Assembly: GCA_007753915.1 (NCBI GenBank)
Contig: CP036352.1
Location: 4,155,306 to 4,219,305 of the forward strand
Source of the DNA: Phycisphaerae bacterium RAS2
Lineage (GTDB): Bacteria > Planctomycetota > Phycisphaerae > UBA1845 > UTPLA1
Reading direction: 5' to 3'
DNA: 64,000 nucleotides
Shown: one piece after another, positions 1-64,000 of the stretch
Layout: the number at the start of each line of letters is the position of its first letter
Numbering within the stretch: the stretch's first letter is position 1
Translations under genes and position numbers: made by a program
The notes under the pieces: model-generated
What the model was told of the DNA's origin: nothing
Seen by the model: only the letters and a program-made list of their open reading frames with translations
Database searches by the model: none

Positions 1-27
1 AGCGCCAGCGAGCGGGCTCCGGGTGCA

Positions 28-49
28 GTAGGGTGGGCATTTCCCACCA
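28..49. repeat. Dispersed GTAGGGTGGGC palindromic repeat, copy 1
   Basis: The arms GGTGGG and CCCACC enclose a short loop just downstream of the miaA stop codon. A degenerate partner half (TGCCCACTCTACGG) lies near 80-95. The same core recurs near 17949, 35514, 35556, 35601, 44102 and 44148, always between genes, so this is a dispersed family and not a gene-specific terminator. Confidence 0.6.
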
Positions 50-88
50 AATGGTGCTGACGGCGGGAATCGGTAAGCAGTGCCCACT

Positions 89-1066
89 CTACGGCGTGAT
101 TGACAATTGAATCATTTCGAGCAGGCGGCGTGAGACGGATTCGTCCGGTTCATCCTCGCGTACATCCACCCATTGCGTCATCGGGAACTTGCGGAACCAC
201 GTGCGCTGGTGCTTGGCGAGCCGCCGCGTGTTGATTTTGATCTGTTCGATGGCGTCGTCCAACGAGCATTCGCCGCGCAGGTGCGCGAGGATCTCGGCGT
301 AGCCGACGGCCTGGCGAGCCTGCTCGCTTAGCGGTGCACCCTCACCCCGGCCCTCTCCCTTGAAGGGAGAGGGGGTTGTTTCATCGCGCTGCTCACCGAG
401 CAGCGAGCGGACTTCGTCAAAAAGACCCGCGTCGATCATTTGCCGCACGCGATGATTGATTCGGCGCGACGTGTCTTCCTTTTCGCGCCGGATGCCGACC
501 ACCACGGCCGGGTAGCGCAGGTGGGCCGCGTCCCACTGGGTCTGCATGGCGCTAAGCGGCCGGCCGGTGAGGCGATGGACCTCCAGCGCCCGCTCGATGC
601 GTTTGAGATCGTTCGGATGAATGCGCGCCGCGGCGGCCGGATCAGTTGCCGTCAGTTCCACATGCAGGGCCGGCGTGCCTTCGCGAGCCGCCCGCTCTCG
701 CAAGGCCGCACGAAACGACTCATCGGCCGACGGCCCATCGAACATGCCGTACATCAGCCCCATCAGGTAAAGCGGCGTGCCTGCGACGGCCAGCACGGAC
801 TTGCCCCGCGCCGTGATGTCGGCAATGGCTGCATCGGCCAGTTCCACGAATCGCGCGACGCTGAACGATTCGCTCGGCTCGACCACATCGATGAGGTGGT
901 GCCGCGCGGCGGCGCGTTCGGCGGGCGTCGGCTTGGCGGTACCGATGTCCATGCGGCGATAGACCTGCATGGAGTCGATGCTGACTATTTCAGCGCTTAT
1001 AAGCGGGGCGAGGGCGAGGGCGGCGGCGGTCTTTCCAGTGGCAGTGGTTCCCAACAGGAGGACCAT
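89..1066 (-). CDS. miaA: tRNA dimethylallyltransferase MiaA
   Basis: Transfers a dimethylallyl group to N6 of A37 in tRNAs that read UNN codons. The P-loop GTTATGKT is at residues 6-13, followed by the family blocks SIDSMQVYRRMDIGTAKP, HHLIDVV, VAGTPLYL and the C-terminal KINTRRLAKHQRTWFRK. With the ATG at 1066 the protein is 325 aa, normal for the family. A GTG at 1108 would add 14 residues and is also plausible; neither has a clear ribosome binding site. The open frame runs upstream to 1372, but that part lacks MiaA similarity. Near residues 232-239 a low-complexity stretch, SPFKGEGRGEG, is encoded by an interspersed DNA palindrome inserted in frame between conserved blocks. Confidence 0.93.
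   Translation of the reverse strand: MVLLLGTTATGKTAAALALAPLISAEIVSIDSMQVYRRMDIGTAKPTPAERAAARHHLIDVVEPSESFSVARFVELADAAIADITARGKSVLAVAGTPLYLMGLMYGMFDGPSADESFRAALRERAAREGTPALHVELTATDPAAAARIHPNDLKRIERALEVHRLTGRPLSAMQTQWDAAHLRYPAVVVGIRREKEDTSRRINHRVRQMIDAGLFDEVRSLLGEQRDETTPSPFKGEGRGEGAPLSEQARQAVGYAEILAHLRGECSLDDAIEQIKINTRRLAKHQRTWFRKFPMTQWVDVREDEPDESVSRRLLEMIQLSITP
351..373. repeat. 23-bp palindrome inside miaA
   Basis: Perfect 11-bp arms CCCTCTCCCTT and AAGGGAGAGGG around a single G. It lies in frame within miaA, where its translation gives the GEGRGEG peptide. A near copy sits between genes at 30814-30836. This is the behaviour of a small mobile palindromic element. Confidence 0.7.
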
Positions 1067-1468
1067 ACGGGGCCGGAGCGGGTCGGTGATCGGAGATTTC
1101 GCAGTCACAACCGTGAAATATAAAGTCCGCTGGCTCCATGAGATAGTGACGCGGACAAGCACCAGCATGACGTTGCCGGTGAAGGCGTCCGCTGAAAGGT
1201 GGAATAGGCGGGCTATTGGGGTGGTTTTATATGGCGGGTGGTCGAGGCCCGCGGGGCAGACGGACCTGTTGCGCGATTGTTTCACAGGGAGTTTGGCGAA
1301 ACCGGGGGCAGGATCGTAACGTATGAGTCTTCTGACAGCGTCGCGGGGCGCCGGGCCGGCTGCCGGGCGCATGTGAACGAAATGGAAATCAGGCGAGGGG
1401 CGGCAAGCGGCTGCGTGGCCGCGGGATTGCCCCTGCCGACGGCAATGCGAGTCGAACGGGAGATTGCG
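1067..1468. other. Intergenic region between divergent miaA and the Cys-rich protein gene
   Basis: About 400 bases with long open frames on both strands, none showing a recognisable domain. It should hold both divergent promoters. On the minus strand a TTTATATTT tract lies just upstream of the alternative miaA GTG start. I see no RNA gene or strong hairpin. Confidence 0.4.
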
Positions 1469-2410
1469 ATGATGAAGCGAATGGTTTGTGGAGCGTTGGC
1501 TGTCGCGGTCGTGTGTTGTCTGAACACGATGGCGCTGGCCGGCCCGGGCTGCTGCAAAGATAAATCGGCCGCCAAGGGAACGACGGTGGCGGCGAAGGAC
1601 GGCTGCTGCAAGAGCAAGGACGGCGCCCAGGTGACGATGGCGTCGATGAAGGAAGGCTGCTGCTCGAAGTCGGGCATGCCGACGATGGCGATGAAGGTCG
1701 GCGACAAGTCGTACAACTGCCCGATGGAAGCCGGCAAGGCGGCTGAGGCGTCGAAGGGCAAGATCGTTTACGTCGTGGCGGGCGAGTCGTACGAGTGCAA
1801 GGACAAGGCCGAGGCGGCGCTGGTCGCGGCATCGGAGGAGTTCATCACCAAGTTCACGACGATCGCCTGCGTGAAGGATGGCGAGATCAGCTACTGCAAC
1901 GACAAGCAGATGGCGTCGTGCAGCAAGACGAAGACGGCGGCTGCCCCCTGCTCGAAGAAGGGCGAAGGCGAGCCGGCCGTTCAGACGACGAAGGTCAACA
2001 TGGCGGCCGTTTCGGGCAACACCGAGCCCGGCACGTGCAACAAGACCAAGGGCTCGGCCGACATGAAGGACCGCCCGGGCACGTTTGTGGCGAGCGGCGA
2101 ATCGAGCTGCTCGAAGGACAAGGGCGCGAAGTTCATGGTGGCCGGCCGGATGTTTGACACGATGGAAGAGGCGCAGAAGGCGCGCGAGGTCGTGCTGGCT
2201 GCGATCAAGCCGGTGTCGATGAAGTACGTTGTGGACGGCAAGGAAGTGGATTGCTCGTCGAAGGTCTGCCCGAAGGCGAAGGCCGACGGCAAGGTGACCT
2301 TCGTCGTGAAGAACGAGAAGATGACGTGCGAGTCGTCGGCCCGGATGGCGCTGGTGAAGGCGCAGTACGAGGCGGCGATGGCGGCGGCGGAGAAAGTGAC
2401 GAAGAGCTAA
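1469..2410 (+). CDS. Secreted Cys-rich protein with internal repeats, function unknown
   Basis: The start at 1469 is chosen because GGGAGA lies about 6 bases upstream and the first 24 residues form a signal peptide ending ALA. The 313-aa product is therefore probably exported. The mature N-terminus has three CC pairs (GCCKD, GCCKS, GCCSKSG at residues 27-69), with further single-Cys SCSK, PCSKK and TCNK motifs in mid-protein. Residues 75-128 and 251-307 are two copies of one module: a short strand ending in Cys, then YVVAGESYEC-like or TFVVKNEKMTC, then an Ala-rich helix (AALVAA, MALVKA). A degenerate third half-unit, FMVAGRMFDTMEEAQKA, has lost its Cys. Metal or redox binding is only a guess. 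I do not recognise a named family. A strong terminator follows, so it is probably transcribed alone. Confidence 0.8.
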   Translation: MMKRMVCGALAVAVVCCLNTMALAGPGCCKDKSAAKGTTVAAKDGCCKSKDGAQVTMASMKEGCCSKSGMPTMAMKVGDKSYNCPMEAGKAAEASKGKIVYVVAGESYECKDKAEAALVAASEEFITKFTTIACVKDGEISYCNDKQMASCSKTKTAAAPCSKKGEGEPAVQTTKVNMAAVSGNTEPGTCNKTKGSADMKDRPGTFVASGESSCSKDKGAKFMVAGRMFDTMEEAQKAREVVLAAIKPVSMKYVVDGKEVDCSSKVCPKAKADGKVTFVVKNEKMTCESSARMALVKAQYEAAMAAAEKVTKS

Positions 2411-2471
2411 GTCCGTTGTCGAGATGAGCGTCGGGTGAAGTATCCGGCGCAGTCATGCAGAGTGAACCCAG

Positions 2472-2511
2472 CGCCCGCGGCGTCGTATGCACGTCGCGGG
2501 CGTTTTCTTTT
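2472..2511 (+). terminator. Rho-independent terminator after the Cys-rich protein gene
   Basis: Stem CGCCCGCG (2472-2479) pairs with CGCGGGCG (2495-2502) and is followed directly by TTTTCTTTT. It lies 61 bases past the stop codon. Confidence 0.8.
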
Positions 2512-2626
2512 GCTCGAATCCCGCCGCAACACGGGCCTTCAATGCGACGGGGTTGAATGCCCGCAACGCTGCGAATAGCATTCGGCCCGGCGCGGCAACC
2601 TGGAACAATCGTTATTCATTTTCTCC

Positions 2627-4138
2627 ATGAGCGACCAATACTACGAAGAACGTCTGAAGAAGCTGCATCAGCACGCCGAGCGCGGAGTCGATCCGTACGG
2701 TACGCGGTTTGAAGGCGTGATCAGCGCGGCCGACGTTCGGGCGCGCGTCGAATCGGCGAAGCTGGAGGCCGGTCAGACCGACGCATCGAGCAAGGTGCGT
2801 ACGGCCGGGCGCATCGCGCTGCGGCGCGTGATGGGCAAGCTTGCGTTTCTGACGCTGCGCGATTCGACGGGCGACGTGCAGATCGGCATCTCGAAGGCGA
2901 CGGTGGGAGACGCCGCATGGGAGGGCGTCGGGCTGCTGGACCTGGGCGACATCCTCGGCGTGGACGGCTCGCCTGGCCGCACGAAGACGGGTGAAGTGAC
3001 CGTCTGGGCCGACTCGGTCACGCTGCTTTGCAAGGCGCTGCGCCCGCCGCCGGAAAAGTGGCACGGCCTGACCGACACGGATCAGCGCTATCGGCAGCGG
3101 TATGTCGATTTGTTCTCCAATCCCGAGGTGATGGCGACGTTCAAGGCGCGCTGCCGGATTATCGACGCGGTGCGTGACTTCCTGCGCGGGCGCGGGTTTC
3201 TGGAAGTGGAGACGCCGATGCTGCAGCCGATCTACGGCGGGGCGGCGGCGCGGCCGTTCACGACGCATCACAACACGCTGGACATGGACCTGTTCCTGCG
3301 GATCAGTCCGGAACTGTACCTGAAGCGGCTGCTGGTCGGCGGCATGGAGCGGGTGTTTGAGATCAATCGCAATTTTCGCAACGAGGGGATCAGCACGCAG
3401 CACAACCCCGAGTTCACGATGATGGAATGCTACCAGGCCTACGGCGACTTGTCCGACATGATGGACATCGTCGAGGGGCTGTGCGTCGCGTCGATCGAAG
3501 CGACGGGCGGAAGCTACAAGCGTCAATTTCGCGGGCACGAGGTGGATTTTACCCCGCCCTGGCCGCGCAAGGCGTACTACGATCTGCTGACCGAGCACGC
3601 GGGCGTGGACGGGCGCGACGCGGCAGCCGTGCGGAAGCGTGCGGCGCAGATCGGCATCGAAGCGCCGGGGATGGACGACGCGATCATCGCGAACAAACTG
3701 TTCGAGGCGACAGTCGAGGAGAAGCTGATCGGCCCGCTGTTCGTCACCGAGTATCCCGCGGCGCTGTGCCCGCTGACACGGCGCAAGAAAGACGACCCCG
3801 GCATCGCGCTGCGGTTTGAGGCGTATGTGTCCGGCATGGAGATCGCCAACGCGTACACCGAGCTGAACGACCCGGCCGTGCAGCGCGAGACGCTGTCGGC
3901 GCAGGTGAAGGGCGAGGGCGATGAGACGATGCGTGTGATGGATGATGATTTCATCACGTCGCTGGAATACGGCATGCCGCCGGCGGGCGGGCTGGGCGTC
4001 GGCATCGACCGGCTGGTGATGGTCATGACCGGCGCGGCGAGCATCCGCGACGTGATTCTTTTTCCCCTTCAACGGCCCGCGGGCGGCGGCGCATCGGCGG
4101 GCGGCGCCGCGCCATCCTCGGCATCGGGCAAGGAATAG
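2627..4138 (+). CDS. lysS: Lysyl-tRNA synthetase, class II
   Basis: Charges tRNA-Lys with lysine. The N-terminal OB-fold anticodon-binding domain (about residues 58-150, GRIALRRVMGKLAFLTLRD) is followed by the class II catalytic core: motif 1 in FLRGRGFLEVETPML, motif 2 in FRNEGISTQHNPEFTMME and motif 3 in GLGVGIDRLVM. At 503 aa it has the usual length. The C-terminus ends in a Gly/Ala/Ser-rich tail (GGGASAGGAAPSSASGKE), probably disordered. The permease gene starts two bases after its stop, so the two are probably co-transcribed. Cytoplasmic. Confidence 0.97.
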   Translation: MSDQYYEERLKKLHQHAERGVDPYGTRFEGVISAADVRARVESAKLEAGQTDASSKVRTAGRIALRRVMGKLAFLTLRDSTGDVQIGISKATVGDAAWEGVGLLDLGDILGVDGSPGRTKTGEVTVWADSVTLLCKALRPPPEKWHGLTDTDQRYRQRYVDLFSNPEVMATFKARCRIIDAVRDFLRGRGFLEVETPMLQPIYGGAAARPFTTHHNTLDMDLFLRISPELYLKRLLVGGMERVFEINRNFRNEGISTQHNPEFTMMECYQAYGDLSDMMDIVEGLCVASIEATGGSYKRQFRGHEVDFTPPWPRKAYYDLLTEHAGVDGRDAAAVRKRAAQIGIEAPGMDDAIIANKLFEATVEEKLIGPLFVTEYPAALCPLTRRKKDDPGIALRFEAYVSGMEIANAYTELNDPAVQRETLSAQVKGEGDETMRVMDDDFITSLEYGMPPAGGLGVGIDRLVMVMTGAASIRDVILFPLQRPAGGGASAGGAAPSSASGKE

Positions 4139-4140
4139 CC

Positions 4141-6801
4141 GTGCCCTCGCGATTCGCGCTGATTTTGTTCATCCTGTTTGCGCCGGTCACAGTCCCGGTC
4201 TATCTTCTTTTTCTCGTCGTCGCCAATCTGATCGCGGGCGCGTTTTACATCGTCTTTGAGGCGGCGTTGGCGCCGTTGCTCGGGCGACCGATCGCGCTGT
4301 CGCGCGGCACGATGGCGCTGCTCACGATCCCCGTGCTCGTCGCGGCCCCGCTCGTGGCCATCGCGCTGGCGGTGGTCGGGTTGCTGCGATGGATTGTGAA
4401 GGCGCTCGCCGCGCTGGGCCGGTGGCAGACCGGCGCAACCTCGCGCGGCACCGCCGTGGCTGCGGGCTTTGTCTGGTTCGTGGTCGCATTGTGGACAACG
4501 CTTGCCTGCATGAACGCGGCATGGGGCGGGTCGCTGATCGGACGGCCGATTCAGGGGCGCGAGTTGTTCGTGGAGCATGTCGCGCGCGGACGGATGCTGC
4601 GTCAGATGCCGGAGTCGATGCAGGCGAAGCGGCGCGAGTTGATTGCCCACTTGAAAGAGCATCAGTCCGCTGCCCATTGGGAATGGCGCTACCTGCTGGC
4701 GGACCTGGAAGATGACCAGGCGCCGTTCGACGGCCTGACCCCGACGGTGCAGAAACGGCTGACGGGAATGGCGTGGTATTTCATTCCCAGCGAGGTGTCG
4801 ACCGACGGGCAGGATCACAGCCTGCTGCTGCTGGGGGCGATGTTGTTCGTCTGGGTGCTGCTGATTCGGTGGCCGGGGATGTTTGGCGCGGCGCGGTGGA
4901 GCTGGTCGCGCTGGTGCCTGTACGGGTTGCGCGTCGGCGTCGCGGCGTATGCGATCTACTCGCTGTTGGCGTGGGAACCGACGACCTTGTATCACCGGTT
5001 CTTTTTCGGCGATTCGCCCGAGCTTCCGTTCTCGTTTCGCTTCTTCAGCCCGGCGCTGTGGCTGGGGATGGACTGCGAGTCGTTCGTGCGCCTGGAGTGG
5101 TATTACTTCAACGCGGCGCTGTGGCTCGTGCTGATCGGCGTGGCGTCGATGATCTGGTGGTTGTCGTGGCGGGTGAGTCCGTTCCTGGGCTGGCCGCGAT
5201 TCTACGTCGCGTTCCTGGCGGCGCGGTTGCTCCAGCACAAGCGGATCGCGTTCTTTTCCGTTGGCGCAGTCACGCTGTGCGTCGCGATGATGATCATCGT
5301 CATCAGTGTCATGGGTGGATTCGTCGACAGCATCCGCGACAAAGCGCACGGTCTGCTCGGCGACCTGGTGATGGACGGCAGCCTGCAGGGGTTTCCGTAT
5401 TACCAGGGCTTCATTGATCGCATCAGCAAGCTGACCGATCCGAAGTCGGGCAGGCCGATCGTTGTGCAAGCGACGCCGCTGGTGCGCACCGTGGGGATTT
5501 TGCAATTCCCGGCGAGCAAGAGCGCTCGCAACGTTGGCATTCTCGGAATTCGACTGGACGAGTACGTGCGCACAACGCAATTCGGGAGTGACCTCTTCTA
5601 TCAGAATCGCTACGGCGGCACGACACTGGCGCGACAGGGTCAGCCGTTCTACGGATTCAGTGAGTCGGGCCTGCCGACGCTGCCGGGCGAGATGGATTTG
5701 CAATGGGAGCATTATCTGGCGAAGTTGTCCGAGGAGCAGCGGCGTGACGAATCGCAGCGGTACATCCGTCGTCCGGGTGAACTATTCCCCGGACCCGGTG
5801 TGTTCGCCGGGCCGAAGGAAAAGCCGGTGATTGAGGGCACCGAGTGGCCGGGCATCATCATCGGGCGGTCGATCGTGGCGCGGCGGCTGCCCACCGGCGA
5901 ATACAAGCGGTCGGAGACGCTGCCGCGCGGCGAGCGCGTGATGCTGACGATCGTGCCGCTGACGCGCAGTGGAGACATCAGCACCGAGCCGCCGCCCAAG
6001 GCGGTGTTTCGCTACGCGGACGATTCGCGCACGGGCATTCACGAGATCGACTCGCAGAACGTGTACGTCGATTTCGATGAATTGCAGCGGCTGCTTTCCA
6101 TGGAGCCGCAGAAGCGGTCCGACGGCACGACGGCGTCGGCGCGATGCAGCCAGATCCTGATCAACCTGGATGAGCAATTCAGCCGGCTCGGCGATCGCCA
6201 GACGCTGCAACGCTACAAGGCGTTGATCGAATCGGAATGGCTGAAGCACCTCGAAACGATCAAGCCCGACGCCCTGGAAGTCGGCATGCTGGCGAACGTG
6301 GGCATCCAGACATGGGAAGAAATGCAGGCGACGTACATCTCGGCGATTGAAAAGGAAAAGTTCCTCGTGCTGATCATGTTCGGCGTGATCAGCATCGTCG
6401 CGGTGTTCATGATCTTCTGCGTCTTTCACATGATCGTGCAGGAGAAAACGCGCGACATCGGCATCATCAAGAGCCTCGGCGGCAGCGCCGCGGGCGTGTC
6501 GGCGGTGTTTCTCGCTTACGGCGCGGCAATCGGGCTGGTCGGCTGCGTCTTCGGGTCGATGCTGGGGATATCGTTCATCGACCACATCAACGAGATTCAG
6601 GACTGGCTGGCGCGGTTGAATCCCGAATGGCGCGTCTGGAGTCCGGAGACGTATTCGTTTGACCGGATCCCCAGCGCGTGGAAATGGCCGGAAGTCATCG
6701 GCATCGGAATCCTCTCGATTGTGTCGGCGCTGCTGGGGGCGCTGGTACCGGCGGTGCGAGCAGGGCGAACCTGGCCGGTGGAGACACTGCGTTATGAATA
6801 G
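4141..6801 (+). CDS. LolC/E-type (FtsX superfamily) ABC permease with a large extra N-terminal membrane domain
   Basis: GTG start with AAGGA upstream, two bases after lysS. From about residue 353 (FYVAFLAARLLQHKRIAFFSVGAVTLCVAMMIIVISVMGGF) the protein follows the LolC/LolE plan: one membrane helix, a large periplasmic domain (about 390-745), then three helices ending in EKTRDIGIIKSLGGS and PAVRAGRTWPVETLRYE. In this family such proteins move lipoproteins or other lipids from the inner membrane, powered by a LolD-type ATPase, which is encoded next. The first 350 residues are unusual: they hold about six further predicted membrane helices and bring the length to 886 aa, roughly twice that of a normal LolC/E. 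Confidence 0.88.
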   Translation: MPSRFALILFILFAPVTVPVYLLFLVVANLIAGAFYIVFEAALAPLLGRPIALSRGTMALLTIPVLVAAPLVAIALAVVGLLRWIVKALAALGRWQTGATSRGTAVAAGFVWFVVALWTTLACMNAAWGGSLIGRPIQGRELFVEHVARGRMLRQMPESMQAKRRELIAHLKEHQSAAHWEWRYLLADLEDDQAPFDGLTPTVQKRLTGMAWYFIPSEVSTDGQDHSLLLLGAMLFVWVLLIRWPGMFGAARWSWSRWCLYGLRVGVAAYAIYSLLAWEPTTLYHRFFFGDSPELPFSFRFFSPALWLGMDCESFVRLEWYYFNAALWLVLIGVASMIWWLSWRVSPFLGWPRFYVAFLAARLLQHKRIAFFSVGAVTLCVAMMIIVISVMGGFVDSIRDKAHGLLGDLVMDGSLQGFPYYQGFIDRISKLTDPKSGRPIVVQATPLVRTVGILQFPASKSARNVGILGIRLDEYVRTTQFGSDLFYQNRYGGTTLARQGQPFYGFSESGLPTLPGEMDLQWEHYLAKLSEEQRRDESQRYIRRPGELFPGPGVFAGPKEKPVIEGTEWPGIIIGRSIVARRLPTGEYKRSETLPRGERVMLTIVPLTRSGDISTEPPPKAVFRYADDSRTGIHEIDSQNVYVDFDELQRLLSMEPQKRSDGTTASARCSQILINLDEQFSRLGDRQTLQRYKALIESEWLKHLETIKPDALEVGMLANVGIQTWEEMQATYISAIEKEKFLVLIMFGVISIVAVFMIFCVFHMIVQEKTRDIGIIKSLGGSAAGVSAVFLAYGAAIGLVGCVFGSMLGISFIDHINEIQDWLARLNPEWRVWSPETYSFDRIPSAWKWPEVIGIGILSIVSALLGALVPAVRAGRTWPVETLRYE

Positions 6802-6879
6802 CGAATTGCGAAGAGCAAATTGCAAAATCGGCCTGAACCGGATTGAGGATCGCGCGGCAAAACAAAGCCAACACGGCAC

Positions 6880-6899
6880 AGCGACGCATCGCTTTTTTT
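6880..6899 (+). terminator. Possible short intrinsic terminator or attenuator
   Basis: AGCGA, loop CGCA, TCGCT, then a run of T. It lies in the 143-bp gap between the permease and its ATPase. The stem is only 5 bp, so it may merely reduce read-through. Confidence 0.35.
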
Positions 6900-6944
6900 C
6901 GCCATTTGTCTATTCATGCGAAGGCACGGATCGGAGGCCTCGCC

Positions 6945-7775
6945 ATGCCTGACCCCATCCTTCGCTGCGAAAACGTTCACAAGATCTACCGGCTGGGGCG
7001 GACGGAGCTGCCGGTCCTGCGCGGGGTGGACGTGTCCATCGAGGCGGGCCGGTTTGTCGTGATTACCGGAAGCAGCGGAAGCGGCAAGAGTACACTGATG
7101 CACGTGATGAGCGGGCTGGATGTTCCACAGCGGGGGCAGGTGTATTTCCGGCGGCAGCCGCTGTTTGAGCCGGAAGGCCTGCGGAAGATTCCAAAGGGTC
7201 GCGAGGAAGGTTTCGCGATGGCGCCCGAACCAGCCCGTGCCGCCGGCGTACAGGCTGGGGCGGCGGCTGGTTCGACCCGCGTCGTCGCAGGCTCCGGGCA
7301 GCCGCACCGCTTCCTGGAGCAGCAGCGGGAGCACTGGCTGAACTCGTCGTTCGGATTCGTGTTTCAGTTTTATCATCTGCTTCCGGAATGCGACGTGCTG
7401 GAGAACGTGCTGCTGCCTGCGATGGTCGGTCGGCCGGTGGGACACTGGCTGGCGGAGCGGCGCGGGGCCGAAGTTCGAGCGCGGGGGCTGCTGGAGCGCG
7501 TCGGCCTGACCGCGCGGCTACGGCATCGGCCGAACGAGTTGTCCGGCGGCGAGCGGCAACGTGTTGCGATTTGTCGCGCGCTCATGAGTGAGCCGGCGGT
7601 ACTGTTTGCCGATGAGCCGACGGGAAACCTGGACGCCAAGACGGGGCGAGAGATTCTGGACCTGCTCCGCGAGTTGAATCGGGGCGGCCAGACACTGGTG
7701 ATGGTGACCCACGACCGGGACCTGGCCCGCTCGGCCGACGAGGTGGTGCATTTGGTCGACGGTCGGGTAGAATAA
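6945..7775 (+). CDS. LolD-like ABC transporter ATP-binding protein with an insertion
   Basis: Likely ATPase partner of the LolC/E-like permease. The ATG at 6945 is supported by GGAGG seven bases upstream. Walker A is GSSGSGKS (residues 42-49), the Q-loop is FQFYHLLPE (about 140-148), the signature is LSGGERQRVAICRAL, Walker B is AVLFADEPTGNLD, and the H-loop is MVTHDRDLA. The MacB/LolD subfamily is shown by LPVLRGVDVSIEAG and ADEPTGNLDAKTG. About 50 residues rich in Ala, Gly and Arg (roughly 77-128) are inserted between the Walker A helix and the Q-loop, making 276 aa against a usual 220-235. The reading frame is intact throughout and the flanking motifs are normal. Confidence 0.92.
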   Translation: MPDPILRCENVHKIYRLGRTELPVLRGVDVSIEAGRFVVITGSSGSGKSTLMHVMSGLDVPQRGQVYFRRQPLFEPEGLRKIPKGREEGFAMAPEPARAAGVQAGAAAGSTRVVAGSGQPHRFLEQQREHWLNSSFGFVFQFYHLLPECDVLENVLLPAMVGRPVGHWLAERRGAEVRARGLLERVGLTARLRHRPNELSGGERQRVAICRALMSEPAVLFADEPTGNLDAKTGREILDLLRELNRGGQTLVMVTHDRDLARSADEVVHLVDGRVE

Positions 7776-8014
7776 TTCAGCGATCCGCTGCGGGCTGCGA
7801 AGGACCTGACGTTCACCGCCGGATCGATTGAATTGTTCATTTAGCCGGCGGGCTTGCTCGCCGTTCGATATCCCGTCGCATGTCGTTCATCCGCAGGAAT
7901 CTGGTCGCCCACGCGATCAAGACGAAAGAAAGCGAGGCGGGTACAATGAGCGTTTTGGAAAGTTCGAGGCGCGTAGCCAAAATCGATCACGTTCGACCCA
8001 AGGGAGGCGCCACG

Positions 8015-8911
8015 ATGGCCGAAGACTTTACGCCGAACCCGAATCTCAAGATCTGGCTGAACGGCGAACTGGTGCCGACGGCCGAGGCGCGCGTCAGCGT
8101 CTTCTCGCACGGCCTGCTCTACGGCGACGGCGTCTTCGAGGGCATCCGCGTTTACAACGGGAAGATCTTCGAATGCCGCGCGCACATGCAGCGCTGGGAC
8201 GCCAGCCTGAAGGCGATCCGCCTGGCGCTGCCGTGGACCTCCGATCAACTCATCGATGCAATGAAAGCGACGATCAAGGCCAACAACTGCAAGGATGGAT
8301 ACATCCGGCTGGTGGGTCTGCGCGGCGCAGGCACGCTTGGCATTCACCCGTTCCGCACGGTTCAGGGTGAGGCGTTCATTATCGTTGACAAGATTCAGAT
8401 GTATCCGGCTGAACTGTACGAGAACGGCATGAAGATCGTCACCGCCGCAACGATCCGGAACCACCCGCAGGCGCTTTCGCCGCAGATCAAGAGCCTCAAC
8501 TACCTGAATAACATTCTCGCGAAGATCGAAGCGATCGACGCGGGTTGCCTCGAAGCGGTCATGCTCAATCACGAGGGCTACGTCGCCGAATGCACCGGCG
8601 ACAACCTCTTTATTGTCACACGCGGCAAGCTGCGCACCCCCGCGCCCCACTGCGGCCTGCTCGGTGGCGTCACGCGACGACTGGTGATGGCCTTTGCTCA
8701 GAAGCGCGGCATCGCGGTCGAGGAGACAACCCTGACGCGGACCGACCTGTACTACGCCGATGAGATGTTCATCACCGGCACCGGTGCGGAGGTTTGCCCG
8801 ATCAATGAGATCGACAAGCGTCCGGTCGGCGACGGCACGCCCGGCCCGATCACGAAGCAGCTCATTGCCGATTTCCGCGCGCACATCAAGAGCGGCGAGG
8901 ATCTGCTGTAG
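8015..8911 (+). CDS. ilvE: Branched-chain amino acid aminotransferase (PLP class IV)
   Basis: Interconverts leucine, isoleucine and valine with their 2-keto acids using PLP. The ATG at 8015 follows GGGAGG by seven bases; upstream in-frame ATGs at 7880 and 7946 lack such a site. Visible marks are HGLLYGDGVFEGIRVYNG, the PLP-lysine segment IKSLNYLNNILAK, EAVMLNHEGYVAECTGDNLFIV and GLLGGVTRRLV. The 298-aa length is normal. The stop shares one base with the psd start. The enzyme could supply the first step for the leucine catabolism genes at 41-51 kb, but its biosynthetic role is as likely. A close relative such as D-amino-acid aminotransferase is less likely given the IKSLNYLNN match. Confidence 0.93.
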   Translation: MAEDFTPNPNLKIWLNGELVPTAEARVSVFSHGLLYGDGVFEGIRVYNGKIFECRAHMQRWDASLKAIRLALPWTSDQLIDAMKATIKANNCKDGYIRLVGLRGAGTLGIHPFRTVQGEAFIIVDKIQMYPAELYENGMKIVTAATIRNHPQALSPQIKSLNYLNNILAKIEAIDAGCLEAVMLNHEGYVAECTGDNLFIVTRGKLRTPAPHCGLLGGVTRRLVMAFAQKRGIAVEETTLTRTDLYYADEMFITGTGAEVCPINEIDKRPVGDGTPGPITKQLIADFRAHIKSGEDLL

Positions 8912-9582
8912 TGCCGATCGCACGTGAAGGGTTCCGCGAAATCGCACTGGCGACGGTGTTGTGCGGCGTGCCCGGCGCGGCGGGCATCTATCTTGCCGCC
9001 GCGGGCAACTCCTGGTATTTGCTGCTCACCCCGCTGCTGGCGGTCTGGGTCTTCGTGCTTGCGTTCTTTCGCGACCCGCGGCGGTCCATCCCCACCGATG
9101 CAGGCGTGCTGGTCTCGCCGGCCGATGGTCGTGTCACCGAGGCGACACGGCTCGAACGGTGCGACGGATTCGACGGCCCGGTCCTGAAAATCAGCATTTT
9201 TCTCTCGGTCTTCAATGTTCACGTCAATCGCATGCCCTGCGGCGGGCGTATTGAGAGCGTGACGCACAAACCGGGGGAGTTTCTCGACGCGCGGCATCCC
9301 GAATGCGGCGTGCGAAACGAATCGTGCACCGCAGTGATCGCTCCCGACGACGGAACACCCGGCCCGGTCGTCGTGCGTCAGATCGCAGGATTGATCGCCC
9401 GGCGGATCATCTGCCACGCGAAGTCCGGTGATCATGTCGCACGAGGGTATCGCTACGGGTTAATCAAGTTCGGCTCGCGGACCGATGTGATTCTGCCGGC
9501 GAACAAGGGGCTGGAGCTGGCGGTGAAAGTCGGCGATAACGTGAGCGGCGGGAGCAGTATAATCCTGCGTCGGCGTGGGTAA
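8911..9582 (+). CDS. psd: Phosphatidylserine decarboxylase proenzyme, short form
   Basis: Makes phosphatidylethanolamine from phosphatidylserine at the inner membrane. The GTG start overlaps the ilvE stop by one base. Two N-terminal membrane helices (about 10-50) are followed by FFRDPRR, VSPADGRV, and KISIFLSVFNVHVNRMPCGG. Self-cleavage to form the pyruvoyl cofactor is expected between Gly188 and Ser189 in KFGSRTDVILP. At 223 aa it is the compact archaeal/planctomycete-type Psd rather than the ~320-aa E. coli form. The next gene, pssA, makes its substrate. Confidence 0.95.
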   Translation: MPIAREGFREIALATVLCGVPGAAGIYLAAAGNSWYLLLTPLLAVWVFVLAFFRDPRRSIPTDAGVLVSPADGRVTEATRLERCDGFDGPVLKISIFLSVFNVHVNRMPCGGRIESVTHKPGEFLDARHPECGVRNESCTAVIAPDDGTPGPVVVRQIAGLIARRIICHAKSGDHVARGYRYGLIKFGSRTDVILPANKGLELAVKVGDNVSGGSSIILRRRG

Positions 9583-9653
9583 GCCTTGGCTTGATTGCCC
9601 GCCACCGCCGATCCGCAACTGGCGCCTATCGGCTCTTTGAAAAGCGTTGAACC

Positions 9654-10658
9654 ATGCGAATCGTGAAGCTCGGCCCTGAACAGAAGCGCGCCCGCAGGCG
9701 GGAGCGCGCGCTCAAGACCGTTGCCGTGTTGCCGTCGCTGGCGACGCTGGGGAATCTCATCTGCGGCGTCGGCGCAATCTACATGTGCATGCTCTCGATC
9801 CATGCCGCCGGCGGGGACCGCGAGATTCTCGCCATGGGAAGCGAGCGACTGGAGCGCGTCTTTCCCACGTTCTTGTCGATTGGCGCCTACCTGATTGTCC
9901 TTTCGATGTTCTTCGACGGGATCGACGGCCGCCTCGCGCGGTTCACCCGCAAGACGAGCGAGTTCGGCGCGCAGCTCGACAGTCTCGCCGACGTGGTGAG
10001 CTTCGGCGTCGCGCCGGCGATGCTGGTCATCACCATCGCCCATCCGGGGCAGATTTCGGAATTGTCGCGACTGCAACTCATCTATTGGCGCGCCGAGTGG
10101 GTCATGGCGGCGGTGTTTGTGTGTTGTGCGGCGCTGCGCCTGGCGCGGTTCAACGTTGAGAATGTGCAGGATGAATCGGCGCACATGGGGTTTCGCGGTT
10201 TGCCGTCGCCCGGTGCGGCCGGCGCGATTGTGGGACTGGTGATCTTCCACCAGGACACGCTGCGCGATCTGCGAGATTTTGCGCCGCTCTGGGCGCCGCA
10301 GGTTCTGGCGCTGCTGATGCCGCCGTTCGCGATGCTGCTTGGCCTGCTCATGGTCAGCCGGTTTCGCTATCCGCACATTGTGAACGCTGTCCTGCGCGGC
10401 CGCCGACCCTTCCGGCAGGTCGTGGCGCTGTTGATTGTGCTGCTGATCGGGTTCATCGTGCAGCCGCAGTTCACGCTGGCGCTGACAACCGCGGCGTATG
10501 CCTTGAGCGGGCCGATCGGCGGCGCGTGGCGGCGATTCACAACCGATGCGACTGCGGTGTCGACGCAGGCCGCCCCGGCCGCGACGGATTCGGTCGTGCC
10601 GCCCGATGATGACGACTCACGCGATGAGTTTGAGGACTCGGCTCGCCACGCGGGGTGA
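9654..10658 (+). CDS. pssA: CDP-diacylglycerol--serine O-phosphatidyltransferase
   Basis: Joins serine to CDP-diacylglycerol to give phosphatidylserine, the substrate of Psd encoded just upstream. The CDP-alcohol phosphatidyltransferase signature is complete: DGIDGRLAR, then G and two D residues in EFGAQLDSLADVVSFG (about residues 84-120). Several membrane helices follow. The C-terminal 40 residues are soluble and acidic (PPDDDDSRDEFEDS). At 334 aa it is slightly longer than most PssA because of this tail. It converges with the next gene, leaving only five bases between the stop codons and no obvious terminator. Confidence 0.95.
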   Translation: MRIVKLGPEQKRARRRERALKTVAVLPSLATLGNLICGVGAIYMCMLSIHAAGGDREILAMGSERLERVFPTFLSIGAYLIVLSMFFDGIDGRLARFTRKTSEFGAQLDSLADVVSFGVAPAMLVITIAHPGQISELSRLQLIYWRAEWVMAAVFVCCAALRLARFNVENVQDESAHMGFRGLPSPGAAGAIVGLVIFHQDTLRDLRDFAPLWAPQVLALLMPPFAMLLGLLMVSRFRYPHIVNAVLRGRRPFRQVVALLIVLLIGFIVQPQFTLALTTAAYALSGPIGGAWRRFTTDATAVSTQAAPAATDSVVPPDDDDSRDEFEDSARHAG

Positions 10659-10663
10659 TGCGT

Positions 10664-12415
10664 TCAATCCATCGCGCGGTTGGACGTGGTCGGCGGCCTT
10701 GAAAATTGCGACAGATAATCGATCATCTTCTGCGCCGGCGCGAAACCCATGTCGCGCGCGATGAGCGTGTGCTTCCACGCGAGATCATCCTTCCGCAAGC
10801 CCGCGTACGCTGCCCCGAGCGCCGCGTGCGTTCGAGCCTTGTCCAGACCGGTCAGCGACGGCGAGGATGCCAGCGCGCGTTCGAAGGAATCGACGGCCTT
10901 CGCCGAGTCGCCCCGCGCGAACTGCACCACACCGAGGTTCGACCACGCGAACGACAGCGTTGGATCGATCTCAATCGCGCGGCGCAGCGATTGTTCGGCT
11001 TCGGCGTGCTTCGATGCCTGCAACTGGGCCTCGCCGAGATTGCACTGGGCCACGGCGCAGCCGGGGTCCAGCTCGACCGCGCGCGACCACAGAGATTCGC
11101 CGTCGCGCCAGGTGAGAACTTGAACGGGGGTCATAACGATAGGAGCGACGAGCAAAAATCCGTTCAGCAACATGACAATCGTGTAATGCCCTCGTAACCG
11201 CAGAAGAAGCGCTGCAAGCAACATGTATAACGGCATCGTCGCCAAATAGGTGTAGCGGTCGGCAGTCAACTGCTGGCTGATTTGAATCAAACCGGCGTTG
11301 GGCAACAGGATGATGACGTAGGCGAGCCATGCCGCGAGATAATACGGACGGCGACGAACAAGCGCGAAGCAGAACGCTGTCACGAACAGGACAAGAATAG
11401 CACAAACTAAGAAGCGCGGTCGAAAAAGTGACAGATCCTCGGGTAACCGGTCATAGGGCGTTAATCGTCGGGAAGGAATCGTTTGAGTCACTCCGGCGAC
11501 CAGGGCGTAACTCGCGTGAGCCATCCGCGCCGAGACATTGAACTCCGCTAGCGGCGCGCGGGATTCGTTGATGTCTTTGGCACGAGCGGCCTGAAGTGAG
11601 ACGATTGCGGCCACAACGACGAACGGCGTCTTTTCGATTATCAGCATCGGCCATGACCGCCGTCCGACAGGCTGGCTCGCGGCCGATGCATCCGCGCGAC
11701 GATGGTGCAGCCAGTCAAGTATCAGCAGCACCGCCGGAAGCGTTACGGCCACCGCCTTGAACAACACGGCGGTCACGTAACACGCCAAACTCAATACAAC
11801 CCATGCGACGCGGCGACTTCGAGAATCCGTCCGCCACGCACGCAGATACGCCCCGATGGCCAGCAGAAAGAACAGCGCCGACGGGAGGTACGGCTGACAC
11901 GACGTCCATGCGACTACCTCGACGCGCAGCGGATGCACGGCGAACGCCAGCGCGGCGACGGCCGCCACGCCGCGCAGTCGGCTCTGCGAGACCTCGCGCG
12001 GTCCGACCGCGCGCAGCAAGGCGAACATCACGCTAAATAGCGCAGCACATGTGAGGCAGTGCAGGACAATGCTGACGAGGTGATACCCACGCGGATCCAG
12101 CCCGAAACACTCGTATTCCGCGCCGAACACCATCCACGCGGCCGGCTGCCAGACGCCGAGATGGCAAGTTCGCCACGCCCAGCGAATCTGCTCAACTCCG
12201 ACTCCGCGAAACGACTCGTTTTGTAGAAAGTTGCGATCATCGTCCCAGTTAACAAAGCCGTTGTCAGCACATCGCCAAAAAACAAAAGAAACAAATATCG
12301 CGATGATTACCGCGAACAGGACGGTAACCCATGGCCGGTACGGCAGGGCACGCTCGCGCTCCAAGACCGCGCGGTTCCAGGCGGCAATAACGGGGTTGGG
12401 GTGCATGGACGTCAT
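10664..12415 (-). CDS. TMTC-like multi-pass membrane protein with C-terminal TPR repeats
   Basis: About ten predicted membrane helices form a GT-C-like glycosyltransferase core, with NWDDDRNF in the first outer loop where such enzymes carry their catalytic acidic residues. TPR repeats then run from about residue 440 to 560 (AVAQCNLGEAQLQASKHAEAEQ, AWSNLGVVQFARGDSAKAV). This layout matches the eukaryotic TMTC protein O-mannosyltransferases and their uncharacterised bacterial relatives. The first in-frame codon is a TTG at 12442; I chose the ATG at 12415 (583 aa), and an ATG at 12406 is also possible. Acceptor and donor are unknown. Confidence 0.8.
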   Translation of the reverse strand: MTSMHPNPVIAAWNRAVLERERALPYRPWVTVLFAVIIAIFVSFVFWRCADNGFVNWDDDRNFLQNESFRGVGVEQIRWAWRTCHLGVWQPAAWMVFGAEYECFGLDPRGYHLVSIVLHCLTCAALFSVMFALLRAVGPREVSQSRLRGVAAVAALAFAVHPLRVEVVAWTSCQPYLPSALFFLLAIGAYLRAWRTDSRSRRVAWVVLSLACYVTAVLFKAVAVTLPAVLLILDWLHHRRADASAASQPVGRRSWPMLIIEKTPFVVVAAIVSLQAARAKDINESRAPLAEFNVSARMAHASYALVAGVTQTIPSRRLTPYDRLPEDLSLFRPRFLVCAILVLFVTAFCFALVRRRPYYLAAWLAYVIILLPNAGLIQISQQLTADRYTYLATMPLYMLLAALLLRLRGHYTIVMLLNGFLLVAPIVMTPVQVLTWRDGESLWSRAVELDPGCAVAQCNLGEAQLQASKHAEAEQSLRRAIEIDPTLSFAWSNLGVVQFARGDSAKAVDSFERALASSPSLTGLDKARTHAALGAAYAGLRKDDLAWKHTLIARDMGFAPAQKMIDYLSQFSRPPTTSNRAMD

Positions 12416-12705
12416 CGTCGGGCCGATTGCGTCTAAAGACAAATGCCGCCTCCACGGCGGCCGTGTTGCCTACGTTCAACCTCGTGTTGCGTCGGGTCAA
12501 CGCATGGCGGTCGGAGCCGCACGCCGTTTCGGACCTGAACGGCCTCACAAAGCTGCAGGGTCGGCATTCTCGCACCCATGCCGCCGGATCGGATCAACCG
12601 CGGCGCGGCACACGGGTTGCTCTCAACCCCTCGCAGTCAAGTGACGGGCGAATCGGGGTCGCCCGAGGGGGTTTCGCCGAAAGGCGAGGGGGGAGGAGAG
12701 AGGCC

Positions 12706-12972
12706 GTGGACGAGAATTCTTTCCAGAAGAAGCTGGCCGAGTTGGTTCAGGAGATCGGCAATCTGCCGGAGTCGGAAAAGACGAAGTTCACGGCGCTGGC
12801 CGAACAGACCAAGGAGCGGCACGAAAAGCTCCGCAAGACCGTGAGCAGCTTGCAGGACTCGATTGATTATCTTCGCCTGTCGATCAAGTATTTGTTGTTC
12901 GATCTGGAAGCGACCCGGCGCGAGAATTCGTATCTGCGCAAGATGCTGGAAGAGCAATCGGGAAATCAGTAA
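12706..12972 (+). CDS. Small conserved coiled-coil protein, function unknown
   Basis: The GTG at 12706 is preceded by a strong GGGAGGAG site seven bases upstream, which fixes the start. The 88-aa product is charged and largely helical (KTKFTALAEQTKERHEKLRK, then SLQDSIDYLRLSIKYLLFDLEATRRENSYLRKMLEE), a pattern expected for a dimeric coiled coil. I recall very similar small proteins in planctomycete genomes, with no assigned role. A hairpin with a GAAA loop (TCGCC and GGCGA, 12674-12688) sits just before the ribosome binding site. Confidence 0.75.
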   Translation: MDENSFQKKLAELVQEIGNLPESEKTKFTALAEQTKERHEKLRKTVSSLQDSIDYLRLSIKYLLFDLEATRRENSYLRKMLEEQSGNQ

Positions 12973-13037
12973 GCACCGAGCGAAAGGATATCCGCCGGCG
13001 CATCAACGAAAAACGAGGACCTTCATTTCCAAACGAC

Positions 13038-13067
13038 GAAGCCGACGGATCGCCATCCGTCGGCTTC
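13038..13067. repeat. Palindromic repeat, 13-bp perfect arms, copy 1
   Basis: Arms GAAGCCGACGGAT and ATCCGTCGGCTTC with loop CGCC, between the convergent small coiled-coil gene and serA. The same arms recur at 37253-37282 with loop GGCC. It may act as a terminator for both genes but has no T run. Confidence 0.75.
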
Positions 13068-13127
13068 CGCGCGCGCGGGGGACGGCGCGGTCCAGCTTGA
13101 ATTCAGTATGTGAATCGTCTGCGGTGA

Positions 13128-14729
13128 TCAGCCCAGCGGCGGGAGGGAGACGGCCTGCACGGACACGATCGCCGCGTGGCCGCGCAATTCATCGAGCACA
13201 TGCGCCGGCGGCTGGGCGTCGAGCCGCAGCACCATTAGCGCCGTTCGATCGCGCCGCGAGAGCGTCATGTCCGCGATGTTGATCTGGCGATCGCCAAAGA
13301 GCGTCCCGACGACGCCGATCACGCCCGGTCGGTCGTCGTTGAAGATCAGGGCGAGCGGCCCCTCGGGCACCATCTCCATGCGATAGCCGTCGATGGCGAG
13401 GATGCGCGGGCGACCGTCGACGAACACGGCCCCTTCGACGGCGTGCTTCGCACCGCGGCGAACGATTTCGATGGTGACGGTTTCGAGGTAATCGCGCTGG
13501 GCGGAGTGCGCCGCGTTCTGAACGTCGATGCCGCGCTGGCGGGCGAAAGCGGCCGCGTTCACGAGGTTCAGCCGCCCCTCGATGTGCGGACTCATCAGCT
13601 CGGCCAGTGCCTGCAGCGCGAGCGTCGGGCACAGGGCGGTGAGATGCTGCTCGCCGTGAGTCGCGAGTATGACACGATCCACGCCGTCGGCGCAGAACGG
13701 CGCCAGCACGGCGGCCATGCGCGCGGTCAGATCGAGATACGCCCGGTCGCGGTCGGTGAGGTTGGCCGGCAGTCCGGCGACGTTCACCGCGCCACGAATG
13801 CGCCCGTGCAATAGGTAATCGAGCAGTTCATCGACGGCGTCCGTGGAGACGGCGGTTTGCGCCTCGGCCGTTGACGCGCCCAGGTGCGGCGTGAGAACGA
13901 TGTTCTTCGCGCTTGGCAACGGGCTGCCGACCGGCGGTTCGTTGGCGAAGACATCAATGGCAGCCCCGGCGAGCTTGCCGTTGTTCAGTGCGTCGGCGAG
14001 GGCACCCTCGTCCACCAGCGCGCCGCGGGCACAGTTGACCAGCACGGCCGACGGCTTCATTCGTGCGAGCTGCGCCGCGCCGATCAGATGCTTGTTGTCG
14101 CCCGTGAGCGCGGCGTGCAGTGTCAGGCAATCGACGCGCGCGAGCAGATCGTCCAGGCTCGGCGCGATCCGCACCGCACCGTCCAGCGCCGTCTCGCCGC
14201 TGACAAACGGATCGAACGCCCACACCTCCATGCCGAACGCCAGCGCCCGCTCGGCCACCGCACGCCCAACGCGACCCAGTCCGACGATGCCGAGCGTCTT
14301 GCCGGCCAGTTGCCGCCCGACAAAGGCCGCCCGGTCCCACGCGCCGCCGCGCACGTGCGCGTGGGCATCGGGGATGCGGTGCATCAGCGCGAGCAACATC
14401 GCCATCGTGTGTTCGGCCGTGGAGATCGTGTTGGCGTCGGGCGTGTTCATCACGAGCACGCCGGCCGCCGTCGCCGCGGGCACGTCGACGTTGTCGACGC
14501 CGACCCCGGCACGCGCGATGACGCGCAGCCGACCGGGTTTGGCGAACACCTCGGCGGTGACCTTTACACCCGAGCGAATGATCAGCCCGTCGTAATCGCC
14601 GACGGCCGCCGCGAGATCCGCCGGCGAAAGACCGGTGCGCACGTCGACTGTGAGGCCGGCCGTTGCGCGCAGCCGGGCGAGGCCTTCTTCAGCGATCTTG
14701 TCGGCGACGAGAACTCTTAGGGTAGCCAT
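13128..14729 (-). CDS. serA: D-3-phosphoglycerate dehydrogenase, long form
   Basis: First step of serine synthesis: oxidises 3-phosphoglycerate to 3-phosphohydroxypyruvate with NAD. The Rossmann motif is LGIVGLGRVGRAVAERALAFG (about 142-162), the catalytic region includes LVNCARGALVDEGAL and LTPHLGAST, an intervening domain covers about 320-450, and the C-terminal ACT domain (about 455-533, ALIFNDDRPGVIGVVGTLFGD) should bind serine as feedback inhibitor. At 533 aa it is the typical type I enzyme. A second dehydrogenase of the same family lies immediately upstream on the same strand, 144 bases away. Confidence 0.95.
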   Translation of the reverse strand: MATLRVLVADKIAEEGLARLRATAGLTVDVRTGLSPADLAAAVGDYDGLIIRSGVKVTAEVFAKPGRLRVIARAGVGVDNVDVPAATAAGVLVMNTPDANTISTAEHTMAMLLALMHRIPDAHAHVRGGAWDRAAFVGRQLAGKTLGIVGLGRVGRAVAERALAFGMEVWAFDPFVSGETALDGAVRIAPSLDDLLARVDCLTLHAALTGDNKHLIGAAQLARMKPSAVLVNCARGALVDEGALADALNNGKLAGAAIDVFANEPPVGSPLPSAKNIVLTPHLGASTAEAQTAVSTDAVDELLDYLLHGRIRGAVNVAGLPANLTDRDRAYLDLTARMAAVLAPFCADGVDRVILATHGEQHLTALCPTLALQALAELMSPHIEGRLNLVNAAAFARQRGIDVQNAAHSAQRDYLETVTIEIVRRGAKHAVEGAVFVDGRPRILAIDGYRMEMVPEGPLALIFNDDRPGVIGVVGTLFGDRQINIADMTLSRRDRTALMVLRLDAQPPAHVLDELRGHAAIVSVQAVSLPPLG

Positions 14730-14873
14730 GAGCTATTAGCTGTGAGCCTTGAGCTTGGCGCTTTGAGCCGGATCCATCGCTTGCGCAATCGGCTCTTTGG
14801 TTTACAAATCGTCGTGTGACGTTTCCGGGTTCCGGTGTTTTGACTCTTGGACGTATCGACTTTGCGCCGCTCC

Positions 14874-16076
14874 TTAATCGACGTTCTTCGCCTCGACCTT
14901 GATGACCATATCGTGCATCGCCGCGATATCGGCCACGAGTTCGGCCGTGGGCTTGTCGCCCAGTTGGATCGTCGCCACGGCGGCTTTGGCCCCCTGGAAG
15001 ACCGTGTTGTTCATCCCTTCGACGTTGATGTTCGCCCGGCGCAGTTTGTCCAGCACGGCCGCGAGCACGCCGACCTTGTCGTAATGCCGCACGACGAGGT
15101 GACACTTCACCGGCGGGTTCGGCTCGATGTTGACGCAGTTCGGCGCTTCGCCCGTGGTCATGAAACACTTCACGATGCGGACGGCTTCATCGGCGATGGC
15201 ACTCTGCGCCTGTTCGGTCGAAGCGCCGATGTGGTGCGTGCCGACCAATCCGGGCAAGTCGAGAATCTCATCTACAAAAGCATCCTTGCCGCCGGCCGGC
15301 TCGGGGTCAAAGACATCCAGCCCGGCGCGGAGGCCGCGCGTCTTCATCGCATCGATCAGCGATTTCTGGTCCACCACGCCGCCGCGCGACGTATTGAGAA
15401 AAATCGCGCCCGGCTTCATCGCGGCGAACAGCTCCGCGTTGAACAGCTTCTTCGTCTCCGCCGTCTGCGCGAGATGGACCGACACCACGTCGGCCTTCTG
15501 GCACAATTCGCGGATGGTTTCGCACCGGCCGATTCCCAGCTCCTCCGCGCGCACCGATGTCAGCGAGCGCGACCAGGCGATCACCGGCATCTCGAACGCC
15601 CTGGCCCGCCGCGCGACGGCCTCGCCGATCTGCCCCATGCCGACGATTCCGAAAACCTTGCCCTTCAACCCATCGGCCTTCGAATACTCCTTCTTGTTCC
15701 ACTGATGCGCGCGAAGGTCGGCCGTGTTCTGCGGAATGCGCCGATCAACCGCCAGCAGCAGGCCCATCGTCAGCTCCGCGACGGCGACGGCGTTTTTGCC
15801 CGGGCAGTTGGCGACGAAAATCCCCCGTCGGCTGGCGGCGGCGACATCAATCGTGTTCACGCCCGCGCCGGCACGGATAATCAGCGCCAGGTGCTTTCCC
15901 GCGTCGATCACGCTGGCCGGCACGTCGCGCCCGCGCACGACAAGAATGTCCGCATCGGCGACGGCCTGCGTAAGCTGCTCCAGGGTCAATTCGGGCTGGT
16001 AGGTGGTTTGCAGGCCCAGATCGCGAAAGGCCGCCAGCTTGTCTTCCGGAAACTTCTCTGCAATCAGCAGCCGCAT
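14874..16076 (-). CDS. D-2-hydroxyacid dehydrogenase with ACT domain, second phosphoglycerate-dehydrogenase-type enzyme
   Basis: The ATG at 16076 gives a 400-aa protein, close to the short E. coli SerA type; the frame is open to 16397 but without similarity. The NAD-binding motif is VFGIVGMGQIGEAVARRARAFE, the substrate/catalytic parts are IIRAGAGVNTIDV, NTSRGGVVDQKSL and THHIGASTEQAQ, and a C-terminal ACT domain (about 325-400) reads CHLVVRHYDKVGVLAAVLDKL. It has no intervening domain, unlike its 533-aa neighbour. It may be a second SerA with different regulation or an enzyme for another hydroxyacid; the sequence alone does not decide. Confidence 0.88.
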   Translation of the reverse strand: MRLLIAEKFPEDKLAAFRDLGLQTTYQPELTLEQLTQAVADADILVVRGRDVPASVIDAGKHLALIIRAGAGVNTIDVAAASRRGIFVANCPGKNAVAVAELTMGLLLAVDRRIPQNTADLRAHQWNKKEYSKADGLKGKVFGIVGMGQIGEAVARRARAFEMPVIAWSRSLTSVRAEELGIGRCETIRELCQKADVVSVHLAQTAETKKLFNAELFAAMKPGAIFLNTSRGGVVDQKSLIDAMKTRGLRAGLDVFDPEPAGGKDAFVDEILDLPGLVGTHHIGASTEQAQSAIADEAVRIVKCFMTTGEAPNCVNIEPNPPVKCHLVVRHYDKVGVLAAVLDKLRRANINVEGMNNTVFQGAKAAVATIQLGDKPTAELVADIAAMHDMVIKVEAKNVD

Positions 16077-16248
16077 GATGAACCCCGTGGCGTCGTGTGC
16101 GTGTCCTGCGACGCTTTGTCGCGTGAAAACGGGGTTCATTGTGCCGCGCGGCACGAAGTCGCACAACCGAGCGATTGGATCGTATAATAAACCGGAGCGA
16201 GGCATCACGGCCGACGACGGCGCGATCGCATCGCATGGAAGGGTTGAA

Positions 16249-16497
16249 ATGAAGCCATTGCGAGAAGCATTGGAAGACGCACTGGGCGCTCGCCCGTTCC
16301 AGCCGATCGAAGTCGTGCTGAAGGACGGTCGCCGGTTTGAGGTTCGCCACCCCGAAGCGCTGGCGGTGCCGACGGGCGACCAGGCCGGTGAAATCATGAC
16401 TCCGGACGGCGAGACGCACGCGTTTGACGTCGCGCAATTGGCGTCGGTCCGCCGGTTGCAGATGTCGTCGCCGGGCGGGCCGGGGCGCGCGAGTTAA
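16249..16497 (+). CDS. Small conserved hypothetical protein
   Basis: GGAAGGG lies six bases before the ATG at 16249. The 82-aa product has a pattern I recall in many planctomycete small proteins: ARPFQPIEVVLKDGRRFEVRHPEALAVP, that is, a PF.P..v.l.DGr.fevrHPE core of beta strands. It sits 34 bases before the response regulator gene and is probably co-transcribed with it. The role is unknown. Confidence 0.7.
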   Translation: MKPLREALEDALGARPFQPIEVVLKDGRRFEVRHPEALAVPTGDQAGEIMTPDGETHAFDVAQLASVRRLQMSSPGGPGRAS

Positions 16498-16531
16498 TCG
16501 ACGGGATTCACTTCGAGGCACGAAAGATCGC

Positions 16532-17899
<1,368 letters not shown>

Positions 17900-17970
17900 G
17901 GTGCGTCCTCGACGCACCGTGAATAACACGGGAAGTATTCCAGCAGGCGCAGAGTGGGCCTTGCCCACCG
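17900..17970. repeat. Hairpin plus a GTGGGC-type repeat after the regulator gene
   Basis: GGTGCGTC and GACGCACC with loop CTC form an 8-bp stem starting one base after the regulator's stop codon, without a T run. At 17949-17970 a copy of the GTGGGC/GCCCAC dispersed repeat follows. The GGTGCGTC text resembles the 51-bp direct repeats at 34573-34686. Confidence 0.55.
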
Positions 17971-17996
17971 TTTCTATCACGGCTCACAACGATCGC

Positions 17997-19109
17997 ATGC
18001 ACTCTCCACGTGACGCACAATTCATGCAGCGTGCCCTTGATCTCGCGCGGCGCGGCGAGGGATACGTCGAGCCGAACCCGATGGTCGGTTGCGTGATCGT
18101 GCGCCGCGGACGGATCGTCGGCGAGGGGTATCACCGTCGATTCGGCGGGCCGCACGCGGAAGTGTTCGCTCTGCGAAAGGCCGGAGCGCGGGCGCGCGGC
18201 GCAACAGCCTACGTCACGCTCGAACCGTGCAGCCATTTCGGGAAGACGCCGCCATGCGTCAACGCGTTGATCGCCGCGGGCGTGAAGCGCGTCATCGCGG
18301 CGACGCGCGATCCGAACCCGCGCGTCAGCGGCCGCGGATTGAAGAAGCTGCGCGCGGCGGGCATCAACGTGCGCGTCGGCCTGCTGGAGGAGGCGGCGCA
18401 GTACCTGATTGCGCCGTTCAGCAAGCTCATCCGTCGGCGCACGCCCTATGTCATCCTCAAGTGGGCTCAATCGCTTGACGGGCGGCTCGCAACATCGGGC
18501 GGGGATTCGAAATGGATCACCGGTGAGGCCAGCCGCGCGGCGGCGCACGCGATCCGTGCGCGCGTCGACGCGGTGCTCGTGGGGATCGAGACCGTTCTCG
18601 CGGATGATCCCGACCTGACGGCGCGGCATGTCCGGCCGCGGCGTTTGGCGACGCGCGTCGTACTGGACAGCCGTCTGCGCACGCCGCCGACGTGTCAGCT
18701 CGTTCGTGGCGCGCGGCGCGCACCACTATTGATCGTGACATCCACGTCGCGCGTCCGAGATCGCGCAGCCATCGCGCGGCTGACTCGCGCAGGATGCGAA
18801 GTCGTGGGTGTGCCGATTCGCCGTGGGCGACTCGACCTGCGGCGCGTGCTGGCCGAACTGGGCCGCCGCGGCATGACAAATGTCATGGTTGAGGGCGGGC
18901 CGGCGGTGCTGGGGGCGTTTCTGTCGGCCGGGTTGGCGGACGAAGCCCGGGTGTTCGTCGCGCCAAAGCTGCTGGGCGGCGAAGGGCCGCGCGGGCCGAT
19001 GGGCGCGTTCGCCGTGCCGGCTGTCCGCCGGGCGCTGTCGCCGCGCGTGGAGCGAATCGAGGCAATCGGCGACGATTTGTGTTATACTCTTTGGTTTCGC
19101 GGTGAATGA
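17997..19109 (+). CDS. ribD: Bifunctional riboflavin biosynthesis deaminase/reductase
   Basis: Carries out the second and third steps of riboflavin synthesis from GTP: deamination of the pyrimidine, then NADPH reduction of the ribose side chain. The deaminase domain (1-145) has the zinc motif HAE in FGGPHAEVFAL and PCSHFGKTPPC. The reductase domain (about 150-370) has ILKWAQSLDGRLAT, SKWITGEASR, RVDAVLVGIETVLADDPDLT and VMVEGGPAVLGAFL. The length of 370 aa is normal. The ATG at 17997 is the only good start just before the domain. No other rib genes are in the window. Confidence 0.95.
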   Translation: MHSPRDAQFMQRALDLARRGEGYVEPNPMVGCVIVRRGRIVGEGYHRRFGGPHAEVFALRKAGARARGATAYVTLEPCSHFGKTPPCVNALIAAGVKRVIAATRDPNPRVSGRGLKKLRAAGINVRVGLLEEAAQYLIAPFSKLIRRRTPYVILKWAQSLDGRLATSGGDSKWITGEASRAAAHAIRARVDAVLVGIETVLADDPDLTARHVRPRRLATRVVLDSRLRTPPTCQLVRGARRAPLLIVTSTSRVRDRAAIARLTRAGCEVVGVPIRRGRLDLRRVLAELGRRGMTNVMVEGGPAVLGAFLSAGLADEARVFVAPKLLGGEGPRGPMGAFAVPAVRRALSPRVERIEAIGDDLCYTLWFRGE

Positions 19110-19141
19110 TGTTCGCCGTCCGCCGCAGAAGGTCAGCCGCT

Positions 19142-20371
19142 ATGAAAACAATGCGTCGAAGCGCCGCCGCGGCGATGGTGGGATGCCTGTTATTTGCTAC
19201 AAATGTCGCCTCTGGGCAGGTCTCGCCCGAGGCGGCGGAGATTTTCCGCAAGGCTGCCAAGGCCGCCGCGTCACTGAAGTCCATTGGTTATGCGGCGAAG
19301 TTCGCGCCCGGGCCGGAGAATCAATCCAGCACTTTGGCGGTTGACGCGACCGTAATCGCCGTGCGTGGGTCGAGTGAATCCCGCCACAAGGTCCTTATTA
19401 CCGGCTTGTCGAAATCTCGCGAGCTGCCTGCGGGTTCCGGCTTCGCATATTCCTGCGACGGGGCGACCGCCTACTGGATCGATCATTCCGGGAAGTTTTT
19501 CTGCACGGTCCCGGCGGAACAATCGCGTGTGGCCGAGCGCAATCATATCCTGCCGCGTTATTTTCTCTCGGAGGCCGCGTACGACAGCCTGCTGGAAGCG
19601 TCGCGAGCGACAGTGGAACCTCCCGAGCGGGTCGGACAGACGTTGTGCGATGTGGTGAGTGTGACCCTATCGCCACCCTCGCGAATGACAGCGAAGTTCT
19701 ACTTTGGACAAAAGGATGGCGTCCTGCGTCGATTCGAGCGCACGAATCGACCCGTGGGGGCTGGGCCGATTGACGACGTGGTCTTCACCATTTCGTCGAT
19801 CCAGCTCAATCCCACGATCCCCGACGAAACGTTTGCCCTGAAGCCCCCTCCTGGATTCCGCGAGATTCCCGCGCCGCCCTATCTCCTCCAGAAGGCGCCG
19901 CCGCCCGAAACTTCGACCAACGGCAAGCACACCGGCAACACCGCGACCGGCCCCCTCGCTCCCGAGTGGACGCTCAAGTCGATGGACGGGCGCGACGTGC
20001 GGCTGGCCGATCTGCGCGGGCGCGTCGTGCTGCTGGACTTCTGGGCGACCTGGTGCGGACCGTGCCGGATGGCCATGCCGGGCGTTCAGCGCCTGCACAA
20101 CAAATTTGCCGGCAAACCGGTGAGCATCTTCGGCGTGAACTGCAAGGAGCGCGGCGGCACCGAGCGCGCGGTGCAGTTTATCAGAGACAAGGGCTACACC
20201 TACCCCCAGTTGCTCGACAACGGATTCGTGGCCAACGCCTACGGCGTGCGCGGGATTCCTACTTTTGTCGTGATCGGACCCGACGGGCGCATTCTCTTCA
20301 GCGGCAGCGGCTACAGCCAGCAGCAGGAGGAGAAAATCGAGTCGATCATCGAAGCCGCCCTCCCGCGCTGA
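19142..20371 (+). CDS. Secreted TlpA-like thioredoxin protein with N-terminal lipoprotein-sorting-like domain (copy 1)
   Basis: The ATG at 19142 gives a signal peptide (MKTMRRSAAAAMVGCLLFATNVASG); AGAAGG lies upstream. In-frame starts at 19106 and 19109 would lengthen the n-region. The mature protein has a beta-rich domain (about 30-250) with the LolA/DUF2092 look, ending FTISSIQLNPTIPDETFALKPPPGF. A thioredoxin-fold domain follows from about 280 with active-site CGPC in LLDFWATWCGPCRMAMPGVQ and the cis-Pro loop GIPTFVVIG. A paralogue with the same plan is encoded at 22436-23656. The family probably acts in periplasmic thiol chemistry; the substrate is unknown. Confidence 0.87.
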   Translation: MKTMRRSAAAAMVGCLLFATNVASGQVSPEAAEIFRKAAKAAASLKSIGYAAKFAPGPENQSSTLAVDATVIAVRGSSESRHKVLITGLSKSRELPAGSGFAYSCDGATAYWIDHSGKFFCTVPAEQSRVAERNHILPRYFLSEAAYDSLLEASRATVEPPERVGQTLCDVVSVTLSPPSRMTAKFYFGQKDGVLRRFERTNRPVGAGPIDDVVFTISSIQLNPTIPDETFALKPPPGFREIPAPPYLLQKAPPPETSTNGKHTGNTATGPLAPEWTLKSMDGRDVRLADLRGRVVLLDFWATWCGPCRMAMPGVQRLHNKFAGKPVSIFGVNCKERGGTERAVQFIRDKGYTYPQLLDNGFVANAYGVRGIPTFVVIGPDGRILFSGSGYSQQQEEKIESIIEAALPR

Positions 20372-20479
20372 CGCGATGCCTTCCCAGCGTGCCCTCCACT
20401 CATAAGAATCGGTAACCCTTTCACACCGCTGCCTGCCCGGCCTTGAGGCGCACGGCCTGCTGCCTGACACTTCCGGCCT

Positions 20480-22261
20480 GTGGATCGAAACCTGCATGAA
20501 AGCCTCGACGACCATACTCTCCATCCGACGGTGCGGGCGGAGCGGTTGCACCTTGCGCTCGCGCTGATCCTCGCTGTCGCGGCCTTTGTGCGCTGCGTCG
20601 GCCTGGACGCGCTGCCGCCCCCGCTCAACGCCGACGAAGCCTCGCGCGGGTACGACGCATGGGCCTTGCTCGAAACCGGCGCCGATCGGCACGGCCAACG
20701 GTGGCCCTTCTTCCTTGAAAGTTACGGCCCCGGCGACTTCTCCGCGGCGCTCTCCACGTATCTGACCATCCCGTTCATCGCCCTGCTCGGACTGACGCCC
20801 GTCGCCATGCGCCTGCCGGATGCGCTGCTATCGACCTGCACGGTGCTGCTGCTTTTTGTTTTCGTGCGCCGACATCTGGGCGACCGCGCGGCCCTCGGCG
20901 CAGCGCTGATCCTCGCGCTGGACCCATGGCACATCGGCCTGACGCGCACCGCGCACGAATCCGGATTCGCCCCCGTGTTCCTGCTCATGGGGCTGCTCGG
21001 CCTGGACCGCGCTGGCCTGCTCGGCGACTCCGAGGCGACAAGCGAGCCGCGCGCGGGCAGCAATCCGATGATTGCCGCGGCGATCGGCGGTCTTGCGCTG
21101 GCCATGCATACGTGGGTCTATCCCGCCACGCGGCTGTTCACGCCCTTGTTCGCGATCGCAATCGCCGTCATCTATCGGCGCGAACTGCGACGTCGCATGC
21201 AATCGCCGGCCGAACGCGGCGTACTGCTCTCCGCGCTGACGGCCCTGTTGATTGGTGCAATTCCGCTGATCGCAACCGCGCTACGCCAGCCGGAGCAATT
21301 GGCTGCCCGCGCGAACATCACCCTGCTGTCGAGCGAAGACGGGCGATTGCAGTGGGCCAGAAATGTGACAGCGAATTATTGGCAGAACGTTTCGCCGCGC
21401 GACTGGTACTGGCAGTGCGACGACATGACCGGCGTCCTGCTGCCGGGGATCGGCCGCCACCTCATTGTCACCGCGCCGGCGTTCCTGCTCGGATTGATCG
21501 TGCTTCTGGGGCGCGTGCGGCGCGATCGATGGGCGCAGCTTCTGATCGCGTGGCTGCTGCTGTTTCCGCTGCCGGCGGCGATCTGCCGGGACTGGAATCC
21601 GCATCCGATGCGCACCGTCGCCGGCATGGCGCTGTACCCGGTCGTTTGCGCCGTCGGACTGGAGGCATTCGTCGCATGGGTAAACCGGCGACGACGGCGT
21701 GTGAGTGAGAGAATCGACGGTTCCGCGCCGTTGCCACGGGCGATGGTCGCGGTTGGCGCGACTGCACTGTTGGTCAACGCCGCGGTCATCGGCGAGCGAT
21801 ACGTTCGCATCATCACGACCGACGGAGCCATCAGCTATCAGACTGCGCTGATCAATGCGATGCGATTCGCCGCGAGGCAGTCACCCGGCGACCAGTTTAT
21901 TCTTGTGACCAATCGCTGCGTCCAGCCATACATCTATGCATTGCTGGAAGAGCCGATCGCACCTTCACGGCTGGCCGCGCTGGACCGTGTGACCGTGCCG
22001 GGACGATTGCGATTCGACGAAGTGCTTCGGCTGGGGCGGTATTACTTCGCTCCGAAAGAGCCTGCGAATGCGATGGAAGCCATGCAGCGGTTTCGAGAAA
22101 TCTGGTCAGCCGTGCCTGCCGATTCGGTCGGATTGCTGATCGCCCGGTGCGAAGAAGGAGGCGTCGGCGAATTGCTGGCGACCTTCAAAGTCGGACAGGG
22201 AGGACAGTTTCAGGACTGCTACGGCGTCTGGCGGGCGACACGGTCGGCGTTAAGCGACTGA
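20480..22261 (+). CDS. GT-C fold membrane glycosyltransferase (ArnT/PMT-like, GT39 type)
   Basis: About a dozen predicted membrane helices, with NADEASRGYDAWALLETG in the first outer loop, matching the D-E motif and following region of ArnT/PMT-type enzymes that use polyprenyl-phosphate sugars. Further marks are RLPDALLSTCTVLLLFVFVRR and ALDPWHIGLTRTAHESGFAPVF. The C-terminal third is largely soluble. The 593-aa protein starts at a GTG without a good ribosome binding site, so the first residues are uncertain. It lies between the two TlpA-like paralogues. The acceptor (lipid, protein or polysaccharide) is unknown. Confidence 0.8.
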   Translation: MDRNLHESLDDHTLHPTVRAERLHLALALILAVAAFVRCVGLDALPPPLNADEASRGYDAWALLETGADRHGQRWPFFLESYGPGDFSAALSTYLTIPFIALLGLTPVAMRLPDALLSTCTVLLLFVFVRRHLGDRAALGAALILALDPWHIGLTRTAHESGFAPVFLLMGLLGLDRAGLLGDSEATSEPRAGSNPMIAAAIGGLALAMHTWVYPATRLFTPLFAIAIAVIYRRELRRRMQSPAERGVLLSALTALLIGAIPLIATALRQPEQLAARANITLLSSEDGRLQWARNVTANYWQNVSPRDWYWQCDDMTGVLLPGIGRHLIVTAPAFLLGLIVLLGRVRRDRWAQLLIAWLLLFPLPAAICRDWNPHPMRTVAGMALYPVVCAVGLEAFVAWVNRRRRRVSERIDGSAPLPRAMVAVGATALLVNAAVIGERYVRIITTDGAISYQTALINAMRFAARQSPGDQFILVTNRCVQPYIYALLEEPIAPSRLAALDRVTVPGRLRFDEVLRLGRYYFAPKEPANAMEAMQRFREIWSAVPADSVGLLIARCEEGGVGELLATFKVGQGGQFQDCYGVWRATRSALSD

Positions 22262-22435
22262 TTTCAAACGATTTACGATGGATCGCCAATCGGCGCCGGA
22301 GGGGGGAATGATCGGCGTCGGGGTTTCGTTAATAAGGGTGTTGTGGAGACAGAGGCTCGCACGGCGCGGGCGGGGTCCAGAGGGTGGTTCATTGCGCGGA
22401 GCCGGTCGCCGGCGCGCACAGGAGTTCGGATCGGC

Positions 22436-23656
22436 ATGGGCAAAGCACTTAAATCGTCTATTTTCGGCGCGGCCCTGGTCGCGTGGCTCGGCGCGGGGAT
22501 TCCGGTGTTGACTGCCGACGAGCCGGACGTGATGGAGATCGTAAAGAAGGCCGACGAGGCGACGAAGGAACTGACCGAGGTCAGCTACGACGCGGAGTAC
22601 TTCGGCGAAGGCGCGTACGCCAAGCGCGTGCCGCACGTGTCCGGCAAGGCGATGCTGCGCGAGGGCAAGACAAGCATGCTCGGCGCCCTGTTCGGCGGAA
22701 GCCGACAGTTGATCCGCTTCGAGGGCGAGTTCAGCCCGCCGGATTCGACGGTCAAGCAGTCGTTCCTCGTGGCGAGCGACGGCAAGCGCGTGTACAGCCT
22801 GGACGCGAGCGAGAAGACGTATATGTCGGCGGAGTTGGCCGCGGGCGGCGACATCCTGCTGCGCCAAGGCGCGACGCTCTTCATGCGCGAATACATTCAC
22901 CCGACGCCGTTCAGCGACGAAATCAACGCCAGGGTGCAGCGCTACGAGGGCGAAAAGGACATCGGCGGGGAGCCGTGTCACGTAATCTTCGTCGAATACA
23001 GCCGCAATCAGGGCCAGGCGCGATGGTACTTCAGCAAGAACGATCATCTCCCCCGGCGGGTGGATCGCATCAACAAGACGCGCGACGGCAAGGAGGCCGC
23101 CACCGTCCTGTCGGTGAGCAACCTGAACGTGAATCCGAAGCTGACCAGTGATTTGTTTGCGCCCACCAAGCCCGAGGGCTTTGTCACCAGGAGCTTCGAA
23201 GAGGCCGGCGAGGAGCCGGAAATGTTGAAGGTCGGCACGTCCGCGCCGGACTTCGCGCTGAAGACCCCCGGTGGCCAGCAGGTGTCGCTGGCCGGGCTGC
23301 GCGGCAACGTCGTCGTGCTGGACTTCTGGGCGACGTGGTGCGGGCCGTGCAAGATGGCGATGCCGGGCGTGCAGCGTCTGCATGAGAAGTTCGCCGACAA
23401 GCCGGTGCGCATCTTCGGCGTGAATTGCTGGGAGCGCGACGGCGATCCGGTCGAATTCATGAAGGACAAGAAGTACACCTACGGACTGTTGATCGAAGGC
23501 GACGACGTCGCCGAGAAATACAAGGTGCGGGCCATCCCGACGTTCTACGTGATCGATCGCGCCGGCAACGTCGCGTACGCCGGGTTTTACAAGCCGGGCC
23601 ACGAAGACGAGTTGACCGCCGTCATCGAGAAGGCGCTGAAAGAGCCGGAGCTGTAA
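22436..23656 (+). CDS. Secreted TlpA-like thioredoxin protein with N-terminal lipoprotein-sorting-like domain (copy 2)
   Basis: AGGAG lies 11 bases before the ATG at 22436. A signal peptide (KSSIFGAALVAWLGAGIPVLTA) is followed by a LolA/DUF2092-like beta domain (about 25-270) with KQSFLVASDGKRVYSLDASEKTY and RWYFSKNDHLPRRVDRI. The thioredoxin domain starts near 285: VVLDFWATWCGPCKMAMPGVQRLHEKF, then AIPTFYVIDRAGNVAY. At 406 aa it has the same size and layout as the protein at 19142-20371. Its core WATWCGPC.MAMPGVQRLH.KF and FGVNC segments are nearly identical to that protein, showing a fairly recent duplication of this domain. Confidence 0.88.
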   Translation: MGKALKSSIFGAALVAWLGAGIPVLTADEPDVMEIVKKADEATKELTEVSYDAEYFGEGAYAKRVPHVSGKAMLREGKTSMLGALFGGSRQLIRFEGEFSPPDSTVKQSFLVASDGKRVYSLDASEKTYMSAELAAGGDILLRQGATLFMREYIHPTPFSDEINARVQRYEGEKDIGGEPCHVIFVEYSRNQGQARWYFSKNDHLPRRVDRINKTRDGKEAATVLSVSNLNVNPKLTSDLFAPTKPEGFVTRSFEEAGEEPEMLKVGTSAPDFALKTPGGQQVSLAGLRGNVVVLDFWATWCGPCKMAMPGVQRLHEKFADKPVRIFGVNCWERDGDPVEFMKDKKYTYGLLIEGDDVAEKYKVRAIPTFYVIDRAGNVAYAGFYKPGHEDELTAVIEKALKEPEL

Positions 23657-23696
23657 GCGCGAACACTCCCGCGCGGTCGAACTCACAATTCCTTAC

Positions 23697-25790
23697 CTAC
23701 CCGGTGTGAACCAGTTGCAGGGCGTCGCGATGGCGCTCGTGAAGCGCCGCGCGCAGGGCCGCGTGCGCCGGCCTCGCCAGCGGCGGATCGTTCCGCAGCA
23801 GCTCGTCGGCGTCCTGCTGGGCCAGCCGCAACAATTCCGCATCGCCGATCAGGTCGGCCACGTGCAGCGCGGGCAAGCCGTGTTGCCGCGCGCCGATAAG
23901 CTCACCCGGACCGCGCAGCCGCAAGTCCTCTTCCGCGATCTTGAATCCGTCCTGGGTCGATTCCATGATGCGAAGCCGCTCGTTGTCCGCCGCGGCGCGC
24001 GAGTCGGTCATGAGCAGGCACGTCCCCGGCGCATCGCCGCGACCGATCCGCCCGCGCAACTGGTGAAGCTGTGAGAGGCCGTATCGCTCGGCGTGCTCGA
24101 TGGCCATGACGGTCGCATTGGGCACGTCGATGCCGACCTCGATGACGGTGGTGGCGACGAGCACGTCGATCCGCCGGGCGAGGAAATCCTTCATGACACG
24201 ATCGCGCTCGTCGGCGGCGAGCCGCCCGTGCAGCAATCCGACGGCGCGATCGGGGAAGACCTCCCGCGCCAGCTGCTGGAACTCGCGCGAAGCCGCGCGA
24301 ATCTGCATCGTGTCGGACTCGTCGATGACGGGATAGACCACGTAGGCCTGTTCGCCGGCGGCGAGGCGCTGTTTGACGAACAGCCACGCCGCCTCGCGCC
24401 CGACGGGCGTCACGACGCGCGTCTGAATCGGAGACCGTCCCGGCGGCATGCCCTGAATCGTGGTGACATCCAGATCGCCGAAGACGGTCATCGCCAGCGT
24501 GCGCGGGATGGGCGTCGCCGTCATGACGAGATAATGCGGGGACAGGCCCTTCTGCCGAAGCACCGCCCGCTGGCGCACGCCGAAGCGATGCTGCTCGTCG
24601 ATGATGACCAGCCCCAGTTGTTTGAATTTCACGTCGCCCTGAATCAGCGCGTGCGTGCCGACGACAAGGTCGATCTCGCCATCGGCCAGCGCGCGAAGGA
24701 TCGCCGCACGATCGGCCTTGCGCAGCCCGCCGGTGAGCCGCGCGAACCGAACGCGGCTGCCTTCGAGGTAGCGCGTGATGGATCGCATGTGCTGCTCGGC
24801 GAGGAGTTCGGTCGGCGCCATGATCGCCGCCTGCGACCGGTTGGCGACGGCCACGAGCGCCGCATACACCGCGACAATTGTCTTGCCGCAACCCACGTCG
24901 CCTTGCAGCAACCGGTGCATCGGCCGGCGGCGGGCCAGGTCGGCGGTGACGGCGCGGATCGCACGATCCTGCCCCGGCGTAAGCGAGAAGGGAAAGCGGC
25001 GACGAATCCGTGCGTCGATTTCGGGGGACGACGGCAGCGGGCGGGCCGAGTCGCCGGCGCGCGTCGCGCGTCGCCGCCCAACGGCAAGCTGGAGCAACAG
25101 CAGTTCGTCGTACGCAAGGCGCTTTCGCGCCTGGATGGATTCCCCGTCGCTGCGCGGGCGGTGCATGCCGCGCAGCGCGGCGGCCAGCCCGACCAGGCCG
25201 CGGCGCTTCAGATGTTCGGGCGGAAGCGGATCGTGAACCAGTGACAGGAGTCGATCCAGGTGCGTGTGAATCAATTTCGCGATGACCGGCGCGGGCAGTT
25301 CCTGCGACGCGGGGTAAACGGCTTCAAACCGCGCGGGGGCCGACTCGTCAACAGGCGGCGCATCGGCCCCGAGCACCGCGATCTTCGGATTCACGAGTTG
25401 CGGCAGGCGTTGGTATTCCGTCACCCGGCCGCTGACGCGAACGATGTCGCCGCGGTGAATCTTGTCGGCCATCCACGGCGCACTGAACCACACGAGGCTG
25501 CACCGGCCGGTGTTGTCGATCAGGGTGGCCGTGGTGCGTCCGCCCCTCCATCGCCCCTCGGTGCGCACGGCGGTGATACGACCGACGATGGTGGCGGTGG
25601 TGTCGAAGTCGAGGTGGATGATTGTCCGCGCTTCGTTGCGCTCGTGACGGTGAGGAAGGTGATAAAGCAGATCGCCGCAGGTACGAATGCCCATCCGCTC
25701 CAAGGCTGCGGCGCGTTTCGGCCCGACGCCGGGCAGAAACTGGACCTGGTCGGTCAGTGAGGGCGCGGGCCGTGCGGCGGCGGTGCTCAT
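23697..25790 (-). CDS. recG: ATP-dependent DNA helicase RecG
   Basis: Branch-migrates stalled replication forks and Holliday junctions. The N-terminal wedge (OB) domain includes VGPKRAAALERMGIRTCGDLLYHLPHRHE and the GRCSLVWFSAPW strand. The helicase motor has motif I LLQGDVGCGKTIVA, motif II DEQHRFGVRQR, motif III VMTATPIPRTLA, and motif VI QLRGRIGRGDAPGTC. The 697-aa length is normal. The start codon overlaps the stop of the upstream LysM gene (ATGA), indicating translational coupling in an operon of CNNM protein, LysM protein and recG. Confidence 0.97.
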   Translation of the reverse strand: MSTAAARPAPSLTDQVQFLPGVGPKRAAALERMGIRTCGDLLYHLPHRHERNEARTIIHLDFDTTATIVGRITAVRTEGRWRGGRTTATLIDNTGRCSLVWFSAPWMADKIHRGDIVRVSGRVTEYQRLPQLVNPKIAVLGADAPPVDESAPARFEAVYPASQELPAPVIAKLIHTHLDRLLSLVHDPLPPEHLKRRGLVGLAAALRGMHRPRSDGESIQARKRLAYDELLLLQLAVGRRRATRAGDSARPLPSSPEIDARIRRRFPFSLTPGQDRAIRAVTADLARRRPMHRLLQGDVGCGKTIVAVYAALVAVANRSQAAIMAPTELLAEQHMRSITRYLEGSRVRFARLTGGLRKADRAAILRALADGEIDLVVGTHALIQGDVKFKQLGLVIIDEQHRFGVRQRAVLRQKGLSPHYLVMTATPIPRTLAMTVFGDLDVTTIQGMPPGRSPIQTRVVTPVGREAAWLFVKQRLAAGEQAYVVYPVIDESDTMQIRAASREFQQLAREVFPDRAVGLLHGRLAADERDRVMKDFLARRIDVLVATTVIEVGIDVPNATVMAIEHAERYGLSQLHQLRGRIGRGDAPGTCLLMTDSRAAADNERLRIMESTQDGFKIAEEDLRLRGPGELIGARQHGLPALHVADLIGDAELLRLAQQDADELLRNDPPLARPAHAALRAALHERHRDALQLVHTG

Positions 25791-26161
25791 GGAATGATGA
25801 GCTTCATCCCCACGGGAAGATTCCGCGGGTCTTTCAGACGGTTTCGATTCGCCACGAGAATACGATTGTATTGCTGCCCGTTGCCGTAGTAGCGCGACGC
25901 AAGGCTGTAGAGCGTGTCGCCCCGCTCGACGATGTGGACGCGTCCGGGGATCTCACCCGGCCGCACAAGGTCCACCGCTTCGTCGGCGCCGGCCTGCGCG
26001 ACCGTCTCGCCGTTGGAATCCCCTTCGGCCGCCGGCTGCGAGGTCGCCCGGTCTGACGCCGGACAGCCCGACGCGGCGAGCAGCATCCCCGCGCACAAAA
26101 ATCCCCCCATCACCGCCGATACGCGGGTGCGCGGGACGCGAAATGGAATCCAAGTCGCCAT
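25787..26161 (-). CDS. Lipoprotein with a C-terminal LysM domain
   Basis: The ATG at 26161 gives 124 aa: a signal with a lipobox-like LLAASGC (residues 27-33), an acidic linker, and a single LysM domain at about 75-124 (VHIVERGDTLYSLASRYYGNGQQYNRILVANRN). LysM binds peptidoglycan or related glycans, so the protein is probably a membrane-anchored, wall-binding factor. Its stop overlaps the recG start by four bases, and it starts 35 bases after the CNNM gene ends, an odd but operon-like arrangement. Confidence 0.82.
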   Translation of the reverse strand: MATWIPFRVPRTRVSAVMGGFLCAGMLLAASGCPASDRATSQPAAEGDSNGETVAQAGADEAVDLVRPGEIPGRVHIVERGDTLYSLASRYYGNGQQYNRILVANRNRLKDPRNLPVGMKLIIP

Positions 26162-26196
26162 GGCTGTGAAATTGTCGTCGTCGTACGCGGGCGCTG

Positions 26197-27276
26197 TCAA
26201 CGCGGGCGGCGGATCGGCCACTGGCGCGTCTCGCTGCGAATGTCGCCCACAATCGACGCGAGAATGTCTTCCAGCGTCACGATGCCCAGTTCACTACCGG
26301 TTTTGTCGCGTACGACCGCGAGATGCTGGCGACTGGTGCGGAGGTCTTCCAGCGCGTCGATCAGCGGTTCGTCGGGGTCGAGGTAGCGCACCGGTGTGGC
26401 GAGGTCATGAAGAATCACGGCCTGCCCCGCGGCAATCGCGTTGGCGTACAACGCCATCTTCACGTTGACGACGCCATTCACCCGTCCCGTAGCCGGGTCG
26501 CGGATCGGCCATCTCGTGTAGGGGCGCTCGTGCAGGTAGGCCGCCAGCTCTTCGACGGTCCAGTTGCTCGGCGCGACGCCCGCGGAATGCATCGGGATCA
26601 TCACATGCCGCACGGTGAGGTCGGCGAAATCAAACGCGCGGCGAAGCAGCTCGCCGTGCTCCTCCTGGAACTCGCCCGCGTCGTCGGCGCGATCGACCAT
26701 GATCTCCAGTTCGTCCTCGGTCGGCACCGGCTCCTCGATCTTGATCTTGCCAAGCCCGAGCAGGCGGACGATGCAATTGCCGGTCCAGTTCATCACGCGA
26801 ACCAGCGGCAGGCAGACGATGTGACAAAGCTGGATCGGCCGAGCCACGAACAGCGCGATGCGCTCGGTGTACTGCAATGTCAGCGCCTTCGGGAGCAACT
26901 CGCTCAACACGACAGTCATGAACGTGACAACCAGCAGGCCGGTGACCAACCCGATCGGCCTCGCGTACGAAGCCGGCAGCACGAAGTCCAGCGGGCGCAA
27001 CATTCCTACGATGAGGCGGGTCATGCTCGGCTCGGCGACGGCGCCGATGAGCAGGTTGGTCGCGGTAATGCAGATCTGAATGGTGGCGAGCGAGCCGCTG
27101 ACGTCTTCCTTCAGTCGCGACAAAAGCAGGGCGGCTTCGAGACCCTGACGCCGCAGCTCTTCGATGCGCGTGCCGCGCATCGTGACGACGGCGTATTCGG
27201 CGGCCACAAAAAAGGCGTTCACGCCGATGAGAATCGGCACCAGGAGCAGTTGTAGAAACAGGGAAGGCTCGGGCAT
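26197..27276 (-). CDS. CNNM/DUF21-CBS membrane protein (CorC/HlyC-type family), lacking the C-terminal domain
   Basis: Four predicted membrane helices in an N-terminal DUF21 (CNNM) domain (about 1-190), including NAFFVAAEYAVVTMRGTRIEEL and VVLSELLPKALTLQYTERIA. A CBS pair follows (about 210-345) with VRHVMIPMHSAGVAP and ELGIVTLEDILASIVGDI. Relatives export or sense magnesium, cobalt or other ions. At 359 aa the protein ends just after the second CBS, without the CorC_HlyC domain seen in many relatives; the stop is clean and the next gene follows 35 bases on. The frame is open to 27627, but the ATG at 27276 begins the conserved part. Confidence 0.87.
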   Translation of the reverse strand: MPEPSLFLQLLLVPILIGVNAFFVAAEYAVVTMRGTRIEELRRQGLEAALLLSRLKEDVSGSLATIQICITATNLLIGAVAEPSMTRLIVGMLRPLDFVLPASYARPIGLVTGLLVVTFMTVVLSELLPKALTLQYTERIALFVARPIQLCHIVCLPLVRVMNWTGNCIVRLLGLGKIKIEEPVPTEDELEIMVDRADDAGEFQEEHGELLRRAFDFADLTVRHVMIPMHSAGVAPSNWTVEELAAYLHERPYTRWPIRDPATGRVNGVVNVKMALYANAIAAGQAVILHDLATPVRYLDPDEPLIDALEDLRTSRQHLAVVRDKTGSELGIVTLEDILASIVGDIRSETRQWPIRRPR

Positions 27277-27418
27277 GGGACGTCCATACGATAGGCGGAC
27301 GGCGTCCGTCCCGCAAAAAGGCCGTTCGCGCAGCCCCGCTTGCCGCTCGGTCGCCATGCATCGTAGAATCGGTTCCCCGCGGCATCGGGTCGCCGCGGCA
27401 CGAGGATGACAAACAGCA

Positions 27419-29401
27419 ATGGCAAAGCAACGAGTGGCGATGATCGGCGGCGGCCTGGCGGGGTTGGCCGGAGCGATGAAGCTGGCCGAAGAGGGCGTGG
27501 CCGTCGATCTGGTCAGCATGGTGCCGGTGAAGCGGTCGCACAGCGTCTGCGCGCAGGGCGGCATCAACAGCGTGAACACCGTGACGCGCTCGCAGGGTGA
27601 CAGCGAGTGGAAGCACCTCGATGACACGGTCTACGGCGGCGACTTTCTCAATCATCAGCCGCCGGTGAAGGAGATGACCGACTGGGGGCCGAAGGTCATT
27701 GACCTGCTCGATCGGCTGGGTGTGCCGTTCAATCGCACGCCCGAGGGGAATCTCGACCGACGTCGATTCGGCGGCACGCTGTACAAGCGCACGGCCTTCT
27801 CCGGCGCGACGACCGGCCAGCAGCTCTTGTACGCGCTGGATGAGCAGGTACGCCGATGGGAGGCCGAAGGGCTGATCACCAAGTACGAGCACTGGGAATT
27901 TCTGGGGCTGATTCTGGACGACGCAGGCGTCTGCAAGGGCTGCGTCATTCAGGACATGTTCTCGATGCAGCTCAAGGCGCTGCGCGCCGACGCGGTCGTG
28001 CTGGCCACCGGCGGCTGCGGGCTGATCTTCGGCAAGAGCACCATGTCGATGATCTGCACCGGCGGAGCCAACGCACGGGCCTACCAGGAAGGCGTGAAGT
28101 ACGCCAACGGTGAGTTCATCCAGGTGCATCCGACGGCGATCCCCGGGGCCGACAAGCTGCGGCTGATGAGCGAAAGCGCCCGCGGCGAGGGCGGCCGCGT
28201 ATGGGTACCACGCAAGCCGCAGGACCCGCGCGACCCGCTGACGATCCCCGAAAGCGAGCGGTATTACTTCCTCGAGGAGCGCTACCCGACGTACGGCAAT
28301 CTCGTGCCGCGCGATATCGCCACGCGCGAGATCTTTGACGTATGCGTGAACGGTGGCCTGTCGGTCGAGAAGGAAGATCTCTGCGTCTATCTCGATCTGA
28401 CGCACCTGCCGTCGACCGCGCACCACAAGCTCGAAGGCATCCTGGAGATTTATGAGAAGTTCGCCGGCGGCGACCCGCGCACGACGCCGATGAAAATCTT
28501 CCCCGCTGTGCACTACTCAATGGGCGGCCTCTGGGTGGATTACGAGAAGGACGCAAAGACCGGCGGCCTGGCACTCGGATCGCCTCGCAACCAGATGACC
28601 AACGTCAAAGGCGTCTTTGCCATCGGCGAGGCGGATTACCAGTACCACGGAGCCAACCGCCTCGGCGCGAACTCGTTGCTCTCCTGCATCTTTGCCGGAT
28701 TGATCAACGCACCGTCGATCATCAACTATTTCAAGAGTTGTAAGTCGGCGGCGGCCGATGCTCCGGCCGGCCTGTTCGACGGCGCGATCAAGCGGCATCA
28801 GGACAAGTTCAAGGCGCTGGCCGCACGCACCGGCGAGGAGAACGCCTACGAGTTGCATCTCGAGCTGGGCCGCACGATGACCGCCAATTGCACGGTCGTG
28901 CGCTACAACGACAAGATCAAACAGACGCTGGCGAAGATCGACGAGATCGCCGCGCGGTACCAGAAAGCGCCGCTGTCGGACACAGGCCAGTGGACGAACC
29001 AGAATTTGTCGTTCGTGCGGGCGCTGGGCGACATGATCGTGCTGGCAAAAGTGATCGCGCTGGGTGCGCTTCAACGCGACGAGTGCCGCGGCGCTCACTA
29101 CAAGCCTGATTTTGAAATCAGCGGGCTGGACCCGGCCGCCGGCGACATGACGGCACAGGCGAAGAAGTGGTGCCAGCTCTTCAAGAAGCGCAACGACGAC
29201 TGGCTTAAGACGACCATCGCCGAGCACACACCGGCCGGGCCGAAGCTGACCTATGAGCCCGTGGATGTGAGTCTGATCCCGCCGCGGCCGCGAACGTACG
29301 GCCTGAAAGGTGCGGAAGAAATCGAGCGCATCTGGAAGACGGAATTCTCGGGCGGCGGATCGGGAACGACGAAGAAGGAACCCGCGGCCGTGGGGGCGTA
29401 A
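27419..29401 (+). CDS. sdhA: Succinate dehydrogenase/fumarate reductase flavoprotein subunit
   Basis: Catalytic subunit that interconverts succinate and fumarate at the membrane. The FAD Rossmann motif is MIGGGLAGLAGAMKLAE (8-24), the covalent-flavin His lies in KRSHSVCAQGGINSV, and the active-site region includes GEFIQVHPTAIPG and HYSMGGLWVD. At 660 aa and with LTHLPSTAHHKLEGI it resembles the Bacillus/Bacteroides/epsilon-proteobacterial class with cytochrome b partners. No sdhB or sdhC is adjacent: upstream is a divergent CNNM gene and downstream a minus-strand accessory gene. The iron-sulfur and membrane subunits must be elsewhere or missing. Confidence 0.93.
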   Translation: MAKQRVAMIGGGLAGLAGAMKLAEEGVAVDLVSMVPVKRSHSVCAQGGINSVNTVTRSQGDSEWKHLDDTVYGGDFLNHQPPVKEMTDWGPKVIDLLDRLGVPFNRTPEGNLDRRRFGGTLYKRTAFSGATTGQQLLYALDEQVRRWEAEGLITKYEHWEFLGLILDDAGVCKGCVIQDMFSMQLKALRADAVVLATGGCGLIFGKSTMSMICTGGANARAYQEGVKYANGEFIQVHPTAIPGADKLRLMSESARGEGGRVWVPRKPQDPRDPLTIPESERYYFLEERYPTYGNLVPRDIATREIFDVCVNGGLSVEKEDLCVYLDLTHLPSTAHHKLEGILEIYEKFAGGDPRTTPMKIFPAVHYSMGGLWVDYEKDAKTGGLALGSPRNQMTNVKGVFAIGEADYQYHGANRLGANSLLSCIFAGLINAPSIINYFKSCKSAAADAPAGLFDGAIKRHQDKFKALAARTGEENAYELHLELGRTMTANCTVVRYNDKIKQTLAKIDEIAARYQKAPLSDTGQWTNQNLSFVRALGDMIVLAKVIALGALQRDECRGAHYKPDFEISGLDPAAGDMTAQAKKWCQLFKKRNDDWLKTTIAEHTPAGPKLTYEPVDVSLIPPRPRTYGLKGAEEIERIWKTEFSGGGSGTTKKEPAAVGA

Positions 29402-29442
29402 AGATGATTGCATTGGGGGGCGAGCGTTCAAGTACTGCACGA

Positions 29443-29937
29443 CTACGTCAAGAACGCCTCGATCGTCTCGCGCGCACAGCCGGCAAGATCCTCTGAACAA
29501 GCGAGTTCAATGAACTCGTCGTGCGAAGACCTGAACAGGAAGCGGTGCTGGTCATCGGCGAAAATCGCATCCCATAGAAAATAGACGAAAATATCTAATA
29601 TGCACTCCAAGGCCGCTCGCTCCGACAGGGGCATGATCTGGCCAGGCGCCTCATGTATCGGACGATTCTCTCCCAGCGTGGCTCGAACGCGCGAGAAGAG
29701 ATCCATGTTCTCATTTGATGGCCACACACCCCAAGTTGTAACATGAAGCAAGCCGATCCCATCCGACGGAAGCCATGAAAGGACGTGCTTGACGAACGAC
29801 GTGCGGCGACCGGCATCAGAAGGCACGGGAATCCTCTGGTGAAAGGGAAATGCTGATTCAAGAGGAGCGTGGTACCCATGCGTTGATAACCACTGCGTAG
29901 CAGCTTCGCGCGTCACGCCAATGAACTCTGGTTCCAA
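29443..29937 (-). CDS. Conserved hypothetical protein in a lower-GC accessory stretch
   Basis: A TTG start is supported by AAAGGA about nine bases upstream; no ATG precedes the conserved part. The 164-aa product has no signal or membrane segment. Readable motifs are WPSNENMDLFSRVRATLGENRPIHEAPGQIM, FVYFLWDAIFADDQ and RSSHDEFIELA; I have seen this DLF..R...GE....PG...WD....SHDE pattern in scattered small hypothetical proteins, with no known function. Base composition is visibly lower in GC than its neighbours, suggesting recent arrival. Confidence 0.65.
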   Translation of the reverse strand: MEPEFIGVTREAATQWLSTHGYHAPLESAFPFHQRIPVPSDAGRRTSFVKHVLSWLPSDGIGLLHVTTWGVWPSNENMDLFSRVRATLGENRPIHEAPGQIMPLSERAALECILDIFVYFLWDAIFADDQHRFLFRSSHDEFIELACSEDLAGCARETIEAFLT

Positions 29938-30036
29938 CTTTCAATTCCTTTCTGACATGAATGCCGATGGTGAAGGTTGCGCGGCCAAGGTATCAAATGG
30001 GCTGATGTAGGACAAGGTGCCTTATTCAATGAAAGT

Positions 30037-30654
30037 CTACGGGCTACATCGCCTCAAGGTGCCCATTCGAACGAAGTTCCGATCGGCCTGGGCGGCCATG
30101 CAATCAAAATACCGCAGCGTTCCATCCTCATTATGCGAAACGGATACGAACCAAATCATCGCCGGCTTTGCCGGATCGTCCATGCGGGTCATCTTCACCA
30201 TCAGTCCGCTCTCTTTAGTTTTGTATTCAGACCATTGCACTTCATGGTGCACGGGAAAATCCAATTCCAGCATGTAGAAGACGTCACCGACTCGTTGCAA
30301 CTTGTTAAAAATGGTATCGCCAAACATTACAAATTGTGAGAAGTCCAAAGTTCCATCGTCACGAAAAGTAAGCTTGAGTTTCGTTTGATCGGATGGCTGA
30401 GTTGTCGGAGGCACCACAACGTCAATGCCCGACGGAGTGAGCCATCCCTCCGTAACTTCTTCAAACTCCCATGTTCCTGTGAGAAGCGATTTCGGTGCGT
30501 TGCAAGCAACCGCCGTTAACTGGACGAACAGCACCAAGACGATGGCCTTCCGTTGCCAAGCGATGAGTAGATAGTTCCTTCGCCGTACCAAACTACAGCA
30601 TTCGAGCCCGGCCACACTGCTGTGCACGTTGCTCCTTCCGAGTAAATCGGTCAT
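30037..30654 (-). CDS. Putative lipoprotein, function unknown
   Basis: The core has a hydrophobic segment ending in a lipobox-like LTAVAC, then a soluble domain with TGTWEFEEVTEGWLTPSG, KLKLTFRDDGTLDFSQF and MIWFVSVSHNEDGTLRYFDCMA, which looks like a lipocalin-type beta barrel (weak). The start is uncertain: ATG at 30654, GTG at 30627 (AAGGAG four bases upstream) or TTG at 30591. The frame is open to 30957 but that part has no likeness to anything. Lower GC than the flanks, like the previous gene. Confidence 0.55.
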   Translation of the reverse strand: MTDLLGRSNVHSSVAGLECCSLVRRRNYLLIAWQRKAIVLVLFVQLTAVACNAPKSLLTGTWEFEEVTEGWLTPSGIDVVVPPTTQPSDQTKLKLTFRDDGTLDFSQFVMFGDTIFNKLQRVGDVFYMLELDFPVHHEVQWSEYKTKESGLMVKMTRMDDPAKPAMIWFVSVSHNEDGTLRYFDCMAAQADRNFVRMGTLRRCSP

Positions 30655-30813
30655 GCCCGTACTGAGAGTGACAACTTGCTGATGTTGCAGGCGCTCGGAT
30701 TTAATCGCATCGGAAAAGGTTAGGCAACATTGGGACAGTTCAGGCGAGTAGCTTACATCGAGCGCCCCGTGCCCACTCGGAATGTGCCGACTCAAGACGG
30801 ACTCCCGCCTCAG

Positions 30814-30836
30814 CCCTCTCCCTAGAAGGGAGAAGG
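30814..30836. repeat. Second copy of the CCCTCTCCCT palindrome
   Basis: CCCTCTCCCT, A, then GAAGGGAGAAGG, preceded by CTCAG much as the miaA copy is preceded by CTCACCCC. It lies between the lipoprotein gene and the clpB 3' end. Confidence 0.6.
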
Positions 30837-30883
30837 TGCAAGCTCGCATCGCCACTTGCGACATTATCTTGTCAAGAGCCAAA

Positions 30884-33526
30884 TCAACGTGCTGTAGCTG
30901 CAACAGCCGTGTACTCGCGGTCCGACTGCGAGAAGATAAATCCATCCCCGCCGACATCCACTGTCACGCTCTGTCCCGGCGCGAAATCGCCCGACAGGAT
31001 GTGCCGCGCGAGCGGGTTCTCTACCTCCTGCTGGATCAACCGCTTGAGCGGCCGTGCGCCATAGACCGGGTCGTATCCGTCGTTCGCCAGCTTGTCCACC
31101 GCCTTCGGCGTAAGCGTCAGCGCGATGCCGCGCTCCGTCAGGCGCTCGCGAAGATGCTTCAACTGGATGTCCACGATCGACCGCAGGTGTTCGCGCCCGA
31201 GCCGGTGAAAGATAATCGTCTCGTCCACGCGGTTGAGGAACTCCGGCCGGAAGTGCCGCTTGAGGTCTTCGCGCACGGCGTGCTCGATCTCCGCGTCCGC
31301 CGCGCCCGATTCGCTCAACTGCTGGATGTGCTCGCTGCCGATGTTGCTCGTCATGACGACAATCGCGTTGCGAAAGTCCACCGTTCGCCCGTGGCCGTCA
31401 GTCAGGCGGCCGTCGTCCAGGACTTGCAGCAGCACATTGAACACGTCGCGATGGGCTTTCTCGATCTCATCCAGCAGAATCACCGAGTACGGCTTGCGAT
31501 GCACGGCTTCGGTCAGCCGGCCGCCCTCTTCATAGCCGACGTATCCCGGCGGCGCGCCGATCAGCCGCGCAACGCTGTGCTGCTCCATGAACTCGCTCAT
31601 GTCGATGCGGATGAACGCCGACTCGTCGTCAAACAGAAACGCCGCCAGCGCCTTGCACAGCTCCGTCTTGCCCACGCCCGTCGGCCCAAGGAACAGGAAC
31701 GAGCCGATCGGCCTATTCGGATCACCCAGCCCGGCGCGGCTGCGGCGTACGGCGTCCGCCACGGCGCGCACCGCGTCTTCCTGACCGACGACGCGCGCGT
31801 GCAGCCGATCCTCCATCTTGAGCAGCTTTTCCTTCTCGCCCTCGAGCATCCGCGCGACGGGGATGCCCGTCCACTTGCTGACGATTTCGGCAATCTCCTC
31901 GGCAGTCACCTCCTCGCGTAACAAGCCGCCACCCTCGCGGTGCAGCGCCGCAAGCCTTTCTTCCGCCTCGTGCAAGTGCTTTTGCGCTTCGGGCAGATCA
32001 CCGTAACGAACGCGCGCGGCCCTCTCCAACTCTCCGCGGCGCTGGGCTTCGTCCAGCTCGGTTTGCAGGGACTCGATCCGCTGGCGCACCGCCTTGATCG
32101 ACTCGATCTGCTTCTTCTCATTCTCCCAAGCGGCCGTCAGCGCCGTGTTGCGCTCCTTCAGGTCCGCAAGTTGCTTCTCCCCTGTAGCGAGCTGCTTGCG
32201 GCTGGCGTCGTCCTTCTCCTTCTTCAGCGCTTCGCGCTCGATCTCCAGCTGCATGATTCGCCGGCGCAGTTCGTCCAGCTCCGCAGGCAGGCTGTCGTTC
32301 TCAATGCGCAGGCGTGACGCGGCCTCGTCCATCAGGTCGATGGCCTTGTCGGGCAGGTGCCGATCCGCGATGTAGCGGTGGGAGAGCGTGGCGGCCGCGA
32401 CGATCGCGGAGTCCTGGATGCGCACGGCGTGGTGCGTTTCGTACTTGGGCTTCAACCCGCGCAGAATGGCGATCGTGTCTTCCACGCTCGGCTCGCCGAC
32501 GTACACGGTCTGGAAGCGTCGCTCCAGTGCTTTGTCTTTTTCAATGTGCCGGCGGTATTCCTCCAGCGTCGTCGCGCCAATGCAGCGCAGTTCGCCTCGC
32601 GCGAGGGCCGGCTTCAGCAGGTTGCCCGCATCCATCGAGCCTTCAGTCTTGCCCGCGCCGACGACGGTGTGAAGCTCATCAACGAACAGGATGATCGCGC
32701 CGGCCGACTCCACGACCTCGCGCACCACAGCCTTAAGCCGCTCCTCGAACTCGCCGCGATACTTCGCACCGGCAATCAGTGCACCCATGTCCAGCGAAAC
32801 GACACGCTTGTTCTTGAGCGCTTCGGGTACGTCGCCGGCGAGGATGCGCTGCGCCAGCCCCTCGATGATGGCCGTCTTCCCGACGCCCGGCTCGCCGATC
32901 AGCACGGGATTGTTCTTCGTGCGCCGCGCGAGCACTTGAATGCAGCGGCGGATTTCCTCGTCGCGCCCAATGACTGGGTCGAGTTTGCCTTTGCGCGCCA
33001 GCTCAACGAGGTCGTGCCCGTATTTCTCAAGAGCCTGAAACGTGTCTTCGGGATTCTGCGAAGTGACGCGCGTGCCGCCCCGAAGCTCGGCGAGGGCTTT
33101 TTCGATGGCCGGTCGGCCCGCGCCGCTGACGGTGAGAATCTCCCGCGCATCGCTTTTCACTTCCGCCAGCGCGAGCAGCAGGTGCTCGGTGGAGACGTAC
33201 TCGTCCTTCATCTTCTCCGCGATGGTCTGCGCCGATTCGAGCACGTCCTGCAGCGCGCGCGCCGGCGAAGGCGACGAACCGCTGACCTTCGGCAGTCGGC
33301 TCAACTCGGATTGAACGATCGAGCGAACCTGGTTGACGTTGGCTCCGGCCTTTTGCAACAGCGGGACGACGATCCCCGCGTCGCTTCCCGCGCCCTCGCG
33401 CGCGCCCTCGACGAGTGCGGCCAGGAGGTGCAACGGCGAAAGCTCCGGATGGCCTTGCCGGCGCGCAAGCGACTCGGCGCCCTGCAAAGCCTCCATCGCC
33501 TTGATTGTGAGTTGATCGAGTCTCAT
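30884..33526 (-). CDS. clpB: ATP-dependent disaggregase ClpB
   Basis: Hsp104/ClpB chaperone that pulls polypeptides out of aggregates, with DnaK. The start at 33526 has GGGGAG nine bases upstream. Domains: N-terminal Clp repeat (1-150), first AAA+ (Walker [10 protein letters not shown], Walker [11 protein letters not shown]), coiled-coil M domain (about 405-525, long charged helices), second AAA+ (Walker [10 protein letters not shown], Walker [12 protein letters not shown]) with the substrate loops [12 protein letters not shown] and GYVGYEEGG. It ends in a short variable tail. The 880-aa length is normal. The M domain separates it from ClpA and ClpC. It is divergent from the cytochrome gene; no CIRCE element is visible. 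Confidence 0.97.
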
Positions 33527-33972
33527 GTCTAATTACTCCCCTGCGGCCGCGCACGCGGACCTGAACCGATCCCGCCGTGCGGCGATCCGCCCGACGCCAG
33601 CCCGGAGATGCATACGCCGTTCCATTCGAGGAGGGATGGCGCAACTCGTTATGGGAAGATGGCTTAGGAATCACCCGTTTTTGCGAGGCTGTCAACGTGG
33701 CAGCCGATCCTGGCAGGCGGCAGCCGGAGGGAAATCGGCGTGGATCGTCCACTTTTGCGCCGGATTTCGGTGCGTACGCACGGTCGTGTCCCGTGATTGG
33801 GACAGAAATCATGATTCGCAGTGAGGTTGGTGCCTTGTTGCACAGCCCCAACTTCTGTGTGACAGATGTCGGTAAATGGATGGCGCAGGAATCACCGATA
33901 AGGGTATGGGGCCTCCGACCCGCCCGAAGTACTACTCATCATGAACAGGCAAGCCGAACCGGAGCCACGAAC
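33527..33972. promoter_or_regulatory. Divergent intergenic region with two dyads
   Basis: About 450 bases between clpB and the cytochrome-like gene. It contains a perfect 12-bp palindrome GTGCGTACGCAC (33770-33781) and, six bases on, TGTCCC-GTGATT-GGGACA (33787-33804). Both lie where a regulator could serve either gene. Part of the region is open in frame with the downstream gene but shows no conserved protein text. Confidence 0.35.
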
Positions 33973-34461
33973 ATGGCCGCCCACGAATTCCTAAAGCGAA
34001 CATACCTCTTGAGCGCCCTGCTGGTCGTCGCGTTGGGTTGCCTGCTTGGCGCGGGCATGGAGTGCCCCATGCAGGCCGGCGACGAATTGCCGCCGGACAT
34101 GGACATGGAGGAGGAGGAAGAACCCAAGTCCGTGTCGTTCGGCAAGGACATTCAACCCATCTTCGATACGCACTGCATCCGCTGCCACGTCAACGGCGGA
34201 TTCGCCAACAACTCCGGCATTCCGCTGCGACTGGTCGAGGGCGTCAGCCATGAACTGCTCGTCGGCAAGTTCAGCGTTCAAAACACCGATCTGTTCCTCG
34301 TCAAGCCCGGCGATCACCTCAACAGCCTGCTCTATCTCAAGATCAGCCAGGACACCCCGCCCGTCGGCCGACGCATGCCGTGGGACGCCGCCACGGTTGT
34401 CACCGAAGAAGAAATCGCCCTCATCGTCACATGGATCAACGAAGGTGCAGTGAACAATTAG
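33973..34461 (+). CDS. Secreted c-type cytochrome domain protein
   Basis: A signal sequence or lipoprotein signal (YLLSALLVVALGCLLGAG) is followed by a very acidic linker (PPDMDMEEEEEPK). A single heme-binding CIRCH motif comes next in FGKDIQPIFDTHCIRCHVNGG, with GRRMPWD downstream, where the Met could be the sixth heme ligand. It ends LIVTWINEGA, the usual end of planctomycete-type cytochrome modules. The 162-aa protein is a stand-alone module; larger planctomycete proteins carry it fused to DUF1549/DUF1553 domains. An electron partner is not evident. Confidence 0.8.
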   Translation: MAAHEFLKRTYLLSALLVVALGCLLGAGMECPMQAGDELPPDMDMEEEEEPKSVSFGKDIQPIFDTHCIRCHVNGGFANNSGIPLRLVEGVSHELLVGKFSVQNTDLFLVKPGDHLNSLLYLKISQDTPPVGRRMPWDAATVVTEEEIALIVTWINEGAVNN

Positions 34462-34845
34462 CCGTGGACGGCGGACGGCGGACGGCGAGCGATAAGCGAT
34501 GGGGGATGAGCGTGAGCGGTGGGCGATGAGCGGCGAGCGATGAGCGATTAGCCATGAGCTGTTAGCTGTTAGCCAATCCGGTGCGTTGAGTCGAGGATCC
34601 GCCGTGGCGAAGACGCACGCTACATTTACTCTTGGCCAATCCGGTGCGTCGAGTCGAGGATCCGCCGTGGCGGAGACGCACGCTACGCTACTCAATGGGC
34701 GATGGCGGTCAGCGGTTGATGGCGCTCAGTGGGCAATGCCGCTCAACGGTTGATGGCGCTCAATGGGCGGGGCGGCTCTACGGTCGATGACGCTCTGCGG
34801 GCGATGACTCTTAACGAGTGATGACGCGCTACGGGTGATGCCGCT
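34462..34845. repeat. Gene-free tract of degenerate short repeats
   Basis: No gene is visible. The first 110 bases are variations on GCGATGAGC / GCGATTAGC / GCTGTTAGC heptamer-like units. After the 51-bp direct repeats (listed separately), a further 150 bases repeat GCTCAATGGGC / GGTTGATGGC / GATGACGCTC units. Similar text (GAGCTATTAGCTGTGAGC) occurs at 14728-14756. Confidence 0.65.
34573..34686. repeat. Pair of 51-bp direct repeats
   Basis: 34573-34623 and 34636-34686 match at 49 of 51 positions, with 12 bases between. Each begins CCAATCCGGTGCGT and ends GACGCACGCTAC, so the ends are partly complementary and each copy could fold on itself. Confidence 0.8.
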
Positions 34846-35466
34846 CTATGGGCAGCGCCGCGCGAGGGGGGCGAGCTGGCGATCGTGAAGGCGGGTCAGC
34901 GTTGCCTGCGCGGCGATCGCGCCGGTGAGCGCCAGCGCCATGTCCCATTGCGTGTCCCAGATGTCGCCCTGGGTTCCCAGGAACGCCTCGGCGGCTTCGC
35001 CCGTCGCCAGCGCCGTCCACCACTCAATGAGTTCGTACGTCGCGCTGATCGCCAGGCACACGCACGTCACCAGAAACGCCAGCCATTTGCCCGGACGCAG
35101 CGGCGAGCAGCGCACGAGGACCTCGCGCGCGATGATCGCGGGGAAGAACCCCTGCGCGAAGTGGCCGACCCGGTCGTAATGGTTGCGGGTCCCGCCCATC
35201 GCGTCGCGCAGCCAGTTGAAGAGCGGCACCTCGGCGTAGGTGTAGTGCCCGCCGACCAGAAGGATCATCGCATGCAGCCAGATGCAGAGGTAGGCGAGTC
35301 GCGTCAACGGAAACCGGCGATGGGTGGCGATCAGAACGAACGCCGCCACCACGGTCGGCGCGACCTCCAGCATCCACGTGAATCGGTCGTGCGGCCCGAT
35401 CGCTGACCAGGCGAACACGATCAGAAACGAAGCGAGAAGTCCGTAGTGCAGGCGTGTCGATGGCAT
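34846..35466 (-). CDS. DUF2238 (YjdF-like) membrane protein
   Basis: 206 aa with about six predicted membrane helices. Typical DUF2238 text: LHAMILLVGGHYTYAEVPLFNWLRD, RNHYDRVGHFAQGFFPAIIAREVL, AISATYELIEWWTALATGEAAEAFLGTQGD and WDTQWDM. The conserved His, Asp and Glu residues inside membrane segments suggest an enzyme or ion-binding protein, but no function is established for the family. It ends in the repeat-filled gap. Confidence 0.85.
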   Translation of the reverse strand: MPSTRLHYGLLASFLIVFAWSAIGPHDRFTWMLEVAPTVVAAFVLIATHRRFPLTRLAYLCIWLHAMILLVGGHYTYAEVPLFNWLRDAMGGTRNHYDRVGHFAQGFFPAIIAREVLVRCSPLRPGKWLAFLVTCVCLAISATYELIEWWTALATGEAAEAFLGTQGDIWDTQWDMALALTGAIAAQATLTRLHDRQLAPLARRCP

Positions 35467-35513
35467 GGAAGTTCGCGGCGCGGCGGGGCCAGTGGGTCAG
35501 GGTCGTCAGCATG

Positions 35514-35625
35514 CGTGGTGGGCCGTGCCCACCCTACGGCGCTACGGCACCCGGGCGTGGTGGGCCGTGCCCACCCTACAGCTTGTTGATCCTCGCCATG
35601 CGTGGTGGGCGGTGCCCACCCTACG
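35514..35625. repeat. Three copies of the GTGGTGGGC palindromic repeat
   Basis: Copies at about 35514-35538, 35556-35580 and 35601-35625 each read GTGGTGGGC, two to four bases, GCCCACCCTAC. They fill the gap between the DUF2238 gene start and the rimO stop. All are in the same orientation. Confidence 0.8.
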
Positions 35626-35636
35626 GCTCACCGCGG

Positions 35637-37115
35637 TTATCCGTTCAGCACCGGCAGGCCGATCGTGACCGGCGCGGCGAGCAGGTCGTAGTCCCGGTGG
35701 CCCGTGATGCGGACGCGCACGACCTCGCCGGGATCGTACTCGCCGCCCTGCACCAGCGTGACGCTGTCCACCTCCGGCGCCTGGCCGGCGTGCCGCGCGG
35801 GGTAAACGCTGATGCCGCCGGGGCCCTCCATGTGTCCGAAGTCGTCGATCATCACCAGCAGCTCGCGGCCCTTCATGGCGGCGTTGCGGCGAAAGGCGAC
35901 CTCCTGCTGCGTCCGCATCAGCGCGCCGACGCGCTCCTCGATGATGTCGGGGTCGATCGCGCCCTTCATTTTGTGCGCCGGCGTGCCCGGCTCGCTGGAA
36001 TAGGGGAAGACGCCGACCGCCTCAAAGCCGAACTCCGCGATGAACCGCTGCAGTTCCTGGAACTCCGCGTGGGTCTCGCCGGGGAAGCCGGCGATGAAGG
36101 TCGTGCGAATCGCGACGCCGGGGATCCGCTCGCGCAGCTTCGTCAGCAGCGTCTCGGTCTCCCGGCGCGTCACCCGTCGGTGCATCGCCTTCAGCACGCG
36201 GTCGTTGATGTGCTGCAGCGGAATGTCGATGTAGGGGGCGATCTTCTCGCACTGCCCGATGGCGTCGATCATCTCATCGGTGAAATCGCTCGGGTAGGCG
36301 TACATCAGGCGAATCCAGCGCACGCCGTCGAGCGTGTTCAGCATCCGCAGCAGCCCCGACAGGCCCGGTTCGTAGCCGAGGTCCTGCCCGTAGCTCGTCG
36401 TGTCCTGCCCGATGAGGTTCAGCTCCAGCGCGCCGTCGTCGATCAGCTCGCGCGCCTCGGCCATGATCTCGTCGGGCGTCTTGCAGTGCATCGGCCCGCG
36501 GATCGAGGGAATCGTGCAGAAGGTGCACTTCTGGTTGCAGCCCTCGCTCATGCGAAGGTAGGCGTAGTGCGTCGGCGTGAGACGAAGGCGGGCGCGATCG
36601 GAACGGTTCGCTTCGGTCCAGCTCGCGGCGTGGTAATCGCCGAGGTAGGTGTCCGGTGCTACGACCGGCAGGCTGCGCGATGCGGTCGAGCGGGGGTTCG
36701 ATGCCGATGAGCGGGACTTTGCGCTCGCGCCGGTCTTTTTGGACTTCGCGCTGCGGCGCTTGCTTCCCAGCACCGCGCGCACCACGTCGTGCCGGTTGTT
36801 AACCCCCACCAGTGCGTCGATCTCGGGAATCTCGCCGATCAGACCCCGGCCATCGCGCTGCACGAGGCAGCCCGCCACGACGATGCGCTTCAACTCCCCC
36901 GCACGCTTCTGATCGGCCAGCTCGCGGAGGATGCCGACCGCCTCCTCGCGCGAGGCCGACAGGAATCCGCAGGTGTTGACCACCACCACGTCGGCGGGAT
37001 CATCCGGGCTGACGATCGGGCAGCCCGCCTCGGCGATCAATCCGAGCATCTTCTCGGAGTCGACGAGGTTCTTGGGGCAACCCAGGGATACGAAGGATAC
37101 GGACGGCGCGGCCAA
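35637..37115 (-). CDS. rimO: Ribosomal protein S12 methylthiotransferase RimO
   Basis: Radical-SAM enzyme that methylthiolates an Asp of ribosomal protein S12. A TTG start is supported by GGGAGAG about six bases upstream and begins directly at the domain (SVSFVSLGCPKNLVDSE). The first iron-sulfur cluster uses Cys13, Cys49 and Cys83; the radical-SAM cluster is in EGCNQKCTFCTIPSIRGP; a TRAM domain ends the protein. It is about 50 aa longer than usual because of a Lys/Ser-rich insert at residues 118-148 (RRSAKSKKTGASAKS and on) between the UPF0004 and radical-SAM domains, probably a disordered linker. The LGCPKN and NTCGF text favours RimO over MiaB. Confidence 0.95.
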   Translation of the reverse strand: MAAPSVSFVSLGCPKNLVDSEKMLGLIAEAGCPIVSPDDPADVVVVNTCGFLSASREEAVGILRELADQKRAGELKRIVVAGCLVQRDGRGLIGEIPEIDALVGVNNRHDVVRAVLGSKRRSAKSKKTGASAKSRSSASNPRSTASRSLPVVAPDTYLGDYHAASWTEANRSDRARLRLTPTHYAYLRMSEGCNQKCTFCTIPSIRGPMHCKTPDEIMAEARELIDDGALELNLIGQDTTSYGQDLGYEPGLSGLLRMLNTLDGVRWIRLMYAYPSDFTDEMIDAIGQCEKIAPYIDIPLQHINDRVLKAMHRRVTRRETETLLTKLRERIPGVAIRTTFIAGFPGETHAEFQELQRFIAEFGFEAVGVFPYSSEPGTPAHKMKGAIDPDIIEERVGALMRTQQEVAFRRNAAMKGRELLVMIDDFGHMEGPGGISVYPARHAGQAPEVDSVTLVQGGEYDPGEVVRVRITGHRDYDLLAAPVTIGLPVLNG

Positions 37116-37252
37116 ACAGCTCTCCCAACGGCGAATTCAGACGACGGACAATGTCAAAATCAACGCAAAGAGTATAGCCGATTCAGCGCGATTCGCACTC
37201 CGCCGCGGATTCGGCGGAATGCGCATCCTCGCGGGGTTTTTTGCAGCTTTTC

Positions 37253-37282
37253 GAAGCCGACGGATGGCCATCCGTCGGCTTC
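37253..37282. repeat. Palindromic repeat, 13-bp perfect arms, copy 2
   Basis: Same arms as at 13038-13067 (GAAGCCGACGGAT / ATCCGTCGGCTTC), loop GGCC. It lies 38 bases downstream of the MFS gene stop and upstream of rimO on the same strand. Confidence 0.8.
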
Positions 37283-37319
37283 CTGGCGTGATGGATCCGG
37301 ACGATAAGACGTGATGATT

Positions 37320-38618
37320 CTACGCGATCAGCCGCGTCGCCTCCCGGATGGAGATGTGGCGGCGGATGGAGAGGAACAGCGCGCCGGAGATCAGCCCCAT
37401 CGCAAAGCATCCGGCCCAGATGTAGCCGCCGCCGAACCGCGCAAGGACTTCCCCGCCGATCGGCGCGCCGATCATGTTGGCACTGGAGAAACACAGGCCG
37501 AAGACGCCCATGTAACGCCCGCGCATATCGGCCGGGGCGAGGTCCGAGGCGACCGACGCCAGAAACGGCAACTGCATCAGCTCGCCGATCGTCCAGACGA
37601 AGATCGTTCCCGCGAACTCCGTGGGAGTGTGCGCGAAGGCGGTCAGCCCGTAGCCCGCGCCGATGATGAGCGTTGAGAGGGCGATCATCCGACCGCGATC
37701 AAATCGCCGCAGGAGCGTCGTGAACGGCAACTGCAGTACGACAATGAGCGCGCCGTTAAGCGCGATCAGTCGGCCGTAGGTCTTGGCGCCGATGCCGTGT
37801 TCGCGCGCGAAGAGCGGCAACGTGGAAAGATGCTGCATGAAGCACATGCTGATGCAGAGCGTGGCGAGGCAGAAGGTGAGAAAGACCCGGTCGCGCCCGA
37901 GGCGTGCAAGCGCCTGCCGCCAGCCGACTTCGATGCGCGGCGGGGCGGGGTCAGCGGCCGGGGATGCGGCGGCGGGCGTTGCTTCGCCGGGGGTTGATTT
38001 GCCCGGGCTTGATTCGCTCCGGGCTTGCAACGATTGGGCGTGAGCGAGATGGATCGTCTCGCGAAGAGCCAGCAGGATGATGATCGCGTAGGTCGCCGAG
38101 GTGGCGGCGTCGGCGAGAAAGATCGTGCTGAAGGAAAACCGCTCCACGACTTCGCCACCGACGATCGGGCCGACCGCGAAGCCGAGGTTGACGGAGAAAT
38201 AGAGCAGGGCGAAGGCCGTGGGGCGCTGCTCGGTGGTGGTCACGTCGCTGACCATGGCGGTAGAAGCCGGGCGGTACATCTCACCGAGAAACCCGAACGC
38301 GAAAACGGCCGCCTGCAGGTGCCACGGGTTGGTCAGGGCGGTGAAGGCGCAGAGCACCGCCGCGCCGCCGAAAAGGCTGGCGAGCATCACGCGCTTGCGC
38401 CCGAGCCAGTCGGCCAGGTGACCGCCGACGATGGCGGCGATGATCGCGCCGGCCCCGAAGACGCCCATGGTCCGGGTTGCGAAGCGCTCGCCCAGGTGCA
38501 GGTGCTCCCCGAGGTAAATCGTGAGGAAGACGAGGAAGAACGCGCCGGCGCGATTGATGAACGAACCCAGCGCGAGGATGTAGACGGTGCGGGGCAGTTC
38601 GAGATACGGCCGAATCAT
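37320..38618 (-). CDS. Major facilitator superfamily transporter
   Basis: 432 aa with about twelve predicted membrane helices and the MFS loop motif GGHLADWLGRKRVML (G...D..GRK.) between helices 2 and 3. The central loop (about 190-225) is rich in Ser, Pro and Ala. The text is closest in style to the multidrug/MDR-like MFS branch (RPASTAMVSDVTTTEQRPTAFALLYFSVNLGFAVGPIVGG). I chose the ATG at 38618; a TTG four codons upstream is also open. The substrate cannot be inferred. Confidence 0.88.
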   Translation of the reverse strand: MIRPYLELPRTVYILALGSFINRAGAFFLVFLTIYLGEHLHLGERFATRTMGVFGAGAIIAAIVGGHLADWLGRKRVMLASLFGGAAVLCAFTALTNPWHLQAAVFAFGFLGEMYRPASTAMVSDVTTTEQRPTAFALLYFSVNLGFAVGPIVGGEVVERFSFSTIFLADAATSATYAIIILLALRETIHLAHAQSLQARSESSPGKSTPGEATPAAASPAADPAPPRIEVGWRQALARLGRDRVFLTFCLATLCISMCFMQHLSTLPLFAREHGIGAKTYGRLIALNGALIVVLQLPFTTLLRRFDRGRMIALSTLIIGAGYGLTAFAHTPTEFAGTIFVWTIGELMQLPFLASVASDLAPADMRGRYMGVFGLCFSSANMIGAPIGGEVLARFGGGYIWAGCFAMGLISGALFLSIRRHISIREATRLIA

Positions 38619-38805
38619 GGGGTTGCTCAAGGGCCGGGCGCGGAGCGGTCCGCGTCACGGGCGGGCATTAGAAACGAGACAGGTCAGAAACGCGAGCGAT
38701 GCGATGGGGTGGCGCGACGAGCATTGGCCACGGCACGAGGGTGCAATGCCGCGCCAGACCGTCCAATGTCACCCAACACTTCGCGCCGCGCGATCACGGA
38801 TTGGA

Positions 38806-40551
38806 TCACGGATCAAGGAACAGGAGAATGAACAGGAAGAGATCGTCGAAGTCGACATCGTTGTCGCCGTCGAGGTCGGCCAGCGCGCACGGACCCTGTG
38901 CATTGCCCTGCAGCAGGCAGGTGATGAACGCCACGATGTCCTGCGCGTTCAACACGCCGTCGCCGTCGATGTCGCCGTTCAGGTCGCACTCGTCCGGCGA
39001 GTCATTGTCGTTCAGATCGTGCGCCAGGCCGTGGGCAATCTCGCACTCGTCGGCGAGGGCGTTCGCATTGCAGTCGGCGAGGTAGTACTCGCAGCCATCC
39101 GGCACGCCGTTCTGGTCGCAATCGCCGCAGGCCGGATCACCCACGCAAGCGGCGAGATCGCAGCCGTCGGGCACGCCGTTTTCGTTGCAGTCCGAACAGG
39201 CCGGATCGCCGTCGCAGGCGAGGATCTCGCAGGCATCGGGCATGCCGTTGTTGTTGCAATCGATGGTGTCGTCGTAGCCGGGGCATTGGTCAGCGCAATC
39301 CGGCACGCCGTCTTCATCCGCGTCGCCCGTCGTGACGGTGACGTACATCGAGCAGGTCGTCGTGTTCTGACAGGCATCCGCCACGGTGAAGACGATCTCG
39401 GTTTCCCCCAGCGGAAGCGGCGCGCCGGGGACGGGCGATTGGGTCACGACCAACTGCAACGCGGACGCCTCCGCGCCCGGGCCGCAGGCATCCGATGCGC
39501 TGACCAGGCCGGTGTAATCCGGCGCGGAGATCGAGCAGCCCGATTCAGCCGTGAGCACGTCGCCGGTCGGGCAGTCGTCAACCGTGGGCGCCAGGGTATC
39601 GACGACGGTAATCAACTGGTTCGCGTTCGTGGAATTGCCACAGACATCCATCGCGGTCCAGGTGCGAAGGATGGTCTTCGGGCAATCGCCGATCGGCTCG
39701 TGATCGAAGTAGGTCGGGGCCTGGAGCAGGTCATTGCAGCCGTCAGACGCGATGAGTTCGCCGGTGGCGGCGGGAGAAAGGTCATCTCCGCATTCCACGA
39801 CCGCATCGGCCGGAATCGTCAGCACGGGGCCGGTCTCGTCGACGAGGACAATTCCCTGCTGGCAGAATGAACTCTTGCCGAGGTTGTCGGTCACGCGCCA
39901 CGTGCGGACGATCAGCTTCGAGCATGAGTCGCCCTGAACCTCGTCGGACGACGAGACGTTGACTTCGTCATCGCAATCGTCCACACCCGCCGCGACGGTC
40001 AGGGCGGGATTCAAACCGGGGACAACGGATGACCCGCAGGGAAGCGTCACGTTCGGCGGGCACGTAATGGTCGGCGGCCCGAGATCCGCACAGATCGGAT
40101 TCGGATTCCCGGCAGGATCGGGGGCGGGTACGATGAAATAAATCGTTCCACCGGCCACATAATCCACATCGAGAACGTAACTGGCCTTCAACAAAATCGT
40201 CCCGATCGTCAGCGCCGAGTTACCGCCGGCGCCGGGAGCGCCGACGCGCGCGATGACATCGATCCGCTCGGCGGTCGTGCGCAGGATGCTCTTGATGGAT
40301 TCGGGGCCGATCGGCGTAAGGGCCAGTCGCGTTTCGCGCACCGGCACGCCGCCGACTGTGAAGGTTGCATCCACGTCGACGTTGAGACCGGACTCGTTTT
40401 GCGTCACGAGCCGGATGGAGCCTTGATCGATGATGGGGACATCGGCCGTCTGGCCGGTGAGCTGCGTGAACAAATCGCATCCGGCGATGCCGAAGGCAAG
40501 CGACGATGCGCAGAGCGCCAGCGCCAAGAATGACCGAAGCGAGGATTTCAT
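38806..40551 (-). CDS. Surface lipoprotein with HYR-like domains, calcium-binding repeats and dockerin-like C-terminus
   Basis: The ATG at 40551 gives a lipoprotein signal ending GIAGC (581 aa). After a beta-rich region come HYR-like modules with paired Cys (TCPPNVTLPCGSS, GPVLTIPADAVVECGD, DGCNDLLQAPTYFDHEPIGDC, SDACGPG). Next is a run of Asp/Asn/Cys-rich units of the form CNENGVPDGCDLAACVGDPAC (about 430-530, three to four repeats) like thrombospondin type 3 calcium repeats. The end is a duplicated EF-hand/dockerin-like tail: DLNGDIDGDGVLNAQDIVAF and ADLDGDNDVDFDDLFLFI. In planctomycetes such tails are common on exported proteins. The partner is unknown. Confidence 0.85.
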   Translation of the reverse strand: MKSSLRSFLALALCASSLAFGIAGCDLFTQLTGQTADVPIIDQGSIRLVTQNESGLNVDVDATFTVGGVPVRETRLALTPIGPESIKSILRTTAERIDVIARVGAPGAGGNSALTIGTILLKASYVLDVDYVAGGTIYFIVPAPDPAGNPNPICADLGPPTITCPPNVTLPCGSSVVPGLNPALTVAAGVDDCDDEVNVSSSDEVQGDSCSKLIVRTWRVTDNLGKSSFCQQGIVLVDETGPVLTIPADAVVECGDDLSPAATGELIASDGCNDLLQAPTYFDHEPIGDCPKTILRTWTAMDVCGNSTNANQLITVVDTLAPTVDDCPTGDVLTAESGCSISAPDYTGLVSASDACGPGAEASALQLVVTQSPVPGAPLPLGETEIVFTVADACQNTTTCSMYVTVTTGDADEDGVPDCADQCPGYDDTIDCNNNGMPDACEILACDGDPACSDCNENGVPDGCDLAACVGDPACGDCDQNGVPDGCEYYLADCNANALADECEIAHGLAHDLNDNDSPDECDLNGDIDGDGVLNAQDIVAFITCLLQGNAQGPCALADLDGDNDVDFDDLFLFILLFLDP

Positions 40552-40786
40552 GCACGGCTCACAAGATGGGCGAATCGCCCCGCGGCAGCTCGATCTCGCC
40601 GCCATTGTACGGCAAACCCGTTCCCCTTCCCAACGTACCCCCAATTAAACGCCCGAAAGCACCGTCGGACAAGGCCACATCGGAAATATCCGCCCGATAA
40701 GCCCAATGAAGCTTTCTCGAAGCTTTGGAGCGGTCCGGTTACGTAAGTCAGACCGATTTCAACCCGCTTGGGCGGCTCCGAGGGCC

Positions 40787-41725
40787 TTATCCGTTCGCCT
40801 TCGCACAGCGGGATTGCATGATCCGCTGCCAATTGCGGCTCGCGGGGGATCGACCCAGTGCGGAACCGATCACGGCAGAGGCATCCGCCACGGCGGCCAG
40901 GTCAACACCGGTTTCGATCCCCATTCGGTCCAGCAGATAGACCAAGTCTTCGGTCGCAAGGTTTCCTGCCGCCCCAGGTGCATAGGGACACCCCCCCAGC
41001 CCGCCGGCCGACGAATCGAACGTCGCAATTCCAAGTTGCAGCCCCGCGCAGACGTTGGCCAGCGCCGTGCCATAGGTATCGTGGAAGTGTAAAGCAATGT
41101 GCGACGCCGGCACACGTTCCAACACGAAGCCGACCGTGTCCGACACGTCGGTCGGCGCGGCTGCCCCGATGGTGTCGCTGATGGCGATCTCTCCCGCTCC
41201 CATTTCAACCAACCGCTCTGCCAGATCGCGCACCTTCTCGCGCGCGACGCGACCCTCGTATGGGCATTCAAAACAAGTTGAAATGTACGCGCGGGTCGTG
41301 AAGGCTCGTCGGGTTGCGTCCTGCAGAATCGGCGCAAAGACCGAGAGCGACTCCTCAATGGTCATGCGGATGTTCTTCGCCGTGAACGACTCCGAAGCGG
41401 CGGTGAACACGGCGATGCGCTCGATGCCGGATTGCAGGCAACGATCCCAGCCGACCGCGTTCGGCACGAGCGCGGAGTAGGTTACGCGGTCGCGATGCGG
41501 CAGTTGGCGCGCCAGTTCCATCGCGTCGGCCAGTTGCGGCACGGCCTTGGGATGGACAAACGACGTCGCCTCGATGTCGCGCAGGCCGGCGGCGGCGAGC
41601 TTCTCAATGAATTGCAGCTTGATGTCGGTCGGGATGGGCGTTGATTCGTTCTGCAGGCCGTCGCGCGGGCCGACCTCGACGATGCGGACGCGACGTGGAA
41701 GAATGCATGAAGGCGAAACAGTCAT
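40787..41725 (-). CDS. mvaB: Hydroxymethylglutaryl-CoA lyase
   Basis: Cleaves HMG-CoA to acetoacetate and acetyl-CoA, the last step of leucine degradation. TIM-barrel text: VEVGPRDGLQNE (catalytic Asp/Arg), SDTIGAAAPTDV, ALHFHDTYG (metal His pair) and the signature loop GLGGCPYAPGAAGN with the catalytic Cys. The length of 312 aa is normal. It is the last gene of the minus-strand leucine cluster, separated from the biotinyl gene by a 218-base gap holding an inverted repeat. Confidence 0.95.
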   Translation of the reverse strand: MTVSPSCILPRRVRIVEVGPRDGLQNESTPIPTDIKLQFIEKLAAAGLRDIEATSFVHPKAVPQLADAMELARQLPHRDRVTYSALVPNAVGWDRCLQSGIERIAVFTAASESFTAKNIRMTIEESLSVFAPILQDATRRAFTTRAYISTCFECPYEGRVAREKVRDLAERLVEMGAGEIAISDTIGAAAPTDVSDTVGFVLERVPASHIALHFHDTYGTALANVCAGLQLGIATFDSSAGGLGGCPYAPGAAGNLATEDLVYLLDRMGIETGVDLAAVADASAVIGSALGRSPASRNWQRIMQSRCAKANG

Positions 41726-41816
41726 GACAGAATTGTATGGCGATTGTCAGCGCGCCGGAATGCAGAATGTAGGCTGGGATATCCGGACAACTCTGCTGTG
41801 TGCTGCGATGACTTGT

Positions 41817-41934
41817 CCGAGCCGCGACCGTCAGGGAGCGCCGAGGAACGTTTCAGGTTCGAGCGGATCTTCAAAAGTGAGCGATTGACCATGGCCGAAG
41901 CATCGCGCGGCGCTCCCTAACGGTCGCGGCTCGG
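41817..41934. repeat. Inverted repeat pair with 27-bp arms
   Basis: Left arm 41817-41843 (CCGAGCCGCGACCGTC...) and right arm 41908-41934 are complementary at 26 of 27 positions, with 64 bases between. It lies in the gap between the biotinyl gene and the HMG-CoA lyase gene. The structure is that of a very short MITE-like or REP-like element; I recall this GAGCCGCGACCGT text as a common planctomycete intergenic repeat. Confidence 0.8.
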
Positions 41935-41943
41935 ATACCTGAC

Positions 41944-42513
41944 TCATTCGGCATTCTCCGCGAAGCGGAGCAGCACGGCTCCCATCTCGACGAGCTGGCC
42001 CGCGCGGCAGCAGACTTCGGCCACGCGGCCGGCGTGCGGCGCGGAAAGCGCCATTTCCATCTTCATGGATTCCATGACGATGAGCGGCTGATGTGCCGCA
42101 AACGTGTCGCCGGCGGCGGCGTTGACCTTCAGGACGGTTCCCGGCATCGGCGCGGTGAGTCGGCCGGTCGAAGCGACCGATGCGTCGGCCCCGGTCGCGC
42201 GGCGTGCCGTGCGCCGCGGCACGTCAAACCGCCAGAGTCGGCCCTGCATCCAGAGTTCAATCGTGTCGTCGCGCCGGATCGCGTGAAACGGAACGAGTCG
42301 TCCGTGCAAATGCAGGTTGCCGCGAGACGCCGCAGCGCCCGCGTCATGCCAGTCGATGCGCACATCAACGCGCCGGTCGCCGAGGCTGACCGTGAAATCG
42401 TGCTCCGCGTCGCCGTTGGCGCGCTCGATGGCGACGTCGAGCGGCTTCGCATCGCCGGCGGAAGTCTCGGCAAGTGGAATGAGCTGGACGCGTTGCATCA
42501 GACGTTGCTCCAT
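41944..42513 (-). CDS. Biotinyl-domain protein, C-terminal part of methylcrotonyl-CoA carboxylase alpha
   Basis: 189 aa ending in a biotinyl domain (about 115-189) with the biotinylation site ESMKMEM (Lys) and LTAPMPGTVLKVNAAAGD before it. The N-terminal part (LDVAIERANGDAEHDFTVSLGDRRVDVRI) corresponds to the BT domain that links carboxylase and biotinyl domains in fused alpha subunits. It overlaps the end of the biotin carboxylase frame by 16 bases, in the minus-one frame. In most bacteria these two parts are one protein, so this is either a split subunit or a frameshifted fusion. Confidence 0.9.
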   Translation of the reverse strand: MEQRLMQRVQLIPLAETSAGDAKPLDVAIERANGDAEHDFTVSLGDRRVDVRIDWHDAGAAASRGNLHLHGRLVPFHAIRRDDTIELWMQGRLWRFDVPRRTARRATGADASVASTGRLTAPMPGTVLKVNAAAGDTFAAHQPLIVMESMKMEMALSAPHAGRVAEVCCRAGQLVEMGAVLLRFAENAE

Positions 42514-44066
42514 CGGCCGACGCCGTGCCAGGGGCTGTCCGCGACGGTGGAATCGCTCGGTGTCGAAAAGCCGCGCGGGCTGAAGCCCGCGGCTCGTTGG
42601 CTCGCGGCTCGTTGCGTGCGCGAGGCGCCCGGGCCGGTCGCCGCGTGCGCGCCCATCGCGGTGGCGACGAGCGCAGCGGCGATGACCGCCTCTTCCGGCG
42701 GCGCGGAGTCGGGCGCGCGAACGGCGTGCTGCTCCAGAAAATGCGTGTGCAGGCGACCGGCGCGAAACTCGGAGTGGGAGATCACGTCCCGCAAAAAGGC
42801 GACGTTTGTCGTTACGCCGAGCACGGCGTAATCCTGCAGCGCCCGTCGCATCCGCTCGACGGCCTCGTCGCGCGTGTCGGCGTGAACGATCAGCTTCGCA
42901 AGCATCGGGTCGTAGTGCACGGTGACCTCGCTGCCCCGCTCCACGCCGCTGTCCACGCGCACGCCCGGCCCGGTCGGCGGCTCGTAGCAGGCGATGACCC
43001 CGACCGACGGCATGAAGTTGCGCGACGCGTCCTCGGCGTAAATCCGCGCCTCGATCGCGTGGCCGATCTGACGGATGGATTCCTGTCGAAACGGAAGCGG
43101 CTGCCCCGCGGCAACCTGCACCTGCGCCCGCACGAGATCGCGCTGGGTGACGGCCTCGGTGACCGGGTGCTCAACCTGCAACCGCGTGTTGACTTCGAGA
43201 AAGTAGAACTCGCCCGACTCGGAAAGGATGAATTCCACCGTGCCGGCGTTGGTGTAACCGATGGCCTTGGCCGCGCGCACGGCCGCGCCGCAGATCTGCT
43301 CGCGCAGGGCGGGCGACAGCGCGGGGGAGGGCGACTCCTCGATGATCTTTTGGTGCCGGCGCTGGATCGAGCATTCGCGCTCGAAGAGATGCACCACGTT
43401 GCCATGATGATCGCCGAAGATCTGCACTTCGATGTGGCGCGGGTTGACGAGGTACTTCTCCAGGAACACGCGGCCGTCGCCGAAGGCCGCAGTCGCCTCG
43501 CGCCGCGCCGACTCCAGCCCGGCGGCAAGCTCTTCAGGCTTCTTCACGACGCGCATGCCCTTGCCGCCGCCGCCGGCCGCCGCCTTGATCAGCACCGGAT
43601 ACCCGATCCGATCGGCATGCCCCGCGATGGTGTCGAAGTCATCGTGCGCGTCGCCGGACCAGCCCGGCACGATCGGCACGCCGGCGGCCGCGAACTTCGC
43701 CTTGGCCACGATCTTGTCACCCATGTCACGAATGACCTCGGGCGTCGGGCCGATGAAGGTGATCATCGCATCGGCACAGGCTCGCGCGAAATCCTCGTTC
43801 TCCGACAAAAACCCGAAGCCGGGGTGAATCGCGTCGGCCCCGCAGCGGCGGGCGATGTCAATGATCTTGTCGCCGCGCAGATACGTCTCCGCAGATTTCG
43901 CGCCCTCAAGTGGGTACGCCTCATCGGCTGCACGAACGTGAAGCGCGCCCGCGTCGGGATTGGAATACACCGCCACGACGGCGATGCCCATCTCGCGCAA
44001 CGTCGCCGCGATTCGCACGGCAATCTCGCCGCGATTGGCAATCAGGATTTTGCGAAAGTGTTTCAT
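42498..44066 (-). CDS. Biotin carboxylase, N-terminal part of methylcrotonyl-CoA carboxylase alpha
   Basis: ATP-dependent carboxylation of biotin. It starts FRKILIANRGEIAVRIAATLREMG; the ATP-grasp part has KAAAGGGGKGMRVV, EKYLVNPRHIEVQIFGD, RECSIQRRHQKIIEESPSP and EVNTRLQVEHPVTE. The carboxylase domain ends near 450. The tail then reads through GASRTQRAASQ to ADSPWHGVGRWSNV and stops. In fused MccA/PccA proteins a D-P-W...G(W/F)-R-L segment opens the BT domain, so the tail appears to be the start of that domain, which continues in the next frame. Confidence 0.93.
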   Translation of the reverse strand: MKHFRKILIANRGEIAVRIAATLREMGIAVVAVYSNPDAGALHVRAADEAYPLEGAKSAETYLRGDKIIDIARRCGADAIHPGFGFLSENEDFARACADAMITFIGPTPEVIRDMGDKIVAKAKFAAAGVPIVPGWSGDAHDDFDTIAGHADRIGYPVLIKAAAGGGGKGMRVVKKPEELAAGLESARREATAAFGDGRVFLEKYLVNPRHIEVQIFGDHHGNVVHLFERECSIQRRHQKIIEESPSPALSPALREQICGAAVRAAKAIGYTNAGTVEFILSESGEFYFLEVNTRLQVEHPVTEAVTQRDLVRAQVQVAAGQPLPFRQESIRQIGHAIEARIYAEDASRNFMPSVGVIACYEPPTGPGVRVDSGVERGSEVTVHYDPMLAKLIVHADTRDEAVERMRRALQDYAVLGVTTNVAFLRDVISHSEFRAGRLHTHFLEQHAVRAPDSAPPEEAVIAAALVATAMGAHAATGPGASRTQRAASQRAAGFSPRGFSTPSDSTVADSPWHGVGRWSNV

Positions 44067-44101
44067 TGCGTGACAGTGGTCAGTGGCTAGTTTCGTAGTT
44101 T

Positions 44102-44169
44102 CGTAGGGTGGGCATTGTCCACCAGTTCGAATGCGCGCCCTTCATGTGATGGGCATTGCCCACCCTGCG
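44102..44169. repeat. Inverted pair of GTAGGGTGGGC repeats
   Basis: CGTAGGGTGGGCATTGTCCACC (44102-44123) faces ATGGGCATTGCCCACCCTGCG (44148-44168) across the gap between the enoyl-CoA hydratase and biotin carboxylase genes. Each half is also palindromic by itself. Confidence 0.75.
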
Positions 44170-44173
44170 ATCC

Positions 44174-44950
44174 TCACCAATTCGGTTTACGCTTCTCCAG
44201 GAACGACTTGAGACCCTCTTGCCCTTCCGGCGACACGCGAATCTCCGAAATCTGCCGCGTCGTAAAAGCCTGCACGTCGTTCCAATCCTGACCATGCACT
44301 CGGTCGAGAATCCGCTTGCACGCAGCCACGGCCATCGGCCCGTTCCCGCCCACGCTCGCCGCGATCTGCTCGATCCACGGATCGAGATCGGCCGGCTGAT
44401 CCACCACATGCGACACGAGGCCGATGCGATGCGCTTCGCGCCCGTCGAATCGCTCGGCCGTCAACGCGTACCGCCGCGCGTGGCCCGCGCCGATCTTCTC
44501 CAATACAAACGGCGATATCACCGCCGGGACAATACCCAGCTTCACTTCGCTCAAGCAGAACATCGATTCAGCCGTCGCCACAGCCATGTCGCAGGCCGCC
44601 ACAAGCCCCACGCCGCCGCCGAACGTCGCCCCATGCACCCGCGCCACCGTCGGCCGCGGGCATTCGCGGATGGTTCGCAGCATCTTCGCCAGCACGTTCG
44701 CGTCAGCCACGTTCTCCTCGATCGTGTAGCCGACCATGCGCTTCATCCAGTTGATGTCGGCCCCGGCGCAGAAGCTCTTCCCCTCGCCCTCCAACACGAT
44801 CAGGCGCACGCGCGCGTCGGCGCCGAGCGATGCAAACGCCGTCGTCAGCTCCGCCATCATCTCATCGTTGAAGGCGTTGTGCAGCTCGGGCCGCGCCAGC
44901 GTCACGCGGGCGATCGGGCCTTGCTCGACAATTCGAATGAAACTCGGCAT
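44174..44950 (-). CDS. Enoyl-CoA hydratase/isomerase, probable methylglutaconyl-CoA hydratase
   Basis: Crotonase-fold protein of 258 aa: NRP-like LARPELHNAFND, oxyanion-hole segments GKSFCAGADINWMKRM and HGATFGGGVGLVAACDMAVA, with the acidic catalytic residue in FCLSEVKLGIVPAVISPFV. The ADINWMKRM and GIVPAVISPFV text is typical of 3-methylglutaconyl-CoA hydratase (LiuC/AUH). Its place between methylcrotonyl-CoA carboxylase genes and HMG-CoA lyase supports the step from methylglutaconyl-CoA to HMG-CoA. Confidence 0.9.
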   Translation of the reverse strand: MPSFIRIVEQGPIARVTLARPELHNAFNDEMMAELTTAFASLGADARVRLIVLEGEGKSFCAGADINWMKRMVGYTIEENVADANVLAKMLRTIRECPRPTVARVHGATFGGGVGLVAACDMAVATAESMFCLSEVKLGIVPAVISPFVLEKIGAGHARRYALTAERFDGREAHRIGLVSHVVDQPADLDPWIEQIAASVGGNGPMAVAACKRILDRVHGQDWNDVQAFTTRQISEIRVSPEGQEGLKSFLEKRKPNW

Positions 44951-45044
44951 GACGCGACTCCAGCGTGCTTCATGGGCGAGGGGCGATTGTAATCGAGGTT
45001 GGCGGCTGTTGCAGCGACGGCGCGAGAGTGGAATCGCGGCCCCG

Positions 45045-47621
45045 TCACTCTCCCGCCGCTTTGAGTCGCATGACCGCGTCGATCAGTCCCAGGTGTGAAT
45101 ACGCTTGCGGGTAGTTGCCCAGCGCCATCGCCGCATCAGGATCGTACTGTTCCGACAGAAGCCCGGTCGGGCCGATCAAGCCGACCAATTTGTTCAGTAG
45201 TCCGCTGGCCTGGTCGATGCGGCCGGTCATCGCCATGGCTTCGATCAACCACGTCGTGCAGATATGGAAACCGCCTTCGGCGCCAGGGAGCCCGTCATCC
45301 ATCCGATACCGATACACAGTGGGCCCATGAAGGAGTTTCCGCTCTATGCAATCGATGGTGCCGAGGAATCGAGGATCATTCGGCGGCAGCATGCCAGACA
45401 GCCCCACCCACAGCGCGGCGGCGTCCGGCTCGGGCGATTCGTATGCCGTCGTGAAGGCTCCCGCGTCCGCGTTGAATCCATGCTCCAGTACATCGGCGCG
45501 GATGCGCTCGCGCAGGGCCGGCCACTGCGGCCGCTTGCGACCGAGGTAGTCGGCCACTTTGAGCGCGCGATCGACGGTCTGCCAGCACATCACCTTCGAG
45601 TGAACGTGATGCCGCTTGGCCATGCGCACTTCCCAGATCCCGTGGTCCGGTTCGTGCCAGCGATTCTCCACCGCCTCGACCATCATCTCCACGAGGCGCC
45701 AATGTTCGGATGAAAGGGGCGTGCCGCGCTCGGCGAGGAGTGCGACAAGCTCGGCGATCGGCCCGAACACGTCGAGCTGAACCTGTCCCGCCGCTGCGTT
45801 GCCGATGCGAATCGGCCGGCTGCCGCGATAGCCGGGCAGCGCGGTCAATTCGGCTTCGGCGCCGAGGTGGCCCCCGGTCACGGTGTACACCGGGCGCAGG
45901 CGATCGGGCGCTTCGCAGTGATCGAGTATGCCCAGCATCCAATCAAGAAACTTCATCGCGCCACCCGTCGAACCGAGTCGCACGAGCGAGGCCGACGCCA
46001 TCGCCGCGTCGCGCGGCCAACAGTAGCGATAGTCCCAGTTGCGCACGCCGCCCGCCTCTTCGGGGAGGCTCGTCGTCGCCGCGGCCGCGATGCTGCCGGT
46101 CGGTCCAAAAGTCAGCGCTTTGAGCACCAGCGCGCTGCGCCGCACGGCGTCAGCGTGCAGGTTTGGCACGGCCAGCGACTGCGCCCAGCGGCTCCAGAAC
46201 AATTCGGTCTGACGGCGGCGATCCGACTCCGGCATGTTTGTCGCGGACAGATTTCCCGTGCCGTAGCGAAGCTCGAGCACAATCGGGTCGTCGTTCACGG
46301 TCAACTCGGCCTCGGCCGTCTGGTGCGGACCGTCGTCGATCAGCGACCAGGCGATGCCCGGCGCGCGGAGGATAATCGGGTCCGATCCGCCCTCGATGAC
46401 GAGCCCATCCTCCACAACGGTCAGGCGCGTTGCGATCCGGCCAAAGTCCAGTCGCGGCGCGAATCGGATGCGCACGCGCCCCCGCCCCTCAATCACACGC
46501 AGCAGATCCGACCGGCCGGCACGCTGGTAGGCCCGCCCGTCCCCGGCGTCGAGGTAGTCGGTCAGGCGCAACCCGGGCCAGGCGGTTTCCAATACAAATG
46601 TATCAGAAAGATAGCGAGGCGCCCGGGCGCTCGCAGCTTCGCCATCAATGGGCGTGATCTCGAAGAAGCCGGCCGCCGGGCCGCCCAGCAACTCCGCGAA
46701 GACCGTGGTCGCATCCAGGCGCGGAACGCACCACCAGACCACGCGACCGCCCGAATCCAAGAGCGCAAAAGTGCGCTGGTCCGAGAGCATCGCGTGATGC
46801 TCGATCGGCACGGCATGGGAACCGGCCAGCCATGCGAAGCGCAGCTCCGCGAGGCGCGCCAGCAATCGCGCCGCTGCATGCGTGTCCGCAATGCGATACG
46901 CCGCGCGCGTTTCGCCGTCACCAACCTTCACGCCCACATCGGGGCCGGCCAGAGTGACGAACGCGTCTTCGTCGGTCAGGTCGTCGCCCAGGAAAAGGGC
47001 CGCGGTCGCCGCCACGCGGTGACGGATTCGTGTCAAGGCTGTTCCCTTGTTAGTCTCGACAACGCTTAACTCGACCACGCACTTGCCTTGACGCAGATGC
47101 ACCCCCGGCCACGCCGCCGGCCCCGAAAAAACCTCCTCCAGCGCGGCCCGCGCGGCGCCGTCCTGAACGCCGCGGTAGTGGAATGCGGCGGCGGCGGGCT
47201 TCTCTTCCAGCAGCGTTCCGGCGTATCGACCGGCGATTTCGCTCAATGCCTCGAGGAGCCGTGCGCGCAGGGACGTGGCCTCCGGCGACAAGGCCGACGC
47301 GAAGCCCGGTTCGAACTCGCTTCCGTGGCTGCCGATCAGATGCAAGTCTTCGGCGTCGCGAGTGCGATGAGCGAGGTCGGCGAGCGCCCGGCCCGAAATG
47401 ACGGTCACGTGGGTATGCGGCATCTTGGCGAGCGATCCAAGGGCCACGATCGCCTCCCGATCGGGGAAAGCCTGATCGGGCGTTGGAACGATCGGAGCGA
47501 TCGTGCCGTCGAAATCGCAAGCGACAAGAAGGACCGGCGTCCGCGCCAGCGCGTCGATTCGCTCGTCCAAGGCCGATGATGTCGCCGGCGCACGGCCGGA
47601 CGCGGACGCGAGATCGGGCAT
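45045..47621 (-). CDS. Fusion of trehalose-6-phosphate phosphatase (OtsB) and GH15 glycoside hydrolase
   Basis: 858 aa in two enzymes. Residues 1-265 are a HAD phosphatase of the OtsB type: ACDFDGTIAPIVPTPD (nucleophile Asp and acid Asp), TVISGRALADL, and LFLGDDLTDEDAFVTL. From about 268 (PIEHHAMLSDQRTFALLDSGGRVVWWCVPRLDA) begins a full GH15 protein with EEAGGVRNWDYRYCWPRDAAMA, the acidic region GAEGGFHICTTWLIEA, and the end LLSEQYDPDAAMALGNYPQAYSH. GH15 members include glucoamylases and actinobacterial-type trehalases; beside OtsA and fused to OtsB, trehalase is the best guess. OtsA is encoded nine bases upstream. One polypeptide would thus both finish and break down trehalose. Confidence 0.93.
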   Translation of the reverse strand: MPDLASASGRAPATSSALDERIDALARTPVLLVACDFDGTIAPIVPTPDQAFPDREAIVALGSLAKMPHTHVTVISGRALADLAHRTRDAEDLHLIGSHGSEFEPGFASALSPEATSLRARLLEALSEIAGRYAGTLLEEKPAAAAFHYRGVQDGAARAALEEVFSGPAAWPGVHLRQGKCVVELSVVETNKGTALTRIRHRVAATAALFLGDDLTDEDAFVTLAGPDVGVKVGDGETRAAYRIADTHAAARLLARLAELRFAWLAGSHAVPIEHHAMLSDQRTFALLDSGGRVVWWCVPRLDATTVFAELLGGPAAGFFEITPIDGEAASARAPRYLSDTFVLETAWPGLRLTDYLDAGDGRAYQRAGRSDLLRVIEGRGRVRIRFAPRLDFGRIATRLTVVEDGLVIEGGSDPIILRAPGIAWSLIDDGPHQTAEAELTVNDDPIVLELRYGTGNLSATNMPESDRRRQTELFWSRWAQSLAVPNLHADAVRRSALVLKALTFGPTGSIAAAATTSLPEEAGGVRNWDYRYCWPRDAAMASASLVRLGSTGGAMKFLDWMLGILDHCEAPDRLRPVYTVTGGHLGAEAELTALPGYRGSRPIRIGNAAAGQVQLDVFGPIAELVALLAERGTPLSSEHWRLVEMMVEAVENRWHEPDHGIWEVRMAKRHHVHSKVMCWQTVDRALKVADYLGRKRPQWPALRERIRADVLEHGFNADAGAFTTAYESPEPDAAALWVGLSGMLPPNDPRFLGTIDCIERKLLHGPTVYRYRMDDGLPGAEGGFHICTTWLIEAMAMTGRIDQASGLLNKLVGLIGPTGLLSEQYDPDAAMALGNYPQAYSHLGLIDAVMRLKAAGE

Positions 47622-47630
47622 GTCGGTTCC

Positions 47631-49043
47631 CTACCCCTCCAGAATGCGAAGAAAATTGCGCGCCCAAGCATGCACGTCGTGCCGACGGACGTTGGCTCGC
47701 ATGGCGGCCATGCGCGTCCGGGCTTCGCTTCGCGGCAGTTCCATTGCAGCGTGCAACGTGTGCACCATGGCGTCGATGTCGTGCGGGTTGACCAGCAGGG
47801 CCTGCCGCAACTCGCGGGCCGCGCCGGTGAACTCGCTCAACATCAATACGCCGGTGTTGTCCCGCCGCGCTGCGACGTATTCCTTGGCGACGAGGTTCAT
47901 TCCGTCTTTCAGCGGCGTTACGACCATCACGTCCGCAGCCAGGTAATAGGCGACCAGTTCCTCGCGCGAGAGACCGCGGCGGAAATAGTGAACGGGAACC
48001 CGGCCCGGCACGCTGAACTCTCCGTTGATCCGTCCGACGATCCGCTCGATGTTTTCGCGCTGCTCGCGATATTCGGCCACCGTCTCGCGGCTCGGCACCG
48101 CCACCTGCATCAGCACGCAATCGTGGACCGTTACGTCTCCACTTCGCAGAAGCAACTCGAAGGCGCGCAGTCGTTGATCGATCCCCTTCGTGTAATCCAG
48201 TCGATCCACGCTCAATAGCAGCTTGCGCGATGCCCCAATGGATCGACGGATTGCCTGCGCCTGGCGCAGTGTCGCCGGCTCGGTCGCCTGCTGCTCGATC
48301 CATTTGGCGTCAATCGAAATCGGATAAGCGCCAATATCGATGTGCCGACCCTTGAACTGCAGGCTGCTGTCGGTCCCCGAAGCGACCGTGAATTCTCGCG
48401 CCGCACGGGAAAAGTCCCTCGCGTCGGCCGTCGTCTGAAAGCCGATCAAGTCCGCCCCCAGCAGCCCCTCCAGAATCTCGCGCCGCCACGGGAGCCACGC
48501 AAAGAGTTCATCCGGCGGAAATGGAATATGCAGGAAGTAACCGATGCGCAGATCGGGTCGCAACTCGCGCAACATGCGAGGCACCAGTTGCAATTGGTAA
48601 TCGTGAACCCACACCGTCTCGCCGCGCTGGGCATGTGCGGCCGCTGTCCGCGCGAACCGCGCGTTCACGTCCACATAGGGCTTCCACCACCGGGCGTTGA
48701 AGACCGGCGTGCGCACGGCATCGTGGTAAAGCGGCCAAATCGTCGCATTCGAAAAACCGAGGTAGTATTTCTCCACGTCGGCGACGGTCAGCGGCACCGG
48801 GTAGATGCGCAACCCGTCATTCGTCAGGCGGCGGGGACTGGGGCCCGCCACGCCCGACCAGCCGACCCATTCACCGCGATGCGTCGCAAGCACCGGCGCC
48901 ATGGCCGAGACCAGCCCGCCCGGCGAGGGATCCCAATGCACCTTTCCCCCGCGGCGTACCTTCATCACCGGAAGCCGATTGGCCACGATGAGAATCCGCC
49001 GTTTTGCGCGACGGCGGGGTGTTTTTTTTCGAGGTCGGCGCAT
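47631..49043 (-). CDS. otsA: Trehalose-6-phosphate synthase
   Basis: GT20 enzyme joining UDP-glucose (or another NDP-glucose) to glucose-6-phosphate. It has an ATG start with GGGAG just upstream and a basic N-terminus (RRPRKKTPRRRAKRR). Marks: LIVANRLPV, the glucose-6-phosphate region SPGGLVSAMAP, VWVHDYQLQLVPRMLRE, GYFLHIPFPPDE, LSVDRLDYTKGIDQRLRAFE and VVTPLKDGMNLVAKEYVAAR. The 470-aa length is normal. The otsB-GH15 fusion follows nine bases downstream, surely the same transcript. Trehalose serves as osmolyte, stress protectant or storage sugar. Confidence 0.96.
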   Translation of the reverse strand: MRRPRKKTPRRRAKRRILIVANRLPVMKVRRGGKVHWDPSPGGLVSAMAPVLATHRGEWVGWSGVAGPSPRRLTNDGLRIYPVPLTVADVEKYYLGFSNATIWPLYHDAVRTPVFNARWWKPYVDVNARFARTAAAHAQRGETVWVHDYQLQLVPRMLRELRPDLRIGYFLHIPFPPDELFAWLPWRREILEGLLGADLIGFQTTADARDFSRAAREFTVASGTDSSLQFKGRHIDIGAYPISIDAKWIEQQATEPATLRQAQAIRRSIGASRKLLLSVDRLDYTKGIDQRLRAFELLLRSGDVTVHDCVLMQVAVPSRETVAEYREQRENIERIVGRINGEFSVPGRVPVHYFRRGLSREELVAYYLAADVMVVTPLKDGMNLVAKEYVAARRDNTGVLMLSEFTGAARELRQALLVNPHDIDAMVHTLHAAMELPRSEARTRMAAMRANVRRHDVHAWARNFLRILEG

Positions 49044-49157
49044 CGTACTCCCGTTCGCGCTGCGGACTCCTTCTCGAAAATTCTACGTCACCGGCGTTGT
49101 CGACAAACGGTCTCGCCGGCAAGTTGACGCTTTGAACGCGGCCTGCTTTCGATTCCT

Positions 49158-49170
49158 AACACGTCGTGTT
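49158..49170. promoter_or_regulatory. Candidate operator upstream of otsA
   Basis: AACACG-T-CGTGTT, a perfect odd dyad, lies directly after the methylcrotonyl-CoA carboxylase beta stop and about 115 bases upstream of otsA. It could be a regulator site for the trehalose genes or a chance palindrome. Confidence 0.3.
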
Positions 49171-50781
49171 CTACATTCTGAATACACCGACGCGACGCCT
49201 GGGGAACGGCGCATTCAACGACGCCGCGATGCCCAGCGCCAGCACGCGGCGGGTGTCGATCGGATCGATCACGCCGTCGTCCCACAGGCGCGCCGTGCTG
49301 TAATACGCGCTGCTCTCGTGCGCGTACTTCTCCAGCGTCGGGCGCTTGAATGCCTCCTCCTCCGCGGCGGTCATCGCTTTCTTCTTCTCGCGCGCGAGCT
49401 GGTCCTTCTTCACCGTCAGCAGCACGTTGGCCGCCTGCTCGCCGCCCATGACGCTGATCCGCGCGTTAGGCCACATCCACAGCATGCGCGGGCTGTACGC
49501 TCGGCCGCACATGCCGTAATTCCCCGCGCCGTACGACCCGCCGATGATGATCGTGAACTTCGGCACGGCCGCGTTGCTGACCGCGGCGACCATCTTCGCG
49601 CCGTCCTTGGCGATGCCGCCGGACTCGTACGCTTTGCCGACCATGAAGCCGGTGATGTTTTGCAGGAAAACAAGCGGCACGCCGCGCACGCTGCACATCT
49701 CAATGAAGTGCGCCGCCTTTTGCGCGCTTTCGCTGAACAGCACGCCGTTGTTGCCGACGATGCCGACGGGGTAGCCCCAGATGTGCGCGAAGCCGCACAC
49801 AACCGTCGCACCATACAGCGCTTTGAACTCGTGAAACCGGCTGCCGTCCACGATCCGCGCGATGATCTCGCGCACGTCGTAGGGCTTGCGGATGTCTTTC
49901 TGAATCACGCCGTAGATTTCAGCCGGGTCGTAGGCCGGATCTTCCGGCGGCATCATCTTCAACGCGGTGTGTCGCGGCGCGCCGAGATGCTCAACGATGT
50001 GCCGCGTGATGGCCAGCGCGTCCTCGTCGTTCTGCGCGTAATGATCGGTCACGCCGCTTGTGCGACAGTGAACGTCGGCCCCGCCAAGTTCTTCCGCCGT
50101 GACTTCTTCGCCGGTCGCGGCCTTCACCAGCGGCGGACCACCGAGAAAGATCGTCCCCTGGTTTCGGACAATCACCGATTCATCGCTCATCGCGGGGACA
50201 TACGCCCCGCCCGCGGTGCAGGAGCCGAGCACGACGGCGATCTGCGGGATGTTCCGAGCCGACATTTGCGCCTGGTTGAAAAAGATCCGCCCGAAGTGTT
50301 CCTTGTCGGGAAAGACGTCGGCCTGCAGCGGCAGAAACGCTCCGCCTGAATCCACGAGGTAGATGCACGGCAGGTGGTTTTCCTGCGCGATCTCCTGCGC
50401 CCGAAGGTGCTTCTTCACTGTGATGGGGTAATACGTACCGCCCTTCACCGTCGCATCATTGGCGACGATCACGCATTCGCGGCTGCTGACCCGGCCGATG
50501 CCGGAGACCATTCCCGCCCCGGGCGCTTCGCCGTCGTACATCTCCGACGCCGCCAGGGCGCTGAACTCCAGAAAGGGGCTGTCCGGGTCGATCAGCCGTT
50601 CGATGCGATCGCGTACGAACAGCTTGCCGCGGGCGCGATGCTTCTGCACCGCCGCCTCGCCGCCGCCGAGCTTGACGGCCGCGAGTTTCGATTTGAGTTC
50701 GTCCACGAGGCTGCGCAGGTGCGCGGCGTTCTCGGCAAATGTGGGGTCGCTTGTTCGTATTTGCGTCGGAAGAATGTCCAT
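49171..50781 (-). CDS. Methylcrotonyl-CoA carboxylase beta subunit (carboxyltransferase)
   Basis: Moves CO2 from biotin to 3-methylcrotonyl-CoA. The ATG at 50781 gives 536 aa, usual for MccB. Marks: [97 protein letters not shown] and [25 protein letters not shown]. The QNITGFMVG and [11 protein letters not shown] text points to methylcrotonyl rather than propionyl substrates. It is the most upstream gene of the minus-strand cluster. The two alpha-subunit genes lie 5 kb downstream, beyond the trehalose genes. Confidence 0.94.
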
Positions 50782-50896
50782 GTCGTGCGTGCCAAATTCA
50801 TTCGTTGTGTGAGGGCTGCACTGTAGCACAATTTCAATGGCGCGCGTAGCCGTGGAATCGCTTGTCGTTTGTTGCGCGGCGTTCCGCGCTGATGCG

Positions 50897-51925
50897 TCAG
50901 AACGCGTTGGTTGGTTCGGCCGCGCGCTGGGTCTGAATCATGTCGTAGATTTGATTGACCAGCGTTTCGACGCCGCGGCCGCTCACGCCGGAGATGCCGA
51001 GAATCGGTCGGCCCAGCGCCTGCGACAGCTCGGCGAGTTCGGGCGGGTCCGAGTTGCCGGCGAGGTCAAGCTTGTTCGCGACGATCAATTCGGGCTTGGC
51101 GGCCAGCGCCGCGCTGTATTGCTCCAGCTCGCCCCGGATAATGCGATAGGCTTCGATCGGCGTCGGCTGGCCTTCGACCGGAAACAAATCAATCAGGTGC
51201 ACAATGACGCGCGTGCGCTCGGCGTGTCGCAGGAACGTCTGCCCCAGGCCGTGCCCCTGGGCCGCGCCCTCGATCAGCCCCGGCAGGTCGGCCATCACAA
51301 ATTGTCGATATCCAGGCAGCGACACGATGCCGAGGTTCGGTGCGAGTGTGGTGAAAGGGTAATCGGCGATCTTCGGCCGCGCGCGTGACACGCGCGACAG
51401 CAACGTGCTCTTGCCGGCGTTGGGCAGGCCGACGACCCCGCACTCCGCGATGAGTTTCAGCTCCAGGCGCAGCCAGCGCGATTCGCTCGATTGCCCGTGT
51501 TCGAATTCGCGCGGTGTTTGATGCGTCGGTGAGGCGAACTTGGCGTTGCCGCGCCCGCCGCGCCCGCCGCGCGCCACGCAGACGCGCTCGCCGGGGTTGA
51601 CGAGATCGCGCAACAGCGAGCCGCTGTCGCGGTCATAGACCATCGTGCCGGCCGGGACTTCGATGATTTCGTCTCGCCCGCATTTGCCGGTGCAGTTGGA
51701 CCCCATGCCGGCTTGGCCGGGCCGGGCCTTCCAATGGTGCTTGCCCGTTAATTCTACCAGCGTCGATAATTGTTCGTTGACCTGCACATAGACGCTGCCG
51801 CCGTCGCCGCCGTCGCCGCCGTCGGGTCCGCCCTTGGGGACGTACTTCTCACGCCGAAAGCTCACGCAGCCGTCGCCCCCGCGGCCTGACTCGACATGAA
51901 TCTCCGCCTGATCGATGAAAATCAT
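50897..51925 (-). CDS. obgE: GTPase Obg/CgtA
   Basis: Ribosome-assembly and stress GTPase. The glycine-rich Obg fold ([40 protein letters not shown], 1-155) precedes the G domain with G1 [10 protein letters not shown]2 region [13 protein letters not shown]3 DLPGLIEGA and G4 NKLD (342 aa). The ATG at 51925 begins the Obg fold; an upstream in-frame ATG at 52000 is not needed. It follows rpmA, as in most bacteria, but with a strong terminator between them. Confidence 0.96.
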
Positions 51926-51963
51926 GCAACCACCCGCCGCGCGCGATCCGGGATCAACGCCAA

Positions 51964-51995
51964 TAAAAAATGCCCACGGCGAGCCGCGGGCATTG
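51964..51995 (-). terminator. Rho-independent terminator between rpmA and obgE
   Basis: On the minus strand AATGCCCGCGG and CCGTGGGCATT form an 11-base stem with one mismatch, followed by TTTTTATTG. It lies 26 bases after rpmA. Confidence 0.75.
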
Positions 51996-52020
51996 TGCAT
52001 TCATCCTGAAACGACGCGAG

Positions 52021-52272
52021 CTAGTTCGACTCGGCCGACGGCTCGATCGAAACCTTGCCCGACTTGAAGACCACCTTGCCGGCGCGCAGGGCGAACAACG
52101 TGTCGTCGCGACCGTGACCGACGTACATCCCCGGGCGGATCGGCGTGCCGCGCTGGCGCACAAGAATCGTGCCGACCGTGACCGTCTCGCCGTCGTACCG
52201 CTTGACGCCGAGGTACTTCGGATTGCTGTCGCGACCGTTGCGAGTGGAGCCCTGTCCCTTCTTATGTGCCAT
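52021..52272 (-). CDS. rpmA: 50S ribosomal protein L27
   Basis: 83-aa basic protein starting [29 protein letters not shown], the usual L27 sequence, with [10 protein letters not shown] and [17 protein letters not shown] later. L27 sits at the peptidyl-transferase centre of the 50S subunit. The expected partner rplU is not upstream; instead there is a gene for a secreted hypothetical protein. The open frame extends upstream to 52317 but the ATG at 52272 is the family start. Confidence 0.97.
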
Positions 52273-52377
52273 GACGTGATACCCTGTTGCCCGGGCGACG
52301 CATTGCGCCCCAACCATTCCAATTATTTCCAGCGCCGACCTGACGACCGGTCAGCCAGCCGAGCCGAGCAGTATAGC

Positions 52378-53088
52378 CTATCGCATGACCCATGTCATGC
52401 GGCCCAGAACGGGGATTGCTGTCGGGCGCGTTCGCTCATCGCCCGGAATGGTGTAGGGCATCGCAAGCGTCTTGCGGATGACAAAAAAGCGGGGATTGTC
52501 CTCGCTTTCGGCCTTCTTGGGGTTGTGCGTGGGGTTGGGCTTGGAGGTCTGTTCGCCCGATAACCCGCCAAAGTAGATCGTGAACTTGCTGGCCCGCGGG
52601 TCCAGGTCGGGGAAGACCGCCACGCTGGTGCGGGCGTTGTCCCGCCCCTGGAGCAGCCGCTCGATTGCCTTGACCGGCGTGACGAGGAACGGATGCGTTC
52701 GCTGGTGCCGCTCGGCGATGGCTTTGAAGACGCGCGAGTCCAGACCGATGATCGCCGGCTCCGGGGTGATGCGCGGGGCCTGGCCGGGGTTCTTCTGCGC
52801 CTGCGACGCGGTGGCTTCAGTCTCGATTTCGCTGACGCGGACGATCTCGGGGTGGAAGTCCACGTCCTCCCCGGTGTTGTTGGTGACCGTGTACAGGAAA
52901 TACCAGAATGTCTTTTTTACGCCGCCCAGGTCCACCACGATACGCGTCGGCTCGGTCGGCTGAAGCGTCAATTCCCAGGCCGACGGCACGGGGCTGGGTT
53001 GCGGCTCGGCTTGTGCGATGCCGCCATGAATCAGCCCGCAGAAGATCACCGCGCAACAGGCGATTCCCGTCTTTCCACGATTGCTCAT
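52378..53088 (-). CDS. Secreted hypothetical protein
   Basis: AGGA lies about nine bases before the ATG at 53088. The 236-aa product has a signal peptide ending GIAQA (GIACCAVIFCGLIHGGIAQA) and then a beta-rich region: WELTLQPTEPTRIVVDL, YFLYTVTNNTGEDVDFHPEIVRVSEI (an immunoglobulin-like strand pattern), and ASKFTIYFGGLSGEQT. The text YTVTNNTGEDV..P... is familiar from planctomycete secreted proteins of unknown role. It precedes rpmA by about 100 bases. Confidence 0.72.
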   Translation of the reverse strand: MSNRGKTGIACCAVIFCGLIHGGIAQAEPQPSPVPSAWELTLQPTEPTRIVVDLGGVKKTFWYFLYTVTNNTGEDVDFHPEIVRVSEIETEATASQAQKNPGQAPRITPEPAIIGLDSRVFKAIAERHQRTHPFLVTPVKAIERLLQGRDNARTSVAVFPDLDPRASKFTIYFGGLSGEQTSKPNPTHNPKKAESEDNPRFFVIRKTLAMPYTIPGDERTRPTAIPVLGRMTWVMR

Positions 53089-53295
53089 GAGATCATTCCT
53101 CGGCACAGTGCTTCCGGTCGGCTTGACGGACAATTCGGGTGGGTGGGGCGCGGGCCGCATTGCCCCCGCGCGGCCGGTTCCGTTTCTGCTTGCAGGATCA
53201 ATCCATCTATTTTACGGATCAACCGGGCACTGTCAACGAATCAGGACCGCGAAGGCACTGAAAACGCCCTGAAAATCAAGCGATTTCGAGTGATT

Positions 53296-53958
53296 TCAAC
53301 GGTTGACGCGTCGATTATCGCCCGCGCGGCGCGCCGCCTCCACAAATCGCTGAATCAGTTCGTCACGCTTGACCCCCGGGCGAGTCTCGACGCCGCTCGA
53401 CACATCCACACCCCACGGCCGCACCGCGCGAATCCCCGCCTCGACATTATCAGGCGTCAGCCCGCCCGCGAGAATCAGCCGAAGGCCTTCCGGCAGCGTG
53501 CCGCCTGAACGAAGGGATTCCATCAGCCCCCAGTCAAAACGCCTGCCGCTTCCGCCGCGCGCGGCGGCGTCAAACGAGTCGAGTAACACGCCCGACGCGC
53601 CCGCGTTGTGCCATCGGACAAGCTCATCGAGAACACCCTCGCCCCTCACGCGAAGCGCACGAATGACCCGCACGCCTTTCATGGCGCAAAGGATTTGCGG
53701 CGACTCATCTCCGTGCAGCTGCGCCTCGCCGATGCCTGTTGCATCCAGGGTCCGGCGGATCGCCGCGGGCTTCGCATTCACAAACACCCCCACGGCCGAC
53801 ACCCACGGCGGCAGCGCGCGCACGATTCTCTTCGCGACGGCGAGCGTGACGCGTCGCGGTGACCGCGCGAAAACCAGCCCGATCGCGTCCGCGCCGGCCT
53901 CGGCGGCGGCGACCGCGTCCTGCGACCGCGTGATTCCACAGATTTTAATCCGCACCAT
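53296..53958 (-). CDS. trpF: Phosphoribosylanthranilate isomerase
   Basis: Third step of tryptophan synthesis from anthranilate. It is a TIM barrel of 220 aa starting at the ATG at 53958: VRIKICGITRSQDA (catalytic Cys7), GADAIGLVFARSPR, AQLHGDE, and LILAGGLTPDNVEAGI with the catalytic Asp in GVDVSSGVE. The length is normal. No other trp genes are nearby; it is divergent from recJ with 167 bases between, where CCGGG/CCCGG form a weak hairpin upstream of recJ. Confidence 0.95.
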   Translation of the reverse strand: MVRIKICGITRSQDAVAAAEAGADAIGLVFARSPRRVTLAVAKRIVRALPPWVSAVGVFVNAKPAAIRRTLDATGIGEAQLHGDESPQILCAMKGVRVIRALRVRGEGVLDELVRWHNAGASGVLLDSFDAAARGGSGRRFDWGLMESLRSGGTLPEGLRLILAGGLTPDNVEAGIRAVRPWGVDVSSGVETRPGVKRDELIQRFVEAARRAGDNRRVNR

Positions 53959-54125
53959 GTACGGCCTTCTCGCGGGGTTCAGCCCTTTGCGCACCGCCGC
54001 CGATGCAAGAACAGATCGCGCTTGTCACGGCTGCCCGCGAGCGTACCATTTGCACCGTCGCCCGCAAGGCATTGCTTGCACGTTCACCGGGACGGGACGC
54101 CCGGCTCTGAATACAGGAAACGGAC

Positions 54126-55889
54126 ATGCCCATGGATTGGGTCATCGCAGCACCGGCGCCCGGCAAGGACGCCCTCGCCGCGGCGCTGCGAATCTCGCCA
54201 GTCGTGGCGCAGGTCCTTTGCAACCGCGGCATCACGGACGAAGCCGGCGCGCGGAAGTTCCTCAAGCCCGCCGCGTCCGATCTTTTCGCCCCCGAACGCC
54301 TGCCCGGAGCGATGCCCGCCGCCGAGCGCATCGTGCGGGCCGTCCGCGATAAAAAGAAAATTGTCATCTACGGAGACTACGACGTCGACGGCGTCACCGG
54401 CACAGCCATCCTTTGGCACGCGATCCGCCTCGCCGGCGGCGCGGCCGAGTTCTACATCCCGCATCGCCTCGAAGAAGGGTATGGCCTGAACGTCGCCGCG
54501 ATCGAGACGCTCGCCGCCGAAGGGGCCGAGTTGATTGTCTCCGTCGATTGCGGGGTCACGGCGGTCGAAGCGGCCGCCCGGGCGCGCGCGCTGGGCGTTG
54601 AGCTGATCATCACCGATCACCACCAGCCGCAGGTTGATGAAACCGGCGCGGTGACGTTGCCCGATGCGCAGATCGTTCACCCCGGTCTGGCGTCGCTCGT
54701 CGCCGATGGCGGCGCTGCGTATGAGAATCCGAATCTCTCCGGCGCGGGCGTCGCGCTCAAGGTCGCCTGGGCCATCGGTCAGGTTTGTGGCGGGCAGGCG
54801 AAGGTCACGCCGGCTTTTCGCGAGTTTCTCGTGGACGCGATGGCCCTGGCCGCGCTGGGGACCGTGGCCGATGTGGTTCCGCTGCTGGGTGAGAACCGAC
54901 TCATCACCGCGAACGGGCTGCTCGGTCTGCGCACGTGCAAACTGCCCGGCGTGCGCGCGCTGATCGCATCGAGCGGCCTGGGCGGGCAGGCCATCAGCGG
55001 CTACGACATCGGCTTCAAGCTCGGCCCCCGGCTCAACGCGATCGGCCGCATGGGGCACGCGCGGCTCGCCGTGGATCTTTTCACGCGCGCCGACGAGGCA
55101 CTGGCCGCCGAGATCGCTGCGAACCTCGAACAGCAGAACCGCGCGCGGCAGTCCATGGAGCGAAAGATCGCCGCGCAGGCGAAGGAGATGGTCGTCGCCC
55201 AGAAGCAGGATGCCGACCACGTTCGCGCCGTGGTGCTGGCGTCAGAAGGATGGCACGCCGGCGTCATCGGCATCGTCGCATCGCGCATCGCCGACGCGTT
55301 CGGCCGGCCGGCCGTGATGATCGCCGTGGACAACGGCACGGGGCAAGGCTCGGCGCGGAGCGTGCGGAACTTTTCACTCGTCGAAGCGCTCGCTGATTGC
55401 CGCGGGCATTTGTTGAGCTTCGGCGGGCATGCCATGGCCGCGGGCTTGAAGATTGCAACCGACAAGATCGACGCGTTTCGCGAGGCGTTTCAGGCCCGTG
55501 CGGCCCGGGCGCTCACGCACAACGACCTCACACCGCGCCTGCACCTCGACGATGAAGTGCAACTGAACCAGCTCGATGAGTCGCTCGTGGCCGACCTGGG
55601 CCGGCTCGAACCGCTCGGTGCCGGCAACCCCGCGGCGAAGCTCGCCACCGGCTGGCTCGATGTCGTCGGCGAACCGCGACTCGTCGGCAACGGTGAGCGG
55701 CACATGCAAGTCACCGTCAGCGACGGCCGCCGCACCTGCAAAGCCATCGCCTTCGGCATGGCGGAGTTTCGGCCGATGCTGCTGGACCACCGCCGCTGCC
55801 GCATCGCCTTCAAGCCGACGCTGAACGAGTGGAACGGCCGCCGCAGTGTCGAGATGCAGGTGGTGGATTTTCAGTTTCCGGCGAAATGA
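54126..55889 (+). CDS. recJ: Single-stranded-DNA exonuclease RecJ
   Basis: 5'-3' ssDNA exonuclease for recombination and mismatch repair. DHH domain: IYGDYDVDGVTGTAIL (motif with three metal Asp), VSVDCGVTAVE, and the DHH-type ITDHHQPQ; the DHHA1 domain is marked by GWHAGVIGIVASRIAD and SFGGHAMAAGLKI. An OB-fold-like C-terminal region ends the 587-aa protein. AGGAAACGGAC precedes the ATG; a second ATG two codons on is equally possible. Confidence 0.96.
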   Translation: MPMDWVIAAPAPGKDALAAALRISPVVAQVLCNRGITDEAGARKFLKPAASDLFAPERLPGAMPAAERIVRAVRDKKKIVIYGDYDVDGVTGTAILWHAIRLAGGAAEFYIPHRLEEGYGLNVAAIETLAAEGAELIVSVDCGVTAVEAAARARALGVELIITDHHQPQVDETGAVTLPDAQIVHPGLASLVADGGAAYENPNLSGAGVALKVAWAIGQVCGGQAKVTPAFREFLVDAMALAALGTVADVVPLLGENRLITANGLLGLRTCKLPGVRALIASSGLGGQAISGYDIGFKLGPRLNAIGRMGHARLAVDLFTRADEALAAEIAANLEQQNRARQSMERKIAAQAKEMVVAQKQDADHVRAVVLASEGWHAGVIGIVASRIADAFGRPAVMIAVDNGTGQGSARSVRNFSLVEALADCRGHLLSFGGHAMAAGLKIATDKIDAFREAFQARAARALTHNDLTPRLHLDDEVQLNQLDESLVADLGRLEPLGAGNPAAKLATGWLDVVGEPRLVGNGERHMQVTVSDGRRTCKAIAFGMAEFRPMLLDHRRCRIAFKPTLNEWNGRRSVEMQVVDFQFPAK

Positions 55890-55975
55890 CAGCGCTCAAT
55901 TAACAGTTTCAGATTCGCAATACGTTAACTTAGTCGTTGGCTTTCTGGGTATATACTTGATTCTCTGAAGCATAA

Positions 55976-57664
55976 TCAACGTTCCTTAGTTGGCTTAAAT
56001 GATCCTTTTCGAGTTTCACCAATCAAAAATTCCAGAAAGGCTACACCCTTTGTTAGAATATCACGAAAGACATGTCGTAATCCCTGTTTGTCAATCCCCA
56101 GTTTTGCGGCACTATCTCTATAGTTTTCGCCCTTTCGATGAGCTGATCCACTGGATCGCAAGCGTTGCAAATCCCGTAAAAACTCAACGTGAGGTTCATA
56201 ACCTGTGACGCCATTGCACGAACAAGCCTTTTCAAGTCGCGCAATACCTCCTCTAACGCCATCTCGTTGCTCGCTTGGAACAAAGGAGATCAACGCCCTC
56301 TCATTTAAAGAGTCAATTAGAATCTTTGTTAGCGCAAGGACAAGTTCATCGAAATCTTTTTGTTGATCAGTTGCAGGCACACGAATACTCTTGAAGTAAT
56401 GTTTGTCGGCCTCTGATAAGGGCAACAAGAGTGGCCCCCCTAAGAGATCCTGACAAGTTTGCGCAAGTTTGAAATACAATTCGTCGAACAACAGCTCGAC
56501 TCGATCCGTTTCAGCAAACTCGGCATTTAGTTGTCGATCAAAAAAGACCTTGCTCACGCCTCCGACTGGCACAATGTTAAAGCTGCGCCAATGAAGCTGC
56601 TCTTCATACGGAAGATCGCGGCCAAGATCACCAAGCCATGCGCACACCTTGTCATCATGATGATTATCGATATACATGCACCAAAGGCGACCGCACCAAA
56701 GGACAGAATCGCCGACTGTGTACTTTGATGATTGGGCAAAATACTTGTCTAAGACTTCTTTTCTGAAATGTACAGCTCGCAGGTAATCGCCTCCAATACC
56801 GTGTTCGTTGCAGGACTTAGTAATCTCATTTCCATCCTTATCTACACCAATAATGAACTCTATGTGCTTTTTCTCTTCGCTTGCGGCAAATCCCCAAAAG
56901 CCACTCTTCTCTTTGGGAAGAGGTGGGATCAATCGCTTTCCCAACAACCTACTGAATGCTCCAAACCCTCCAAGGCCCTGCGAGTCGCCGTAGTTAATTC
57001 CCCAACAAAGAAGGCCGATGCGATGATCATCACTTTCGGCTTTTATATGAAGTTCCTTCAAACTCATTTGAGACATCTCCCTGCAATCGAACTGAATCGA
57101 CAAATGCATTTCTTTAACCGCAACGAATTGCAGTATCTCCCTAAGACGAATTCTCACGCTTTCAGGTTCTACAATGGCCACTAATTCTTCGTTACCGGAG
57201 TCCGTGATCTTGTAATACCGATCTTGTTGTCGGTCATGATACAGACGATGAAACAACCGAAATTCCTCCGAAATCTCGACATATCCCGCACGCAACCCGT
57301 GGAAGTCTCGATCAATTACAATGGGCTCAAACTCAGTTGAGCCATATCGCAAATACTCGACGCGCTGTACGCCCTTCCCTTCACTGTAAACTATCGCCGC
57401 AGGATGACCTTCATGTTGGCTCAAGTCCCAGCATGGGTCAGCGAGGCAATCTTCGATGGAGATGGAGCGTACAAGAGCGCTGTAGAGTCCATAGTCATGT
57501 TCACCGTTAACATCATTCAAGTACACTAAAACTAACTCGTCGAGCTGTGGTTCACGGCTAATTCGCTCAAGCATTTGTCGCTGATAAAGCCGTTCACGTT
57601 CAGATTCGACCAAAGCACTTTTGGACACCAGTTTGCTCCTTCCAAGATCCATCAGGTGAACCAT
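55976..57664 (-). CDS. AT-rich orphan gene of unknown function; possible C-terminal HEPN-like motif
   Basis: 562 aa, in a stretch visibly richer in A and T than all surrounding genes and with different codon choice, so probably acquired. No signal peptide or membrane segment is seen. The middle part carries the readable blocks HFRKEVLDKYFAQSSKYTVGD, CGRLWCMYIDNHHDDKVCAWLGDLGRDLPYEEQLHWRSFNI and DELVLALTKILIDSLNERAL, a pattern I have met in scattered uncharacterised bacterial proteins. The last 70 residues are helical, with LRSSGSAHRKG; Arg503 and His509 have the R(x5)H spacing of HEPN RNases (compare ApeA-like C-termini). No partner gene is next to it. The start is unsure (ATG 57664 or 57652, neither with a good ribosome binding site). 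An RNase or abortive-infection role is a hypothesis only. Confidence 0.7.
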   Translation of the reverse strand: MVHLMDLGRSKLVSKSALVESERERLYQRQMLERISREPQLDELVLVYLNDVNGEHDYGLYSALVRSISIEDCLADPCWDLSQHEGHPAAIVYSEGKGVQRVEYLRYGSTEFEPIVIDRDFHGLRAGYVEISEEFRLFHRLYHDRQQDRYYKITDSGNEELVAIVEPESVRIRLREILQFVAVKEMHLSIQFDCREMSQMSLKELHIKAESDDHRIGLLCWGINYGDSQGLGGFGAFSRLLGKRLIPPLPKEKSGFWGFAASEEKKHIEFIIGVDKDGNEITKSCNEHGIGGDYLRAVHFRKEVLDKYFAQSSKYTVGDSVLWCGRLWCMYIDNHHDDKVCAWLGDLGRDLPYEEQLHWRSFNIVPVGGVSKVFFDRQLNAEFAETDRVELLFDELYFKLAQTCQDLLGGPLLLPLSEADKHYFKSIRVPATDQQKDFDELVLALTKILIDSLNERALISFVPSEQRDGVRGGIARLEKACSCNGVTGYEPHVEFLRDLQRLRSSGSAHRKGENYRDSAAKLGIDKQGLRHVFRDILTKGVAFLEFLIGETRKGSFKPTKER

Positions 57665-57795
57665 GAGAAGCTCGGATTAGATGTGTGTGCGAATCGGTTA
57701 ACGTGGCCCACATCACAAGTTGCGACCGATGAATCGGCAACACTTATGTTCTGTCGTTTCGCATTCATAGGCTCGGCAAATGCCTTTGCAATGGT

Positions 57796-60603
57796 CTACG
57801 GTTTCTCCTCTCCGCTCCTATACTCCCCTGCCGGAGCATTCACCACTGTCACCGGCGCGATCTTTTCCAGATCGTTCTTGATCTGCTTCGCCTCGCCGAC
57901 CACGATCACGGTCATGTTCTTCGGATCGATCAGCGATTTGGCCGCGCCGAGCACGTCATCCGCGGTTGTTTCACGCACGCCTTTGAGCAATCGCTGGAGG
58001 TAATCGCTCGGCAGGTTCTGCGTCTCAATCATCCAGAGATCGCCGACCGTCGCCTCGGGCGTCTCGCGATCGCCGGGGAACGAGCCCACAATGTAGGTCT
58101 TTGTATCATTCATCTCGCCGGCTTCGGGCGGCGCCGCGCGCATCTTGTCAATCTCATCCATCACGACCTTCACCGTCTCGGCCGTGCTGGGCGTCTTTGT
58201 GAACGTACTGATCTGCAGCTCACCCCCGAATCGCCGCGCGTTGAACCCGCCGCGCGCGCCGTAGGTCAGCCCCTTCTCGACCCGCACCGCCTTGTTCAGC
58301 CGGCTGTTGAACCCGCCGCCGAAGATCTGGCTCAACACGCGACTCGTGAAATACGCCGGGTCGCTTCGCGTGATGCTGCGATGGCCGATGCGAATCTGGC
58401 TCTGCACGCTGCCGGGCCGATCGACAAGGTAGATGTGCGTCTGCTTGGCGCTCGGGGCCTCGGGCAGGGTCGGCGGCGTGAATTTGCCCTCGACCTTCCA
58501 GTCGCCCAGGTGCTTGGCCGCGAGCTTGAAGGCATCCTCCGGCGTGATGTCGCCGGCGAAGTACAGCACGCAATTCTCCGGTCGCACATGCTCGGCCCAC
58601 CATTCGCGCAGGGCGTCGATCGTCACAGCGTCGAGGTCTTCGAGTTCGCCCGAGGGCGTGCGCGAGTACGGATGGCCGCCGTACATCTGCCGTCGCATCT
58701 CGCGCTCGGCGAGGTACTCGGGCGTCTTCGTGGAGACGAGCATGCCCATCTTCTGCTGCTGCTGCATGATCGTGAACTCGTCCTTCGGGAAGCTCGGGTT
58801 GCGCAGCACGTCGGCGAACAACTCGCCCGCGAGGTCCAGCTGCGGCAACATCGCCGAACAGGTGAGCCGCGCCGTGTCCATGTCGGCCGATCCGCCCAGT
58901 GAGATCGCGTTGAACTCCAGCGTCTCGGCGAGTTGCTTGGCCGTGCGCGTCTTGGTGCCCTGCGTCAACATGGCCATGGCGGACATGGCCGTGCCGGGGA
59001 GCTTCTCCGTCCAGGCGCCGCTCTTGATGCCCAGCACCATCGTGACCATCGGCACTTCCTGGTTGCCGACGACGGCGACACGCAAACCGTTGTCGAGTTT
59101 CTTTTCGGCATAGGGAATCGGCGGCAGGTCGTCCATCATCTTGCCGGCCGGCGGCTGATCGGGAAAGCCATCGGGGCGCTTCGCCTCGGCCTTGGGACCG
59201 GTGCGCTTCGCGATGCGGTTCTCGAGCTTGGGCGGCTCGGGTCCTTCATCCTCGCCATCCTTGCCGCCAAACAGCGAGCCAAGCGCCCCCGCGACGTTCG
59301 GATCGACGCTGATGTCGATGCGATGCTTGTCAATCAGGTACTTTTTCGCGACGCGTTGAATGTCCGCCACGGTCACGGCGTCGATCTCGGCGAGGCGCTT
59401 GTTGATTCGCTCGGCGTCGCCAAACAGGACGGCATACTGTCCGAGCTGGCCGGCCTTGCTGGCGACCGACATCGACGCGCCGATTTCGCCGCGGCGCATC
59501 TGATTTTTCATCTTCGTGAGTTCGTCCTCGGTGACCGATTCGCTGCGAATCTTCTTGATGTGCTCGCGGATGGTCTGAACCAACTCCTTCTTCTTGCCCA
59601 CCAGCGGCAGCAACACGCCGCCCGCGCCCGCGAACCCGTCGGCCTCCAGCGCGAACGCCCCGCCCAGCGCCACCTGTGCAATCTTCTTGTCCTTCACGAT
59701 GTCCTGATACAGCCGGCTCGACTCTCCGCCGCCGAGAATGCCGAGGCACATCTGGAGCGGCAGCGCGTCGGGATGGGTCATGGGCACGGTGCGATAGACC
59801 ATGCCGAGGATCGGCAGCGGGCCCTTGTCCTCTTTGATCGTCACGGCACGCGGCTTGGATTGTTTGACGGGCGGCGCCATCACCGGCTTGGGCTTCGGCC
59901 CGCCGGGAATCCAGTCAAAATACTTCTTCGCGAGGCCCTGCACCTCGGCGTGCTTCACCGCGCCGACGACCACGAGCGTCGCATTGCTCGGAAGGTAGTA
60001 CTTGTCCCAGAACGCGGAAATGTCTTCCAGCGGGGTCTTGCGCAGGTGCGGAATCTGCCCGCCGGGCGTCCAGCCGTAGGGCTTGTCGCCGTAGATTTCG
60101 GCGAGCAGTTTTTCCGGCACGCGGCCATAGGGGCGATTGTGCCCTTGGCGCAGCTCTTCTTCCACGACCTTGCGCTCGGTATCGAAACCGTTCTGGTCGA
60201 TCTTGAGAAACGCCATCCGCTCGGACTCAAGCCAGAGGACAAGCTCGAGCTGGTTCGACGGGACTTCCTGAACATAGACAGTCTGATCGAACGAGGTGTA
60301 GGCGTTGCAGTCGCCGCCGACGCGGCGGATGTTGTCGAAGTGCGCCGTCTCGTTGAGGCGGTCGGTCCCGCGGAACATCATGTGCTCGAACATGTGGGCG
60401 AAGCCCTGCCGCCCCTCTTCCTCATTCTTTGCCCCGACGTGATACCAGACCTGCACGGCGACGATGGGGCAGGAAAAGTCCTCCAGCGAAATGACTTTCA
60501 TGCCGTTGGAGAGTTCGATCTGCTCAAAGGCATATTGCCGTTCGGCCGCGGCAACGGGGACGGCAAACACACCAATCAAAGCGAGAATCAGCAACCGGCG
60601 CAT
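57796..60603 (-). CDS. Secreted M16 (insulinase/pitrilysin) zinc peptidase, two-lobe form
   Basis: The start at 60603 has AAGGAG six bases upstream and gives a signal peptide (LLILALIGVFAVPVAAA). The 935-aa protein has two M16 halves. The first (about 25-470) is catalytic: inverted zinc motif HMFEH (His70, Glu73, His74) and the distal Glu in ERKVVEEELRQGHNRPYG. The second (about 510-930) is the inactive partner (its equivalent site reads GTAMSAMAMLTQG) but keeps the substrate-grip text GGGFNSRLNKAVRVEKGLTYGARGGF. An acidic, Pro-rich linker joins the halves. It likely degrades peptides in the periplasm. The C-terminus of another M16-like protein lies at the right edge of the window. Confidence 0.93.
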   Translation of the reverse strand: MRRLLILALIGVFAVPVAAAERQYAFEQIELSNGMKVISLEDFSCPIVAVQVWYHVGAKNEEEGRQGFAHMFEHMMFRGTDRLNETAHFDNIRRVGGDCNAYTSFDQTVYVQEVPSNQLELVLWLESERMAFLKIDQNGFDTERKVVEEELRQGHNRPYGRVPEKLLAEIYGDKPYGWTPGGQIPHLRKTPLEDISAFWDKYYLPSNATLVVVGAVKHAEVQGLAKKYFDWIPGGPKPKPVMAPPVKQSKPRAVTIKEDKGPLPILGMVYRTVPMTHPDALPLQMCLGILGGGESSRLYQDIVKDKKIAQVALGGAFALEADGFAGAGGVLLPLVGKKKELVQTIREHIKKIRSESVTEDELTKMKNQMRRGEIGASMSVASKAGQLGQYAVLFGDAERINKRLAEIDAVTVADIQRVAKKYLIDKHRIDISVDPNVAGALGSLFGGKDGEDEGPEPPKLENRIAKRTGPKAEAKRPDGFPDQPPAGKMMDDLPPIPYAEKKLDNGLRVAVVGNQEVPMVTMVLGIKSGAWTEKLPGTAMSAMAMLTQGTKTRTAKQLAETLEFNAISLGGSADMDTARLTCSAMLPQLDLAGELFADVLRNPSFPKDEFTIMQQQQKMGMLVSTKTPEYLAEREMRRQMYGGHPYSRTPSGELEDLDAVTIDALREWWAEHVRPENCVLYFAGDITPEDAFKLAAKHLGDWKVEGKFTPPTLPEAPSAKQTHIYLVDRPGSVQSQIRIGHRSITRSDPAYFTSRVLSQIFGGGFNSRLNKAVRVEKGLTYGARGGFNARRFGGELQISTFTKTPSTAETVKVVMDEIDKMRAAPPEAGEMNDTKTYIVGSFPGDRETPEATVGDLWMIETQNLPSDYLQRLLKGVRETTADDVLGAAKSLIDPKNMTVIVVGEAKQIKNDLEKIAPVTVVNAPAGEYRSGEEKP

Positions 60604-60895
60604 GGGAAACTCCTTGGGTTCAGCGGACATAGGCCCGCGTTTCTTGTTTGAAAGCACAGCGATCAACCGTGCGGGAGCACTCCACGCCTCCGCATCTCGG
60701 TCAAACGGCCTGGAACGCCGGTAGTATCGCAGAATGTGGCTCGAGCGGAGCGACTCGAATCGAATGAACCGTGCACGAAGAGCGGTTAAGCAATAGGCAC
60801 CGAAAGTGACAAAATCGTAAAGTATTAATTTGAAACGACTTAGAGTTGGTCCCTCTCTGCGGAATGGTGGCGACCGAAAAGGCCCTCACCGGCGC
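60604..60895. other. Divergent intergenic region upstream of the M16 peptidase gene
   Basis: About 290 bases before the BlaI promoter. Part of it (60800-60850) is AT-rich (AAAGTATTAATTTGAAACG). No gene, RNA or strong hairpin is visible. It should contain the peptidase promoter on the minus strand. Confidence 0.4.
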
Positions 60896-60938
60896 TTGCA
60901 ATCCTGCTACACTTGTGGTAGATTGTGCTACATGTGTG
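60896..60938 (+). promoter_or_regulatory. blaI promoter with two BlaI-type operator boxes
   Basis: TTGCAA (60896-60901), 17 bases, TAGATT (60919-60924) make a plausible sigma-70 promoter. Two copies of TACA-NN-TGTG, one base off the BlaI/MecI half-site core TACANNTGTA, lie at 60908-60917 and 60929-60938. They are 21 bases apart, two helical turns, so on one face of the DNA; the first is in the spacer and the second just past the -10. This suggests autorepression. Confidence 0.65.
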
Positions 60939-60954
60939 GCAGGAGACTTCGACC

Positions 60955-61335
60955 GTGAAGCTTAGCGACGCCGAATGGACCGTCATGAACGCCGTCTGGG
61001 ACCACTCACCGGTCAGCGGGCGCGACGTGCTCGAAGCGGTTGAGAAAAAAACCCGCTGGGCCTACACAACTGTCAAATCCCTGCTCGCCCGGCTGGAGGA
61101 AAAGGGCGCCGTGCGCATGCGCAAGCGCGGCAACACGAGCTATTTTGAGCCGGCCGTGTCGCGCGATCAGGCCCGCCGGTCGGCTGTTCGCTCGCTTCTG
61201 GAAAAGGCGTTTGACGGCGCGGCGGGGTCGCTCGTCCAGCACATGCTTGCGACGGAGCGACTTAGCGAGAAGGACCGCCGGAAGCTGGCGGAGCTGATTT
61301 CTGATATGGAGCGCGAGTCGGAGGCGACCCGATGA
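60955..61335 (+). CDS. BlaI/MecI-type transcriptional repressor
   Basis: 126 aa from a GTG with AGGAG nine bases upstream. The winged helix (1-75) reads LSDAEWTVMNAVWDHSPVSGRDVLEAV and YTTVKSLLARLEEKGAVRMRKRGNTSYFEP. A C-terminal dimerisation helix follows (LVQHMLATERLSEKDRRKLAELISDME). It ends with an ATGA overlap into the M56 gene, the normal pairing with the protease that relieves repression. Two operator-like boxes lie just upstream. Whether it controls a beta-lactamase is doubtful: none is here. Confidence 0.93.
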   Translation: MKLSDAEWTVMNAVWDHSPVSGRDVLEAVEKKTRWAYTTVKSLLARLEEKGAVRMRKRGNTSYFEPAVSRDQARRSAVRSLLEKAFDGAAGSLVQHMLATERLSEKDRRKLAELISDMERESEATR

Positions 61336-62516
61336 CGAGCGCCATGCTCACGCAATCGGCGGAAGGCTGGGCGATGGTGGACGCGCTGGGGGCGTGGCTG
61401 CTTGTCGCGTCGGTGCAGGTCGGGTTGCTGGGCGCGACCGTCGCGATTCTCGATCGCGTTCTGATGAATCGCGTCTGGCCGCAGGTTCGCGCCGCGATGT
61501 GGTGGATGGTGCTGCTGGCGCTGGTCGTGCCGCCATTGTTTGATTCGCCGATCAGTCTCTGGCGGCAAGTCGATCCCGCGGCAGAGCTGCAAGAGGCACT
61601 TCAGCCAGCGGCGGTCCGATCACCCGGCGACATTCGAATCGAGGACATTTTTGAACGCGCGCCGCAAGAGGTTGACCCAGCCGGCGCGCCGGATCGTCGC
61701 CTGATTCTCCGCGCGACGGTTGTTGTGTGGCTGGCTGGATTTCTGTTTCTCATGACTGCAACAGGTTGCCGCGTGTCGCGCGAACGCCGGCGCTGGCTGG
61801 CAACACCCGGAAAAGTGCCGCCGGCCTGGTTAAGCCTGTTGGCAAACCGCGTGGCCGACCGATTGGGGATGCGCCGGTCGCCGCGAATCAGTGTGCAACG
61901 TGACGCGGCCGGCGCCGCGGTTGTCGGATTGATTCGCCCGACCGTGATCTTGCCGGCAACGTTGCTACAAAAGGCGACGCACGAGCAATTGGAGCACGTG
62001 CTGATGCACGAGTTTGCCCACGTACAACGGCGCGATGCCCTGGCCTCGTTTGCCTGCTCCTTGATCCATCAACTTTATTGGTTTCACCCCGTCGCCTGGC
62101 TCGCGCGGGCCCGCCTCGAAACGCTCCGCGAAATCTGCTGTGACCAGGCCGTCGTTTGCGCTTTACAAGATCGCGACGGCAGCTACCGTCGAACGCTGCT
62201 GCGACTGGCGCGCTCGCTCGTGATGCCGCAGGCCGCGCCCGCGTCGCTGGCGTTTGTCCATCGACACAGCCAGATCTTGTCGCGGCTGCTGCATCTTCAG
62301 CGGCCTCTTCCCAATCGCCCCCGCGTCGTTAACGCGTCGGCGACGGCCCTGCTCGCCGTGCTGCTGCTCTGCTGCGTTCCGCGCGTCGCCCCGCCAAGCC
62401 GACCGGCTGAATCGGCCTCCGCGATGAGGTGGGACGACCTGCCCGGTTGTTTTCAACTTCGATATGCCGTGATGCGCGCGATGGCCGAACAATCGGCCCG
62501 GGCGCAGTCCGATTGA
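61332..62516 (+). CDS. BlaR1-type M56 membrane metallopeptidase without a sensor domain
   Basis: 394 aa with N-terminal membrane helices (about 20-70 and 127-145). The zinc-protease domain has HEFAH (226-230) in LEHVLMHEFAHVQRRDALAS and the third ligand region LETLREICCDQAVVCAL. A last membrane helix lies near 335-350, with only about 45 residues after it. True BlaR1/MecR1 carry a penicillin-binding sensor there; this one does not, so its signal must be different. It presumably cleaves or triggers cleavage of the overlapping BlaI-like repressor. Confidence 0.9.
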   Translation: MTSAMLTQSAEGWAMVDALGAWLLVASVQVGLLGATVAILDRVLMNRVWPQVRAAMWWMVLLALVVPPLFDSPISLWRQVDPAAELQEALQPAAVRSPGDIRIEDIFERAPQEVDPAGAPDRRLILRATVVVWLAGFLFLMTATGCRVSRERRRWLATPGKVPPAWLSLLANRVADRLGMRRSPRISVQRDAAGAAVVGLIRPTVILPATLLQKATHEQLEHVLMHEFAHVQRRDALASFACSLIHQLYWFHPVAWLARARLETLREICCDQAVVCALQDRDGSYRRTLLRLARSLVMPQAAPASLAFVHRHSQILSRLLHLQRPLPNRPRVVNASATALLAVLLLCCVPRVAPPSRPAESASAMRWDDLPGCFQLRYAVMRAMAEQSARAQSD

Positions 62517-62572
62517 CCGCGCGACGCATGCCGTGTTCGCGCCGAAAACACTTCATCAAAGGGAGAACGTCC

Positions 62573-63208
62573 ATGCTGACTCGACGATTGATCGCCTTGA
62601 CCGCCGTGCTGACTCTCGCCGCGCCGCTGGCCGGCTGGGCGTACTATCAGCAGGAAAAAGACAAGCCATCCGAATCGCCGGAGCAACCCTCGGCCGCACA
62701 GATGGCCGAGATGATGGCCAAGGCCGCGAAGTTCACACAGCCGAGCGATCATCACAAAGTGCTTGAGCGCTTCATCGGCAAGTGGACGCATGAATCGCGC
62801 ATGTTCATGGGCGGCCAGGCGACGCCCCCGGAAAAGGGATCGGCCGAGAGCAAGTGGATGATGGATGGCCGATGGATGCAGTCGCAGACCAAGGGCACGA
62901 TGATGGGCATGCCGATGCAGGGCTTCCTGGTCATGGGCTATGACAACTTCAAGATGAGCTACGTCGGCACGTTCATCTCATCGATTGACACCGCCATGCT
63001 GCGCTTCGAAGGCGACCTGGACCCCAGCGGAAACGTACTCATTCTTTATGGCACGCTCGACGAGTACCTGACCGGCGAACACGACAAGATGGTCAAGTAT
63101 GTCTGGCGGTTCGAGGGCGATGACAAGATCATTTTCGAGATTCGCGACCTGCCGATCGGCGAGAAGAACACGAAAGTCATGGAGATCGTCTCGACGCGCG
63201 TGAAGTGA
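62573..63208 (+). CDS. Secreted DUF1579 protein
   Basis: GGGAG lies eight bases before the ATG at 62573. A signal peptide (RRLIALTAVLTLAAPLAGWA) is followed by a Pro/Gln linker and a DUF1579 beta-barrel-like domain (about 55-211): HKVLERFIGKWTHESRMFMGG, MMDGRWMQSQTKGTMMGMPMQGFLVMGYDNFK, WRFEGDDKIIFEIRDLP. The family is common in planctomycetes and has no known activity; lipocalin-like lipid binding has been suggested by fold. It follows the BlaI/M56 pair by 56 bases, so it could be part of the same regulated unit. Confidence 0.83.
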   Translation: MLTRRLIALTAVLTLAAPLAGWAYYQQEKDKPSESPEQPSAAQMAEMMAKAAKFTQPSDHHKVLERFIGKWTHESRMFMGGQATPPEKGSAESKWMMDGRWMQSQTKGTMMGMPMQGFLVMGYDNFKMSYVGTFISSIDTAMLRFEGDLDPSGNVLILYGTLDEYLTGEHDKMVKYVWRFEGDDKIIFEIRDLPIGEKNTKVMEIVSTRVK

Positions 63209-63246
63209 GGCTTACCCAGGCTTCCATCTCTTCGGGAGACATCGCC

Positions 63247-63705
63247 ATGGCCCAATTCAGCGTTCGCCGAACCATTGCCGCGCCGATTGAAGCGGTCTTC
63301 GCGCAGGCTGCTGACTTCGCCAATGCGCCCAAACACGTCAGAGGCATCAAGCGCGTTGAAATGCTCACCGACGGGCCGGTGCGGGTCGGCACGCGCTTTC
63401 GGGAGACGCGCGTCATGTTCGGCAAGGAGGCCACCGAGGAGATGGAAGTCGTCGCGCTCACCCCGCCGCACGGCTACGTCCTGGGGAGCGAGACCTGCGG
63501 CTGCCGCTATCGCTGCGAGATTCGTCTGACCCCAGCGGCGAACGGCACCGACGTGGTCATGAACTTTGACGCGCAGCCGCTGACCTTCTTCGCGAAGATC
63601 ATGTGCAAGCTGATGGGATTCATGATGAAGTCGGTGTCCAAGGCGTGCGAGCAGGACCTGGAAGACCTGAAAGCGGCGGTCGAATCCCGCCGGGCCGCGA
63701 CCTGA
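63247..63705 (+). CDS. SRPBCC (START-like) domain protein
   Basis: 152 aa, ATG at 63247 with GGGAGA upstream. Polyketide-cyclase/SRPBCC pattern: FSVRRTIAAPIEAVFAQAADFANAPKHVRGIKRVEML, RVGTRFRETRVMFGKEATEEMEVVAL and a long C-terminal helix. Such proteins have a hydrophobic pocket for lipids or other small ligands. It follows the DUF1579 gene by 38 bases and is likely in the same operon. The ligand is unknown. Confidence 0.85.
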   Translation: MAQFSVRRTIAAPIEAVFAQAADFANAPKHVRGIKRVEMLTDGPVRVGTRFRETRVMFGKEATEEMEVVALTPPHGYVLGSETCGCRYRCEIRLTPAANGTDVVMNFDAQPLTFFAKIMCKLMGFMMKSVSKACEQDLEDLKAAVESRRAAT

Positions 63706-63813
63706 CGCGATCCGATCACAGCGGCGTACGCCACGACCCCCGCGCGGAGAAACCGTTGGTTCCCGCCATCGCGTGATTGACTCGACCATGCATCATGAAC
63801 ACTGCAAGAGGGC

Positions 63814-64000
63814 CTAGCCCGCGGTTGCTGCAGGTTTCTTTTTTGCCGGAGCGGCGTTGTCCGCCGGCGCGCCTTTGAGCGACTCGGGCGTGACGACGAA
63901 TCGAATCATCCGCTCGTCGGTCATGTATTTCGCGGCGGTCGTCTGAAGGTCCTTCGCGGTGAAGGTTTCGAAGACGCGGGGCAGATCACGCAGCTCGTCC
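63814..64000 (-). CDS. C-terminal end of a probable M16-family peptidase, cut by the window edge
   Basis: Reading the minus strand from the window edge gives about 61 codons ending TAG at 63814. The text is RVFETFTAKDLQTTAAKYM, then TDERMIRFVVTPESLKG, then a low-complexity PADNAAPAKKKPAATAG tail. The first part matches the end of M16 proteins (a helix, K-Y-hydrophobic, then a strand before the end) and is similar in style to the second half of the M16 peptidase at 57796-60603. The rest lies outside the window. Confidence 0.55.
   Translation of the reverse strand, partial: DELRDLPRVFETFTAKDLQTTAAKYMTDERMIRFVVTPESLKGAPADNAAPAKKKPAATAG

Follow-up and report, generated by a model that had tools for sequence, protein, structure and literature searches.

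Several described systems each resemble, in one respect or another, the protein family reported here. In the EcoprrI anticodon nuclease, PrrC, a HEPN-type effector gene sits within a type I restriction operon, prrC itself lying between hsdS and hsdR, and the closest relative of our gene is found between the same two genes; unlike this family, though, PrrC has an N-terminal ABC ATPase, and Pfam recognizes none in 16 family members. HepT of the HEPN-MNT pairs (5yep, 6m6w, 6m6u and 7bxo) is among the best structural neighbours of our protein (Z 5.8–7.1, with 112–121 residues aligned), but is ~130 aa long and paired with a nucleotidyltransferase antitoxin, none of which was seen beside the gene studied here. 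HepS of the Gifsy-1 prophage (9oik, 9oij), a prophage protein that we take to be HEPN and count as such among the structural comparisons below, appears there at Z 4.9–5.9, a weak match tied with unrelated helical bundles, and its PDB chains span ~190–220 residues against 562. Members fetched from Abi_C (PF14355) carry a C-terminal R-x5-H, mostly as LRNxxGxAHG, and Abi_C gave the best-scoring profile of those compared, whereas no tested family member matches its Pfam model. ApeA (HEPN_Apea, PF18739) shares the R/H motif and, according to Anantharaman et al. (2013, PMC3710099), is embedded in epsilonproteobacterial restriction operons; the same study links PrrC to hsdMSR and at least 16 HEPN clades to restriction systems, and proposes, after PrrC, that such proteins are second-line effectors. 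Remote HEPN similarity is further given for 6 of 21 systems from a functional screen (PMC9519451), and a study from 2026 assigns HEPN domains to 4 of its 31 further validated systems (PMC13092281).

Against this background we analysed a lone gene in a 64-kb stretch of DNA, hereafter the window, together with its relatives in bacteria and archaea. With reasonable though not high confidence, we favour the reading that its product belongs to an undescribed family of HEPN-type RNase effectors with an N-terminal and central sensor half, which would act in infection-triggered defence.

A compositionally foreign gene inserted between recJ and an M16 peptidase gene

The gene occupies positions 55976..57664 of the window on the minus strand, stop codon included, and an open reading frame check returned exactly these coordinates, this strand and a length of 562 aa. 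Its GC content is 45.9% (GC3 44%), as compared to 67.9% (GC3 83.5%) for recJ on its left, 62.8% (GC3 84.2%) for the M16 peptidase gene on its right, 63–68% for nearby genes and 63.6% for the entire window; GC3 is 76–84% in the recJ, M16, obg and trpF genes of the window, names that we assume, in part after an earlier note on this DNA. The protein matched no Pfam, PADLOC or NCBIfam model at E ≤ 5, and in a PDB sequence search the single protein had no match while the family profile reached E 0.58 at best. The earlier note had described an AT-rich gene without a recognized domain and unlike its neighbours in composition, and these values bear it out.

The flanking genes are convergent, with recJ at 54126..55889 on the plus strand and the M16 gene at 57796..60666 on the minus strand, and in a genome of the same genus (G392), where their proteins are 95% and 93% identical, respectively, they are directly adjacent. 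Alignment of the window DNA against G392, at 88–89% identity, ends at 55883 and restarts at 57823, so that a segment of 1,939 bp (55884..57822) stands where G392 has 121 bp. G392 contained no match to the 562-aa protein, and the family protein was present in 0 of 13 recJ loci of relatives (9–13 kb each, G392 included). Given these lengths and absences, a single-gene insert of ~1.9 kb was either gained here or lost in G392, and the base composition favours gain. The earlier proposal of an acquired gene inserted at this site therefore agrees with the G392 comparison, with the foreign composition and with an archaeal nearest neighbour in the tree (below).

As to how the segment arrived, the earlier note saw neither flanking direct repeats nor an integrase, and we likewise found only a 10-nt direct pair bracketing the gene (55908/57599), no long repeat bracketing the insert, and no integrase among the open reading frames of 50–62 kb, as judged by reading them. 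No sigma-70-like promoter was found in the insert, and its DNA had no match in a plasmid collection. An imperfect 15-nt inverted pair (80%; 55922-55936 and 57690-57704) lies near both insert edges and may be what is left of the ends of a mobile element; it is no better than chance pairs alongside. Elsewhere in the window, a second lower-GC patch (29443-30957, minus strand; 51–53% in 1-kb windows between 29501 and 31000) comprises the frames 29443-29937 and 30037-30957, beside a frame that we presume to be ClpB-like, and is possibly another acquired segment.

A divergent family in bacteria and archaea

Within the window's phylum, 392 genomes were scanned and 10 of them, including the window's own, had a family match. 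The closest relative (L012, 53% identity) came from a scan of species genomes, which detects close relatives only, and lies on a 3.3-kb contig of an archaeal (Methanosaeta) metagenome bin, the binning of which is not certain. Plasmid searches returned 29 records with a family match, from Pseudomonas, Rhodococcus, Streptomyces, four haloarchaeal genera, Nostoc, a Fusobacteria bacterium, Shinella, Agrobacterium, Ensifer, Rhizobium, Cupriavidus, Acinetobacter and Moraxella; a plasmid collection was the target here, hence these copies give no frequency. In E. coli, a chromosomal copy occurs in 11 of 5,426 complete genomes, within a P2-like prophage in both of the two genomes inspected; the E. coli prophage member has the accession WP_052318713. 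Phage records yielded no match for three query proteins, and scans of viral contigs a single contig (L024), whose protein is identical to the member in the prophage of E. coli S42.

Evolutionarily, a maximum-likelihood tree of 29 rows pairs the window protein with the Methanosaeta protein (support 100/99), and a seven-row clade (95/95) holds this pair together with five rows that are all from genomes of the window's phylum; the 276-aa protein L016, present in the 32-row alignment, is absent from this tree. Because the pair is nested among rows of the window's phylum, the tree makes gene transfer between the window's and Methanosaeta lineages likely, in either direction.

The family is divergent and spans bacteria and archaea. 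At E ≤ 1, PADLOC matched none of the members of a 16-row alignment; the only Pfam and NCBIfam matches were stray ones to unrelated families, in one or two of these 16 (best E 0.013 and 0.002, respectively), and PHROGs gave nothing below E 0.06 in five members. Literature searches with two family protein accessions and two locus tags found no paper, nor did we recognize any that describes the family, supplementary tables lying outside the scope of the search. Some copies appear damaged: L034 has three internal stop codons, and at L019:8043-12574, in Moraxella osloensis, all that persists of a family member is its end, beside IS66 genes, after which comes a protein of 1,384 aa that weakly matches NPHP3_N.

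An invariant arginine–histidine pair in a predicted helical C-terminus

The earlier note built its case on a C-terminal Arg503-x5-His509, read as the Rx4-6H motif of HEPN RNases. The motif is present as it said (R503-SSGSA-H509, 56138..56158, minus strand), and we predict it to be catalytic, but at least one Rx4-6H occurs in 99.3% of 2,000 shuffles of the 562-aa protein; because of this rate, the bare motif is no evidence for HEPN membership and we rejected it as such. It is family-wide conservation of the R/H pair, rather than the bare motif, that carries the evidence. In the 32-row alignment, all 30 non-duplicate rows that cover the site, the window row included, have both residues, a count made without L025 (identical to L024) and without L011, a member that terminates ahead of the site; conservation counts also leave out L007 and L034 (internal stop codons) and the pieces L019, L023 and L083. 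Among columns covered by at least 25 rows, only R503, H509, F300 and the start methionine are invariant, in a family whose most distant rows (of the 16-row alignment) are 19–21% identical to the window protein. The spacing from R to H is x4 or x5 across rows, and the window protein's other Rx4-6H, R136-H143, is not conserved in relatives.

The rest of the protein divides into two parts. Residues 1–384 (56513..57664, minus strand), which we presume to be the sensor or regulator, have no relevant family match and low AlphaFold2 confidence (pLDDT mostly <50, from a 3-sequence alignment). They include the best-conserved central block, residues 296–370 (56555..56779, minus strand), in which F300 is invariant, V304 and W359 are conserved in 97% of rows, L351, E355 and P366 in 94%, and N363 in 91%. 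Residues 385–562 (55979..56512, minus strand) are predicted to form an all-helical, HEPN-like domain. The full-length model has a mean pLDDT of 48.8 (3 sequences) and is better over residues 391–560, which are all-helical with block means of 58–92; modelled separately, residues 375–562 reach pLDDT 83.8 and pTM 0.82, again all-helical. In the model, R503 lies near the end of helix 490–506 and H509 in the following loop, where residues 508–510 around H509 are the least confident part (pLDDT <50).

Structural comparison of the C-terminus with VIA-align placed HEPN proteins in 13 of 50 rows (ranks 2–6, 8, 9, 13, 14, 16, 24, 28 and 43; Z 4.5–6.7), a count in which 1wwp and 1jog are assigned to HEPN after a table in PMC3710099, and which becomes 14 if the MtlR complex 6kcr at rank 34 is included. 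With the full model, the top two rows were HepT (Z 7.1 and 7.0). The top row for the C-terminus, though, was adenylosuccinate lyase (Z 7.8), vinculin-type, gp41-derived and designed bundles scored Z 5–6, and by the guidance for VIA-align helical bundles with Z below ~13 may reflect a common arrangement only. Thus, in these model-based comparisons, HEPN structures are frequent among the structural neighbours, yet Z values of 6–7 are not above those of unrelated helical bundles. Foldseek returned no match at E ≤ 0.001 in the PDB or a viral library.

Sequence profiles point, if faintly, in the same direction. The C-terminal profile scored 25.4 against Abi_C, in register on R-x5-H (P 0.003; hhalign probability 10% over 44 columns), where the best of 60 column shuffles scored 13.2 and the reversed profile 14.3. 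Against HepT it scored 15.9, which does not exceed the best of 60 shuffles (17.9) and is itself exceeded by a control comparison of the domain with the family's own middle region (18.0); other pairs among the domain, Abi_C, HepT, Apea, Ymh and two control regions scored 8.6–18.5. We take Abi_C to be a putative member of the HEPN superfamily; the 2013 table (PMC3710099) has no row for it. At E ≤ 1, the 16 members matched no HEPN model in Pfam, and specifically no HEPN_Apea, Abi_C or ABC ATPase model. Two other kinships were rejected. For ApeA, to which the earlier note had tied the domain, the profile score (12.7) is at shuffle or noise level and HEPN_Apea did not match the window protein even at E ≤ 5, a weak rejection, since only 3 ApeA sequences were compared; for Ymh, the score (11.1, 4 sequences) is likewise noise.

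With R and H invariant, Z values within the range of helical bundles and an Abi_C probability of 10%, HEPN membership is well supported by the motif, while fold and profile only suggest it. The HEPN-like C-terminus of the earlier note accordingly stands to the extent that the predicted helical bundle agrees with a HEPN fold and that its structural neighbours are often HEPN proteins, but the match does not rise above unrelated bundles, and the link to ApeA is not supported. One could also read the protein as a DNA- or nucleotide-processing enzyme whose all-helical C-terminus is not HEPN and whose R and H serve other chemistry or substrate binding, and the missing significant fold match and the confinement of profile support to Abi_C would fit such an enzyme; however, R-x4-5-H with small residues before the H, aligned in register with Abi_C, is what a HEPN domain leads one to expect, and we regard this as the least probable of the readings considered.

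Defence-type neighbourhoods of the relatives

Besides the window, 33 neighbourhoods were read: 10 from the window's phylum, that of Methanosaeta, 21 of the 29 plasmid records, and one P2-like prophage found in three records. The eight plasmid records left out either shared their species or strain with one that was inspected or came from Ensifer, and the neighbourhood of L074 falls outside the count. A defence-type context was seen in 18 of the 33 (six adjacent to a restriction gene and 12 with a defence gene nearby or at a cargo site), with two doubtful and 13 in which nothing was counted, by a single unblinded reading that relied partly on annotation alone and excluded ordinary toxin-antitoxin genes. 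The survey that the earlier note had proposed thus does place relatives in defence loci, and their neighbours differ from one another rather than being always the same housekeeping genes.

In six of the 33 (L012, L027, L032, L030, L035 and L036), the adjacent gene on the same strand is a restriction gene. Three of these resemble the siting of PrrC in a type I operon: the Methanosaeta gene (L012) lies between hsdS and hsdR (Methylase_S before it, E 1.4e-34; HSDR_N after it, E 3.5e-16), the fusobacterial plasmid (L027) has the order hsdR-ORF-gene-hsdM, with hsdM next and hsdR one frame upstream, and in a genome of the window's phylum (L032) the gene is beside a frame overlapping hsdR. Another genome of the phylum (L030) has an HSDR_N protein next upstream, and in L035 and L036, which count as one event because they are sister lineages, the gene is behind a type IIG enzyme and a PLD-Snf2 helicase. 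In a separate record (L037:412-3189), a type IIG-type operon appears to be decaying, with the HEPN-like gene whole beside fragments of a PLD-Snf2 helicase.

A further 12 of the 33 have a recognized defence-type gene within ~8 kb or occupy a known cargo site. The gene follows GmtX of a gamma-mobile-trio (GMT) by 80 bp in L013, GMT elements being credited with an abundance of defensive and offensive tools in a title cited in PMC11888443. A CBASS cyclase and SAVED effector are nearby in L020, a type IIG enzyme and, at 5.7 kb, DUF4238 in L017; DUF4238 is the next gene in L014 and L016 and two genes off in L082, and a lone DUF4238 protein from a P2 hotspot gives protection against T7 (PMC9122126). 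DUF499 (L018), DUF262 (L075) and restriction endonuclease (L080) proteins, and a DNA methyltransferase ~7 kb off (L079), mark four others, and on a Rhizobium plasmid (L078:9285-12137) a large nSTAND-type NTPase gene is convergent with the family member. Lastly, in the P2-like prophage, the gene occupies the slot of the nonessential P2 orf30, between S and V, and P2-like prophages have several defence sites (PMC9519451). In the same prophage of E. coli (L025:28540-30288), a DUF262 gene (GmrSD-type in L026) and a hypothetical gene lie between the portal and replication endonuclease genes, a known P2 defence hotspot.

The two doubtful contexts are L037 (helicase fragments) and L038 (a Panacea/SocA-type HTH protein). 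No counted defence gene was present in L015, L019, L021, L022, L023, L029, L031, L033, L034, L076, L077, L081 and L083, some of which have ordinary toxin-antitoxin genes and two of which (L033 and L034) are at contig ends; the neighbour in L076 (Agrobacterium vitis) resembles the arrangement of L078. As a control, three 49-kb windows on three plasmids (136 features) contained no annotated restriction subunit, CBASS, DUF4238 or GMT gene, and one each of a PD-(D/E)XK protein, a PRTRC ThiF protein, a RES-domain protein and a generic methyltransferase, a comparison that is small and judged by annotated names.

These contexts bear on two alternatives. The protein could be a restriction accessory or regulator, a nucleic-acid binder in which the HEPN-like domain is inactive or structural and which tunes restriction enzymes, for instance to protect the host during transfer. 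Relatives inside type I operons and behind type IIG operons would suit this role, and, according to PMC3710099, some HEPN domains probably bind without catalytic activity. A structural role, however, does not require an invariant R/H pair, and neither many of the relatives nor the window copy have a recognized restriction gene adjacent; we consider this reading unlikely. Less likely still is a toxin-antitoxin-like stand-alone toxin, or a plasmid or prophage maintenance factor, with a HEPN RNase domain that serves no defence. That copies occur on plasmids (a plasmid collection having been searched, hence at no stated frequency), that some copies lie near toxin-antitoxin genes and that L038 lies near the Panacea/SocA-type HTH protein would agree with such a toxin, but the neighbourhoods read share no common small partner gene, the gene is alone both in the window and in the P2 slot, the protein, at 562 aa, is longer than expected of such a toxin, and restriction, GMT and CBASS contexts recur.

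The window copy itself has no restriction gene recognized among its neighbours, and its genome has one HSDR_N match, ~1.85 Mb from the gene. Given this distance, a role for the window copy in guarding a restriction system is possible but unsupported. The same genome also encodes an Abi_C-type protein, a 398-aa frame with the motif RNKLGDAHGRG (L121, G000:C1:3829081-3829215), and has three HepT-like matches. The single-gene character proposed in the earlier note thus applies to the window, where the gene is alone, and does not extend to several relatives that are parts of restriction operons.

A proposed infection-triggered RNase effector

Functionally, we return to the reading favoured at the outset, that of an RNase effector with its own sensor. 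The C-terminus would be a HEPN-type ribonuclease with a putative active site at R503-x5-H509, probably completed in a dimer, and the ~380-residue N-terminal and central part would keep it inactive while sensing either an infection or the condition of a partner defence system. Upon triggering, the enzyme would cut RNA (tRNA, rRNA or mRNA) and thereby stop growth or phage production, an abortive mode of action. Members in restriction operons may provide a PrrC-like second line should the DNA-cutting system fail, the likely cue being that the restriction complex fails or is engaged, as in PrrC, whereas lone members, including the window copy, would act alone and would have to sense infection directly. 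The core idea of the earlier note stands in this form, corrected in that the weight falls on conservation over the motif, that ApeA is not the closest family found, and that the family is mobile and occurs both as lone genes and in restriction operons.

More tentatively, and with clearly less confidence than in the reading above, one may speculate that the family, unnamed and cross-domain, comprises HEPN effectors of ~500–600 aa whose sensor domain is of a new type. Its members would move among lone sites, P2-like prophages, gamma-mobile-trio islands and restriction operons of types I and IIG, and would work either by themselves, as an abortive system, or as a second line that plugs into DNA-targeting systems of very different kinds and monitors them by one conserved sensing module.

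That HEPN RNases are tied to restriction systems is a known idea. The family described here, however, is, in the members tested, matched by no PADLOC model and by no relevant Pfam, NCBIfam or PHROGs model, and annotation drawn from these resources would therefore miss it. Lone, prophage and restriction-operon copies unite in one family with one putative active site, and, with an E. coli prophage member among them, the family allows a direct test of whether an effector may switch between stand-alone and restriction-linked defence.
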